Of a stretch of DNA of 64,000 bases, positions 1 through 64,000 are shown one piece after another. Source of the DNA: Bolinopsis microptera (lineage: Eukaryota; Ctenophora; Tentaculata; Lobata; Bolinopsidae); contig NC_087078.1 of assembly GCF_026151205.1 (NCBI RefSeq), positions 15,517,118 to 15,581,117 on the forward strand, given 5' to 3'. The position numbers and the translations under genes are program-made. The notes beneath the pieces were generated by a model. That model searched no databases. It saw only the letters and a program-made list of their open reading frames with translations, and was not told the origin of the DNA. Positions within the stretch are counted from its first letter, which is position 1, and each line of letters starts with the position of its first letter.

Positions 1-115
1 TCTACGCTTTCTTAGCATAATATTTGCCGCCTTATAATTTATTTGCGGGAGAGTTAAATCTAGCTACGCTTTCTTAGAAAAATCTTTGCCACCTTATATT
101 TTACATAACTTCATT
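1..115. repeat. Fragment of dispersed repeat family R1
   Basis: The phrases cgctttcttag and ccttataatttatttgcg recur at about 1680-1740 and 2640-2720, and in inverted form near 5940-5990. The window opens inside a copy of this AT-rich family. No coding potential is visible. Confidence 0.6.
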
Positions 116-795
116 TGTGATAGGAATTAGGATCATATGCTGCTTACGACTCTGCAGTGGATCACATACTGTATACGTGGATTGAACTGACCCGAAGGAA
201 TTATGATCAGTGGATCGAAATACATAACGTGACCGACGAATCGCGTCCACAAGATCACTTCGAAATAAGTAACGTGAACCGGCCTGACGAATCACTTGAT
301 GAGTTTATGATCCAAAAGAAGGATAGGATCTGACCTGAACTTGGAAATAAGATAGGATATTGTGTCGCACTGAATATAATAGAGTACGCTACCTGGATTG
401 TAGTGCGACACATACTGTAGTCAGTGTAGTGCGAAAGATTACTTTTAGAGTGTTAGCAGTTAAAATTCTAAACTTCATCCCGTTTCAAATATCAAACCAC
501 AGTACGAATTATTGCACTAATGCCGGTTATAATGAGGTCTAAAACACACGCTCATAGTTAAAGTGTGTTTATATTTACCAATTAAACTTTAGTTGATGTT
601 AACTTGTTAATTATAACTGTGTACGAGTACGACTACCTACCTAACAGTAACCGCTTCGATTTGTTTAACAAAACATCATTTTCCGAACTAGAGTGCGGTA
701 CCTATGACTTAGACTGTACTCCGCTAGAAACAACAAAATTTAAACAATTGGACAGTAGCGAATCTACCTAGCGAACTTTAGTGTTAGAACTTAGC
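116..795. other. No gene seen; contains one long-loop hairpin
   Basis: Intergenic, AT-rich sequence with only short chance open frames. An exact 11-bp inverted repeat (TGTGTCGCACT at 361-371 and its complement at 402-412) could form a hairpin with a 30-nt loop. I see no homology to a known family. Confidence 0.4.
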
Positions 796-1378
796 GGTGA
801 CCGACAACTAGGAACCTCTCATTCCGGCCTCCCACAGCTAGGTATCACATGACATGGCCCAATCAGTGACGTATCATTTGTGATGTGATCCATATTATTC
901 ACATGACAGTTTAGTAAGTAGTTGTGTTTGAGAAGTGTTTGAGCTCTCGGCATGTGTTCACATAACGGACGTGAGCCAGGTCCAAAAGTGGCTGGTTCTC
1001 GTATCCAAGGATGTGAGCCGAGCATGCACTCAAGCGGAAAGCTGCTGAACAGCCCAAGGCAGTAGAGCCAAGGCGTCCGGATCTGCACAGCACTCTGAAG
1101 CGAAGACCTCAGAAGAATTCCTCCTTCCTTCTACAGGCACCTCCACGAGACGGGACGAGCCCTTTGTTATCTTCGGCGGGAAGACAGATCGGAATGTACG
1201 AGTCGTTACTCGTTGCCTTCTCTACAGCCCGGAACCTTGCTACGCTGGCATGGTAGCAACTGGATTGCAGACGGCACGTTTTACGTCGCCCCGAATATAT
1301 TCACCCAGAGCTATACGATTCATGCTGTTATTGACTAGAAATTTTTGCTGTGAAATCAGTGGATACCTGAAGATTGAG
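796..1378 (+). mobile_element. Internally deleted MULE copy, right end missing
   Basis: It aligns with the complete MULE at 25985-28061. It begins with the same terminus (GGTGACCGACAACTAGG at 796) and shares the subterminal region. It then jumps over the FLYWCH coding part, keeps a stretch of transposase coding near 1020-1330, and jumps again to the 3' subterminal sequence (gctgtgaaatc, near 1347). The right terminal inverted repeat is absent, so this is a truncated, non-autonomous derivative. The coding stretch carries an in-frame stop where the full copy reads through. Confidence 0.8.
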
Positions 1379-1433
1379 AGATGGACGCCTCGAGATTGTT
1401 CTACAAGGGCCCCCGACTGTTTAAACCAACAAA

Positions 1434-3240
1434 CTTTTTGTGAATTACCTAAGTTATGTTTGTAAACAGTAAAATAACTAATTCGTCAATCATGGATATG
1501 CAGATGATCCAGTTTCTCTCTAAACTTAAAACTCCGTAATATTTTAAATCGATTTACTCGCGCATTCTTGGAAAAATAATTGCCAAACAGTTTGACGCGC
1601 GTTGCACGCCCCTTTTTGGTTTGTTTACGCGAGAATGCAATCTTCGCATTATTAGCAAAATATTCGCATCCTTATAATTATTTGCGCGACGCAAATAAAT
1701 CTTCGCTTCCTTAGGGAAATATTCGCCACCTTATAATTTATTTGCGAGAGGATTCAATTTGTGTTTTTTATGTTCGCGCAGTTCTTAGCAAAATATTTAT
1801 CTGAACGAAAGCTCAAAATTTACCGAGAAATTGACCGTCTAATTAATCTATTTGATGACTGTTTCTGACCTAAAATTGCACAAAAAATCGATTTAACTAG
1901 GTTTCAGAACCTATAAACAAATCCTTGTTCCTCAAAATTTATGTTTTATAGTTAATACGAGCAACAAGCAACGCCAACATGTAGGTATATTGTATTGATC
2001 CTTCGGTTCTACAGCTCTTGACCTAGGGCTGAAACCGTAAGATCGAGGAAATCCTCACCTCAACTGATCGAACTTGATCGGAGAGCAGAGTACGACAAAA
2101 CACAGCAGGTAAGCAATTCATTTTTGTGACTGTTCCTCACCTGTACAACGTTGCACGAGAAATCGATTTAAATTGGTTTTACAGCCCTAATCATGACCTA
2201 CGGAGTCGAACTTAAGCTGAGACCGAAAGATCGAGGCAATCCTCACCTTCAATGATCGAACAGGTACTACTAACATCGATCACGTGATATGACCGTAAGT
2301 TGACCCGAACTAAAGTCAACTACCTTCTGAACACGCACTAAAGTCCACCAGGGAAATATATTGAAAAATATATTTTGTCAAACTCGAAGAAAACTTCTTG
2401 TGAATTACCTAAGTTATGTTTGTAAACAGTAAAATAACTAATTCGTCAATCATGGATATTGGATATGCAGATGATCCAGTTTCTCTCTAAACTTAAAACT
2501 TCGTGATATTTCAATCGATTTTACTCGAATTCTTTAAAAAATATTTGCCTAATAACGGTCTGACGCGCGTTGCACGCTCCTTTTTAGTTTGTTTACACGA
2601 GAATGAAATCTTCGCATTGTTAGCAAAATATTCGCCTCCTTATAATTTATTTGCGCGAGAGTTAAATCTACGCTTTCTTAGCAATATATTCGCCTCCTTG
2701 TGATTTATTCGCGCGAGGATTGAATATGCGCGTTTTTAAGTTCTTACTTCTTAGCAAAATATTTATTTGAACGAAAACTCAAAATTTATCGAGAAACTGA
2801 CCTTTTTATTAACTCATTTTGATGACTGTTTCTGATCAGAAATTGCACGAAAAATCGATTTAACTAGGTTTCAGAACCTATAAACAATTCTTTATCCGTC
2901 AAAATTGATTTTTTATAGTTAATACGAGCAACAAGCAACATATATTTTGATCCTATTATATGGTTCTACTCATGGTATGACCTAGGGAGTTAAGCTGAAA
3001 CCGAAAGATCGAGGCGATCGAACAAGTAGGTACTAACACAATTTTCAGATAGAAATGTTCGTTGCAATATTATTTTTATTGCAGCTTTGCAACTTGAGCG
3101 AAGTAAAGAGCAAAGTACGAAAAAACACAGCAGGCAAGCAACTCATTTTGGTGACTATTCCTCATTTAACTGCTAACGTTGCACGAGAAATCGATTTTAG
3201 TTGGTTTTAAAGCCCAATAACGCTTTTACGCTTCATTAGA
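1434..3240. repeat. Tandem duplication of repeat family R1 (~960-bp offset)
   Basis: The phrase tgtgaattacctaagttatg occurs at 1439 and again at 2399, followed in both copies by the same order of landmarks: cagatgatccagtttctctc, the cgctttcttag cluster, a block containing gactgtttctga, and the aaatcgattt motif near the end. The second copy runs into the GA-rich satellite at 3241. Indels of tens of bases separate the copies. No coding capacity is visible. Confidence 0.75.
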
Positions 3241-5335
3241 GACCAGAGAGAGAGAGAGAGTCAGGACCAGAGAGAGTCAGGATCAGAGAGAGTCAGGACC
3301 AGAGCGAGGCCCAAAATCATAGAGAGGTAGGACCAGAGAGAGAGAGAGTCAGGACCAGAGAGAGACAGTCAGGACCAGATAGAGAGTCAAGACTAGAGAG
3401 AGAGTCAGGACCAAAGCAAGTCTAAAACAAAGAGAGATTCAGGACCAGAGAGAGAGAGAGTCAGGACCAGAGAGAATCAGGACCAGAGAGAGTCAGGACC
3501 AGAGACAGCCAGGACAAGAGACACTCAGGACCAGAGACAGTTAGGACAGAGAGAGAGAGTTAGGACTAAAGAGAGTCAGGACCAGAGAGAGATAGTCAGG
3601 ACCAGAGAGAGTCGGGACCAGAGAGAGAGAGAGAGTCAAGACCAGAGAGAGAGAGAGAGTCAAGACCAGAGCAAGTCTGAACCCAGGGAGTCAGGCCCAG
3701 AGAGAGAGAGAGAGTCAGGACCAGAGAGAGCCAGGACCAGAGAGAGAGAGAGAAGCAGAGAGCGAGAAGACACCAGACAGGACCCCAGAATGAGGTCCCG
3801 GACCCAGGAGTGTGTTTAGGCCCAGAGACAGTCAGGACCCAGAGGCGAGGAGATGAGAGAGAGAGAGGAGAGGGGAAAAATTGATGAGAGAGAGGGTGAG
3901 AGGAAGAGGGAGAGGGAGAGAGAGAGAGAGAAGGACGGGGGTGGGGGGGGGGGAGAGCGGAGAGACGAGATGAGGGAAGGGTTGGGGCAGAAGGGGGAGG
4001 GCGGAGGGCGGAAGGGAGGAAGTCGTTGGGAGGAGTGTGCGGGTTGAGATGGGGTGGGGTGGTGGTGGTGTGGTACATCCCAACAACGGTGAGCAAGCGG
4101 TTGGGTGGGTTGGGGGGGAGGTGTATGTGGAGGTGGGAGGGGGGGTGAGGGGGGGGTGGGGAATGGGGGGAGTGGGAAGGCTGCGGGGATTTCCTCCGAC
4201 GGCGGGTGCTTGCGGGGGTAGCCGGGTGAGAGGAGAAGGGAGGATAAGGAGGCGGAGAGAGAGAGAGTCGAGAGGAGAGGACGGAGAAGAGGGAGTGGGA
4301 GAGGGAGAGCAGAATAGAGAAGGACAGAGAGGCGGTAGGGAGATGGAGAGAGAGGTATGTTGTAAGAGAGGAGAAAGAGAGAAAAAGAACGTTAGAAAGA
4401 GAGAGAGAGTACGGAGACGAGAGAGAGAGAGTAGAGATGAGAGAGACTTTGGTGGTTGCCGGCTAGTAACCGGAGACGGTAGGTATGAAGGAGTACGAGT
4501 GGCGAGAGGGGAGCGGTGGGGGGGGGGTGGGGGGGGAGGGAGGATGAGGGAAGAGGAGGGTAGGGAGGGAGGAGAGAGGGAGGGGGGGGCGCCGGAGAGG
4601 CGGATGGAGAGAGGAGCACGAAGGGGAGGGAATAGTAAGAGACGGTGAGAAGGGTCGGGGAGTAGTGGAGAGGCTAGAAGAGAAAGAGGAGACTTGAGGA
4701 GTGAGAGGGAGGAAGGCTCGAGAGAGCAGTCGTAGGCGAACGGGGGGGGGGGGGAGGGCTGGCCGATGGGGAGACGGAAAGACGAGAGAGAGGAAAAAGA
4801 AATTCAGGACCAGAGAGAGGAGTCGGAATCCAGAGAGTGGAAATCAGGACCAGAGAGAGCCAGGCCGACCATAGGTTGAGAGCGATGTCAGGTAAGAGCG
4901 AGAGTCATGACCAACACAGAGAGAAACTAATATAAAAGTCAGGTTCGAGAGAGAGTAAGGCCACCTCCAGAGCGCGAGGTCAGGATCAGAGAGACGAGTC
5001 CAGGAGCAGAGAAGGAGGATGTAGGGGACAGAGAGGAGAGATTCAGGCACAGAAAGAGAGAGGTTCAGGACCTGAGACCGAGAGAGCGAACGTCAGGACC
5101 AGAAAAGAGAGTACAGGTCAGAGAGAGTGTCAGGATCAGAGAGAGAGTGGCTGGGGAGTTCAGGATCAGAGAGAGAGTCAGGATTCCAGGAGAGAGATTC
5201 CGGCCCAGAGAGAGAGTCAGGACCCGGCGAACGAGAGGCAGGTCCTAGAGTAGGAGAGAGAGTCAGGATCGGGAGAGAGAGTAAAAGGAACAGAGAGGGA
5301 AAACAGGACCAGAGCGCCTAGACGACTTAGAGCCG
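3241..5335. repeat. GA-rich satellite with GGACCAGAGAGAGTCA-type units
   Basis: 3241-3780 and 4800-5330 consist of imperfect units of the form (GA)n-GTCAGGACCAGA. 3840-4790 is almost pure purine (GAGAGA, GGGGG tracts). Long open frames on both strands arise only because the purine strand lacks stop codons; the conceptual products are pure S/P/L or G/R/E and are not real genes. Purine tracts of this kind can form triplex or G-quadruplex structures. Confidence 0.9.
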
Positions 5336-5344
5336 AGGTTTGTT

Positions 5345-5995
5345 TGTATGAGGAACCTAAACAATTTTCAGGAATAAGCCAAGCGTAAAAGCGTAACTAG
5401 GGCTGTAAAACCAACTATAATTCGGAGTTCTCGAGCAACGTTATCAGTTATAATGAAGGAATTTAGTCACCCCCAAACACTGAGTTGCTTGTGCTGTGTT
5501 TTTTGTACTTATGCCTGTCTTTACGCTTCAAGTTGCCTAGCGCACTAAACATAATATTGTGCAACGAACATTGTCTATTGAAAATAGTGGTTAGTCCTAC
5601 TTGTTCGTTGCCTCGCCTTTCGGTTTCAGCATTAACTCCCTAGGTCATCTTCATGAAGTAGAACCTTAGGCTCAAATATATGATGCTTGTAGCAGCGTAT
5701 TAACTATGTAAAATCTCAATTTTGGACGCTGCATAATGGAATGTTTATACTGTTCTGAACAAAACCACCCTACCCCAAGTGTTTTAAATCGATATTTTTT
5801 CGTGCCAATTTCTGATCAGAAACGTCCTCAAAATGTGTTAATAGTAAAAAAGGTCGATTTCTCGGTAAATTTTGACGTTTTCGTTCAAATAAATCATTAT
5901 GCTAAGAAGTACGCAACTTAAAAAACGCGCATATACAAATCCTCGCGCGACTACACTCATTAGGCGGCGGTAATCTATTGCTAAGAAAGCGTGAT
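5345..5995 (-). repeat. Inverted copy of repeat family R1
   Basis: Read on the minus strand, the landmarks follow the order seen at 2640-3230 on the plus strand: cgctttcttagcaat, cgcgcgaggatt, gcgcgttttt, tatttgaacgaaaac, gtttctgatcagaaatt, then aacgttgc and gcttttacgct near the satellite edge. The GA-rich satellite is therefore enclosed between inverted arms of about 600 bp. Confidence 0.75.
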
Positions 5996-6654
5996 TAGGT
6001 ACCTTAGTGGGGTTTTTAAAAATGCCGTGTTGCGGAACTTCGCCCAACTATTATTTAAAATCACCTCATTTTCCGTTTTGAATTGTTAGGAGATCGAGGT
6101 TTTTGAATAGTATTGTTTTGTAACAAATGGTTATGACGGTATTTTCCTATTCAAAATAAACGTTTACTATGTCAATTAAACTCAGGAAACATGAAAATAT
6201 TGCTAAAAAGTGGCACCTAAACTTTACTGCATGCATATTTCCCATAATATTTTACAAATATATCCTTAATTAATTCTGTGAGCATATTAGCATATGTCTG
6301 TTATTTAAGGGCAAATTTAGTTGCCATGATGCACACAACTGCAATTATAAAGTTTTCAAAATATTGTGTTTTTGTGGCGGAAAGTTAACCTCTTTCTGAT
6401 TTCAACTGTTCTCGGCGAAGTTTGGCGCGAAACACAAAAAAAACTTTCGCGGCGCCGGCTGGCCCAAAAAAACCGTCACGCCGTGAAATTGGCGAAGTAA
6501 CGACTCCCTTTTTTACGTTCCATCCCGGCGCATGATCCCCCGCAGCATTGGCGATAGTTAACCGGCGGGACCCAAAATGCCCATTGAAACACGCAGGCTC
6601 GCGCTCGATAAGTAAATTTGCACGGTATATCAGGAATATAAATTTATGTTTCGA
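5996..6654. other. No gene seen
   Basis: AT-rich sequence with one GC-richer patch near 6440-6600. I see no coding, RNA or repeat signal that I can name. Confidence 0.4.
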
Positions 6655-9600
6655 GTGGTTGGTGCTTACGCACCGAATAGGTATAGAGCTACAATAACCC
6701 TGTCCTACTACTGTAAATCTATACCTGTACTAAACGTCATAACTGTACAAACTGTATACTATGTACTCCTGCATACTACCTGTACTACTGTACTCCTTTA
6801 CTACTACAAACTCACAGTCCCAACTCCTGTATACTACTAATATCCCACATAAAACTATGTACAATCCTCCTACTAACTGTACTACTCTTACACCTTCATA
6901 CAAACTGCCTACACTAACTGATACTCTCACTATAACTGTACTACTACTTGTACTATGTCCATAACAGTACTCCCTACTGAACTACTACTATCACTGTACC
7001 TATATATAACTGTACTACCACTGTATACTCTTATAAACTGTCACTACTATGTACTACATGCTATACCAACATTATATATCAGAAAACTACTACTCAACTG
7101 AACTCCTATGTCCTCAACTCCTAACTGTAATACTCCATTCCTACTGACTACCAGTACTACCTACTGAACTCCTATCCTCACTGAACTATACTACTCCATT
7201 ACTACACTTTACTATACTGACAACTTCTACTAACTGTAAGTCACCTACTGTACTATGCTCCTACACCCATTATACTGCTATCACAACACTGTACTCTCCA
7301 ACTACCTGTCAATACTGTACCCAATCTACCTCCCACGTACTAAACGTTACAAATACTACTACCTTTACTACTCCTTCCTCCTGATAACTACACCTGCTCT
7401 ACATACAGTATACATACTATCCCAGACCTCCCCCGTTATCCTTCTACCTCACTGATACTACTTCCTGTCATACTACTATACTGTTTAATACTACTACCTT
7501 TCACTCAACTGTATCAATACTCCCGTACTACCTAATATACTACTGCTCCTAATGTACAACACCTGTATATACTACTCACTGATACTACAGTATACTACTC
7601 CTCCCTTATACCTCACACTGTTACTCTTCAACAAACTTAACTCACACCTGTACTACTACTTACAAACTGTACTAAACAGTTACTCCCTTTAATCATGTAC
7701 TTCCTCCTGTACTCCTGTAACCTAACCAGTCTACTCCAGAACCTCAGCTCATCCTGTATATGTACAACCAGAACTACTACATACTAACGTATATCTACTA
7801 CCTGTACTCCTACTACTACTACAGTGTTACTACTACTGTACTTACTTCTATACAGAACTAAACCTGTACTACTACTACTAACTGTATTAATAACTGTACT
7901 ACTGCTACTACTGTACTTTACTGCTCACTAACTAGTACTACTAAAATGACTACTGTATAACTTGTATATACTGGTATATACTACTACCAGTACTACCTAC
8001 CTCTTTATCATCCTAACTAACTGTACTATACTACTTACTAACTGTACTACTAAGTACTATATACTAACTGTATATACGTACACTCCTACTAACTGTACTA
8101 CTCATGTATACTGCAACTAAAACTGTACTCCTATATTACTAACTGTATACTACTGAACTACTAATACTAACTATACTACTAATACTACTAATGTACTATC
8201 CTGTACTCTAAAAAAACTGTACTACTACTGTACTATATACTACTGTACTCCTAACTACTACTAACTGTACTACTACTGTAAACTACTACCTACCTGTATT
8301 ATACTGTATATGCTAAACTAACTGTTACTACTACAGACTCGCACCTGGCCCCTACTCAAATGTACTACTACTGTAACTATGCTACTAACTTTCTTGCATA
8401 CTAACTGTATCCTATACTAACTGTACTACTACTGTACTATTATACTGTACTATACTGTACTACTCTAAACTTCTTTTACTGTTTTAATACTAATTTTCTA
8501 CATGTACTAATGTCTACCTGTCTAATAACTGCTACTACTTTTCTAACTTATATCGTTACTTACTACGTAAAACTTACCTTTCGTACTATCTGTACTACTA
8601 TACCTTTTAAATTTCTACTTATATTACTAAAATGTATACTCTGTAAAACTCTTCTTTCTAACTGTTCTACTACCCGTTTACTACTACATACTTCAACTGT
8701 CACTTTCTACTACTACTAACTGTACTACTACTGTACTACTATACTAACTGTACTAATACTGTATACTGATACTACTGTACTACTTACTGTACTAAGAAAT
8801 TAACTTCCCAATACTGTATACTTTAATGTACTAACTTTTTTACTACTGCTACTACTGTACTATACTGTACTCTATATAACTGTACTATTCTACTGTCTAT
8901 GTTTTCCTAACGTACTAAAACTGTACTATCTTAAAATGCTCTACTTTCTGTACTACTAACCTTTATTACTTATACTCTGTACCTATATGTCTAACTGTAC
9001 TACACTGTACTATACTACTAATGTATACTGTTCTATCTACTAACTGTTCTACTACTGTACTACTTCTTTTACTGTATTACTTCTTACTGTACTAACTGTA
9101 TACTACTGTACTACTGTCTACTAAATGATCTTAAATACTGTACTACTACTAAGTATAATTCTAACTGTACTAAATGTACTACTGTAACTAAATGTACTAC
9201 TACCCGTTTTAAATCTTTCTACTGTTATACTGTATACTCTCATAATGTAATAATTCGTACTATGCTATAAACTGTATACTATATAACTGTATACTATCTG
9301 TACTTTCATCGTAATGTACTACTTACTAATATACTTAACTGTTACTACTACTGTATTCTATATCCTAACTGTACTACTCGACTACTAACTTAATACTAAT
9401 GTATATCTATAACTACTACTGTTATACTTTTCTACTAATTTAATACTACTGTATACTATATAACTGTATATTTTGTTTGACTACTGACTACTACTTTACT
9501 GTAATAAATGTATATACTACTAACTGTACTAATACTTACTACTAACTGTTATACTGTCTATTTCTACTAAACTGTACTACTACTGTTTTACTCTATACTG

Positions 9601-10785
9601 TACATACGTTCTAAATTTTATAATGTACTATTTTAAATTATATATTATACTAAATTAACTACTATAACTGTAATACTGTCTATTATATAATTACAAAAAC
9701 TTTTTAATGTTTCTAAATACTTACTTATTCTACAATGTATACTCTGTATACACTTACGAAAAGGAAAAGTACAAATTTAATGCTAACTAATCTCTCTTAA
9801 AATTTTTCTTTTGTTATTACAACTTACTTTCTTTAAAACTGTACACTACAACAAATTTTCTACCTGAAAACCACTAAAGTCCTTTTCACGACCCAAAAAA
9901 CAAAAATTTTACACTAACACCTACTCAACTGACTACTACTTTACATACTTCAAAAAAAAACGTCTACTTCTCAACGTACTATACCTCTAACGTACACGCT
10001 CAATTACATAACTTACTCTGTAAATTTTAAAGTATAATGTTTCCTAAAATTGTAATAAACAAAAATTTCTCTAAACTTCTAATAAAATATAATGTACTAT
10101 ACTTATACTACCTAAATTAAAATTTTTTGTTATCTCTAAAGTCAAAGTACACAAATGTAATTACTCTCTAAACTTCTACATTTAATACTTATAAAAAATG
10201 TACTTTTAAACCCCAAAAAAGTAAAAAAATATTACTAAAATATAACGTATATACTGTATTTTTAAAAAAATAAATGTACTTTTTATTTATTTACAAAATG
10301 AAATACTGTCTAATGTATAACTGTACTTTTTACTAAATGTATATAATTTTACTATGTTATAAAAATAATGACTCTTGACTCTGAATAATTAATCTATAAT
10401 GATAATAGAAATACACTCTAAATTTTAAAACTATGTAATTTTCTATCTTACTTATATTTTATTTCGTATAACTTAAAACCCGCATAATTATATACTGTAT
10501 ACCATAATGACTATAAGTATATTTCTAAAGATATACTTTTACTATAAACTGTAATATACTGTAACTTAAATTAAATTTTTTATACTTTTAAAAAAATGCC
10601 TCTTACTAATTTACTAAATGTTTATATGTTTCTATGCTATAACTGTATACAAAAGTATATGTAAAAAACTGTATCGCTAAATAAATTACTCTTTATACAA
10701 CTTTTATACGTTTTTTATAACGTACTACTATGATTATATAACGACTATACTTTAACTGTACAACTGTAAAAACTACTGTATATTT
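6655..10785. repeat. Decayed ACTGTACTAC-type satellite array
   Basis: It is built from the words ACTGTACTAC, TACTACTACTG and CTACTAACTG, the vocabulary of the clean array at 57190-63375, but with frequent single-base indels and substitutions. There is a gradient: the start is C-rich (6700-7700), the middle is recognisable (7800-9400), and from about 9600 the sequence becomes AT-rich with only scattered ACTGTA words. It stops abruptly at about 10785. Short open frames here are meaningless. Confidence 0.85.
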
Positions 10786-11199
10786 TCTCGTTTTTTACAA
10801 TTTGTGGCTAACATGGGCAATGTTGCAACCCGGGAGGGGGCTATAATACTCCTGCAGCGGAGATATTAAATTTGAAGCATTGCTTTTATTCTTGCAAATT
10901 CTCCCTCTGCAGGCAATCTATAAACGAAACCAATTTAATAATATATTAAAAATAATAATTATAGTAAAAAATAGGATGGAATTGGAAGTGACGCCCTCCC
11001 GCTTGCTGGCGGGGGGGAATGGCAGTTTGTAACAGACCGTGGCTCGCTTAGCAGTCGACTTGGCTCCCTTATTCTTCCTATGCCGATGTCTTCGACCTGA
11101 ACATTTTCAAGTGGAACCTCAATGGTATTAAAGGTAACATTCTTTGGAGAGAACATTAGTAAGTGACGATAAACGTTATCATTTTTGATGTAGTGTGTC

Positions 11200-13960
11200 T
11201 CAAAGAGACAAAATGCCGTGACTTCGAGAAACAATTTATTGACGGTCACAACTTGTAACACTAGCCCAATCAGACAATTGGTATCATTATGGTCTCGGTT
11301 TTTAATCTGCCCAGCCCCTTGTAACCTTCAGTGTTGCATGGTAGACTCACTTAGTAACAGAGTGGATTTCATTGATATAAGACTCACAGCACAAAGGATC
11401 TATCGTTTTGATCAGGATCGTTTAACGGAGTCGGACCAACCAAGAAGATTGTCGATGATGGACATCAGTAGGGTCACAGGTAATCCATTGTTACAATCAT
11501 ATTTCATTGATCTGAAAACTGCTATCAATTATACCAGCTCGATTCGATTTTGTTTTGTTGTGGTTTTTTTAACGCCCGCCTTTTTAGGAGATTGCAGTAG
11601 GAAAGTGTATGATGCTGGTAATAATATATTGGTCAGTTCGGTAATGGTCTGAGAAAAAGATACGGTGAGTTCCTACTGGACTTTATTGTTGATAATGGTC
11701 TGTTTGCGAGCATACTGCGTATCAACACAGAGGCGAAGCATATTACCACCTGGAAGGCTAGATGGTGTTCCCAAGGGTAGACTCAAGGGTTCAAAAGACA
11801 CTGTGAAATATTTTAAACAAATTGATGATATTTTATGTGTACTAACTTTAAGGCTGTTTAACAGACTCCCGCTCTTTTTGCGGTGATTGTGAAATCCTGA
11901 CCATAATCCTGTGGTCGCACGTTTTAAAACTTGGTTGTGAATTACATTGTACATAAGCGGCCCAGGTCTGACAAAATAAGGTTTGATGTCAATCGCCTTT
12001 AAAGATTCTGATTATTAAGTTAAATTTTTTGATTCCTTTTAAAAGTACTAATTGATTGGAGAGTTTTAACTAATATGCTATTTCTGCAAAATTCTGCTAT
12101 TTTGGTATATTGAGTAAATGTGCAGTCCAGGTGGTTGGTAAGTGCCCCCGGGAAGCCTCATCAGTACGGCGACGATCAACTGTCGTTAAAACTTTCAGCA
12201 GAGGAGAATGTCATCAGCAAGAATGTAGTCTCACAGGGATAAGCGACAGAGTGACCTCAGAAAAAGAATCAACCATTCTCAAAAGTACCATAAAAGAGGT
12301 TGAAATCCATCAATGAGGCCGCAGCTAACGCCCTAGTAGATGTCCATCGACAAAACCGACAGCTGACAGAAGCATGTTTGAAGCGAATAGAACCTTTGGC
12401 CCAGTGGGATGAAGAAAGACGGAGGGACTGTCCACGATGCCGACGGGAACACCTTAGGTTCTGACTCATTAGGCTATTAAAGATACTTTAAATATTGAGT
12501 TCAATGACAAAAGATGAACCCCCCCTCCAGCATCTAGACCCTCCTGGAGCCTCTCTGTCCCATAACACTAAGAAGGTGGCGTGCTGTTATGAGCTTGCGA
12601 AATCGGTAGAAGCCGTGTGGCCCTGACGGTATACCTAATGAGCTCTAATGAAAGCTGCTGGGATATCCCCTCCACTGTGAGTTGGCTAGGATTACAATCT
12701 CTCCCTTTGAGACCCAACACATACATCCCAACTATTGGAGAAGGTATCCTGACACCCTTCAGAAGCAGGAAAACCCCGAGGTCCGCAAAAGTCTATCGGC
12801 CCGCACATTGCTAAATGGATCTAGAAAAGTCCTATCCTCGTAGCCTTGAACAGAATCAATTACCCCGTTGGATATGTACACTGGACCTTGGCAGGCGCAT
12901 ACAAGCAGGGTCGCAGTTTGTGCTGACCTGGATAGGTCTCAGAGATGTTGACATCAGTGGTTACCAGGCGCGATGTTTTGAGTATAGTATTCAACATTGA
13001 ACATGACCGCTGCGTTTATACCTATCCGCAGAAGGACATCATCACTCCTCATTGATGCAGGTTGCTCTAGAGACGACATTAGCCTAGTTCCAGTTACTCC
13101 TCTCAAATACCAAGCTCAATGGTGACGGTCAACTGATCTGAGTCTGGTGAATTTTGTGATTAATATTGGCGCTTACCAGGGAGACAGTCTGGCAGGTAAA
13201 GATGTGTTTAGCATTTGACCCTTGCCGGTGCCCTGAAACTCACATCGTGCCGTGATCAGTGTCACGATTCCTAGACCGAACCCCCCAGTCCTTGATAGAG
13301 GCTTCCGTTAGGAGGTCCGGCCTATTGCTGATGATGTGAGCTTCTGAGTGAAGATGGTCAGAGCTGGTGAAAGATACTAGAGATTGCCAGTGATATACTT
13401 AGGTTGGAGTCTCTTTGTTAACGAATCAAAGACGGTGTATACACGAGTGTATTTGGCAGATACAGATGCTTTAGATGCCCATGGCAATAAAATAGAGGAG
13501 AGGAGATGAAGAGTGGCGAGAGTCAGTGCTAATTAGGATCAAAGGCTCTGTTCAGAAAGAGATATTGTCAACAGACGCAAACAAAGCCAATGTTGCCTTT
13601 CTACACCTACAAGAAAGTTGGTTGAATAGTTCTGTTCAGATCAGTGAGTGAGAGTCACCGAAAGTCAAGCTGTACGAAGCTCTTGACACTTCAGTGTGGT
13701 TGTATAATGTAGCAACTGGGCTGCTCATGAAACTGAATGGCATCTGTCGCCGTTCCTTCAAAGGACGCATCTGAGACAGTTACATCACACTTATTGGCCT
13801 ACGGTTATCAGTACCGGATTTTATATAAGAGATGTAATGTCAGACCCCTTACTGAACGATCAAGAAAGCAGTTGAAGTTGCTTGGGCTCGTTGCTCAGAG
13901 CGGTTGTGACACTCCGCCTTCTTTCTTTCAGATTTGAATGTTTAGGATGTTTTTGACTAC
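11200..13960 (+). pseudogene. Decayed LINE: APE-type endonuclease plus reverse transcriptase
   Basis: No intact frame survives, but the order of motifs over three frames is that of a non-LTR retrotransposon ORF2. The endonuclease part is at 11560-11950: GDCSRK..DAGNN, then EFLLDFIVDNGLFA, then QIDDIL, then DHNPVVARFKTWL near 11900 (the SDH-type catalytic motif). A linker follows at 12310-12470 with CPRCRREHLRF. Reverse transcriptase motifs come next: a YQGDSL motif at about 13175, an ADD catalytic-box remnant at about 13325 (IADDVSF), the thumb-like LFVNESKTVYTRV at about 13412, and the C-terminal VKLYEALDTSVWLYN at about 13665. Many stops and frameshifts mean it is long dead. The clade is not resolved; the layout resembles RTE/CR1-like LINEs. 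Confidence 0.75.
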
Positions 13961-15520
13961 TACGGAAGAGGGGCAGACTCGTTCAATGATTATTTGATTT
14001 TTTATTTACAAAGACATTATGACAAAACAAAATTATTGTGATTGGTAAATAAAAAATTTAGTTTAAGTAATTTCTAACGTGGTAGTGTAAAGCTCATGAT
14101 AGAGTCTTATGGAGACTGCTATGGGTGAGTCGAGACTACTCGTGCCACTCGATTTGATGATTTAATTTAATATTATCTTGTGTTTGCTGTATAATAGTTG
14201 ATTAATAATAAAAATATTTGATTTATTGAATGCTACAAGTTGTTCCATATAATTTCAAGGAAATACTGTATATTTCTATTTATATTACGTTTTCTCATAT
14301 GATGTTATGACGTATGATGCATATTCGTATAGGATATATGTAATTCGTGATAACATTTACGTTTTTTGTTTAACCAATAAACCCATTCTGATGAAAATAT
14401 AATTTTATGGAACAGTTTGGGTATCTACAATACTAAATTTGTGTTCAATTTAATTGTGTAATTATTATTTGTTAACTTGCTGTAACTTATGTAATATTTA
14501 GTTGCAACCAACAAGTTTATTATACTTGCAACTTAACTGAAACTTGTTTTGTTTATTAGTTCAATGCGCGTTCCCAACCGGGTCGGACCTGAAACTTGTG
14601 CCTCTGAGATACCATTACTTCTTCTGTCCTCGCAATTAGTTCATCAACAATCATCTATTTTGTTGTTATCACCGGTGCGTGGAGAATAGATAGATACTCG
14701 AAGTTCAAGCGAAAGATAGTATGATGGTAAAATCAGAATAATTGGAATAATGAACAAACTAAGATCGCAGAACCTTGACCCTTACGCTAAACCTACATGT
14801 TTCGGAGAGGTCTAAGTTTATAATTAAAACAAGGTAGTTAACCGTTGTTTAACTATCCTCTCTACGAACTAGTGGTTTTAACTGTCCTCTTTACGGACTA
14901 GTGGTTTAACCCGTAAATATCAAGAGATATTTGGTCCTCGTGGAAGGTTCTAGAAGAATCAGGAGAGAGCTAGGAACTAGCTCGATTCAATCTATAACAG
15001 ATCCCTACGGACACAGAAAAAGATTTTATTGGTAGATAAAATCTTTACGGGGTTTTTATTATACGTCCAAAATTTGAAAAAACAAGCTATGGAGCTATGG
15101 GTCTTGTCACAAATATCTCACATATTGAAAATCAAATGCTAACACGAATTCACAGATTTAATTCTTCTCCATATTCTATTAAAAATAATTTACACGAATT
15201 GTTCGTTGGTCTTCAAGGAAATTTTATTTTCTCCAGTCTGTTATTTCATTTATTAAAAAACTATAGTTTTCGGATTGTCCATTTAGAAGTATTTCAATGA
15301 GCCGTTGTTGGCGTGAGCTGATGTTCATCAACTAGGATCGTGTCTATTCTTGTTAGTTAAGCTTTAGTATGACGGTTGATCCAGAAGGTAAGTCTTTCAC
15401 CCAACTATTGTCAACTTAGATCTTCAAGGTCTTTGGGGTGATGTGGGCTCTATTAGTGTTTTCTAAGGACTAAGTAAGGTAAATGCAGGAGAAATTTTCA
15501 GGTCTTCATGAGAGCGGAAG
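13961..15520. other. No gene seen; small hairpin and short tandem duplication
   Basis: AT-rich. A perfect 11-bp hairpin (AAAGATTTTAT at 15019-15029, complement at 15036-15046, 6-nt loop) lies upstream of the 60-bp satellite. A ~30-bp imperfect tandem duplication, marked by two copies of ACTAGTGGTTT, lies at about 14848-14912. An open frame at 15097-15300 (67 codons) has no recognisable domain. Confidence 0.4.
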
Positions 15521-16405
15521 TGACGTTTAGGACTTCGGTGGAGAAGAAGTAATGTGCAGGGCTTCAATAGAGCAGGAGTGACGTTTAGGACTTCGGTGGA
15601 GAAGAAGTAATGTGTAGGGCTTCAATAGCTAGCAGGAGCGACGTTTAGGACTTCAGTAGAGAAGAAGTAATGTGCAGGGCTTCAATAGCTAGCAGGAGTG
15701 ACGTTTAGGACTTCAGTAGAGAAGAAGTAATGTGTAGGGCTTCAATAGCTAGCAGGAGTGACGTTTAGGACTTCAGTAGAGAAGAAGTAATGTGTAGGGC
15801 TTCAATAGCTAGCAGGAGCGACGTTTAGGACTTCAGTAGAGAAGAAGTAATGTGTAGGGCTTCAATAGCTAGCAGGAGTGACGTTTAGGACTTCAGTAGA
15901 GAAGAAGTAATGTGTAGGGCTTCAATAGCTAGCAGGAGCGACGTTTAGGACTTCAGTAGAGAAGAAGTAATGTGTAGGGCTTCAATAGCTAGCAGGAGCG
16001 ACGTTTAGGACTTCAGTAGAGAAGAAGTAATGTGTAGGGCTTCAATAGCTAGCAGGAGTGACGTTTAGGACTTCAGTAGAGAAGAAGTAATGTGTAGGGC
16101 TTCAATAGCTAGCAGGAGTGACGTTTAGGACTTCAGTAGAGAAGAAGTAATGTGTAGGGCTTCAATAGCTAGCAGGAGCGACGTTTAGGACTTCAGTAGA
16201 GAAGAAGTAATGTGTAGGGCTTCAATAGCTAGCAGGAGTGACGTTTAGGACTTCAGTAGAGAAGAAGTAATGTGTAGGGCTTCAATAGCTAGCAGGAGTG
16301 ACGTTTAGGACTTCAGTAGAGAAGAAGTAATGTGTAGGGCTTCAATAGCTAGCAGGAGCGACGTTTAGGACTTCAGTAGAGAAGAAGTAATGTGTAGGGC
16401 TTCAA
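15521..16405. repeat. 60-bp satellite array, about 14.8 copies
   Basis: Units begin with TGACGTTTAGGACTTC at 15521, 15579 and then every 60 bp to 16359; the last unit is cut at 16405. The first unit is 58 bp (CT missing). The internal units are almost identical, varying mainly at one CpG/TpG site (GGAGCGACG versus GGAGTGACG). Each 60-mer is itself two diverged ~30-bp halves: TTTAGGACTTCAGTAG and TGTAGGGCTTCAATAG, each followed by a purine-rich tail. It does not encode a protein. Confidence 0.97.
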
Positions 16406-16868
16406 TTGAAAAGAGCCATTATTCTTCACAGTCACAATTCACATAATTGCTTTGTAATTTCAGTCTTCGATCGACGAATTTTATGTCGATATCGTAGGTT
16501 TATAACTTGTATTTAGCTTGCTGGACGTATTAATGGAGGCTGTTACAGGAAAAAGCAACTTTCCTGTTAATATTAAAGATTAGCCGACCTGACAAATCAT
16601 GCGACATAATAGTATAACTATAATATAAAAATAAAAGGAATCAGAATTCGCTTCGAAATATGAATGGGGCCTTATTACATATTAGTCCCGTGCTATACTT
16701 ATGTGCGTTTTAAAATTGGACAACCTAGAACTCATAGGCCAATAATTATAAAGTAATTGTATTCATAAAGATCAAATCATCCTCTATCTTGTGTAAAAAG
16801 ATGAGCCAAAATGACCTTAATCTCGTTGAGTTATATCTTGTATCTGCAATCTGTTTTTGCAGTGGGTG
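16406..16868. other. No gene seen
   Basis: Unique-looking AT-rich sequence between the 60-bp satellite and the hAT-like element. Its last 8 bases (AGTGGGTG, 16861-16868) are the left target-site duplication of that element. Confidence 0.6.
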
Positions 16869-18730
16869 CAGTGGCGTAACGTTACTTTTTGGCGCCCCCC
16901 CGCTCAACTCAAAAAGCGCCCCCCTTTCTGGAGCGCGCTCGCTTCGCTCGCTAGATTTGTCCGAGGGCCGTTGCCATCCCAATTTTTTAATTTTAAAACG
17001 GAATATAAATGTGTGCCAATAAAATTTAAATTTGGAAAGTAAGAAGCCGCGCGAAAATAATTTTACATGTAAGCCGCGCGATTTAGTAATTAAATCGCCA
17101 GTAATTTGCGCATGATTGTTTTCGCGTTGGATAAAATATTATCTCGTGATACATGTTAACGGTTGTGATTGGACTATGCAGAGGGACGACGCGTTAGGGT
17201 AATAATAAATGTATCATGTACTGGACACTAATCATGCTATACTAATGACAAGTCGGTTACACAATGTCAGAATCTTGTTCGCTTTTCATTGTCGTTTGAC
17301 ATTAGACATTACATCCGAAACAGCCCGCAGCCGTTAAGTAATTTGTCATTCGTCTGATTAGTGATGTTACTGTTAATTTGTGATAAACAACGAAACAATT
17401 TTGTGAATTGTGTGTATTATATATTGTTAGTGTAACGAGGAGAACTGTTTTAAGCTGCTGTATATGTTACAAAAATGTATATTATATTAAGGTTACCGGT
17501 TGTTCATGTAAATTGTAATCATCAATGGGCCATGGGGTAAAATATCAAATATGCCGTACTAAGTTTACGCGAACTTTTAACATTATGCGAATGTATGTTA
17601 TTATGAATATCCTCACAGCTGGTCGAATATGTAGAACTGCATTGGGAGTCTGGAAGGTGTACAATCAATTTTTACTACTGAGTTGTTTTAGCAGTTTCTA
17701 CTTTTAGCTCAGTCTTTATTACGAGGAACTGATTCAGTGGAGATAAGTTAATTTTGTAGAACTCATTGTTCAGTGGGTCGATTGACTGAACACGTTTGCA
17801 CTTGGTATTTAAACTTACCAGTAGTTTATTTATGTTATGTACCGATGATAATTCAATTAGGATAACAACTAGGTAAGCCGTAAGTCTAATTCAAAACACA
17901 CCGCACACCGTACACTCCAGTCTCCAATCAATATTACTATTTGGTAGACCGGGTATTTTGGCGGGAATTCTGTTCCCACGGCACTGTTCTGATAGAAGCT
18001 ACTTCTACTAATGGTCCCAGAGGAACGGTCGTAAAGTAGCCAGACTTCTTGTCTCCTGTACTGGCTGACACATGCGGATTATAGTTGGAAATTTCGCTAT
18101 GATATAAATATAATTGCTCTCGGAATTGAACAAACTCCTACTTATCTAGATACTTTCTAAATTCGTTAGAGTTTCATGGACTGGGGAAAAATAATCGGTA
18201 CAGTCTCCCTGCATGGCATACACAGCTGACTAACACAGTCACTCAAATTTTAGAATTATGACTATTACCCTAGTTCTCTAAAATCCTTATAGTTTTGGCT
18301 ATCATCCTAACTAAAGGAATAGCTGATTGGATGTACAGTGCTCACGTCATGATTTTAAACAGTGGTATAGGTTCTTGAACAGTGGCGGATGAATGTACGG
18401 TTAGAAAGTTTCTGCTATTACAACTTATGTCATATGTGATAATTTTGGATTGTTTTCATTGCTTAATTACACAAGCAGGGAGCTGGGAGACTGTTACCGT
18501 GAGTATTTAAACATTTGCAGGTTCATTTCCATAAATGTCCATCAATGACTGGACTACACAACTTTACAGTTAACTTTAGAGAAACTCATAAGTCATTTAT
18601 CTCAAATTAAGCTGTTAGTGTCCATGATCAACCTGTGGCGACAATGAGTAATATAAAAAGTGTATTTGTAGATTAAAGTGCTAGCTCAGAGTTTTAGAAT
18701 TGTATGGATTAAAGTTGGTTGTTTAGCCAT

Positions 18731-19245
18731 CTAACAATCGATCGTGCTGTAATATATGGCCAGAGAATAATAGGGTCTTGGAAATTCTATAGTTGTTCTG
18801 AATTGAGCATGACCTGCAAGTCTGGGCCTTCGTTGGGTGATCTTTGAGCTGACTTTGAGAAGTTCACTGTACAGGCTGTGGTTGCTGACATGGTCTCGAT
18901 ATTGATTGATGTTAAGGGCCATTCATAACATTCGCGAATAACAACCATCAACCATCTTCTCCAGCCTTTTCGTCAAAGTCTCGGAACCGTACAAAAACAC
19001 ACACTCGACAAGTGCTGTAAACACTCTGATCTTGATAGACTTCCTAAGCTTATACCTTTTTTTCTGCGTGTGTGGCATGCTCCCCATGCTCTTGATTTCC
19101 CAACCCTGATATCACTCTCACTATCTCTGATTCTGGATCCCAGATAGATGAAGTCTTCGGTCTTCCACATGCTCTATTGTACTGTTACCCAGGGACTTGA
19201 TGGAATCAGGGTTCTCGATGTTCTGAGTAATGAATTTGGTCGGGA
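18731..19245 (-). pseudogene. LINE reverse transcriptase C-terminal remnant
   Basis: Read on the minus strand from about 19160 down, one frame gives FIYLGSRIRDSESDIR and then a cysteine-containing AW.AC stretch. A second frame gives a GSET-type motif followed by KRLEKMVDGCYSRML, and a third gives DHVSNHSLYSELLKVS and RRPRLAGHA. These are the typical consecutive motifs of the region after the RT thumb of LINE ORF2 (YLGS..., LYGSETW, LAGH). At least two frameshifts make it a dead fragment. It lies inside the hAT-like element, so it inserted there or was carried along. Confidence 0.75.
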
Positions 19246-20009
19246 CTGGTAATAAATATCATTAAACTGCTGTTTAACTAATTGAAGGTAAGGTACAATA
19301 TCGTTGCACAGTGTTTGTGATGGTGACCTTATATATTATACAATTGAAAAGTGCGTGTGTGAGCTGTACTCACTGTACTGATTGTCCATTATCTAATGCT
19401 GTTAGCGAGTTTTTATGGTAGTATGGTTGTTACCAGATGATGATGTTAAACATTTAAATGTATACTTTTCTATTTATTGGTAGTTGTTCAAATGATTATT
19501 GTTATTTGTTAGAACTTGCAGTTGTAGCCGACTTTGTTTTGCTGCCAGAAGTAGTAATGATTTGAAATGGCTGTTGTATGGTGTCACAACTAGTAACTAC
19601 AAAGAGTGACCTATTTTTGTAGGAATTGTTTCCGTACGTTTAAAAAAATGTATTAATGAACAAACCTTTACATTAATGAAATTCCCGGATATAGCATGTG
19701 TTTATATGAACTACATGCCGAATGCCGATATGTGTGGAGTGTGGTTGCTCAATGTATATGCAGAGTTGGGATGTGACTGAAAACATTGAAGTAAGTATTA
19801 AGGTTTATTTTGAATCATGTAAATAGCTTTAATATTGTGGCATCTGTGGAGTTATGTTAGGTATTATGCCATGTGGTGAAATTTGTAGAAGGAAGTGGTT
19901 TACAAATTTATTTGTAAATTAACATCAAATTTCCCAAATCAGGTTTCGTTACGGTTGGAAGATGTCATGTACATAGTACATACTAAGCAAAATGTGGAGT
20001 CAATTGTAC

Positions 20010-20373
20010 GCTGACGAAAGCTGCAAAACAACTGAGCCAGCTCCACAAGCACGACCTGACTGAAGAATTAAATCTTTCGCTACGTAGCTTGTCAGCCTTC
20101 AAGTTGATTTTGGTGCCAATCTGAATAACTGTACAGGCCCCAGCGACCCAGCAACTGGCAACACTGTACTCAGAGGTAGTAACAGCACTGGCACTTTATC
20201 TCACTATCTCGGTTACAGTAGGTCTTAAGACAGTCTATATTTCACCAAATAGAACTCCCGAAGAACGTATCAGCGGTCAGAAACTCGTTACCGAACTAAA
20301 GAAGAAGCGATCAGACGACCCGTCTGGAAGCTATTTCATACGGAAGGGTGAAATAGTGAAGGCTGATAAATGA
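20010..20373 (+). pseudogene. Possible LINE ORF1-like C-terminal fragment
   Basis: The end of this stretch reads ERISGQKLVTELKKKRSDD and then SYFIRKGEIVKADK before a stop at 20371-20373. The pattern LV-x-ELK-x-(K/R)R ... (I)R-x-GKIV is common at the C-terminus of LINE ORF1/gag-like proteins. Frames upstream are broken. It is a tentative assignment from motif shape only. Confidence 0.45.
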
Positions 20374-21704
20374 ACTTGAAGATTTTGTATCGTGTGAAAT
20401 GTTTTGTCTGTGCATTTACGAGTGTGCCTCTCGATTTATCATATATTTTGACCACAGCTTACAATTCATGATTTGCTTTTAATTTTGTTATATTGAGTAT
20501 CACAGATCACATTTCATTCTTGCTTGAAGGGCCCATCTTTTGCGAGCGTGACTTGTCATGCATTCATCGTGTTTTGGTGTCCCGTCATTATTTACAGACG
20601 GAAGCATGTTTTTACCAGTTTTATTTTCTGATCGATTTATTGCTGTTCTGTAAATTTTGAAAAGATTTTCATAAAAAAAAAGCCAGTACTGAAAAATCCT
20701 TTAGCAAACTGAAGCTATTTAAAAACTCCGAAGCACAATGGGTAACTAAACGATTTACGATAGATTAAGCAGTTTACAGTTTAGCCAACATCTCAATCGA
20801 GAACTTAACAGCAAGACAACTTGACAAGAAAGAGCTGGCCAAATTTGATGCTTTTTCCAAACCTAAGAGAGTTGCTTGGAATATGAACTGTACGGTAATG
20901 TAAATATTATGTATTATCGAAAAATGTAATTTGTTTTTTATTTCCATATTTTTATTTGTTATTGCTACCTGTTAGATGTTGGTGTTTTATTTGTGAAGTA
21001 TCATAATACTACAATAGGTGACTGCCGATTAAATTGGGATCTAAGTTAAAAGTAAACAATGATATATAAAATTGCAAGAAAGTCAAAACATTCTCACGCG
21101 CGAATTTTGTGTACCACGTTTGTATAACAATTGCAATATCGTTATCACTTACCACGTGTTTTTTGCGCGCGCTGGCTGCTTGCTTTGCACTATATTTAAT
21201 TTTAGAATTTTACAAATCTTAGAACAGTAGCACGATATTTAACAACTGTTGCACCTTATATACCAAGTATTTTATTACCAGGGGCGCCATATTTCTAGGG
21301 GGCGCCAAATTATGAGGGGGGCGGCAGAATTTTGGCGCCCCCCTCTCACGGCGCCCCCCCGCATAGCGGGGTCTGCGGGGCCTTACGTTACGCCACTGAG
21401 TGGGTGTGGGCGGCGGATATATCTAGATCAGTAGATTGGGGGGATGGTGAACAGGTAGATGAGTAGAGAGTAATGAATGGAGACTAGAGAGTGGAGAGTG
21501 AACAGTCGAGGTTTGAAGGTCGATTTTGAAGGTCGAATCCTGTCATTCCACCATATCTTCAATCTTCAATTGTGTTTATGAACACAAAAGCCTGAGGTTC
21601 CCAGTTAAAACAAACACTAACAGACATTCATCAAAAATGCCAATATTATGTACCCAGATTCATTCTCTTAACTCAAATTAATATGACTCTTAATAAATTC
21701 CAGA

Positions 21705-22915
21705 ATGCAGAAAGTGATGACAGATCAAGGAAACCTTGCACAGTATCCTCACGATACGGAACTAGAACCGTTCATCACTGATCATTATCCTGATGATTTT
21801 TTCTCGGACTACCCAGAAGATCCCAGTTTGACATCAAAACTGGAACCCTATTTCCGGTTCCCTCTCCTTATACTACTTCTGCCTATTTCGCGGTAACCAG
21901 TTTTGAATCAAGACTGGAACCTTATTTTATCTCTGCAGTGCCGTGCATTCTACTGAGTATCATTACGATTATCCTCAACATCTTCGTTATGAACTTCTAT
22001 CGGAAAAACAAACTCACCCTTGTCCCTCTTCTCTACACGATGATATCTGGGGCTGATATTCTGACTGCTGTTGGGGTCATACATCAGTCCATTGCCATCT
22101 CACTCTTCACAAGAGATTTGATCAGCGAGGGAACACTGGACCATAACACAGTAGTCTGCTACACTCTCATACAAATAAGCTACAGATCTTCCGTATTCTA
22201 CAACTTAGTGCTGGCTTTTTCCAGGACTGTTATGATCCTCAGTCCCTTCCACCATATCAAGATAAAGATAGTGATAGTGGCGTGTGTTCTTTACGTTGTG
22301 CCGTGGATTGTTATTGCCGGAATTGATATATACAAGTTTTATATTTTGGATAACAATTTTAGTAGTGGGTTGTATGCTGAGTATATTGTTATGGGCTCCA
22401 GTCTTCCACAAATACTCCGGATCGCAACCGGAAATCGTTCTTTGTGTTATATAGTATTAATCGCACTTCTGGTTATTGCATTTCTAATACCGGTTGTTCT
22501 TATCATTATCACGTGCATTGCCCAGGTGATATCTCTAAACAGATCCAGTCAGTTTCCAGCCAGCTCCAATCAACGTCATGTGACCATCACTGTAATCCTC
22601 ATGTCAACCCTGTTTGTCGTCTGCAACTCTGCGTACTACGGATATCTGTTTACAACAATGTTTCAATTAACATTTGTATTAGAATTCAGATTCGATACTT
22701 CAACCTTTATGCTTTACGTAGCAGTTTTTGGGACAGTGCTACCAATAATAGGCTCAGTCCTAAATCCTGTCATCATCATTTCTAGAAGCAGTGGATCGAG
22801 AAGAAAGTTTTGGGGTACAGCAACGAGACTTTTGACAAGTTTCGGAAGTCAAAATTCAAATGAAACAACCAATGCAACAGAGCAAACTGGGATCACTGAT
22901 GTTACAGTTAACTAA
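21705..22915 (+). CDS. Class A (rhodopsin-type) GPCR-like receptor, possibly frameshifted
   Basis: The main frame (open from about 21797, stop TAA at 22913-22915) gives seven hydrophobic segments in order: TM1 with LN (AVPCILLSIITIILNIFVMN), TM2 with GADILTAVG (class A L..AD-like), TM3 ending in SRTVMILSPF in place of DRY, TM4 with the tryptophan of YVVPWIVIAG, TM5 with the proline of AFLIPVVLIII, TM6 with LFVVCNS (no W/P of CWxP), and TM7 with SVLNPVIII (NPxxY-like). The C-tail ends NATEQTGITDVTVN. This frame has no ATG before TM1. An acidic N-terminal segment starting with ATG at 21705 (HDTELEPFITDHYPDDFFSD) is in another frame, stopping at 21894-21896. The motif S.xS(K/R)LEPYF occurs in both frames, 74 bp apart. 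Either a small indel near 21850 separates the frames or there is a short intron; a good acceptor (tttatctctgcag) ends at 21938. Ligand unknown. A fragment paralog lies at 35665-35848. Confidence 0.8.
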
Positions 22916-23863
22916 ATTAAGAAATACGAGGGAAATCTTTCGAACAACTACTTACAAATCTGGATTACACTTACAGTTTGGGCTGGATTTTTCAATTACA
23001 CGTGAATACTGCGCTGGGATTTGGTTTATTTAACGTAAGGTATGCTCATTATTTTTTTCAGGACTTTCCAAAAACAATGTGTCATCATAATCGAATAGTC
23101 ACTAACAATTTTAACTTATTCGAATAATATAAGATTTTGAGTAAAGTAAAAATCCACAATTACAGCAAAATCCACTATTACCACTTTTATACCACATTTA
23201 TTTCCCTCAAATCATAATTATAATTCATCTTCTGAATGCTCGTGTAGAATATTTTATTTTAAACTTCTCTCACGTCGTGATCGTCACTGTCGGCAGGCCC
23301 TCAACGACCAACGTGAGGCAAGTTTAAACAAGTGTGTTCAAAAAATAAAGGAGAACAACTTTTTCTGAGGCAAATTTTTAATAAAATCATTAATTAATTT
23401 ATTAATTAAATAATAAGTAAATTTTTTTAAATTCAAAAATATTTTGATCAAAAATGTTTACGATTACGTAATACGTATAATAAGCAATTTTTATAAAATG
23501 TTTCAAAATTTGTACATAAAACATTTTACTTTCTGTTCCCAGTTAAAATCTATATTCGTCTGTCTAGTCCAGAATAGTATCTAACAGTATCTAATAACAT
23601 ATAATATCACAAAAAGCGGAAATGATTATAGTTTCTAAGCGACATATAAAATAAATCAGTCATCTTAAAGCAGGTGATGCTCCTAATATGGTACCACTTG
23701 GTTTTTGGTAAGAACAATTCTCCCGACTACTGAGCCTACCACAAAACCTGAAAGTAAGATATTGTGTTTTCATTATATAGTGTGATTACCCTGATAAAGG
23801 TGTACGAAAATCCTACTTCTCAGCTGCAGTATTATAGCAGTGTCTTTGCTTCAAGTCCTACAT
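22916..23863. other. 3' flanks of convergent genes; no further gene seen
   Basis: AT-rich spacer between the plus-strand GPCR gene and the minus-strand transporter, which are convergent. An AATAAA at 23345-23350 could be the GPCR polyadenylation signal. Nothing else is recognisable. Confidence 0.5.
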
Positions 23864-26800
23864 TTATACTGAGGCTGACGGATTTTCCACCACATATACC
23901 GCATTATTAGCGGTATTTTTCCCGTTAGTTTGATTGTTCTCTGTCTTGTCCGTTTCATCTCCTTCAGAACTGCGACATTTCGCACAAAAGCCAGGTACAC
24001 AGAGAGGGAAATGTGGAGATTTTCTAAGAGGTTGAATTAGGAAGGAGTCTATCAACATTTGTAGGAGTTGAGCAATAAAACAGGGCAGCAGTATCAGGGC
24101 AGGGTCTCCTGAAAATTAATAAACTATTAATTTAATAAATCAATAAATAATTAATAAATATTAATAAACTATTCACATCTTTCATGACAAAGATGTTTCC
24201 CGTCTAAGGGATACTCCCCCAGGCTTAAAATAAAACCTTAACGATCTTCATAACCGGAGCTGATATATATCATAAAATTAGCAATTCAATTGCTCATTGG
24301 TATCAACTAATAAAATTTCACAAATACGACTAATATAAGAAACTTGAGTTGACTGACCTATTTTGTCGGGAAGCGCTGACGCTATAGCAGCCGGGAGCAC
24401 TAAAGTCTTTTGTGAGCAGAGCAATAGCATTACTGACAGGTGTATCCTGAGAGTAACATGTGGGTTATTAGTAACATTGTAGGAATAGGGTACATTGACA
24501 TGATTAAAATACTTTAAATTATTCGCTGAGATCTTTTCATTCTTTTCTCTCTTGAGTCTTGAGTGGGAAGATCATTGCTGATTACTGACGACAAAATGGC
24601 GAGCCAGGGAATCTCCACTCGCTACGAAACAAAATACATTAGGTGTGCGTGTTTAAATGTACTTTGTTTCATAGCGAGACTCTCATCTCGTCATCGGTAA
24701 TCAATAAATTAACTGAATTCTTCAAATTTCTAACCTCTTAAAACAGAAGGAAACCGAGACAAGGAAATTGAGGAGCAAGAGAAGCAGATGACAGGCTATG
24801 ATTATTCCAATGAGTATAAAGATATCGGTCAACCTGTAAAAAGAGAATCTCATAAATGAGTCATAAATAAATAATAAATCGTTTTATCTAATACTGACAA
24901 CAGTACTACTACTACTAATAATGATAGATAGAAAATTATTGCCTACTAAATAACACTGAATACAGATAGAAAACGAACAATAAATTCCCTGATCTTCCGC
25001 GACAAAAGTACATTTTTATCAAACTAAAAACTCACGCTATCAATTCAAAAGTTCCTTTCTTGATGCTGGTGCTAAGTTTAATCCACAATATGATGACGAT
25101 TCCCATACTTTGAACTAAACCTATTTTCCTTTTGTGGACTTTAACGACCTCTCTCACACGAGCGAACACCATGGACACCACTTTACCTGAGATGCCAAGT
25201 CTTATTTTTAGACATTATAATGACTGAAGAAGTACTGAGAAAATAATTATTTTCTTAATTCACTACGAGCTTAACGAACAGTTTCCATAGATAAATAACA
25301 TTCAGAGGAATTTTTTCTAAAGTGTTTTTAACAAAAGAAAAATTGTTAACCTACAAAAAGTGGTAGTATCAGTGACAATCCCAGTTTCATCACCAGTTTC
25401 GTACTGTCTGCTTTCATGGCCTCTGAAAGTTAACACCTAATTTTAAAGATATACTTCTTGTCTATACCATTTAACGGCTTAGTGGCTCAGTTGGTTAATC
25501 CTCCTGGTATTGCTTGAGGTACCAGGTTCGATTCCCGACTCGGTCACTAGCCGTGGGGTGAGCGTCGTCGACGCTCAGCTAAGGATCCTGAGTGGTCTAT
25601 GCAGCCCCCCGGTCCACTCAGCCAAATACTCGAGAAATCGGGTGTGAGGGTTAAATGAGGAGCTGCCCATTGCAGCAAGTCTCGGGCGAAGAAAGTATGG
25701 TACACACTACCTTAACCGTCACTGGCCTAATGTATAATTGAATCCTTCGGCTTCTTGTAATTGGCTGGTTACACACTTGTGTAACAATGTGGCTGTTGGA
25801 ATGTCCGAAGTAAAATAAGTGTTGAGATTTTTTTTTAAAATTGGCTATACCATTATCTAATATTCTCTTCTATTTCATAATACACAATAACAAACTCTCC
25901 GCTAACTTTGCAAACCACACTAAACGCTTAATGGTGCCAGAGGAGTTGGGCCAGACCGGTGTAACATAGCGACTACTCAAACGCGGTGACCGACAACTAG
26001 GAACCTCTCATTTCGGCCTCCCACAGGTATCACATCACATGGCCCAATCAGTGACGTATCATTTGTGATGTGATCCATATTATAACCATCCTAACAGCCG
26101 GACAACCAAGAACCTGGGTAGGGTTCACATGTCAGTTTAGTAAGTAGCTGTGTATTATGAAGTATATTAAGAAGTGTTTGAGCTCTCGGTATGTGTTCAC
26201 ATTACGGACGTGAGCCGGGTCCGAACGATGTGAGCCGGGTCCGAAAGGGGCTGGTTCTCGTATCCAAGGATGTGAGCCGAGCATGCAATGGGAGTGATAC
26301 GAGACATAAAATCACAAGTGCGGGAGTTGATCAGCTGTTAATATACAACCGCACTTCTGGTATATATACTGAAACGTGAACATGAAGAGTATCGGTTTCA
26401 ATTCAACATGCCTGCTTTCTCCAAATTCATCGAAGGACAGAGAGGATCTCAACAGCTGGTGGACACGGACGGTTACATCTACTCCAGAAAGAAGGCTAAA
26501 GATACAGCCATCCACTCTGCTTGGCGATGCCGGAAGCACAACCCTCCTACCAAGTGTCCCAATCATGCCTACCTCAACCTGTCAGATAACGCTTTATCCC
26601 TTGGCTCCAAACTCCACAACCACCCTGCTGACAACGCTGCACCACAGAAGCGTGAAGTCCTCTCCTCACTGAAGCGGAAAGCTGCTGAACAGCCCTTGTC
26701 GGTGACCCAGAACCTCCTCTCTGAAGTCCTAGCAGATTCAACCTCAGAAGCTAATCAGACGCTACCGAACATGGAATCCCTCGCTCGGGTGGTACAACGC

Positions 26801-29424
26801 AGTAGAGCCAAGGCGTCCGGATCTGCACAGCACTCTGAAGCGAAGACCTCAGAAGAATTCCTCCTCCCATCTACCTGCACCTCCACGAGACGGGACGAGC
26901 CCTTTGTTCTCTTCGACGGAAAGACAGATCGGAACGTACGAGTCGTTGCCTTCTCTACAGCCCGGAACCTTGCTACGCTGGCAGAGTACAACAACTGGAT
27001 TGCAGACGGCACGTTTTACGTCGCCCCGAATATATTCACCCAGAGCTATACGATTCATGCTGTTATTGACCAGAAATGTTTGCCGATGATTTATATTTTG
27101 ACTGGAGATAAGGAAGGGGACACTTATCAGTATATTTTTAATGTGGTGAAGTTCTATTTTGACCAGCATTGTCCGGTTGAAACTGGTACAATAATGATTG
27201 ACTTTGAGAAAGCGGTGATGAATGCGCTTCAGAACAGTTTGCCAGGGTGGGATATCAGCAATTGCTACTTCCATCTCTGTCAAGCTGAACATTTCGAAGA
27301 AGTTTAAAGTTTTATATTATTCTGATAAGATGTTTGCTAGAGCCGCAAAGCTGGTTGTGTTTCTCGCCTTTGTCCCAGTTGCTGATGTTGAGGAGGTGTT
27401 CTACCAAATAACATACTACATCCAAGCTAACTATCCTCAGTTAATGGTTGTGGTAAATTATTTCGAGAAAACCTACCTTTGGTCAGTAACTGTCGACAGT
27501 GAGGAAAGGGTTCCTCCCAAGTTTCCTTTGACGTTCTGGAATCACTATTCCAAGACGTTGGAGGATCCGGAGTTTCCCCGGACCTCTAACATGGTCGAGG
27601 GTTTTCATCGTGGATTTAAATCCAGGGTGAATCGACCCAAGCCGACCGTGCAAGAGTACTTCCGTGCTATTCGGGAGCAGCAGGTGATCACTGATTACCA
27701 TATCGATCTGTTCCAAATACTCGGATTGCTCTAGCAAGGTTGACTATCTGTTTGAGATTGCCAAATACTTTGGCCATGAGATTGATATTGAGTAATGTAT
27801 TCTGTATGTAATTATTATGTTGGGTTTGAACTATCATTATCTTGAAAAAAATCTTTGTCTTAATTAATGAGTGCAGAAATATATACAGCACAGCTGTGAA
27901 ATCGGTGGACACCTGAAAGTTTAAAGTATCTCCAGAGGTTCCTAGTTGTCGGGGATATGTCATGATTGGTTCCTAGTTGTCGGAGCTGATTGGATTTCCC
28001 AAGCTTGCATGTTAATTAGTTAACTAGGTAAAATTGAAAGGTTCCTAGTTGTCCGTCAGCCCTCAAACGCCGTCTTATTTCGCCTCTCTCTTCCACACTC
28101 AACCACCACTTAAGCGTTCATCCATGACACACCCCACAACACTTACCATCATCCTTGATTACACATCTTGATTCCACCGGCATCCTCCCACAGGACTGCC
28201 ATACCCCAGAGGTAGGCAAAGCATCCATATGCTATCCTCTCGTGGGCCGACCAGGCCCAGCCTCTCTAAAAAAATTTAAAAAATTTAAAAGAAAACTCTC
28301 CGCTAAGTTTTGAGTAAAACTCATTTCCGCCCTAATGTTCTACTAGTCAATACTACTGTTGAAACTACTAGGTTGTATTCCAACCTGCGTCTACAAAGAG
28401 TGAGAAGAGAAGAGGAGTAAGGAAACAGCCAGCAAGGTTTGTGATAGTGGAGACAGCCACTGCTACAGCCACGTCACCTTTAGCTCCCGTTACCATGATT
28501 ATACCTTGTAAGGTACAAGGTCAGCACGAGTAGATGTAGATGTTAGAAACTTATGTTCGTGTTTCTATTACATTCGAATGAAAAATGTAAATGTGTTCGT
28601 CGACCGATTTTGGCATTCGGAAAAAGAACAGCTGGTATTAAACTGATAATGTTGGATATGAAGAAAATATGGTCAATCATAATTATTCGGTGAGGAAGTA
28701 TTACCTTATCGGACCTTATTTGGACGGACATTAAGGTGAACGCTAGGGCCTCCAGAGTTCAAGTAATGTCCGTCCAAATAAGGTCCGATAAGGTAGTCCA
28801 ACATACATACCAGTAGCGATAGTAGCAGGAGCACAGTTAAAGAGAATTATCCCAAGTTTCAGTTCATCTGGACCAAATGTAAAGGTTCCGTTGCTTGAGC
28901 CATCTTTCTTATCAAATGGCAACTGGAGCAATGTGTATTTTAAGGATTATAATACAACTAAATGAAATTAAATTTCAGTTTTAACATGAATTCGGATCGG
29001 TTTACTATCAGATATTTTGGGGCAATAAATTCCTAATGTAAACACATACCTGATGAACGATGTATCCTGGAATGAGTGTTGTAATAACCAGTGAAGTAAC
29101 ACAACAAATGATGACAACATCAACTGCCGTGTAGACTGATTTTAGTTCATCTGTCTTCAGCTTTAGTCCTGAAATATGTTAAAATGTTCTCAATTTCATT
29201 CTATAAAGCTGTAATGCAGATATCGTCATGTACACGATTGTTGATTTAAGGTAAGCTGTGAAGCACTGCAACTGAATAGTTATAAAAAATGTGCTGTTTA
29301 CTAGCTTTAAGAATAATTTACCAGTAAAGAAAAATATGACAGCCACAATGCAAAGAGAGACAGTTGAGTTGGACAGTTTGGATCCGGGAAGCGGCCAAGC
29401 AAACGCTAATACTACAGCTATAAC
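23864..29424 (-). CDS. SLC10A7-like: SLC10A7-like / SBF-like membrane transporter, nine exons visible
   Basis: Assembled by hand on the minus strand from GT-AG exons whose phases all agree: 29424-29322, 29168-29050, 28922-28811, 28504-28385, 25422-25351, 25186-25036, 24833-24735, 24446-24358, 24108-23864 (stop TAA at 23866-23864). Together they give about 370 residues, close to the family's usual 340-360. Family-typical motifs appear in order: AVIFFFTG|LKLKTDELK (N-terminal half, FF..GL.LKT.EL), LGIILFNCAPATIATG|II (cP.TI.SG), VTGAKGDVAVAVAVST with LTPLL, ILPLFVG|KVV, and LLLCSQKTLVLPAAI (C-terminal crossover motif), then an LP.L.a.LLQ membrane stretch. The tail is hydrophilic (SSEGDETDKTENNQTNGKN). 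SLC10A7 acts in ER/Golgi/plasma-membrane calcium homeostasis in vertebrates; the substrate here is unknown. The first coding exon with the start codon was not found upstream of 29424. The fourth visible intron (25423-28384) is swollen by a SINE, a retroposon and a MULE. Confidence 0.86.
25472..25844 (+). mobile_element. tRNA-derived SINE, copy 1
   Basis: The head is tRNA-like: A box TGGCTCAGTTGG at about 25482 and B box GGTTCGATTCC at about 25526. A tRNA-unrelated body follows (ggggtgagcgtcgtcgac, gcagccccccggtc, ctcgagaaatcgggtgtgag), ending gtaaaataagtg plus a T/A-rich tail. CTATACCATT occurs on both sides (25462-25471 and 25845-25854), a target-site duplication. It lies in an intron of the SLC10A7-like gene on the opposite strand. 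The second copy at 32970-33320 shares the body. Confidence 0.93.
25985..28061 (+). mobile_element. Complete Mutator-like element (MULE), 2077 bp
   Basis: The left terminus starts GGTGACCGACAACTAGG. The right terminus is its imperfect complement (GGTTCCTAGTTGTCCGTCAG before 28061). The flanks are an exact 9-bp duplication, CTCAAACGC, at 25976-25984 and 28062-28070, which is MULE-typical (8-11 bp). A second internal copy of the terminus (GAGGTTCCTAGTTGTCGG) lies at about 27932-27949. It encodes a FLYWCH-MULE transposase broken by a frameshift. It sits inside a retroposon, inside an intron. Confidence 0.93.
26408..27734 (+). pseudogene. FLYWCH-MULE transposase, frameshifted
   Basis: The first frame (26408-27307, 299 codons) begins with a FLYWCH zinc-finger region: LVDTDGYIY near residue 19, the WRC at about residue 40, CPNHAY, then HNHPADN. 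The DDE core follows: NNWIADGTFYVAPN (first D), GTIMIDFEKAVMNAL (second D), and the CYFHLCQA motif just before the frame ends. The continuation lies in another frame from about 27295 to 27734 (LVVFLAFVPVADVEEVF, then TSNMVEGFHRGFKSR with the catalytic E). One frameshift at about 27290-27300 therefore breaks an otherwise collinear transposase. The C-terminus is also cut soon after VITDYHIDLFQI. The start at 26408 precedes the zinc finger by a suitable distance; codon usage does not distinguish alternatives. Confidence 0.92.
28702..28795. mobile_element. 94-bp hairpin MITE with perfect 32-bp inverted repeats
   Basis: 28702-28733 and 28764-28795 are exact reverse complements (outer part TACCTTATCGGACCTTATTT), separated by 30 bp. 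It lies in the third visible intron of the SLC10A7-like gene, 15 bp from the exon-3 splice donor. The outer TA could be the target duplication. A related, rearranged copy occurs at 36254-36345. Confidence 0.9.
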
Positions 29425-30299
29425 CTGATCAAATGAAGGGATGTTAACGATTACAATAGGTGATAATTAACTAGGGAGAGATTATTAATATATCCACCAG
29501 CGGGCTATATTTTGTCATCTGAGCACTCGCAGCCCGATGTTAGAAGACACAGTGCGCGTCCAGCCCGCTTAAAATACAGCACGCGAGCAGACGACAATTA
29601 ACGTGACAAGTAACAATACAGCCAATATAGCCCGCATGAAATTTGTCCAGTAGCGATATATTTTTGTGTCCGGTAGGGCTGATGATACATCTCGTGAGCA
29701 GATGACATGAAATCTGAACACTGAACAGTGTTATTGATCCACACTTACACACTACACAGCACACTTTAATAGTTCCCACGGCAATATGTGGATGTAAAGA
29801 ATGTACATCAACTCTGAACTCTGAGCTTACCTTATATCACGCAGGTTGCCATGATTGGCTCATAATTAACACGTGACACACTGTTACTATGGTTACCAAA
29901 TTCGTGGAGACGTTAAGTCTAAGCCGGTGATATTTTTCAGTATCGTTAATTCTTTTGTGTTTACCATTTTCAGTTCACTATTTCAGTTGATAAACCTTGA
30001 AATTTAGGCCGACATTTTACGTGTTATTCTATTGTGTTCCCGAAAGATATTTTGCCCTGTTTTTGTTTTGAAACTGCCATTTAAATTGATGTTATAAATT
30101 TGATCTTTAACTTTCATATTCAATGTCTATGATCAGACTGTGATCTCGAGCTCTCTGGGTTACTACTTTAGTAGGGTCACTCAGTAGCTGCTACAGAAAC
30201 TCTAGTAACTGGTTACCCGGGTAACCCTGGTTACCCTGGTAACTGATAATGACAACTCACGTGGTAGTAGCAGCTGCTATGTGGCGACTGGCGGTGCTT
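29425..30299. other. No exon identified; candidate region for missing first exon
   Basis: The SLC10A7-like gene needs an upstream exon with its start codon; I could not find a convincing one here. An open frame on the minus strand (29540-29779) is cysteine-rich and matches no family I know. Around 30208-30244 are overlapping GGTTACC/GGTAACC palindromes. A splice-donor-like ...AAGGTAAGC lies on the minus strand near 29828-29836. Confidence 0.35.
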
Positions 30300-30304
30300 G
30301 TTCT

Positions 30305-30540
30305 GGTTTCAGGGAGGGAGAGAGGTAGAGAAGTAGAGAGGGAGAGAAAGAGAGGGAGAGGAAGAGAGAGGGATAGGAGGAGAGAGGGAGATGATCGAGG
30401 AGAGATGGAGATAAAGAGAGAGTGATAGAGGGAGAGAGGGAGGTAAGGAGAGTGGGAGAAGGAGAAAGGAAGATTATAGGGAGAGAGTGAGAGAGGGTGA
30501 GAAGGAGATAAGGAGATGAGGGAGAGAGGGAGAGAGGGCC
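30305..30540. repeat. GA-rich simple repeat
   Basis: Imperfect GGGAGAGA/GAGAGG repeats over about 235 bp; the apparent minus-strand open frame (LSLSPS-rich) is a by-product. Confidence 0.9.
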
Positions 30541-30846
30541 TATATTTTGATCGTTTACAATAAAATTATATGTACATGAAACAATGAGCTGAAACATTGT
30601 TTGATAGCGGCCGGTTTTTCGTTCTATAGTCAGTCATTTTGGCCTGTTCTACATCTTAAACTAAAAGCAACATGATTTTCTCGTAAAATTTCTGAAATCT
30701 TGTACATTAATTTGCTGTGATTGTTGGAAACTGAAGCTTCGTGATAAACGCCCACTTGTGGATATATTACATTGTTGATATATTTACATTTATAAAACTT
30801 AGTAAATGATCATCTAATTAGTGGCATTACAACTACACTTGAGAAG

Positions 30847-31056
30847 CGCCCGCTCATGGATATACACGATATCATTCCTCGCCATGAGGGCGGAACTATC
30901 GTATAGCACTCGGGCCCGTTGGGCCCTCCGTGCTATACGAAAATATCTCCTCCTCGGGCTAGCGCCCTCGTGGAGATATAAAATATTGCACGCGCACGCG
31001 CGTGCAATATTTAGTACCGCCCTCAAGGCTGCGGTGATATCTATATATCTATCACC
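30847..31056. repeat. Train of six adjacent hairpins
   Basis: Consecutive inverted repeats: (1) CTCATGG 30853-30859 with its complement at 30882-30888; (2) CGTATAGCAC 30900-30909 / 30930-30939 with inner GGGCCC/GGGCCC around GTT; (3) ATATCTCC 30943-30950 / 30972-30979 with inner GGGC/GCCC; (4) AAATATTGCACGCG 30981-30994 / 30999-31012; (5) ACCGC 31016-31020 / 31031-31035; (6) GGTGATA 31033-31039 / 31050-31056, overlapping (5). Open frames on both strands (121 and 98 codons) are a result of the palindromic structure and are not convincing proteins. Function unknown; see findings. Confidence 0.85.
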
Positions 31057-31510
31057 CACAAAGATATCAAAACCGCACAAAACGAAAGAGACTGAAACAA
31101 GAATAAACAATCGTACTCATACCTCAGTGATGATTAAAAAGTGTTTTAGGATGAATTCCTTTATTTTCAGAGAATTTGAACATTGAAACAAAATGCCCAA
31201 CATTATCCTGTAACTTTATGAAACTAGGAGAGGAAATACTAGAAGAGAGCGAGCTAAGAGTAAACGAAGAAACACGTATGTGATGGGGAGTTATATGAAA
31301 CTATGCTTGGTGTAGCTCGTTGGGATAGTATAGGAATTCTGGTTCCTATAGTTGGGAATAAGGTTAAAGTTGTCTGTTCACAGATCGCCCTCTAAACTTA
31401 CAAGGTAATACTTCCTGTACATCCTTGGTATATACCTTACTCGGGAATATTATAGCGGGTTAATTTATGACTGGGAAAATTGGCAACTTGTACGAACACC
31501 GATGGGACAG

Positions 31511-31950
31511 TAAGACAACATTAAGACAACATTAAGACAACAATAAGACAACATTAAGACAACATTAAGACAACAATAAGACAACGTTAACGCAACAAAC
31601 ACCAATAAGACAACAAACGATAAGACAACATTAAGACAACATTAAGGCAACATTAAGGCAACATTAAAGCAAACATTAAGACAACATTAAGGCAACATTA
31701 AGACAACATTAAGGCAACATTAAGACAACAATAAGACAACAATAAGACAAGATTAAGACAACAAACACCGATAAGACAACAAAATAGGATAAAATATTAA
31801 GACAACATTAAGACAACATTAAGACAACATTAAGACAACATTAAGACAACAAACTCAATTAAGACAACATTAAGACAACATTAAAACAACAAACTCATTT
31901 AAGACAACATTAAGACAACAAACTCGTTTAAGACTACATTAATGCAACAA
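31511..31950. repeat. 12-bp minisatellite TAAGACAACATT
   Basis: About 35 imperfect copies of TAAGACAACATT, with shorter TAAGACAACAA variants and interruptions such as AACACC and AAACTCATT. No coding frame. Confidence 0.95.
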
Positions 31951-32315
31951 AATGTTTAGAATATGTAATATACGGCCGGGATTTCATTGCCGCAGTTAAA
32001 AAGGGTAGGATTATTACACACACAGATTTTTGAAATTATCTGTTAAGATACTTTGGACTGCTAGTTAAAAGTCGGAAATTTAAATTGATGCTTAATTGAT
32101 AATGAAATAACTGGTTTACAATATAATGATGATAAATTGATACTGAAATAACTGGTTTACAATATAGTATAAAACAAATATCTTAATAACGAGTTTTAGG
32201 CTTTAGGGCGTTTCCTTGAGCATAAAGGCGTGTTAGGTCTCTATGTTTTATGTTGCAGATATCTTTTAGTATTTAAAGGAAAATGAATCTATAGCAATAA
32301 TAAGTCAAATCTTCA
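31951..32315. other. No gene seen
   Basis: AT-rich sequence that forms the 3' flank of the minus-strand exon ending at 32316. A short duplicated phrase, gaaataactggtttacaatata, occurs at about 32104 and 32145. Confidence 0.5.
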
Positions 32316-32405
32316 TTAAAGCGTATTCTCATTCTCATTATCGCTTATGTCCCCTCCATTATTATTATTGATATCCCCCTGCTGCTGACCGTCAAATTCG
32401 AAGTT

Positions 32406-33496
32406 AACAAGTGGGAGTTGTCTCCAAATGCTATTTCCAAAACTGAGTACTGTAACATTATCATGGGGATACGGAGATATAACTGCCCCACTATTAACTC
32501 AAGGAATATTGAGTTTGTTGACTCAAATATAAAACTTAAATTTTTACATTCTGTAACTGGACAGGTGAAGGGAAGTAAAATTCGGGATAAAATGTACGAC
32601 TCTATCTGCCCAAACGAGCTGTCCCCATTACGTCAATGGGTTATTGACCTAAATAATCAACCAATAGATTGGGCGGTCGTTCTTAGCAACCTATTTTTCT
32701 TAGTATCTAAAAATTTTAAGTTGATTCAATTTCAGTACAAGCTTTTAATGAGGATCACGACGTGTAGATACATGAGACACAAAATGAAAATTGTTACAGA
32801 TACTCCCATGTGTAGCCTGTGTAACACATACTTAGAAACAATCCCTCATATCTATCTCCATTGTATCCACACAAATAGCTTCATCACAATACTTGAAGAC
32901 TTTATAAAAAGGAAAATCGATAGAAATTACAAAGACCCCAATAAAATTAATTTTATAGTTTGTAATAACGGCCAGGTAGCGCAGTTGGTTAGAACACCAG
33001 TCTTACAATCGTTAGGTTGCGAGTTCGAATCCCACTGTCTGCCTGGTCGTGGGGTGAGCGTCGTCGACGTTCAGCTAAGGATTGTAAGTGGTCTATGCAG
33101 CCCCCCGGTCTACTCAGCCGAATACTCGAGAAATCGGGTGTGAGGGTTAAATGAGGAGCTGCACATTGCAGCAAAGTCTCGGGCGAAGAAAGTATGGTAA
33201 ACACTACCTTAACCGTCACTGGCCAAATAAATCCTTCGGCTTCCTGTAATTGGCTGGTTGCACTTGTGTAATGTGGCTGTTGGAATACACCGAAGTAAAA
33301 TAAGTGTCTTGATAAAAAAAATCACACTTCACAAATTATAAATTATTTTAATATTGTTGCCAAATGGTACATTAGCAAAAGATTTCAGGCAGGGGACATG
33401 CCGATCTGGCAGGGATATATCAAACTTCTTAAACTTTCACTTACTGGTGACAAAATAGGCCACAAAAGTTCTATTGTGTCGATCTTGGCCGATTAG
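32406..33496 (+). pseudogene. LINE ORF2 C-terminal part with zf-RVT motif, split by a SINE
   Basis: The first part (32406-32969) reads QFQYKLLMRITTCRYMRHKM, then PMCSLCNTYLETIPHIYLHC: the F.YK.LHRI...L.KM and C..C...ET..H....C zinc-binding region (zf-RVT) found after the reverse transcriptase in CR1/L1-like LINEs. Past the SINE the protein resumes at about 33345 with NIVAKWYISKRFQAGDMPIW and ends at TAG 33494-33496. The polymerase domain is absent because of 5' truncation. Confidence 0.85.
32970..33320 (+). mobile_element. tRNA-derived SINE, copy 2, nested in the LINE
   Basis: It shares the body of the SINE at 25472-25844. The head is tRNA-like with A box TAGCGCAGTTGG (about 32977) and B box-like AGTTCGAATCC. 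The tail ends gtaaaataagtg followed by an A-rich run. I could not find a clean target duplication. Confidence 0.92.
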
Positions 33497-33989
33497 GGCA
33501 AATTGTCCACCCCATTTATATTGCTGTCTTTGTTATTTATTATCAATGGTTATTGTTACTATCCTACAGTACTACTAACTGTTTTTTTGTAGTACATGCC
33601 CTGCTTCCTTCCATTCCTAAACTACCTTGGCCTTACAAGCTCTTCCTCTTTTACACCCTTTTCAATCACTTCATTTCACTCATTCACTTCATATCTTATT
33701 ACCACAGTATCTGCCAAAACCAACATGGCCCATGTGGAAGGGGGCCTTGACGTTGTTGACCACTTGGCCCTGCATCCCAAGCTGACGGTCGGCCTCCACT
33801 CTCTAAAAACATACCTTCAGTGAAGGCAGATGGTCAGCAAATAGCGATGCTAGGGCTTGGTGTGAACAAATCTTGACCTACTTTCACACCTTAGGGACGA
33901 CTTTCGCAAATGCGAGAGTAATGACCCCGGGGAGGGCCCCATTGGTTTTAGTAGGTTGCATTTTTAAAAAACAAAAAGAAAATAGAAGG

Positions 33990-34020
<31 letters not shown>

Positions 34021-34252
34021 AAATTCGAAGTTGTATTGTTGTCTTAACAAGACTTTCATTTTGTCCGCTAATGGGGCTACTGCTCTGAAGGTCAGCCGGA
34101 GCTTAATTTCCTGCCCACCGCTTGGTATTGGGGAACGTCTTGGCTTTGCATCTTCAACTGCTCCAGTAATCAATCCACCGTGGACCATGAAATAGTGGCA
34201 CAGTTTACTCACTTCATGGGCAAGAAAAGTGAGAATCACGGTCCACCCTGAA

Positions 34253-35352
34253 ATCTGATTTCTATAACCAAATTGTGATTTTTATAACGAAATTATGGTA
34301 GCAACCGCCAATAAAGTTACAGCCCTCCATCCACTGCTTCAAAAGTCTTCTCTAGCACATATGAGACTTCAGGTAAAATATGATGATCACCACCCCCTTG
34401 GAACCCCATAATCTGAGTCGGCGGGTTTTTTTATGACTGGTAAAATTTTTGACCGGGAAAAATATGGCGGAATCTTCCAAAACCCACCACTTTATCCCGG
34501 TTATAATAATCCCGAGTAAGGTAAGCAACATTTGACAGAGCATAGTGTGGAGTGAGCTATGTGCCCATCCTTGGAGAACCCGGCGAATGTCCTTGCTGTA
34601 CGGTAGTGTTAAACAAGGAACTGAAACCGAGGGGTTCCGTTCAGGCTCTTCACACTTTGTTTCTGTCTAGTTCTAATGTACCGTCACAATAGTGACTTTG
34701 ATATCATTGAATTTGAGCTTCTACAGATCACTGACTCGTGGTGTTTTGTTTGTTTTCATGGGTACCTAAACAGTAAAGTCTGTCTAGACTCTAGCTGTGA
34801 TTCAATGTAATTATGCAATATTATCCGAAACAATATTCATTGAAATAATTTGCATAATTCCGAATTTCATAGTAAATTTTATGTTAAATGTTTAAGTGGA
34901 AACGATAGATTTACATTCTCCATAATCAGTACGAGAGGGGGGGGCATCAACCTCATAAATACCTATTATTCCCTCCGATTTCAAAATAGGTATAGGTATT
35001 TATGTACATTTATTCATTTGAATCCCCCCCCCCCCCCCCAACATTTATCGTGGAAATCAAACATTTGTTTAATTATATTCCTTGATTTATTTGATCAGTG
35101 AAACACTTTCAGTAATCGTGAAAATAGTGTTACAAAAATAATAAATTAGAAGGGATATCACATTGTACAATGTATTGCTAAACTAACATAATTGGCCTAT
35201 AATTGTGTGTCATCCAGAAGACTCTATTTGCCCTTCTCCCAAACGGGGAGTTAAACTGTGTTCATAAAAGTGTACCTAATGATTTAAAGCTTTAAATAAT
35301 TTAGATATACCTAAAATCGGGGGAGGGGGGGGGGGGATCATAAGGTCAGAAT
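34253..35352. other. No convincing gene; homopolymer C/G tracts
   Basis: A possible upstream exon of the split gene (minus, near 34330-34375, SYVLEKTFEAVDGG) does not join the terminal exon in phase, so I do not call it. The phrase cgggttNNtttatgactggNaaaatt occurs here (about 34421) and at about 31458, a short dispersed repeat. Runs of 16 C (35024-35039) and 12 G (about 35324-35336) are present. Confidence 0.4.
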
Positions 35353-35637
35353 CGTACGTGACGTTGGGGGTGGGTCATATTTTCTTCCAAAACGCAGTTA
35401 GTACTTTTGTACTAAGTGGTGGGTCTGCTGCTCATTTTCCAGAAAAACAGTTAGTACATGGTACTAAAAGCTTAAAAGGGGTGTCCAACCTCAAATTTCA
35501 ATTAGAGTTAGTACCGCAAAAGCCGGCAAAAGGGATGAGTGTCTTAATTATTATCCGAAAAAACAGTTAGTACCGCAAAGGGGGTGGGTGGGTCTTTTGA
35601 AAAATTCCAAAATTGCACTTAGTCGACGTCACGTACG
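35353..35637. mobile_element. MITE-like element with CGTACGTGACGT inverted ends
   Basis: CGTACGTGACGT (35353-35364) is the exact complement of 35626-35637. The interior repeats a motif: (c/g)AGTTAGTAC occurs four times (about 35395, 35449, 35507, 35564), usually beside a run of A or G. No coding capacity. No clear target duplication, so it is unclassified. Confidence 0.65.
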
Positions 35638-35664
35638 GCACTAGTGGTACCACTACTATACCTG

Positions 35665-35848
35665 ATAAAGGTTGAAATATCCAATCTGAATTCTAATACA
35701 AATGTTAATTGAAACATTGTTGTAAACAGATATCCGTAGTACGTAGAGTTGCAGACGACAAACAGGGTTGACATGAGGATTACAGTAATGGTCACATGAC
35801 CTTGATTGGAGCTGGCTGGAAACTGACTTGAACTGTTTAGAGATACCT
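35665..35848 (-). pseudogene. Fragment of the GPCR gene (TM5 end to TM6 and loop)
   Basis: On the minus strand it encodes VTITVILMSTLFVVCNSTYY and LTFVLEFRLDISTF. It matches the GPCR gene at about 22525-22710 nearly base for base, differing at roughly one base in twenty. The match stops exactly at the PIF/Harbinger MITE insertion point (TTA, 35848-35850). It is a partial duplicate of the receptor or of a close paralog. Confidence 0.9.
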
Positions 35849-35850
35849 TA

Positions 35851-36253
35851 GGAGCCATCTACTTAAGACGTCCGGCAAATAGGGAGGGGGGGGGGTTTGG
35901 AATTTTGGACAAATCCGGACAAGGGAAGGGGGGGGGGGGGGGGGGTGGTTTCTGAAAATCCGGAAATTTTTGCCGAGTTAACAAAAAAGTCCCATTTATT
36001 TCAACTCTTTGACAGTGACACTAAATACTTTGTAAGTTAATTAGATCCCTGTATTTTGAACGAGAAGTAGATTCCCACTTCCCAGAGCAGGTCATGAGAG
36101 TCTAGTTTTATTCGTACTCTTAAAAGTAGCTGGAAATCCGGACGTCCGGGGAAGCTGGGGAGGGTGGTTTTGAAAATTCGGACACACCCGGACAGGGGGA
36201 GGGGGTGGTCTGAAAATCTGCGCTTTTGGCGGACGGCCTAAGTAGATGGCCCC
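35851..36253. mobile_element. PIF/Harbinger-type MITE, 403 bp, TTA target duplication
   Basis: The left end GGAGCCATCTACTTAAGACG and the right end read inward (GGGGCCATCTACTTAGGCCG) form imperfect ~28-bp inverted repeats. TTA flanks both sides (35848-35850, 36254-36256). The interior has two G-runs (up to 18 G at about 35928-35945) and repeated TCCGGAC words. No coding capacity. Confidence 0.85.
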
Positions 36254-36345
36254 TTATCGGACCTTGGCCTTGGCCTTATTTGACCGGACATTAAATGAAC
36301 AGACATTAAATGAACGGACATAATTATGAACGGACATTAAAATGA
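36254..36345. repeat. Rearranged relative of the 94-bp MITE
   Basis: It contains the outer part of the MITE at 28702 (ttatcggacctt, then cttatttgaccggacatta). The phrase (t/c)ggacattaaatgaac is then repeated four times with small changes. It abuts the Harbinger MITE's target site. Confidence 0.65.
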
Positions 36346-36682
36346 ACGCTCGAAGGCATTCAAAACCATCAAAAATCCAAATTTTGTCATCTTTTTTTTT
36401 GTGTTTTTAAAATTTTAGCAGATAATATTTTTATATTAAAATAAATTAATTCTTCATACAAAGAGCAAGAATGGCAGTCGTTAACTTTAAGCAGTAAAAA
36501 TGTCAAAATATCTGTAGATCAGTCATGTCTAATAGTAATATGATTATGAAAGTTGTGTAAAAACAACAGATACGAAATATGACCAGATTTGATAATCATA
36601 TCACAGGTCATGTTCCTTAAAATCAAATGGGTTATCATGCATTAAATATTTCATGCTTAAAGCATCATATCATATCAGTAAT
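36346..36682. other. No gene; ends with stub of repeat R2
   Basis: AT-rich. The last 31 bases (36652-36682, catgcttaaagcatca...cagTAAT) match the start of the repeat copy at 50082. This makes them the left stub of a repeat whose remainder lies at 43983-44600. Confidence 0.6.
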
Positions 36683-37009
36683 TTGACCAAAACCCATAAT
36701 CATGGGTAGAGTGTACCGCTGCCAGTGTCTCTCTTTTCCAAACAAAAGGAAATGATATTAATTTGAGGAACAGTCCGCTAATGCAAATTGATACCGAGAA
36801 TGAAATCGGTCGCTCGCTTTTTCAAATCAATAAGCTTTATTACAATTCGTGAGCCGTGATCGAATGGAAAAAGCGAGCGACCGATTTCATTCTCGGTATC
36901 AATTTGCATTAGCGGACTGTTCCTCAAATTAATATCATTTCCTTTTGTTTGGAAAAGAGAGACACTGGCAGCGGTACACTCTACCCATGATTATGGGTTT
37001 TGGTCAAAT
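36681..37009. repeat. Palindrome P1 (143-bp arms)
   Basis: Arms 36681-36823 and 36867-37009 are near-perfect reverse complements, beginning ATTTGACCAAAACCCATAAT. The 43-bp spacer contains an AAGCTT. Followed by D1 (37010-38029). Confidence 0.95.
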
Positions 37010-38029
37010 ATCATCTCTTTTTGATTATAATGTCAGGATAATTTACACAGCTAGTCGAAACTTCATTAACAAGGAGGTAATTTCGACGATTTCGAAATTC
37101 TGCCTTTGAAAACGTTTCCTTGTGTTTAGTTAGGTATATCTGTCGATAACCGACTGAATATGGCACTTTTTACTCATTCAAGTTGGCATTAAATTCATAG
37201 ATAATGCCATTTAAATATCGTGGAAAGCAGAATATATTCGAAATCACGAATGAGCAAAATTCTCACCTTTCGCACGTGCAAACTTTGAGCGGACGTTGCG
37301 TGCGCATACAATATTGAATCACCGTAAATTTTTGCATAGTGGTATTTAATATATAGTTTGATAAGCATGCGATGTTTCAGAAGATTTCAAAAAGAACTTG
37401 GATCACAACGGGACTCCAAAGTTGATAAAAATCGTGAAAATCAAAATTTTTAGTGACTTTAGCTATTTTAAATCAATTTGGGCGTGTCCCCACGTGTGAA
37501 ACTTTTCGATTTTTAACTTTAAAACTGGCCTATAACACAATTTACACCTTTAAGAAGCAAAATTGAGCTCCACAACCCAAGGGATAGCCCAACACCAGAG
37601 AATACTGATTCACAACTTTTGTGTTTTTATAAAATTATTCTTCAAAAAAGCACTAACTTCAATAGCAAATATCTTTATGAAGGAGTAAGGTAGGAAACTT
37701 TTCCGGTAGATTTTTAGAATGCTTGAACAATTATCTAAGGTGAAAATGTCCTCAGATTTTGAATAAAATTACTCTTTAATGGTGTAAAATCGATTTGAAA
37801 AGTTGTTGTTTTGTCAAAAATCAAGTTTTAAAAACACTTAAATTGATGACGTCATCAAGTGATGATGATGATTATAAATTATTTTTCAATATAAAGTAAA
37901 GTAAAGTATAAACGATTATCTTTAAAACCTGTGGTTCGAAATGACTGTATCTTTTATACTTTTGAATCTACGGACACTTAAATGTAGGCTACAATTGACT
38001 GCAAAAAGCGTCTATACATATTATTATAT

Positions 38030-38389
38030 ATTTGACCAAAACCCATAATCATGGGTAGAGTGGACCGCTGCCAGTGTCTCTCTTTCCCAAACAAAAGGCA
38101 ATGATATCAATTCGAATGACCGTTATCAAATGCAAAATGATACCGAGAATGAAATCGGTCGCTCGCTTTTCCCACTCATTCATGGCTTACGAATTGTAAT
38201 AAGTTTCGATTTATAACATGTAATCTATTTCAATTGTAAATGAATGGGAAAAGCGAGCGACCGATTTCATTCTCGGTATCATTTTGCATTTGATAACGGT
38301 CATTCGAATTGATATCATTGCCTTTTGTTTGGGAAAGAGAGACACTGGCAGCGGTCCACTCTACCCATGATTATGGGTTTTGGTCAAAT
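38030..38389. repeat. Palindrome P2
   Basis: Same outer and inner sequence as P1, but several bases differ, and the change is present in both arms (for example gtggaccgctg versus gtgtaccgctg, and gacggtca-type middle). Preceded by a short TA-rich joint and followed by D2 (38390-39480). Confidence 0.95.
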
Positions 38390-39480
38390 ATCATCTCTTT
38401 TTGATTATTATAATGTCAGGGTACTTTACAAAGCCGAAATGTAAACTCATAACTTCATTAATCTGACTAATTGGGATTTAAACTCTTGAACTTCATTAAT
38501 ATTAATAAGGAGGTGATTTCAACGATTTCAAAATTTTTCCTTTAAAAATATTTCCTTGTGTTTAGGTAAGCATATCGCGATTGGTCGATCACTGACTGAA
38601 TATGCCACTTTATACTCAATTCATATATAATGACATTGAACTGTCGTGGCAAAGCAGAATTTGTTCAAAATCACGAATGAGCAAAATTTTAACCTTTCGC
38701 ACGTGCAAACCTTGAGCGGAAGTTGCGTGCGCATCCAATATTGAATCACCGTAAATTTTTACATAATGGTGTTTTATATATAGTTTGATAAGCATGCAAA
38801 GTTTCAAAGTATTTCAAGAAGAACTGTAATCACAACGGCACTCCAAAGTTGACGGAAATTGGTGAAAACAGCAATTTTCAGTGATTTTAGCAATTTTCTA
38901 TCAATTTGGGCGTGACCCCACGTGTGCAACTTTTTGATTTTCAACTTTAAAACTAGCCTATGACACAATTTAGACCTATAGGAAGCAAAATTGAGCTCCA
39001 CAACCCAAGGGATGGTGCAACACCAGAGAATACTAGAACGTAAAATTAGCGTTTTTATAAAATTATTCTTTAAAAAAGCACTAACTTCAACAGCGAATAT
39101 CTTTATGAAGGAGCAAGCTAGAAAAACTTTCCGGTAGATTTTCAGAATGCTTAAACAATTATCTAACTTCAATAAGCCCTCAAATTTTGAATAAAATTAC
39201 TCCTTAATGGCGTAAAATCGATTTAAAAAATGATTACTTTGTGAAAAATCAAGTTTTAAAAATGGTTAACTTGATGACGTCATCAAGTGGTGATGATGAC
39301 GTTGAATTACTTTTTAACATAATGTAAACTAAAGTCTAAACAATTATCTTCAAGACCTGTGGTCCGAAATGGCTGTATCTTTAAAGCTTCTGAATCTACG
39401 GACACCTAAATATAGCCTATAATTGACTGGCAAAGCGTCTATCCCTGAATATATATATGTATATGTATATGTATATATAT

Positions 39481-39809
39481 ATTTGACCAAAACCCATAAT
39501 CATGGGTGGAGTGAACCGCTGCCAGTGTCTCTCTTTTCCAAACAAAAGAAAATGATATTAATTTAAGGAACCGTCCGCAAATGCAAATTGATACCGAGAA
39601 TGAAATCGGTCGCTCGCTTTTCCCATTCAATAAGCTTTATTACAATACGTAAGCCGTGAATGAATGGGAAAAGCGAGCGACCGATTTCATTCTCGGTATC
39701 AATTTGCATTTGCGGACGGTTCCTTAAATTAATATCATTTTCTTTTGTTTGGAAAAGAGAGACACTGGCAGCGGTTCACTCCACCCATGATTATGGGTTT
39801 TGGTCAAAT
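39481..39809. repeat. Palindrome P3
   Basis: Same family as P1, with arm-matched private changes (ggtggagtgaacc, ggaaccgtccgc). Preceded by a (TA)n/TATATG tract and followed by D3 (39810-40810). Confidence 0.95.
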
Positions 39810-40812
39810 ATCATCTCTTTTTGATTATAATGTCAGGATAATTTACACAGTCGAAACTTAATAAGGAGGTAATTTCAACGATTTCGAAATTTTACCTTTG
39901 AAAACGTTTCCTTGTGTTTAGGTAGGCATATCTGTCAATAACAGACTGAATATTGCACTTTTTACTCATTCAAGTTGGCATTAAATTCATATATAATGCC
40001 ATTTAAATATCGTGGGAAAGCAGAATATATTCGAAATCACGAATGAGCAAAATTCTCACCTTTCGCACGTGCAAACTTTGAGCGGACGTTGCGTGCGCAT
40101 AAAATATTGAATCACCATAAATTTTTGTATAGTGGTATTTAATGTATAGTTTGATAAGCATGCAAAGTTTCAGAAGATTTCAAAAAGAACTTGGATCACA
40201 ACGGGACTCCAAAGTTGGTAAAAATCGTGAAAATAACAATTTTCAGTGATTTTAGCTATTTTAAATCAATTTGGGCGTGTCCCCACGTGTGCAACTTTTA
40301 GATTTTCAACTTTAAAACTAGCCTATAACACAATTTAGACCTTTAAGAAGCAAAATTGAGCTCCACAACCCAAGGGATGGCCCAACACCAGAGAATACTA
40401 ATTCACAACTTTTGTGTTTTTATAAAATTATTCTTCAAAAAAGCACTAACTTCAATAGCGAATATCTTTATGAAGGAGCAAGGTAGGAAACTTTTCCGGT
40501 AGATTTTCAGAATGCTTGAACAATTATCTAAGGTGAAAATGTCCTCAAATTTTGAATAAAATTACTCCTTAATGGTGTTAAATCGATTTGAAAAGTTGTT
40601 ATTTTGTCAAAAATCAAGTTTTAAAAACACTTAACTTGATGACGTCATCAAGTGATGATGATGACGTTAAATTATTTTTCGATATAATGTAAACTAAAGT
40701 ATAAACGATTATCTTTAAAACATGTGGTTCGAAATGACTGTATCTTTTATACTTTTGAATCTACGGACACTTAAATGTAGGCTACAATTGACTGCAAAAG
40801 CGTCTATATATA

Positions 40813-41236
40813 TCACAATGCTGGCAAGCATAACCGTTGCCCTTATATTCACAACACTATGTACCCCCTATACTATTATATCCCCTTTATTGTTTTCCAG
40901 GCATTAAGACTCATCGAAAGTAGTTCAGCAGGTATATTTAAGTTCAAAACATTCTAATTCAATGTTAAAGATGACAGGAATAAGAAATAGTTATGTGGAG
41001 GTTTTTAAGAAATTTGCGCAAAATACGCGCCAGCATGTTATACGAAATTAGGTAAAAAACCCAAAATCGCCATATTCAGGTCCCTTAAAAACCATGTTAA
41101 AATCGAGTTAGAGATCTGAAACTTTGCAGAGCGTCTAGACCTTGTCCAAATCGACTGTAAAAAAAATTTCATGTTGCAGGAATATCGGGAAGTGGGTTTT
41201 CTGGAACCCCTGTTTTACAACAGATTGTCGTGAAGC
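40813..41236 (+). repeat. Segment B, forward copy
   Basis: Starts TCACAATGCTGGCAAGC and ends ...GATTGTCGTGAAGC, bounded on both sides by TA tracts. Inverted copies are at 43032-43557 and 43559-43982. No coding frame. Confidence 0.9.
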
Positions 41237-42263
41237 TATATATGTATATATATATGTATATATGTATAGACGCTTTTGCAGTAAATTGTACCCTACATTT
41301 AAGTGTCCGTAGATTCAAAAGTATAAAAGATACAGTCATTTCGAACCACAGGTTTTAAAGATAATTGTTTAAACTTTAGTTTACATTATATCGAAAAATA
41401 ATTTATCGTCATCATCATCACTCGATGACGTCATCAATTTAAGTGTTTTTAAAACTTGATTTTTGACAAAATAACAACTTTTCAAATCGATTTTAAAGCA
41501 TTAAGGAGTAATTTTATTCAAAATCTGAGGACATTTTCATCTTAGATAATTGTTCAAGCATTCTGAAAATCTACCGGAAAGTTTTCCTACCTTGCTCCTT
41601 CATAAAGATATTCGCTATTGAAGTTTGTGCTTTTTTGAAGAATAATTTTATAAAAACACAAAAGTTGTGAATTAGTATTCTCTGGTGTTGGGCCATCCCT
41701 TGGGTTGTGGAGCTCAATTTTGCTTCCTAAAGGTCTAAATTGTGTTATAGGCTAGTTTTAAAGTTGAAAATCGAAAAGTTGCACACGTGGGGACACGCCC
41801 AAATTCATTTAAAATAGCTAAAATCACTAAAAATTGTTATTTTCACGATTTTTACCAACTTTGGAGTCCCGTTGTGATCCAAGTTCTTTTTGAAATCTTC
41901 TGAAACTTTTCATGCTTATCAAACTATATATTAAATAACACTATGCAAAAATTTATGGTGATTCAATATTTTATGCGCACGCAACGTCCGCTTAAAGTTT
42001 GCACGTGCGAAAGGTGAGAATTTTGCTCATTCGTGATTTCGAATATATTCTGCTTTCCCACGATATTAAAATGGCATTATATATGAATTTAATGCCAACT
42101 TGAATGAGTAAAAAGTGCTATATTCAGTCTGTTATTGACAGATATGCCTACCTAAACACAAGGAAACGTTTTCAAAGGTAAAATTTCGAAATCGTTGAAA
42201 TTACCTCCTTATTAAGTTTCGACTGTGTAAATTATCCTGACATTATAATCAAAAAGAGATGAT

Positions 42264-42590
42264 ATTTGACCAAAACCCATAATCATGGGTAGAGTGAACC
42301 GCTGCCAGTGTCTCTCTTTCCAAACAAAAGAAAATGATATTAATTTGAGGAACCGTCCGCAAATGCAAATTGATACCGAGAATGAAATCGGTCGCTCGCT
42401 TTTCCCATTCATTCACGGCTTACGTATTGTAATAAAGCTTATTGAATGGGAAAAGCGAGCGACCGATTTCATTCTCGGTATCAATTTGCATTTGCGGACG
42501 GTTCCTCAAATTAATATCATTTTCTTTTGTTTGGAAAGAGAGACACTGGCAGCGGTTCACTCTACCCATGATTATGGGTTTTGGTCAAAT
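42264..42590. repeat. Palindrome P4 (end of the inverted D-P unit)
   Basis: Lies at the end of the inverted copy of D (41268-42263). P3+D3 and D4+P4 therefore form ~1.33 kb inverted arms around segment B. Right-hand joint is a (TA)n tract leading to the hammerhead element. Confidence 0.95.
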
Positions 42591-42686
42591 ATATATATAT
42601 ATATCAGTGGCGCGGCGTTGGGCTAGCAATCGCAAGGTTGCTGGATCAATACCCGCCATCGGCAAAACCAACCTTGATGATTTGAG

Positions 42687-42729
42687 CCATACTGATGAGT
42701 CCTAATAGGACGAAACACTGTGTCTATGG
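42687..42729 (+). ncRNA. Type I hammerhead ribozyme, copy 1
   Basis: Stem I CCATA (42687-42691) pairs with TATGG (42725-42729). CTGATGA core is at 42692-42698. Stem II GTCC/GGAC (42699-42702 / 42708-42711) has a TAATA loop. GAAA is at 42712-42715. Stem III is only A-C-A / U-G-U around a CTG loop, ending at U42723, with C42724 as the predicted cleavage base. All invariant core bases are present. The open helix is I, so it is type I. Very short stem III is typical of animal retrozymes and may favour dimeric action. Confidence 0.93.
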
Positions 42730-42963
42730 ATAAATATGCTCGCCTAGTTTACTAAGCTTGAGCACTCTAGGGAATGACTAGATCTACCGCTCAGCTTAAA
42801 TGCAAAGCTCCTAACTTGTAATGAGTTTGTAGAGCACTCTGGTACCTATGTAATTCCCTCATTATTAAGGCCTTGGTGGCCCAGTGGCGCGGCGTTGGGC
42901 TAGCAATCGCAAGGTTGCTGGATCAATACCCGCCATCGGCAAAACCAACCTTGATGATTTGAG

Positions 42964-43006
42964 CCATACTGATGAGTCCTGATAGGACGAAACACTGTGT
43001 CTATGG
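42964..43006 (+). ncRNA. Type I hammerhead ribozyme, copy 2
   Basis: Same structure as copy 1: CCATA 42964-42968 / TATGG 43002-43006; CTGATGA 42969-42975; GTCC/GGAC with TGATA loop (one base different from copy 1, in the loop); GAAA 42989-42992; predicted cleavage after C43001. The distance between the two cleavage sites is 277 nt. Confidence 0.93.
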
Positions 43007-43031
43007 ATATATCATATATATATATATATAT

Positions 43032-43557
43032 GCTTCACGACAATCTGTTGTAAAACAGGGGTTCCAGAAAACCCACTTCCCGATACTCCTGAAACCTGAA
43101 ACTTTTTTTGCAGTCGATTTGGTCAACGTCTAGACGCCCTGAAAAATTTCAGATCTCTAACTCAATTTTAACATGGTTTTTTATAAGGCACCTGAATATG
43201 GCGATTTTGGGTTTTTTACCTAATTTCGTATAACATGCTGGCGCGTATTTTGCGCAAATTTCTTAAAAATCTCAACATAACTATTTTTTATTCCTGTCAT
43301 CTTTGACATCAAATTAGAATGTTTTGAACTAAAAATAAATCTGCTGAACGACTTCCGATGAGTCTTAATGCCTGAAAAACTCCTGCCGGAGGCGGCGGCC
43401 TTCGGCCGCCGCCTCCGGCCGGAGTGCACGCTTCGCGTGCACGAAAGAGGCTTCCAACGTGTACCAAAGGGGTTGTAATAGTAAAGGGGTGTAATAGTAA
43501 AGGGGGTACATAGTATTCCCCCAATAAAGACACCGCTCGTGCTTGCCAGCACTGTGA
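43032..43557 (-). repeat. Segment B, inverted copy with an inserted GC-rich hairpin pair
   Basis: Relative to the other B copies it has extra sequence near 43378-43480. This contains a perfect 16-bp stem with a TTC loop (43385-43400 / 43404-43419) and a second hairpin, GTGCACG/CGTGCAC (43424-43430 / 43436-43442). Copies of GTAATAGTAAAGGGG follow. Confidence 0.85.
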
Positions 43558-43558
43558 T

Positions 43559-43982
43559 CTTCACGACAATCTGTTGTAAAACAGGGGTTCCAGAAAACCC
43601 ACTTCCCGATACTCCTGAAACATGAAATTTTTTTTACTGTCGACTTGGACAAGGTCTAGACGCCCTGCAAAGTTTCAGATCTCTAACTCAATTTTAACAT
43701 GGTTTTTAGGGCACCTGAATATGGCGATTTTGGGTTTTTTACCTAATTTCGTATAACATGCTGGCGCGTATTTTGCGCAAATTTCTTAAAAACCTCCATA
43801 TAACTATTTCTTATTCCTGTCATCTTTAACATTGAATTAGAATGTTTTGAACTTAAATGTACCTGCTGAACTACTTTCGAAAAAGTCTTAATGCCTGGAA
43901 AACAATAAAGGGGATATAATAGTATAGGGGGTAAATAGTATTGTGAATATAAGGGCGACGGTAATGCTTGCCAGCATTGTGA
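43559..43982 (-). repeat. Segment B, second inverted copy
   Basis: Nearly collinear with the complement of 40813-41236, ending GCCAGCATTGTGA, which is the right edge of the composite insertion. Confidence 0.9.
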
Positions 43983-44600
43983 TAATACCTGCTTTTTGGA
44001 AACAATTTTTTATTTGACCACCTCCGACCTCGGTCCTGCATTTCAGTGTTAACCTTTACAAGATGTCAGTGGTGCACGCCGCCGCCGAACGCCGCCGAGT
44101 TTTTGCTCACGCCGCCACGCCGAAGAATAAATTAGCGGCGGCGTGAAAGTTAACTTTCAATTGTATTTTGAGGATTTTGAAATATCTTCCATCGGTAAAA
44201 TTAAATTAATTTCTTGCCACCACGTTTGACTGTCAGTTTTGCTGCTCGTATGACGTTGTACTTGTGGTAACATTCGCCCGTGTCCTTGGCTCCAGTGGCA
44301 GTACGAGTACTCGACTACGAGACTATAAACGGTTTTAAGGACTGTAATTATTCACCGCCCTTAATCGGTATTAGCTCGAAATTTCTTTGACTATTTATTG
44401 AATTTTATGCATAAACTTTGTGCTCCGATCAGTATTGGGCTGATTCGTACTTGGCCCTTCGATTTATCAGCGCTAGAATTTGATCGTTCTGTAACACTAA
44501 CTGTAAGCTGCCATACTAATTTCGCTAGCATTGATTATTTTTCCCTACTCTTGCCGAAGGCAAAAAGATCGTATGGAATAAGTAATCGGGTTTGGATATA
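43983..44600. repeat. Repeat R2, copy A (right part)
   Basis: Matches 50106-50580: aatacctgctttttg, ttacaagatgtcagtggtgc, the cgccgccgcc block, attagcggcgg, then tatgcataaactttgtgc. Its left stub is at 36652-36682, on the far side of the 7.3 kb insertion. An open frame at 44398-44631 is inside the repeat and has no recognisable domain. Confidence 0.85.
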
Positions 44601-46070
44601 TGTGGTGGCTGGCCCGATGGACCTGCGGTGATGAAAAAAGTCTGCTCCTTCGAAATATAGACCACTCCACTATGCACTATAATTAAGTGTATAGGTGATA
44701 GGAAGCCTTTGTTATGATGCGCGCAACGCTAGCCATGAAATTGAATCCCACTCATTTATAAAAAACATTAGTGTTAGAGGTGCAGAACAGTGAACCAGAT
44801 TAAGACTTTAGCGATATAAGTGAAATGATCCCTGCGTCGATAAAACCGGAGACATTTTATTTCTTGGGTTACAGTTTTACCACTTTTTACTGCTCGAAAC
44901 TGTGAGAATCTTCATAAAATGTAGTCACTGTTGATGATTTACATGATTTATGAGTATTTACAATTTTCTTGGACACAGCATTGTCTGGAATTTAATTGGA
45001 TGTATTTTTATTGAACTGAATAAAACAGCAGAATAACTAATAAAATTAACTATATAGTATATACCCACATTCATGAAGTGTGGAGATACTCCAACGTTAA
45101 ATCTACGTGATGGAGGTTAAAGACATTTCACTTTAGAGTTAAAAATGTAGCCCTGCACTTTATAAGTTTGTAAGATCATATTTAACTAAACCTGACAACG
45201 CCCGAATTTTATCAATGGTCCACCACTCTGCACTCGAAAGTTTGCATGACTTATTGGCCCTTTTTAGGCGCTCCTACTAAATCGCTAAATAACTTGAAAG
45301 GATCAAGTTCCCCAATGTTGCTCCTGGTGGGAAAATGTTTTTTAACGATAAGATTTACGAACAGTTCGCAAAAAACTGAACGACTCTTTTTGAATTCCAG
45401 AGATAAGGCCTAGCCAGTTAGGTTTTCTGGGATCAAGCGATTATTTGAATTTTTAACTTATCTCTTTTATCAACGTCAAAAATTCCTCTTCACGTAGAAT
45501 AAAACTGGCAAAGGCCCTCTAGCATTTAGGAAGAATCCCAGCATCCGAATGTTGAGTCTAATTAAATTGTTAATTGCTTGACTAGGTAAAATTATGATAG
45601 ACTCTTAGATGTCTTTTAGCCCAAAGGCTATTCAATTATTATATAATTATTAATAACGATTTGAGGAGCTCTCTTTTAAAGGTAGGGTTCCGAATGGGCT
45701 ACTTTTCTCTTTGATCCGCCCTTCAATGACGTCACATTTCCTCTTCTCCTAATTCAACAATCCTCTCTACCTCTCTCTACCTCTCTCTGATCAGTCTCAT
45801 CTCTCTCGATATGACAATTGGGACCAAGTCACATTACACATGTCATGCTACTAGAACATAATTTAGCCTGTATACTAAAGTATTTGTTAAAATGAAATAT
45901 CAAAAATTGTAATGATCAAACATTTTGAATCATAATCATCACAATAATGCGACTTATAAACAACTTTTCGATCCGGATATTACACCGACCAAAGCCTCAC
46001 ATTACTTATAACCTCTACTCTTCGAAACCAAAACAAAGAAACAACAAGTTTATATAGTTCTAAAGTAGTC
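44601..46070. other. No gene seen
   Basis: AT-rich intergenic sequence downstream of the BTB gene. A short CTCTCTAC repeat lies near 45760-45800. I see nothing else. Confidence 0.5.
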
Positions 46071-47681
46071 TTAGACACTAACCCAGAGAACTGAGAATCG
46101 TATACTGTCTTGTACTTGTAGTTGTCGTTGTAAGTCTTCCCTCATGCCCATATCATATTGTAATTGATATGGGCAACCGGGAATACCATGTAGACTCATA
46201 CCCATATTAGATTGGGCATGTGCAGGGTTGACCTTTACAAGTGCATCGCCATTACAATACAGGAATTGTTTGAGGGTTTTGTAAGCGCTGTCTGGATCAC
46301 AGTAGAGAGGAAGTCTAGTTGAATTCCAATGATTTTCTGCTTTTTCGTAAACGTTTTTCCAAGCGTAGACGTACATATGGTAGTTCCCGAAAGATTTATC
46401 ACAGCTAACTTTTGGGATTCTATCCTGGTACAGAGTAACACTAACAGTAAACTGATTTTGTACAGATAATTGCAATACAATTTCTTCGCCGAAGGTAGCT
46501 GCGGTCGAAATTACACTGAAACTTTGTCGATCTTTCGTGATCTTACTGATTGCGTTATATTGGTTTGGTAGAATTTTCAGCATATCCATAGCATTCTTTA
46601 CATAGCCCGTACAGTATGCTTGAACGTTCATGTTCTCCGGCGGGTGTCCTGACCAATGATGGATAGCTTTTGAGAGAATTTTTTGAACAATATCCATGTC
46701 ATACGACGATTTATTGGCTGCAAGCCAAGACAGGAGACACTCTATGACACAAAACTGGTCTGATTTATCTGTAAATGCCGTAGAAAGCACATACATTCCC
46801 TCTGCATCAAGAATCTTCCAGCACGAGTAAAGACTACCACATTCTTTCATGAATCTTAATGACTGTAGCACGGTTATTTTTTCATTAATTTTCATCTTAT
46901 ATCTGTTTAAATGCTTGTATTCCTTCAATGTTATACTGTCAAAATCTTCCATTTTCTCAAAAAGTTCTTCAAATTTAGTCCGAGAACATAGGGACATTAC
47001 ATTTGAAATTTCTGGTTTTTCAAACGAATCCAATAAAAGTTTGTAGTTGGACTGGTCTAGGAGCATATTGACCCACGGAATATAATCCGGGATAAGATCT
47101 TGATGAAGCAGTATAGTTAGTAGTTCCTTCTTGTCTACAACTCCTGAGATAACATCGTCTATGGCACTGTCAAGGTTCTTGTACCGTTCATCAGTGCTAT
47201 CTGGTACGATTATTTTGGGTAGGTGTTGTGCGAAGAACAACCTACACGGTTTGTAAATCTCTTTTTTTGAGCACGTCCACTTGCCTTCAATGGCCTTGGT
47301 GGCAACCATAGAACCATTGATCAACAAGCCTGCATTGTCCAAATTCCATATATTTTCGGACATCCAATCCAAGACCTGCTTTCGAGCTCCAGGAATGTCA
47401 AAAGCTACCATGAACTTGAGAATATCTTGGAAGTTTTCCTCAGTAAGACTGACTGAACCACCATAAAGAATGGTCAAACATTCTCTGACGTGTTTGTTGT
47501 CTGTAAGGAATAATTCATTGTCCTCTTTTATATACTCTCTAAGCACAGAACTATGTTGGGCTAATAACACTGCACTGCATTTAATAATTTCAGATTCCGT
47601 TACAATCTGAACTGAATCATTAAATTCATCCTTTTCCAGGAAGTACGTGAAATCATTGTTGAACTCGAGCTTCACTGCCAT
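46071..47681 (-). CDS. BTB/POZ-domain protein, 536 residues
   Basis: A single open exon on the minus strand. Residues about 20-110 form a BTB/POZ domain: DSVQIVTESEIIKCSAVLLA (the D..I....... hAvLaa.S core), then SVLREYIKE, then CLTILYGGSVSLTEENFQDI (the YtG-like strand and following helix), then AFDIPGARKQVLDWM. Helical, mostly acidic sequence follows, with a BACK-like region, and a C-terminal half rich in aromatic residues (YMY, WKNVYEKAENHW). No Kelch or zinc-finger repeats are visible. BTB domains mediate dimerisation and often link to Cullin-3; the role here is unknown. The ATG at 47681-47679 lies two bases after an acceptor-like ctgcag, so a 5' untranslated exon upstream is likely. Homologous multi-gene families of this kind are common in marine invertebrates. 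Confidence 0.85.
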   Translation of the reverse strand: MAVKLEFNNDFTYFLEKDEFNDSVQIVTESEIIKCSAVLLAQHSSVLREYIKEDNELFLTDNKHVRECLTILYGGSVSLTEENFQDILKFMVAFDIPGARKQVLDWMSENIWNLDNAGLLINGSMVATKAIEGKWTCSKKEIYKPCRLFFAQHLPKIIVPDSTDERYKNLDSAIDDVISGVVDKKELLTILLHQDLIPDYIPWVNMLLDQSNYKLLLDSFEKPEISNVMSLCSRTKFEELFEKMEDFDSITLKEYKHLNRYKMKINEKITVLQSLRFMKECGSLYSCWKILDAEGMYVLSTAFTDKSDQFCVIECLLSWLAANKSSYDMDIVQKILSKAIHHWSGHPPENMNVQAYCTGYVKNAMDMLKILPNQYNAISKITKDRQSFSVISTAATFGEEIVLQLSVQNQFTVSVTLYQDRIPKVSCDKSFGNYHMYVYAWKNVYEKAENHWNSTRLPLYCDPDSAYKTLKQFLYCNGDALVKVNPAHAQSNMGMSLHGIPGCPYQLQYDMGMREDLQRQLQVQDSIRFSVLWVSV

Positions 47682-48063
47682 CTCTGCAGCGATTGTTCTG
47701 CCTTCAATCTAATGAAAGACGGTGATTTAAAAATACATAAAACATGCAGTGCAACACACCCTTCAGCCAGGATCCAGTGTCGCACAGAACGAAATACTAT
47801 TAACTAGCTCTGTGCACCCCGAATAATGCATCCAGATAGAAGCTAAAGCTCGTGTCCACAAATATCAAATGTGTAGCAGGCAACATAACAGTTTCATAAA
47901 GTATATATTATATATACTTACTATATATATTAGTTATATATACAACTACATGACCGAGTGAGGAAACACGGAAAAAAGTGTCCTATCTAATCGAATTAGA
48001 CCTCCTATTTGAGATAGATCTGCTTCTATAAATATTAAAAGATGGAAACAACAACATATTATA
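47682..48063. other. Upstream region of the BTB gene; TA-rich tract
   Basis: A TATATA-rich stretch (47901-47942) and a probable splice acceptor (gctgcag) next to the start codon are visible. No other feature. Confidence 0.45.
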
Positions 48064-48065
48064 TA

Positions 48066-48827
48066 CAGGGTGGGCCAAAAGTTAGTGTGCAAACGTGGGC
48101 CTTAATAGCTCAGTCACTGAGTGCCCAATTGAAATAATTTGTTTTGGTATGACTTACTACCAGTACCACCACTGGTTCGAGAAATTTGTCAAATCGAAAC
48201 ATATTTGTGTTCATTTTTTTCAAAAGAAGGTTCATTTTCGCATTTATTTGATAGTTTGGATAGTCGGATCGAGCCAAATTTTATTGAATTGTGTTTGGCC
48301 ATTTAAATTACGTTTGCCCTGAAAAAATGAGAGTTCTAGCTTCTCAGATGACCGAGATATGAACCTTAACGAGGTTATTCATTACGTGTGATCAGGTGAT
48401 TGGCTTACCTGATCACGTGATTAGGTGACCCCGTTAACCAATTATGGGAATCGTTAAGGCTGCCCAATTAAGGTGTCATGTCACGGTATCACATAATCAC
48501 CCAGTCAATTTTGTTAACGAGATACTCAAAATGCTTGATAACTTCGTCATTTCTAATCCGTTTCACGTCATTTTTTCAGATCAGATGCAACATTTAATAA
48601 TCTACCGTCTCTGAAAAAATTAGACATCTAGCATGTTCGAGGAGAACAATATAAGTGTTTTAATATTGAATGGGCGTGGTCTAAAATAATTGAATTTTCA
48701 AATTTTGGTTACGGAATCCTCGAACCAGTAGGTATAGTAAACCATCTGCAAAGCAACAACCCTCAAATATAAAACACGGCGGAGGTATAAGACCCAACGT
48801 TTGCACACTGACTTTTGGCCCACCCTG
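48066..48827. mobile_element. Tc1/mariner-type non-autonomous element, 762 bp
   Basis: The ends are inverted: CAGGGTGGGCCAAAAGTTAG at the left, and the complement (with one change, CAGTGTGCA...) at the right. Flanking TA (48064-48065, 48828-48829) is the expected target duplication. No mariner transposase frame is present; an internal pair, CCTGATCACGTGATTAGG, is locally palindromic. Confidence 0.85.
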
Positions 48828-48829
48828 TA

Positions 48830-50081
48830 CATTTGATATAGTGAATACGCAAACATAATATACAACAACAAGATACAAGGGGCAGGTCTCTCCCACAAGT
48901 TGGGATGGCCTGAGGTGCTTCTCTCATAAACATAATATATACCGGTACTAACAATAAACTGAACTTCTGTATGTAATTCGATCCATATGTTGCACTTGAC
49001 TAGTGTCAGTGACTACTTGTCACCGTCAGTCGTCACCGCTCCATGTTGTACATATCACATCATCCTCTAATACATAAATACATACTGGTAAGTGGTAACA
49101 CGACTTCTGTCCGACAGCGACTCTTGTCCGACAGCACTTTTTTGTGTTTGAAGTGATATCTCAAATTTGGCACATAGAAATTCACTCAAACTGGCACAGA
49201 TTATTCGTTTTAAAGCTTTCTTACTATCTGGAAAGTTTCAAGAAAATCGTATAGTTGGATCCCCAGATATATGCCCTGGTACCAGTACTGCACTGCAAAC
49301 CACCGATTTGGAGAAATTTTACTGTCTGATATTGCTGTTACCTGGTTGTGCGATGATAAGCAGTTCAAATTGAATGTTACTATTTCGCTGTATCTGCAGG
49401 AAAGAATCCAAAAATTAATCAGCGAATCCTTCAAAAACTACAATTTTTTGTCTATACAATGAAAGATGATTATTTTTCGAGCGTGCTAAATCTGTAAATC
49501 ACTCTACAGTCTACAGTCGATCTTCGAGATTTTTCTAAAAGGGCCCCCCGGACAGTTGAGACCAACTTAAATCAATGTATTTTCGGACGATGATTCCGAA
49601 TCACCCTCATGACCATATAATCTAGGGTTAAAATGCTCCCCTGGCGAAAAATTGTTTCGATCGCACGTGATATGACCATTTAAGGAAGTTGGTCTAATTT
49701 CACGTTAGGGTTAGGGTTGGTACTACTAGTACTACTAGAGTTGGTTTAATTTAAAATTAAACAGACGGCTTGACCTCGCGCTCGACATTAAGCATATGAT
49801 TTGCACGCGTACGGCGCATTCCAATGTTCAAGCAGCTAGCACGTGACACGATTCAGCCAATCAGAGTACAGGAATCCGCAAAGTTAAAGTTGCAAACTTT
49901 TGATCGGCCCAAAATGGGACTTTTCTGGAGATTTTGAGATAACTTAACAACTACGTTGTCTTAAATTTTCCTCCTGGGGAGGTAACGTTACTTTTACAAG
50001 ACGAACATGTTACAAAAAACCGGAAGTCTCTAACTCTTTTACTTTCAAAGTTAGGTCCCATCCAGTAAGGGTTTCTGGGTC
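48830..50081. other. No gene seen
   Basis: AT-rich. The phrase cgagat(t)ttct(a)aaagggccccc near 49527 also occurs at about 1392-1420, a small dispersed repeat. (TTAGGG)2 at about 49705 is too short to be an interstitial telomere. Confidence 0.45.
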
Positions 50082-50600
50082 CATGCTTAAAGCATCACAT
50101 CAGTAATACCTGCTTTTTGAAAACAATTTTTTATTTGACCATCTCCGGCATTTCAGTGTTAATTTTTACAAGATGTCAGTGGTGCACGCCGCCGCCGAGT
50201 TTTTGCTCACACCGCCACGCCGAAGAATAAATTAGCGGCGGTGTGAAAGTTAATTTTCAATTGTATTTGAGAATTTTGAAGTTTCTTGGCACCACGTTTG
50301 ACTGTCAGTTTTGCTGCTCGTATGAGTATGACGTTGTGGGTTGCTACCATTCGCCCGTGTCCTGGACTCCAGTAGTAGTACTAGGCTATATAGACATAAT
50401 AAACGGTTTTACAGACTGAAATTGTTCACCGCCCTTAATCGGTATTAGATCGAAATTTGTTTGACTATTTATTGAATTTTATGCATAAACTTTGTGCTCC
50501 GATCAGTATTGGGCTGATTCGTACTTGGCCCTTCGATTTATCAGCGCTAGAATTTGATCGTTCTGTAACTGTAAGCTGCCATACTTTCGGCTTCGCTACC
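50082..50600. repeat. Repeat R2, copy B (unsplit)
   Basis: Begins catgcttaaagcatca, continues through cagTAATacctgc without interruption, and follows the same order as copy A. It therefore shows the empty target site of the 7.3 kb insertion. A minus-strand frame at 50547-50831 straddles its end and is not assigned. Confidence 0.85.
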
Positions 50601-51241
50601 ATTGATTTTTCCTAGTCGCATTTGGGCAGCAGATTCGGTGGTTTTGACATTGTTAAGTTTTGCGAGTTTCGGACAGCTTCCTGAGTACTGTGTATTAATC
50701 ATCCGTTTTCTTAACCATTCACGTTCAAATAAATCAACCATAAACTGAAACTGGAAGCCAAAGCGGTATTTTGAGGCCCATCCCGTACAGAGACTGCATT
50801 TATGTTCGACAGCACTTTGGCAGCACTTCAAATTTTGAATTGAAGATATTGTTTGCTTTTTTAAGGAAATAAACTTATAATCTGCGCCGTAATAAAATAA
50901 AAAAGTTCATTTTCCGAATATCTAACAGGTAAAGTAATGAAAGTATAAAGTTCGAACAAATATTGAAAGTGAAAATTACACATTATAACTGCTAAAACGA
51001 TTATCCATTAGTGCGTTTGATTCTTAGACTAAAACTTTAAAGACTGCATGAAAAAATCAGTCCCTGAATGGTTTGTACGAGGTGCAGAACAAATACCGGA
51101 TACAAGAAACATTAAGTGTTAAAAGTAAAAATCACATATTATGTGAACTGTGAAGGAGATTTATCACATTTATCCTAGGAAGAGGAATTAGAAATTGATA
51201 CCCATCTGTGTTATTTAAGAATGTGTGTTACCACCCTGTTT
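50601..51241. other. No convincing gene; one unassigned open frame
   Basis: A minus-strand frame of 94 codons (50547-50831) contains FMVDLFEREWLRKRM and a few cysteines (KCSLCTGW). I do not recognise it; its 3' end overlaps repeat R2, so it may be chance. Confidence 0.3.
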
Positions 51242-51509
51242 CAGTGGCGTAACGAAAGGCCCTGCTGACCCCGCTGTGCAGGGGGGCGCCGTCTTAGGGG
51301 GGCGCCAAATCGTCGTTTGAATGTGGGACAATTTCGAAAACTTAACTAAAGTACTAGCAAAACTGCGCGTTTTGCTCTAGATACACACTTTTTTAGAGAT
51401 TTTACTGGCGTATTCTTTAAAATCACCTAATTTGTTCAATTTTAGGGAGGGGCACCAAAAGGGGAGGGGGCGCCAACAGGGGGGGCCAACAGGCAACGTT
51501 ACGCCACTG
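51242..51509. mobile_element. hAT-type MITE, 268 bp, 8-bp target duplication
   Basis: Ends CAGTGGCGTAACG...CGTTACGCCACTG. The flanking CCCTGTTT is exact on both sides (51234-51241, 51510-51517). It shares terminal and subterminal G/C blocks with the 4.5 kb element at 16869-21398, so it belongs to the same family. Confidence 0.95.
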
Positions 51510-51517
51510 CCCTGTTT

Positions 51518-52051
51518 ACTGAAACATAGAAAGATTTTGTGGGTATGTTTGTTTTGCGTTCTGCATTTACGAGGAAATCATAACTTAGTTACCTGGTAGG
51601 ATTACAAAAATGAAAATTCAACCATAAACTATGTTATGCTATGTTTCTTAATGGTAATAATCTAATATGTAGATAGAGTCAGTCAAGAAATCGAAACAAA
51701 AACAGTAACCCATGCCCATTTCAGATAACGTTAAACGAAAATTGTTCACACTTCTATGTAACTCTACCAATTAAAAATCATAAAAATGTACTAGAATCAA
51801 TTAACGCAGGTTGAAATCTCTTGAGGACTCAAATGAACGGTCCCAATATGTAAAAATGATAGATCAAACATTTTAATTTGCCATTCTGATAATGTACATT
51901 GCACAACACTTTACATTTTTATTGTCGTCACAAAATTGACAAATCGCTATTATTATTATCATCATCATCATCCCGATTAACCACAAAATAAGAAATCGTT
52001 TTAAAATTTCCGGATCACACGTCCTGCTTTTGCAAACTAAAACCAAATTTT
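51518..52051. other. 3' flank of the sorting-nexin gene; no other gene seen
   Basis: AT-rich. A TTATTATTATCATCATCATCATC simple repeat lies at about 51949-51971. Confidence 0.5.
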
Positions 52052-52554
52052 CTAAAAATCTTTTAATAATTCCAGTCCCTTGGTCAGCTCACTGATAATG
52101 GACTGAGAGTGACGAATTTGAAGTTCTGACATGTCAACCAGGTGTTTCCGGTATGTTTCCAGTCGGCGATTCTTGAACGTATCCAGTTCTACAGGAGGAT
52201 TTATTAATTATCATTGATTATCATAACTTTCAGTTAGATCAGATAAGCCTCTCACAATAAAAATAAAAGTAAACACTATAATTATTTGTGGCTGACCTTT
52301 TCAGTGATTCAAGTCCGGGCTAATTTCTTTTGAGAATAGATTGAAACTGACGGTATTTAAGGACGATTAACAAGCAGAAATTTCAAGAATTCAAATAGCA
52401 TTCCTTACCCGTCTTAGCCATATCTGATATCGATTCAAATCTGATCTTACAGTCCTCAACGTAAGCCTCTGCTGTGGGGATATCTTTAAATTTCTTCTGT
52501 GCTTGTTCCAGTTTCCCTTCGGCTATTTCCTTGTCAGCAAGCGCGCGTCCTCTC
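52052..52554 (-). CDS. Sorting nexin, SNX5/6-like, last two exons (partial)
   Basis: Two exons on the minus strand: 52554-52409 and 52188-52052 (stop 52054-52052), joined in phase (ACG G|GTAAGG donor; ctgtag acceptor). They encode the end of a BAR domain: RGRALADKEIAEGKLEQAQK, then AYVEDCKIRFESISDMAK, then ELDTFKNRRLETYRKHLVDM and RHSQSIISELTKGLELLKDF. The pattern RR..AL......A...L..A, FE.IS..AK.EL..F..RR...(F/Y)RK.L..M(S/A)EL.I.H matches the SNX5/SNX6 C-terminus, which dimerises with SNX1/2 in the retromer-associated ESCPE-1 coat on endosomes. The PX domain and the earlier BAR exons were not found before the MFS gene at 53378, so they lie further away, in an intron-spanning arrangement, or this is a fragment. 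Confidence 0.8.
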
Positions 52555-53377
52555 CTGAATAGTGTTAAGGTAAGAGGTATGTAATTTAAATGATATCGAG
52601 CACAGTTACCATCTTTAAATTTAAGATAAATAAAGTAGTCTGTTCATCACAAGCCGTGAAATCATGCTCCATCTGCCACTTTCAAGATTATTTGTAGATG
52701 AAATTTAGCCAAAAAAGACGGCATATGATTTAACTTTTAAGGTACCGTACATATAGTAAGTAACACTTCGCCGGATTTAAGTCCAGAGGGGGTAAAGGCT
52801 CAAAAAAATTTAACTGCTTAACTTTTTTTTGATAATTGAGGTTAACCGATTCTTAAAAAATTAATTAAACAACATTAAGGTTACTAAAATTGAGTTTAAG
52901 ATGTTATTTCACTCCAAGAAAAGGCCCCCGGTCAGCATTTCCAAACCCGCTCTTTCCACTCGGCTGCTGACGTCATAATATGTGAACGCTCCCAACCCAC
53001 AACTCAATTGTTCAATATTCCTGCGCAAACTATCAGTATAATCATAACTGTAGAATGTCCCTCATCACGTCGAGACCAATGGAATGGTCAATGGACATAA
53101 TTAGTTGGTGCATAATAATATTATTTATTATAAAAGTTATTAAGAGTTTACAATTGAAATTTGTATCTGATGAGGGCGGTAGTAAAGTTGACCACAGCTA
53201 TGCTTAATAAACCATATCATTTACAATTTAGTACTAAACTTTGAACTTATTTTCGATTTTTCACGTTTTGAGTAAGCCTTGAGTTGATCAGTACGATAAG
53301 GTAACTCAGAATGTAAATACATTTCATTTTGGTTTACGATTTTAATTTCACTCAGTAATAGGATAATTAAGCAGCCC
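52555..53377. other. No gene seen
   Basis: AT-rich. I looked on the minus strand for earlier sorting-nexin exons and found none that I could defend. Confidence 0.5.
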
Positions 53378-54715
53378 ATGGAAATGTCCGACGAAAAGGA
53401 ACTAACCATGAAATCAGGAGCAGCAGCAACTGCAATCACGGTAACCATGAAATCATCTTCCACTGGTACATCTCCACAATCCAACTCTTGGACTAAACAG
53501 GACTACCTGATGGTCTCACTGGCGGTAATGATAAAGATCGGTGACGGTGTCGAGGCTTACCTCCCCGGAGTCATCACGCAGAAAGTTTCGTTTGAACTCG
53601 GTATATCAGATTTTCAAGAGGGAATCCTAGCTGTGATACTCTTTTTGTTCTGGTCAATCGCAGTCTTGGTATCACTCTGGACTTCAGAAAGATTTGGGGA
53701 AAGAGTCACATTGCTTTTGTCACTCTATCTGTCCATAGGGTTCGCTATCCTGTGTGCGGTGGTTCCTAATTATTATACCCTCCTTCTCTCACGAGCCTTA
53801 ACCGGTATCTGTATTGGTTTGAACGATGGTACTATTGGCATATTCCTCGCCAAGCTCCTTTCCTCCAAAGAAGTACTTACCCAAAGTTCCTTTATAGCAG
53901 AAGGTCTTGCTACTCCAGTCGGTGGAGCTTGGGTTTCAGTGCTCGGGTGGCTCCTTCTAGACCTCGTCAACTGGAGAGTTTTCGTTCTGCTCACTTCTAT
54001 CCCACTCTTTGTCCCTCCAATCATCATGCTTCACTTTTGCATCGTTGAAAAGCCGGAGAGAGGAGAAAGTGAGCCAGTTGAGGAGATTAATATTGTTCCG
54101 ACTGAAACTGCCAGCCTAGTCAGCACAGAACCACTGAGTCTCCTCAATTTTACCAATAGGGTCATAAAATCAAGTCTGTTTTTCTTCTCCAACCTTTGCG
54201 TTGGATATGGATGTATTATTCTTCTTCCATGGCTGATGAGAAGTTACAAGAAACGTCTTTCTCTTGAAAATGAGGAAATAGTGCAAGGTAACGATTTTCT
54301 AATACTGGTGGCAGTGAATGGTGCTAACGTGATAGGGAGACTCATAGGGTATTTCCTGTGGAGTCGAGTAAAGTTCCTGATCCTGCAATTTACGGTCACA
54401 GCAACAATAGCTTTGAGCTACGGTCTTATTCTGGCAGATCCGGGCCTGATAGCTTCAGTGGTGCTGTTAGGGCTCGCAAAGTTTTGTTACTCTATACAGG
54501 CTGTAGAGGTTGCTATATATTAGCATACGATTACGGTTATTACGGGAAGTCACGGTGGGAGCTGGGGATTAACATAACCATGGCTTGTGGAATGTGGAAT
54601 GATAGGGAGCATGTTAGGGACCTCTCTAGCTGCATTCCTGAATCCGTACACCGCAGTTGTGACCACCTTAGTGATAGTGTGTGTCGAGCTGAGCTGGTGG
54701 TCATCTGCTTTATGA
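53378..54715 (+). pseudogene. SV2/SVOP-like MFS transporter with two compensating frameshifts
   Basis: The frame starts at 53378 and reads a cytosolic N-terminus, then DYLMVSLAVMIKIGDGVEAY, LPGVITQKVSFELGISDFQE (the GDG.E.YLPGVI.Q family signature), an MFS-type TSERFGERVTLL loop, LSRALTGICIGLNDGTIGIF, a long cytosolic loop (EKPERGESEPVEE), then five or more further membrane segments. It hits TAG at 54521-54523 (VEVAIY*). The protein continues in another frame from the TATATA stretch at about 54513 to 54590 (LAYDYGYYGKSRWELG, MACG), and returns to the first frame with MIGSMLGTSLAAFLNPYTAV, ending TGA at 54713-54715. The first shift fits a +2 TA expansion; the second fits a 7-bp tandem duplication, TGGAATGTGGAATG (54588-54601). 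Together +9, so the frame is restored. About 440 codons overall. It is either a recent pseudogene or two sequence errors. Synaptic vesicle 2-related transporters carry small organic solutes; the substrate is unknown. Confidence 0.85.
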
Positions 54716-55392
54716 AGGAACGATTCTAATAACTTCAAGGACTGAGTGTTTGTAAAGAGTGATACTTTTTACCTTTTACGTAAGCTATAATTTCTTTGGT
54801 TGTATCGGAACAGTTTTATTTACGTGACCACTCTTTCACAGTTTATTATTAAGCTTTCAAGCAGTAAAATATTTTGTTTTCTGTATTCTTTCAGACTTCT
54901 ATTTAATATAAGTCTAGTTATACATTATTTTATCATATTTTATTTATCTAAGTTGAAGTATTGCCAAATCCCAGTTCAATTTGTAACGGAGTTTTATATT
55001 AACAGGAAACGATGTAACAGAGTCGATATATTTTAATGTTGCCATGGGGTGCTAGTCCCCATACTATACATCGTAGTCCGGTAGTTTCATTGCGCCTTAC
55101 ATGACACATTGACATTGCATTGGACACAAAACTATTTTATAGAAATAATTTACTATTGAAGAAAAGCAACTATTAACTACACGGTAATCCAATTACAAAT
55201 TATTTAAATAATCAATAGGCCAGTCAATCACATGTTTACCTCAAAAACTTAATCGTAATACTGGGCAAATGATTTATTACATGTACAACAATGTATTGAT
55301 AAACCAATCCAAGTGTAATATGGTCTATAGCGAGGTTAACAATCATATTTTTACTACTACCACAATTAGATATCATGATAGTTAATCTCATT
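54716..55392. other. 3' flank; no gene seen
   Basis: AT-rich sequence up to the assembly gap. An open frame at 54800-55036 has no recognisable domain. Confidence 0.5.
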
Positions 55393-55492
55393 NNNNNNNN
55401 NNNNNNNNNNNNNNNNNNNNNNNNNNNNNNNNNNNNNNNNNNNNNNNNNNNNNNNNNNNNNNNNNNNNNNNNNNNNNNNNNNNNNNNNNNNN
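55393..55492. other. Assembly gap (100 N)
   Basis: Exactly 100 N, which usually means a gap of unknown size. It lies directly against a 123-bp segment repeated at 56704. Confidence 1.
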
Positions 55493-55615
55493 GCTATTTC
55501 CAGTTGGTAAATACTAATTTCGATTAAGGTCCAACTTTTTAAGTGTCACTTTAACGTGATACTTAAAATTCTTCCTTTAAGGTCGTACTTTAAGCAAATT
55601 TGGTAAATACGGCCC
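55493..55615. mobile_element. Right end of a PIF/Harbinger element, left side lost in the gap
   Basis: It is identical, base for base, to 56704-56826, the right end of the complete element next to it, and ends TTGGTAAATACGGCCC. TAA (55616-55618) separates it from the next element. It could be a true tandem copy or an assembly duplication. Confidence 0.85.
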
Positions 55616-55618
55616 TAA

Positions 55619-56826
55619 GGGCCGTATTTACCAACCTTTAGGTCATACTTAAACAGCAGTTTAAGGATGAGGTCGCACTTAAAAAGGAGTTTAAGTGGCA
55701 ACTCTACAAATGGTATTCACGAAATTCTCTTTTAAGTGTCACCCTTAATTTTTAAGTGTCACACTTAAAATCCCTCAAAATTGGTATTTACCAAATCGAG
55801 TCATACTTAAGTTCGTACTTAAACTCACACTTAAAACGACTATTTTTAAGGTACACCTATGTCACCCTTAATCTACAGACCTCATACTTAAAGTTTAAAA
55901 TCTGTTACATATGTAACAGTTATATTCTAAAATATATTATAGTTGGTTATGATTAGCGGTTATATTATAGCTGTCATATTAGAGCTAAACGTATTGATTT
56001 TGACTCATTTATAATTAAGATCTCTACTCATTTAACGGTTAATTATGTACTTGCACCGTGTGAAAAACAATAAAAACACTAGCGTTTCAAGAGTAAAAAT
56101 ATAGTAAATATTGAAGTGAAATATGGGGAATTGGTTTGTTTCCTGTACTGAGAAAGTAGGGGCTCTACGGCTTGGAGGATGAGAAGAAAACCTTCTATCT
56201 TGACTCGAAATCGGTAGTAAAAATCTACGTCATCGTATGCCTCCAGTAGGTTAAATCGGTCTCTTAGTGAGACAGGCCTGCGCTGAATAACTCTAGATTC
56301 TACCCGCTGCCGTTGTGGGTTTAACAAGTCGTCGTACTCAATACTCATTCATTATTCAAATTTACCAAAGGAGCAAACAAATCAGACAAACGGATTTCGA
56401 TCAGAAACATATTACAGCAACTCGCAAACATTGGTTTACCTCCTGATAGCTTTGTGCTAACAGCTCTCCTGATAATTAGTAAAATTTGTTAATCTTGCTC
56501 TCTATTTAATCTTTCAGCAGTCTATTTTCCCCTAATTACCTCCTGATACTCATCATGTTCTTATACAATACATTACAATACATCTAATTCTGCACTTAAA
56601 GTGTCAGTTCAGTGATAAAATTTTGGTGAATAACAATTTTAGTTAAAGGTTGACCTCCCACTTAGAGCATAAGTGGGAGGTCAACCTATAAATTAAAGTA
56701 CGAGCTATTTCCAGTTGGTAAATACTAATTTCGATTAAGGTCCAACTTTTTAAGTGTCACTTTAACGTGATACTTAAAATTCTTCCTTTAAGGTCGTACT
56801 TTAAGCAAATTTGGTAAATACGGCCC
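55619..56826. mobile_element. PIF/Harbinger element, 1208 bp, TAA target duplication
   Basis: Starts GGGCCGTATTTACCAA and ends with its exact complement. TAA lies on both sides (55616-55618, 56827-56829), as expected for PIF/Harbinger (TWA). The first ~280 bp are packed with the words TTAAGTG(T/C)(C) and (G)(T)ACTTAA in both orientations, probably subterminal transposase-binding repeats. The interior carries only an N-terminal transposase fragment. A perfect 16-bp hairpin (56648-56663 / 56671-56686, 7-nt loop) lies just before the right end. A non-autonomous derivative. Confidence 0.92.
56079..56348 (-). pseudogene. HARBI1-like transposase, N-terminal fragment
   Basis: 89 codons. The second half, SLRDRFNLLEAYDDVDFYYR followed by FRVKIEGFLLIL, matches the start of Harbinger nucleases (R.....L..YDD..F..RFR..k......L). 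The catalytic DDE region is absent; the frame ends shortly after a QTNSPYFTS motif, which corresponds to the family's TNRN.alSP. A start codon at 56346-56348 is plausible for the original protein. Confidence 0.78.
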
Positions 56827-56829
56827 TAA

Positions 56830-57189
56830 ATCTTAAAGATAATTCTCGCGATAAAATTTTCATCGTCACGCTTGAAAATTTCTAGAAATTAGAATAGCCG
56901 TATATTATAACAAACTTTAGCAAGCAGAATTAAGAAATAAAAAGTTCTGGGACTTAAGTGGTACAAATAAAATGAAAGGCATGCTAATCATGCTCACGTA
57001 CTGTAATGTGTCGAGAGTTTTTTTAAATTTTTAAATTTTTACTATTTGACAAAATAATTGATCTTTTTAGTGTGAGTGTGATTTCAACTTTGAGTTTGAA
57101 AATAATTTCGATATTATTGATTATTGATTATTATATTTAATAAACTGTCTCAAAGCCCTTAGAGGTGGCTCTATACGGGTCTTTACAAC
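56830..57189. other. No gene; (CAA)n leads into the satellite array
   Basis: AT-rich. The last part (aaagcccttagaggtggctc...gggtctttacaacaacaac) looks like the 3' end of a retroelement with a microsatellite tail, and the (CAA)n passes directly into the (CTA)-rich array. Confidence 0.4.
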
Positions 57190-60100
57190 AACAACAACTA
57201 CTGCTACTAACTGTACTACTACTGTACTACTACTACTAACTGTACTACTACTGTACTACTACTACTAACTGTACTACTACTGTACTACTGCTACTAACTG
57301 TACTACTACTGTACTACTACTACTAACTGTACTACTACTGTACTACTTCTACTAACTGTACTACTACTGTACTACTGCTACTAACTGTACTACTGCTACT
57401 AACTGTACTACTACTACTAACTGTACTACTGCTACTAACTGTACTACTACTAACTGTACTACTAATGTACTACTGCTACTAACTGTACTACTACTACTAA
57501 CTGTCTATACTACTAACTGTACTACTACTACTAACCTGTACTACTACTGTACTACTACTACTACTGTACTACTACTGTACTACTACTACTAACTGTACTA
57601 CTACTGTACTACTGCTACTAACTGTACTACTACTACTACTAACTGTACTACTACTGTACTACTACTACTAACTGTACTACTACTCCTACTACTGTTCTAC
57701 TACTGTACCTACTACTACTAATGTACTACTTACTGTACTACTGCTACTAACTGTACTACTACTACTACTAACTGTACTACTACTGTACTACTGCTACTAA
57801 CTGTACTACTACTGTACTACTGCTACTAACTGTACTACTACTGTACTACTGCTTCTAACTGTACTACTACTGTACTACTGCTATAACTGTAACTACTGCT
57901 ACTAACTGTCTACTAACTGTACTACTTACAGTACTACTACTTACTAAACTGTACTACTGACTACTACTAACTGTACTACTACTGTACTACTACTACTAAC
58001 TGTACTACTACTGTACTACTGCTACTAACGTGTACTACTACTGTACTACTGCTACTAACTGTACTACTACTGTACTACTGCTACTAACTGTACTACTACT
58101 ACTACTAACTGTACTACTACTGTACTACTACTACTAACTGTACTACTACTGTACTACTACTACTAACTGTACTCCTACTGTACTACTGCTACTAACTGTA
58201 CTACTACTACTAACTATCTACTACTGCTGTACTACTACTACTAACTGTACTACTACTGTACTACTGCTACTAACTGTACTACTACTGTACTACTGCTACT
58301 AACTGTACTACTACTGTACTACTGCTACTACACTGTACTATGCTACTAACTGTACTACTAACCTGTACTACTACTGTACTACTACTACTAACTGTACTAC
58401 TACTACTACTAACTGTACTACTACTGTACTACTACTACTAACTGTACTACTACTGTACTACTACTACTAACTGTACTACTACTGTACTACTGCTACTAAC
58501 TGTACTACTACTGTACTACTGCTACTAACTGTACTACTACTGTACTACTACTACTAACTGTACTACTACTGTACTACTACTGCTACTAACTGTACTACTG
58601 CTACTAACTGTACTACTACTGTACTACTGCTACTAACTGTACTACTACTGTACTACTGCTACTAACTGTACTACTGCTACTAACTGTACTACTACTGTAC
58701 TACTACTACTAACTGTACTACTACTGTACTACTACTACTAACTGTACTACTTCTGTACTACTGCTAATAACTGTACTACTACTACTATCTGTACAACTAC
58801 TGTACTGCTACTACTAACTGTACTACTACTGTACTACTACTACTAACTGTACTACTACTGTACTACTGCTACTAACTGTACTACTACTGTACTACTGCTA
58901 CTAACTGTACTACTAACTGTACTACTACTACTACTAACTGTACTACTACTGTGCTACTGCTACTAACTGTACTACTACTACTACTAACTGTACTACTACT
59001 GTACTACTACTACTAACTGTACTACTACTGTACTACTGCTACTAACTGTACTACTGCTACTAACTGTACTACTACTGTACTACTGCTACTAACTGTACTA
59101 CTACTACTAACTGTATACTACTGTACTACTACTAACTGTACTACTACTGTACTACTACTACTAACTGTACTACTACTGTACTACTACTACTAACTGTACT
59201 ACTACTGTACTACTGCTACTAACTGTACTACTACTGTACTACTACTACTAACTGTACTACTACTGTACTACTGCTATTAACTGTACTACTACTGTACTAC
59301 TACTACTAACTGTACTACTACTACTAACTGTACTACTACTGTATTACTACTACTAACTGTACTACTACTGTACTACTGCTACTAACTGTACTACTACTGT
59401 ACTATTACTACTAACTGTACTACTACTGTACTACTACTACTAACTGTACTACTACTGTACTACTGCTACTAACTGTACTACTACTGTACTACTACTACTA
59501 ACTGTACTACTACTGTACTACTGCTACTAACTGTACTACTACTGTACTACTGCTACTAACTGTACTACTACTGTACTACTGCTACTAACTGTACTACTGC
59601 TACTAACTGTACTACTACTGTACTACTGCTACTAACTGTACTACTACTACTAACTGTACTACTACTGTACTACTACTAACTGTACTACTACTGTACTACT
59701 ACTACTAACTGTACTACTACTGTACTAACTACTACTAACTGTACTACTACTGTACTACTGCTACTAACTGTACTACTACTGTACTACTACTACTAACTGT
59801 ACTACTACTGTACTACTGCTATTAACTGTACTACTACTGTACTACTACTAACTAACTGTACTACTACTACTAACTGTACTACTACTGTATTACTACTACT
59901 AACTGTACTACTACTGTACTACTGCTACTAACTGTACTACTACTGTACTATTACTACTAACTGTACTACTACTGTACTACTACTACTAACTGTACTACTA
60001 CTGTACTACTGCTACTAACTGTACTACTACTGTACTACTACTACTAACTGTACTACTACTGTACTACTGCTACTAACTGTACTACTACTACTAACTGTAC

Positions 60101-61024
60101 TACTGCTGTACTACTACTACTAACTGTACTACTACTGTACTACTGCTACTAACTGTACTACTACTGTACTACTGCTACTAACTGTACTACTACTGTACTA
60201 CTGCTACTAACTGTACTACTGCTACTAACTGTACTACTAACTGTACTACTACTGTACTACTACTACTAACTGTACTACTACTACTACTAACTGTACTACT
60301 ACTGTACTACTACTACTAACTGTACTACTACTGTACTACTACTACTAACTGTACTACTACTGTACTACTGCTACTAACTGTACTACTACTGTACTACTGC
60401 TACTAACTGTACTACTACTGTACTACTACTACTAACTGTACTACTACTGTACTACTACTGCTACTAACTGTACTACTGCTACTAACTGTACTACTACTGT
60501 ACTACTGCTACTAACTGTACTACTACTGTACTACTGCTACATACTGTACTACTGCTACTAACTGTACTACTACTGTACTACTACTACTAACTGTACTACT
60601 ACTGTACTACTACTACTAACTGTACTACTGCTGTACTACTGCTACTAAACTGTACTACTACTTACTATCTGTACTACTACTGTACTACTACTACTAACTG
60701 TACTACTACTACTACTAACTGTACTACTACTGTACTACTACTACTACTGTACTACTACTGTACTACTACTACTAACTGTACTACTACTGTACTACTGCTA
60801 CCTAACTGTACTACTACTGTACTACTGCTACTAACTGTACTACTACTGTACTACTACTACTAACTGTACTACTACTGTACTACTACTGCTACTAACTGTA
60901 CTACTGCTACTAACTGTACTACTACTGTACTACTGCTACTAACTGTACTACTACTGTTACTACTGCTACTAACTGTACTACTGCCTACTAACTGTACTAC
61001 TACTGTACTACTACTACTAACTGT
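57190..61024. repeat. 29-bp satellite array, clean block 1
   Basis: The main unit is 29 bp, made of an 11-bp part (TGTACTACTAC) and an 18-bp part (TGTACTACTACTACTAAC, with an A/G variant ...CTGCTACTAAC). Shorter 18- and 24-bp variants occur when parts are missing. Stop codons occur in every frame. Longer-range order is visible: see findings. Confidence 0.97.
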
Positions 61025-61500
61025 ATACTATTCTACCTATAACTGTATATTCTTATATTACTAATGCATACACTCTGTACTTATTTCTTTATACAACTTA
61101 CTCTATTACATTACTCTGAATATGTCTATTCTAAAATGTCTCTCTGTTACTCTATAAAATACAACTTTACTATATCTATAAGTACTACTACTGTTACTTA
61201 AATGTATATATTATAACTTACTATATGATACTACTACAAGTCTACTATGTATATCTACTAATGTTATCCCCTAATGTACTATACGTACTATGCTACTAAC
61301 GTATCTACTTAACTGACTACTACTGTTCATAACTTATACTTGTATACTACTATAACTGTAACTACGTATCTATATAACTGTACTATACTGTACTACTGTA
61401 CTAACTGTATACTACTGTTATACTATAAGTATATTGTACTATGTATTAACTGTACTATACGTACTACTTAAACGTTTATACTATAATTACTACTAGTATT
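61025..61500. repeat. Decayed stretch of the satellite between clean blocks
   Basis: The same words (ACTGTA, TACTAC) with many deletions and AT drift, flanked on both sides by near-perfect units. The transitions are abrupt. Confidence 0.85.
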
Positions 61501-63375
61501 ACTACTACTAACTGTATCTACTGTACTACTGCTACTAACTGTACTACTACTGTACTATTACTACTAACTGTACTACTACTGTACTACTACTACTAACTGT
61601 ACTACTACTGTACTACTGCTACTAACTGTACTACTATGTACTACTACTACTAACTGTACTACTACTGTACTACTGCTACTAACTGTACTACTACTGTACT
61701 ATGCTACTAACTGTACTACTACTGTACTACTGCTACTAACTGTACTACTGCTACTAACTGTACTACTACTACTAACTGTACTACTACTGTACTACTACTA
61801 CTAACTGTACTACTACTACTACTAACTGTACTACTAATTGTAATACTGCTACTAACTGTACTACTACTACTAACTGTACTACTACTACTACTAACTGTAC
61901 TACTACTGTACTACTACTACTAACTGTACTACTACTGTACTACTACTACTAACTGTACTACTAATGTACTACTGCTACTAACTGTACTACTACTACTACT
62001 AACTGTACTACTACTGTACTACTACTACTAACTGTACTACTACTACTACTACTAACTGTACTACTACTGTACTACTACTACTAACTGTACTACTTCTGTA
62101 CTACTGCTACTAACTGTACTACTACTACTATCTGTACTACTACTGTACTACTACTACTAACTGTACTACTACTACTAACTGTACTACTACTGTACTACTA
62201 CTACTAACTGTACTATACTGTACTACTACTACTAACTGTACTACTACTGTACTACTGCTACTAACTGTACTACTACTGTACTACTGCTACTAACTGTACT
62301 ACTACTGTACTACTACTACTGTACTACTAACTGTACTACTACTGCTACTAACTGTACTACTGCTACTAACTGTACTACTACTGTACTACTGCTACTAACT
62401 GTACTACTACTGTACTACTGCTACTAACTGTACTACTGCTACTAACTGTACTACTACTGTACTACTACTACTAACTGTACTACTACTATACTACTACTAC
62501 TAACTGTACTACTTCTGTACTACTGCTACTAACTGTACTACTTCTACTATCTGTACTACTACTGTACTGCTACTACTAACTGTACTACTACTGTACTACT
62601 ACTACTAACTGTACTACTACTGTACTACTGCTACTAACTGTACTACTACTGTACTACTGCTACTAACTGTACTACTAACTGTATACTACTACTACTAACT
62701 GTACTACTACTGTGCTACTGCTACTAACTGTACTACTACTACTACTAACTGTACTACTACTGTACTACTACTACTAACTGTACTACTACTGTACTACTGC
62801 TACTAACTGTACTACTGCCACTAACTGTACTACTACTGTACTACTGCTCTAACTGTACTAACTACTACTAACTGTACTACTACTGTACTACTACTAACTA
62901 CTACTACTGTACTACTACTACTAACTGTACTACTACTGTACTACTACTACTAACTGTACTACTACTGTACTACTGCTACTAACTGTACTACTACTGTACT
63001 ACTACTACTAACTGTACTACTACTGTCCTACTGCTATTAACTGTACTACTACTGTACTACTACTACTAACTGTACTACTACTACTAACTGTACTACTACT
63101 GTATTACTACTACTAACTGTACTACTACTGTACTAACTGTACTAACTGACTACTACTGTTACTTACTACTAAACTGTACTACTACTGTACTACTACTACT
63201 AACTGTACTACTACTGTACTACTGCTACTAACTGTACTACTACTGTACTACTACTACTAACTGTACTACTACTGTACTACTGCTACTAACTGTACTACTA
63301 CTGTACTACTGCTACTAACTGTACTACTACTGTACTACTGCTACTAACTGTACTATGCTACTAACTGTACTACTA
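61501..63375. repeat. 29-bp satellite array, clean block 2
   Basis: Same unit as block 1. The order of variant units around 62690-63105 repeats that around 58930-59345 (offset about 3762 bp), including the rare markers GTGCTACTGC, GCTATTAACTG and GTATTACTAC. Confidence 0.97.
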
Positions 63376-64000
63376 TATTGTACTATACTGTATACTATAA
63401 AAACTGTTATATATCAAACTGTACTATAATTGTAATATGAAAAATGTATATATATAAGTACTATTATAAAATGTTACTACGTCTACTATCAATGTTATAT
63501 GTACTATACTATAACGTATACTTGTATACGCTACTAACTGTATAAATTACTACTAATTACTATACTGTCTACTATATAATGTATTACATATTAACGTACT
63601 ATAGTAATTAAAAAGTACTATTGTACTACTATACTAACTGTATATACTGTAAAATGTTTAACTTTTACTAATATAAAAATGTATATGTGTACTACTATTA
63701 ACGTTTATTGTATACTGTATAATGTTTACTGTTTGATAATGTACTTATGTATATGCTAAAACTTTTAATGCTATAACTGACTATAAGTATAAAAGTACTT
63801 ATAAAAACTGTACTATATATACTAATGTATATAGTACTAAAATTAATGTACTACTACTGTATCTATATAAGTATTTACTTATATGTTAATTTACTACCTG
63901 TATATGTACTAACTGTATTCTATGTACTTTTTTATACAAAACCTGTATATAGTATTATGCTACTAATTAATGCTATAACTGTCATACTGTACTATGCTAC
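63376..64000. repeat. Decayed end of the satellite array
   Basis: From about 63376 the units lose C and G and gain A/T, as in 9600-10785. The window ends inside it. Confidence 0.85.

Follow-up and report, generated by a model that had tools for sequence, protein, structure and literature searches.

A probable metazoan-type retrozyme family with one 3′ junction and TA-tract targets

Introduction

Two predicted hammerhead ribozymes lie close together on one strand of the window, by which we mean the whole 64,000-nt stretch of DNA analyzed here. An earlier note had read positions 42605..43009 as a tandem 277-bp repeat bounded by TA tracts, in which each ribozyme is coupled to a tRNA-like pol III promoter. 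What kind of element is this, and by what route would such a repeat come to lie in a TA tract? The route of animal retrozymes back to DNA, and the enzyme that serves it, are left open in the accessible retrozyme literature. Here, the insert is compared with its relatives across the genome, and their junctions are read for the likely route.

Results

A 277-bp tandem unit in a TA tract

The insert occupies 42605-43006 and amounts to 1.45 units of a 277-bp tandem repeat inside a (TA)n tract. The tandem repeat is borne out by two copies, 42605-42735 and 42882-43012, that lie in register 277 bp apart and are 98% identical. Two sites set them apart, namely 42704, which falls in the stem II loop, and 42733. 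The position equivalent to 42733 in the second copy lies beyond the 3′ end of the insert. The proposed start at 42605 holds but the end at 43009 does not, since the insert stops at G43006 and the next ATA is read as target. The features are as follows.

42589..42604, no strand: (TA)n tract on the 5′ side, target of the insertion (from the sequence)
42605..43006, plus strand: retrozyme insert, which begins at unit position 1 and ends with G125 in the second unit (from self-comparison and genome matches)
42605..42663, plus strand: head of unit 1, a stable hairpin with a B-box-like motif at 42643-42653 and a weak A-box-like stretch at about 42608-42618 (from the fold and pattern counts)
42687..42729, plus strand: type I hammerhead ribozyme 1, predicted to cleave after C42724 (from RF00163, 35.9 bits)
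42730..42881, plus strand: body of unit 1, noncoding, whose first letters are the putative RNA priming site AUAAAUAU (42730-42737) (from the sequence, body copies and the L099 junction)
42882..42940, plus strand: head of the second, incomplete unit, with a B-box-like motif at 42920-42930 (from self-comparison and the pattern count)
42964..43006, plus strand: type I hammerhead ribozyme 2, predicted to cleave after C43001; the insert's 3′ end coincides with its last base, G43006 (from RF00163, 32.4 bits)
43007..43031, no strand: 3′ flanking (TA)n tract, the target (from the TA-richness of the family's 3′ flanks)

The unit has a GC content of 46%, i.e. below 50%. Folded as a linear RNA, the whole 277-nt unit is highly self-paired at −90.7 kcal/mol, with a z of −2.81 and 1/200 shuffles as good.

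Several other features were seen in the window. At 42262-42592, two perfectly inverted arms of 150 nt around a spacer of 31 nt make a MITE-like foldback that reaches into the TA tract. Its chance match in Rfam is shared by hairpins near 36792-36898 and 39592-39698, and by eye the same end lies beside three relatives of the insert, L007, L043 and L096. There are also a 6.2-kb minisatellite of ACT-rich 29/58-bp units (57197-63397), a 60-bp minisatellite of 14.8 copies with 98% matches (15519-16406), and one open frame with FLYWCH zinc finger and MULE transposase domains (26342-27304).

Predicted hammerhead ribozymes in both copies

The covariance-model search that the earlier note had proposed gives a hit at each copy. 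With Rfam RF00163 (Hammerhead_1), whose gathering cut-off is 34 bits, copy 1 scores over the cut-off (42685-42731, 35.9 bits, E 2.6e-5) and copy 2 just under it (42962-43008, 32.4 bits, E 3.6e-4). The invariant core letters and the cleavage C (42724 and 43001) are present in both copies as had been claimed, and the sole difference within the ribozymes is indeed in the stem II loop at 42704, while 42733 lies outside the ribozyme.

The three helices that had been proposed stand on paper, as do the cleavage positions, but they are only partly recovered by folding. At minimum energy, the isolated hammerhead segments have stem II and lack helix I (z −0.89 and −0.73). The whole-unit fold is predicted to have helix I and stem II, with the 3-bp stem III missing. 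Covariation within the family gives no support for the pairs, as 87.8% of cells pair in 39 distinct sequences versus 88.7% in shuffles; with no compensatory changes, it was dropped as support for the fold. The exact hammerhead string has 0 matches among viral contigs.

A dispersed family

Used as a query against the genome, the 405-bp stretch has at least 60 matches with 80–100% identity (40 scored of 77 first-look candidates). RF00163 has at least 69 (74 scored of 35380 first-look candidates), with 67 exceeding the cut-off, and this count is a lower bound, copy 2 of the window being absent from its list. The same model has no match in the search tool's own set of 14 control genomes (0/14). 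Thus, two outcomes that the earlier note had named as fatal, no covariance-model match and no other copies in the genome, are both contradicted, and the family is mobile as proposed.

A hand count from the 405-bp, head, hammerhead, body and RF00163 searches places the family at 54 separate places or more, including duplicates of larger stretches recognized by shared flanks (L034/L035, L054/L094 and L051/L097). Nine places found by RF00163 only (L095-L103) all belong to the same retrozyme family. Divergent minimal hammerheads would escape the genome searches used.

The elements range from 0.14 to 6.5 units. Their divergence is 4.2% on average within elements (median 2.1%) and 7.4% between elements. 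The units of some arrays are near-identical (0.19% in L002, 0% in L007 and L059), which is expected if one template is copied repeatedly, and by their sequences these three arrays appear young. Other arrays are uneven, with a within-element divergence of 17.9% in L031 and 3.2% in L016 and L058, and L016 consists of two unlike units. Such divergence may come partly from age or sequencing indels.

L054 and L094, whose flanks are alike, both jump within the unit from about 48-73 to 36 onward, which may reflect template switching. In L056 (C1:12163000-12172000), an element with inverted ends TAGTACAGACAGATC interrupts the retrozyme, apparently with a duplication of 3 bp.

One 3′ end, many 5′ ends

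The elements were oriented by their hammerhead, and their junctions fill 55 element rows. In 49/55 rows, the insert extends 5 nt beyond the cleavage site and closes with the final G of helix I (TATGG or close to it); the letters right after helix I are then ATA (42 rows), ATG (4), GTA (2) or GAT (1). None of the 55 rows has an insert ending at the cleavage site C120 itself. The exceptions to the fixed end are L031 and L039 without a 3′ part, L041 minus running into a diverged head, half of L056 split by the later insertion, L048 stopping at unit position 122 and L098 ending in TAT.

The TA-tract boundaries of the earlier reading are real, and most flanks in the family are rich in TA. Counting a flank as TA-rich when its TA/AT steps are 0.6 or more, the 3′ flank is so in 31/36 parsed elements (L048 among them misparsed) versus 0.7% of the window 16-mers, and the 5′ flank in 24/40 elements. 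The 5′ ends are scattered around the unit, with 14, 6, 4, 1, 7 and 4 in six bins (36 elements). They are densest near the head (Rayleigh p 0.005), partly because short inserts are common. Clusters of 5′ ends near 257-262 and near 123-126, the latter being what complete rounds on a circle would give, are suggestive at most: they are few and partly ambiguous against the TA flanks.

Target duplications and uninterrupted target copies

Because TA flanks match by chance, the own flanks of each element were compared with swapped ones. Within 3 nt of the junction, a score of 12 or more is reached by 12/37 own pairs versus 8.2% of the 1332 swapped ones (Mann-Whitney p 1.7e-5, with the caveat that pairs are not independent), and directly at the junction by 9/37 own pairs versus 4.8% of the swapped. 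The 37 pairs come from 46 rows, with the L056 halves merged and with L031, L035, L039, L041 minus, L048, one of L053, L091 and L094 dropped as duplicates or as lacking a readable end. In 9/37 elements, no flank match is present even within 25 nt.

The search for target duplications that had been suggested succeeds in the clear cases, where they measure 13–16 bp: 13 bp in L002, 16 in L007, 14 in L033, 13 in L046 and 13 in L059. The L046 duplication begins with G, and hence the insert end is placed at G125. L010 has a 15-bp duplication plus 5 extra nt. In the window copy, the flanks match over 6 nt only and make no sure target duplication.

The joined flanks of L033 match 40/40 scored places (1538 candidates), 37 of them along the full 143 nt and the other 3 from position 3 on. 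These uninterrupted targets are paralogs, not alleles, and belong to a dispersed repeat that has a TA tract inside it. Taken together, the fixed 3′ end, the variable 5′ ends, the TA flanks, the duplications and the empty sites argue for a fixed internal start of reverse transcription at TA tracts.

The inner TA tract of this common dispersed repeat (1538 first-look candidates) is a target for several retrozyme copies. The same repeat runs from window position 43032 onward, and by eye it flanks L007, L016, L033, L042, L043, L045, L051 and L058.

Circular or uncleaved template

No insert ends at C120, so reverse transcription does not begin from the 3′ end of a linear self-cleaved RNA. L099 retains AUAAAU past helix I at its 3′ junction, beside a non-TA flank, and hence its template continued past the cut site. 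The two observations together leave a template that is either circular or uncleaved. As against uncleaved multimers, a circular RNA is the template we would back, with some reserve.

The closest alternative keeps the same internal start and differs in the template alone, which would be an uncleaved multimeric read-through RNA, so that the ribozyme is unneeded for integration. It predicts identical junctions and would suit L016 with its two unlike units and the very uneven L031 (17.9%). For an anole Penelope-like element in vitro, the accessible text of PMC11167929 calls unprocessed RNA the dominant substrate and has HHR mutants leave insertion unaffected. However, the hammerhead core is intact in 62/68 units, and in at least one unit of 33/34 loci (L090-L103 left out), and an active ribozyme should cut the multimers. 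Moreover, in 34 units the ribozyme has changed less (32/1453 cells) than the body (143/3893), the head standing at 99/1696, with cells not independent and kinship uncorrected. On balance, the uncleaved template is possible but unlikely.

The head and the promoter question

The tRNA-like pol III head of the earlier note survives in part. What stands is the B box, whose pattern GGWTCRANNCC is found in 48/68 units and three times on both strands of the 64-kb window, two of them in this insert. The A box is poor, its stretch of the head lacking in the family alignment the conserved A of the A-box consensus. The tRNA model RF00005 has no match in the window, L001, L042 or L048, and ARAGORN has no tRNA match in the window. 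Nor is there a single 5′ start among the insert ends of 36 elements, where 5′ truncation could hide one.

A single long hairpin is predicted for the head (z −3.99), and a tRNA ancestry is plausible. The scored genome matches of the head are all inside the retrozyme family (40/40 scored, 53 candidates), and the idea that it exists as an independent SINE was dropped. TTTT is absent from the window's unit and present in 2/25 full units. As it is absent also from 1124/2000 shuffles, its absence is too weak as evidence for pol III.

A classical tRNA-derived SINE, i.e. a pol III transcript with a (UA)n tail that is mobilized by a LINE and carries the ribozyme as a passenger, would account for the B-box motif in those 48/68 units. 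It would not account for the lack of a tRNA-model or ARAGORN match, for the tandem arrays of up to 6.5 units, or for 5′ ends that, in 36 elements, fall all along the unit without one common start, even if they crowd near the head (Rayleigh p 0.005). Besides, the TA run 3′ of the insert is the duplicated target in the clear cases and is present also in the uninterrupted target copies. This makes the SINE reading very improbable. Satellite DNA made by unequal exchange without an RNA step would fit the tandem arrays, some with almost identical units, but is hardly conceivable for 54 dispersed places, many of less than one unit, that share one 3′ end, are truncated on the 5′ side and have target duplications.

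A candidate helper enzyme

In the mechanism preferred here, the reverse transcriptase (RT) would be a borrowed one. An RT-like fragment, itself with no Pfam match, adjoins the insert L095. As a query it has at least 121 genome matches (150 scored of 302 candidates), of which 24 are in open frames of 902-993 aa. Tandem RT-like frames lie at C5:23559460-23569641 and C6:13646812-13657002, with four matches each at a period of about 3.35 kb, and the frame has 959 aa in 3/4 of the C5 array and 4/4 of the C6 array.

One copy of the C5 array, L104, has an N-terminal GIY-YIG match of 20.9 bits (E 4.5e-4), under the Pfam cut-off of 22.6. It presumably carries RT motifs, and the N-terminal position of its GIY-YIG is reminiscent of the Naiad/Chlamys group. 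The Pfam RT domain has no match in L104, and so the Penelope label is based on the GIY-YIG plus the presumed RT motifs. L104 has no hammerhead either (Rfam, E up to 10), and thus no RNA feature common to the helper and the retrozyme is established.

As described in the available part of PMC11167929, canonical Penelope-like elements are defined by GIY-YIG with a telomerase-like RT, and one purified enzyme of this kind cleaves AT-rich DNA and begins reverse transcription at an internal position of its own RNA. The retrozyme junctions match both activities, the AT-rich cutting and the internal start. Penelope-like elements are also named strong candidates for retrozyme mobilization in the accessible text of PMC7229834. 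A Penelope-like (GIY-YIG) enzyme is thus a rather probable mobilizer of the retrozyme.

Discussion

The family is real, of the metazoan retrozyme type and probably recently active. With good probability, it is a noncoding, non-autonomous element of the metazoan (non-LTR) retrozyme type with an internal start at TA tracts. What appears new, as read from the DNA alone, is the insertion anatomy of a fixed 3′ junction after helix I, variable 5′ ends and TA targets. The family would give an unusually clean sequence-level answer as to the route back to DNA, having one start site, one target kind, readable duplications and uninterrupted target copies.

In the proposed mechanism, tandem 277-bp copies would be transcribed, the predicted hammerhead in each unit would cut the RNA after C120 of the unit, and the cleaved units would be ligated into 277-nt circles. 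A borrowed reverse transcriptase would nick a (TA)n tract, and the cDNA would start inside the RNA at one constant site, immediately behind helix I, between GG and AUAAAUAU and 5 nt past the cleavage site. Priming would probably occur via pairing of a TAT primer end with AUA. Running along the RNA for 0.14 to 6.5 units, the enzyme would leave tandem units and 13–16 bp duplications, with the 3′ end always the same and the 5′ ends dispersed.

The most complete version combines a B-box pol III promoter, ribozyme-made circles and Penelope-like rolling reverse transcription from the helix I base in TA microsatellites. The ribozyme domain would then serve also as the start signal. As a whole, this combination is offered tentatively. 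A single purified enzyme and a single 277-nt RNA would suffice for a direct test of the circle-plus-Penelope model.

The literature search found no paper linking a ctenophore with a hammerhead ribozyme; supplementary files and most subscription papers were outside it, and an earlier mention is possible. A squid genome paper (PMC6962438) contains the words hammerhead and SINE. The comparisons below follow the accessible parts of the reports cited.

The schistosome Sm-alpha SINE-like repeats likewise have a hammerhead plus a tRNA-related part (PMC2770079, PMC4918200). Compared by description only, they contain a full tRNA-Gln that is caught by tRNA prediction, whereas no tRNA model has a match here. 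The Nematostella hammerhead repeats, also compared by description only, are tandem with a type I hammerhead and have 15-bp target duplications likened to those of LINEs (PMC4918200). The plant LTR retrozymes have a type III hammerhead in their LTRs, while it is the type I model that matches here.

Penelope-like elements share with the family the hammerhead, the tandem copies, the AT-rich targets and the internal reverse transcription start (PMC11167929). They encode GIY-YIG and RT, whereas the retrozyme is noncoding and its 277-bp unit is too short for either. Unlike theirs, its start site is directly at the helix I end. Furthermore, the start site of the anole element is not homologous to the cut DNA (PMC11167929), whereas AUA may pair with the target here.

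The closest known kind is the metazoan non-LTR retrozymes (Cervera & de la Pena 2020, PMC7229834), which likewise have a type I hammerhead, noncoding tandem repeats and RNAs of about 170-400 nt. The 277-bp unit is within their 150-450 bp tandem-repeat range, and the arrays are dispersed like theirs. Also common to both are the GC content below 50%, the copies from dimers to multimers and the highly self-paired RNA, and their target duplications, when present, exceed 4 bp, to be compared with 13–16 bp here. Penelope-like elements occur in the same genomes as those retrozymes (PMC7229834), and here there are RT-like frames, one with a sub-cut-off GIY-YIG.

The host is another one and the sequence apparently so, the two being set apart by description only. 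The (TA)n targeting and the fixed 3′ junction are not among the metazoan retrozyme features described in the accessible text of PMC7229834. This family has a B-box head, whereas retrozymes seem to be without promoters according to the available part of a 2020 review (PMC7761336). Hence, this is likely a known kind of element in a new phylum, and it extends the animal retrozymes to ctenophores if the host is a ctenophore.
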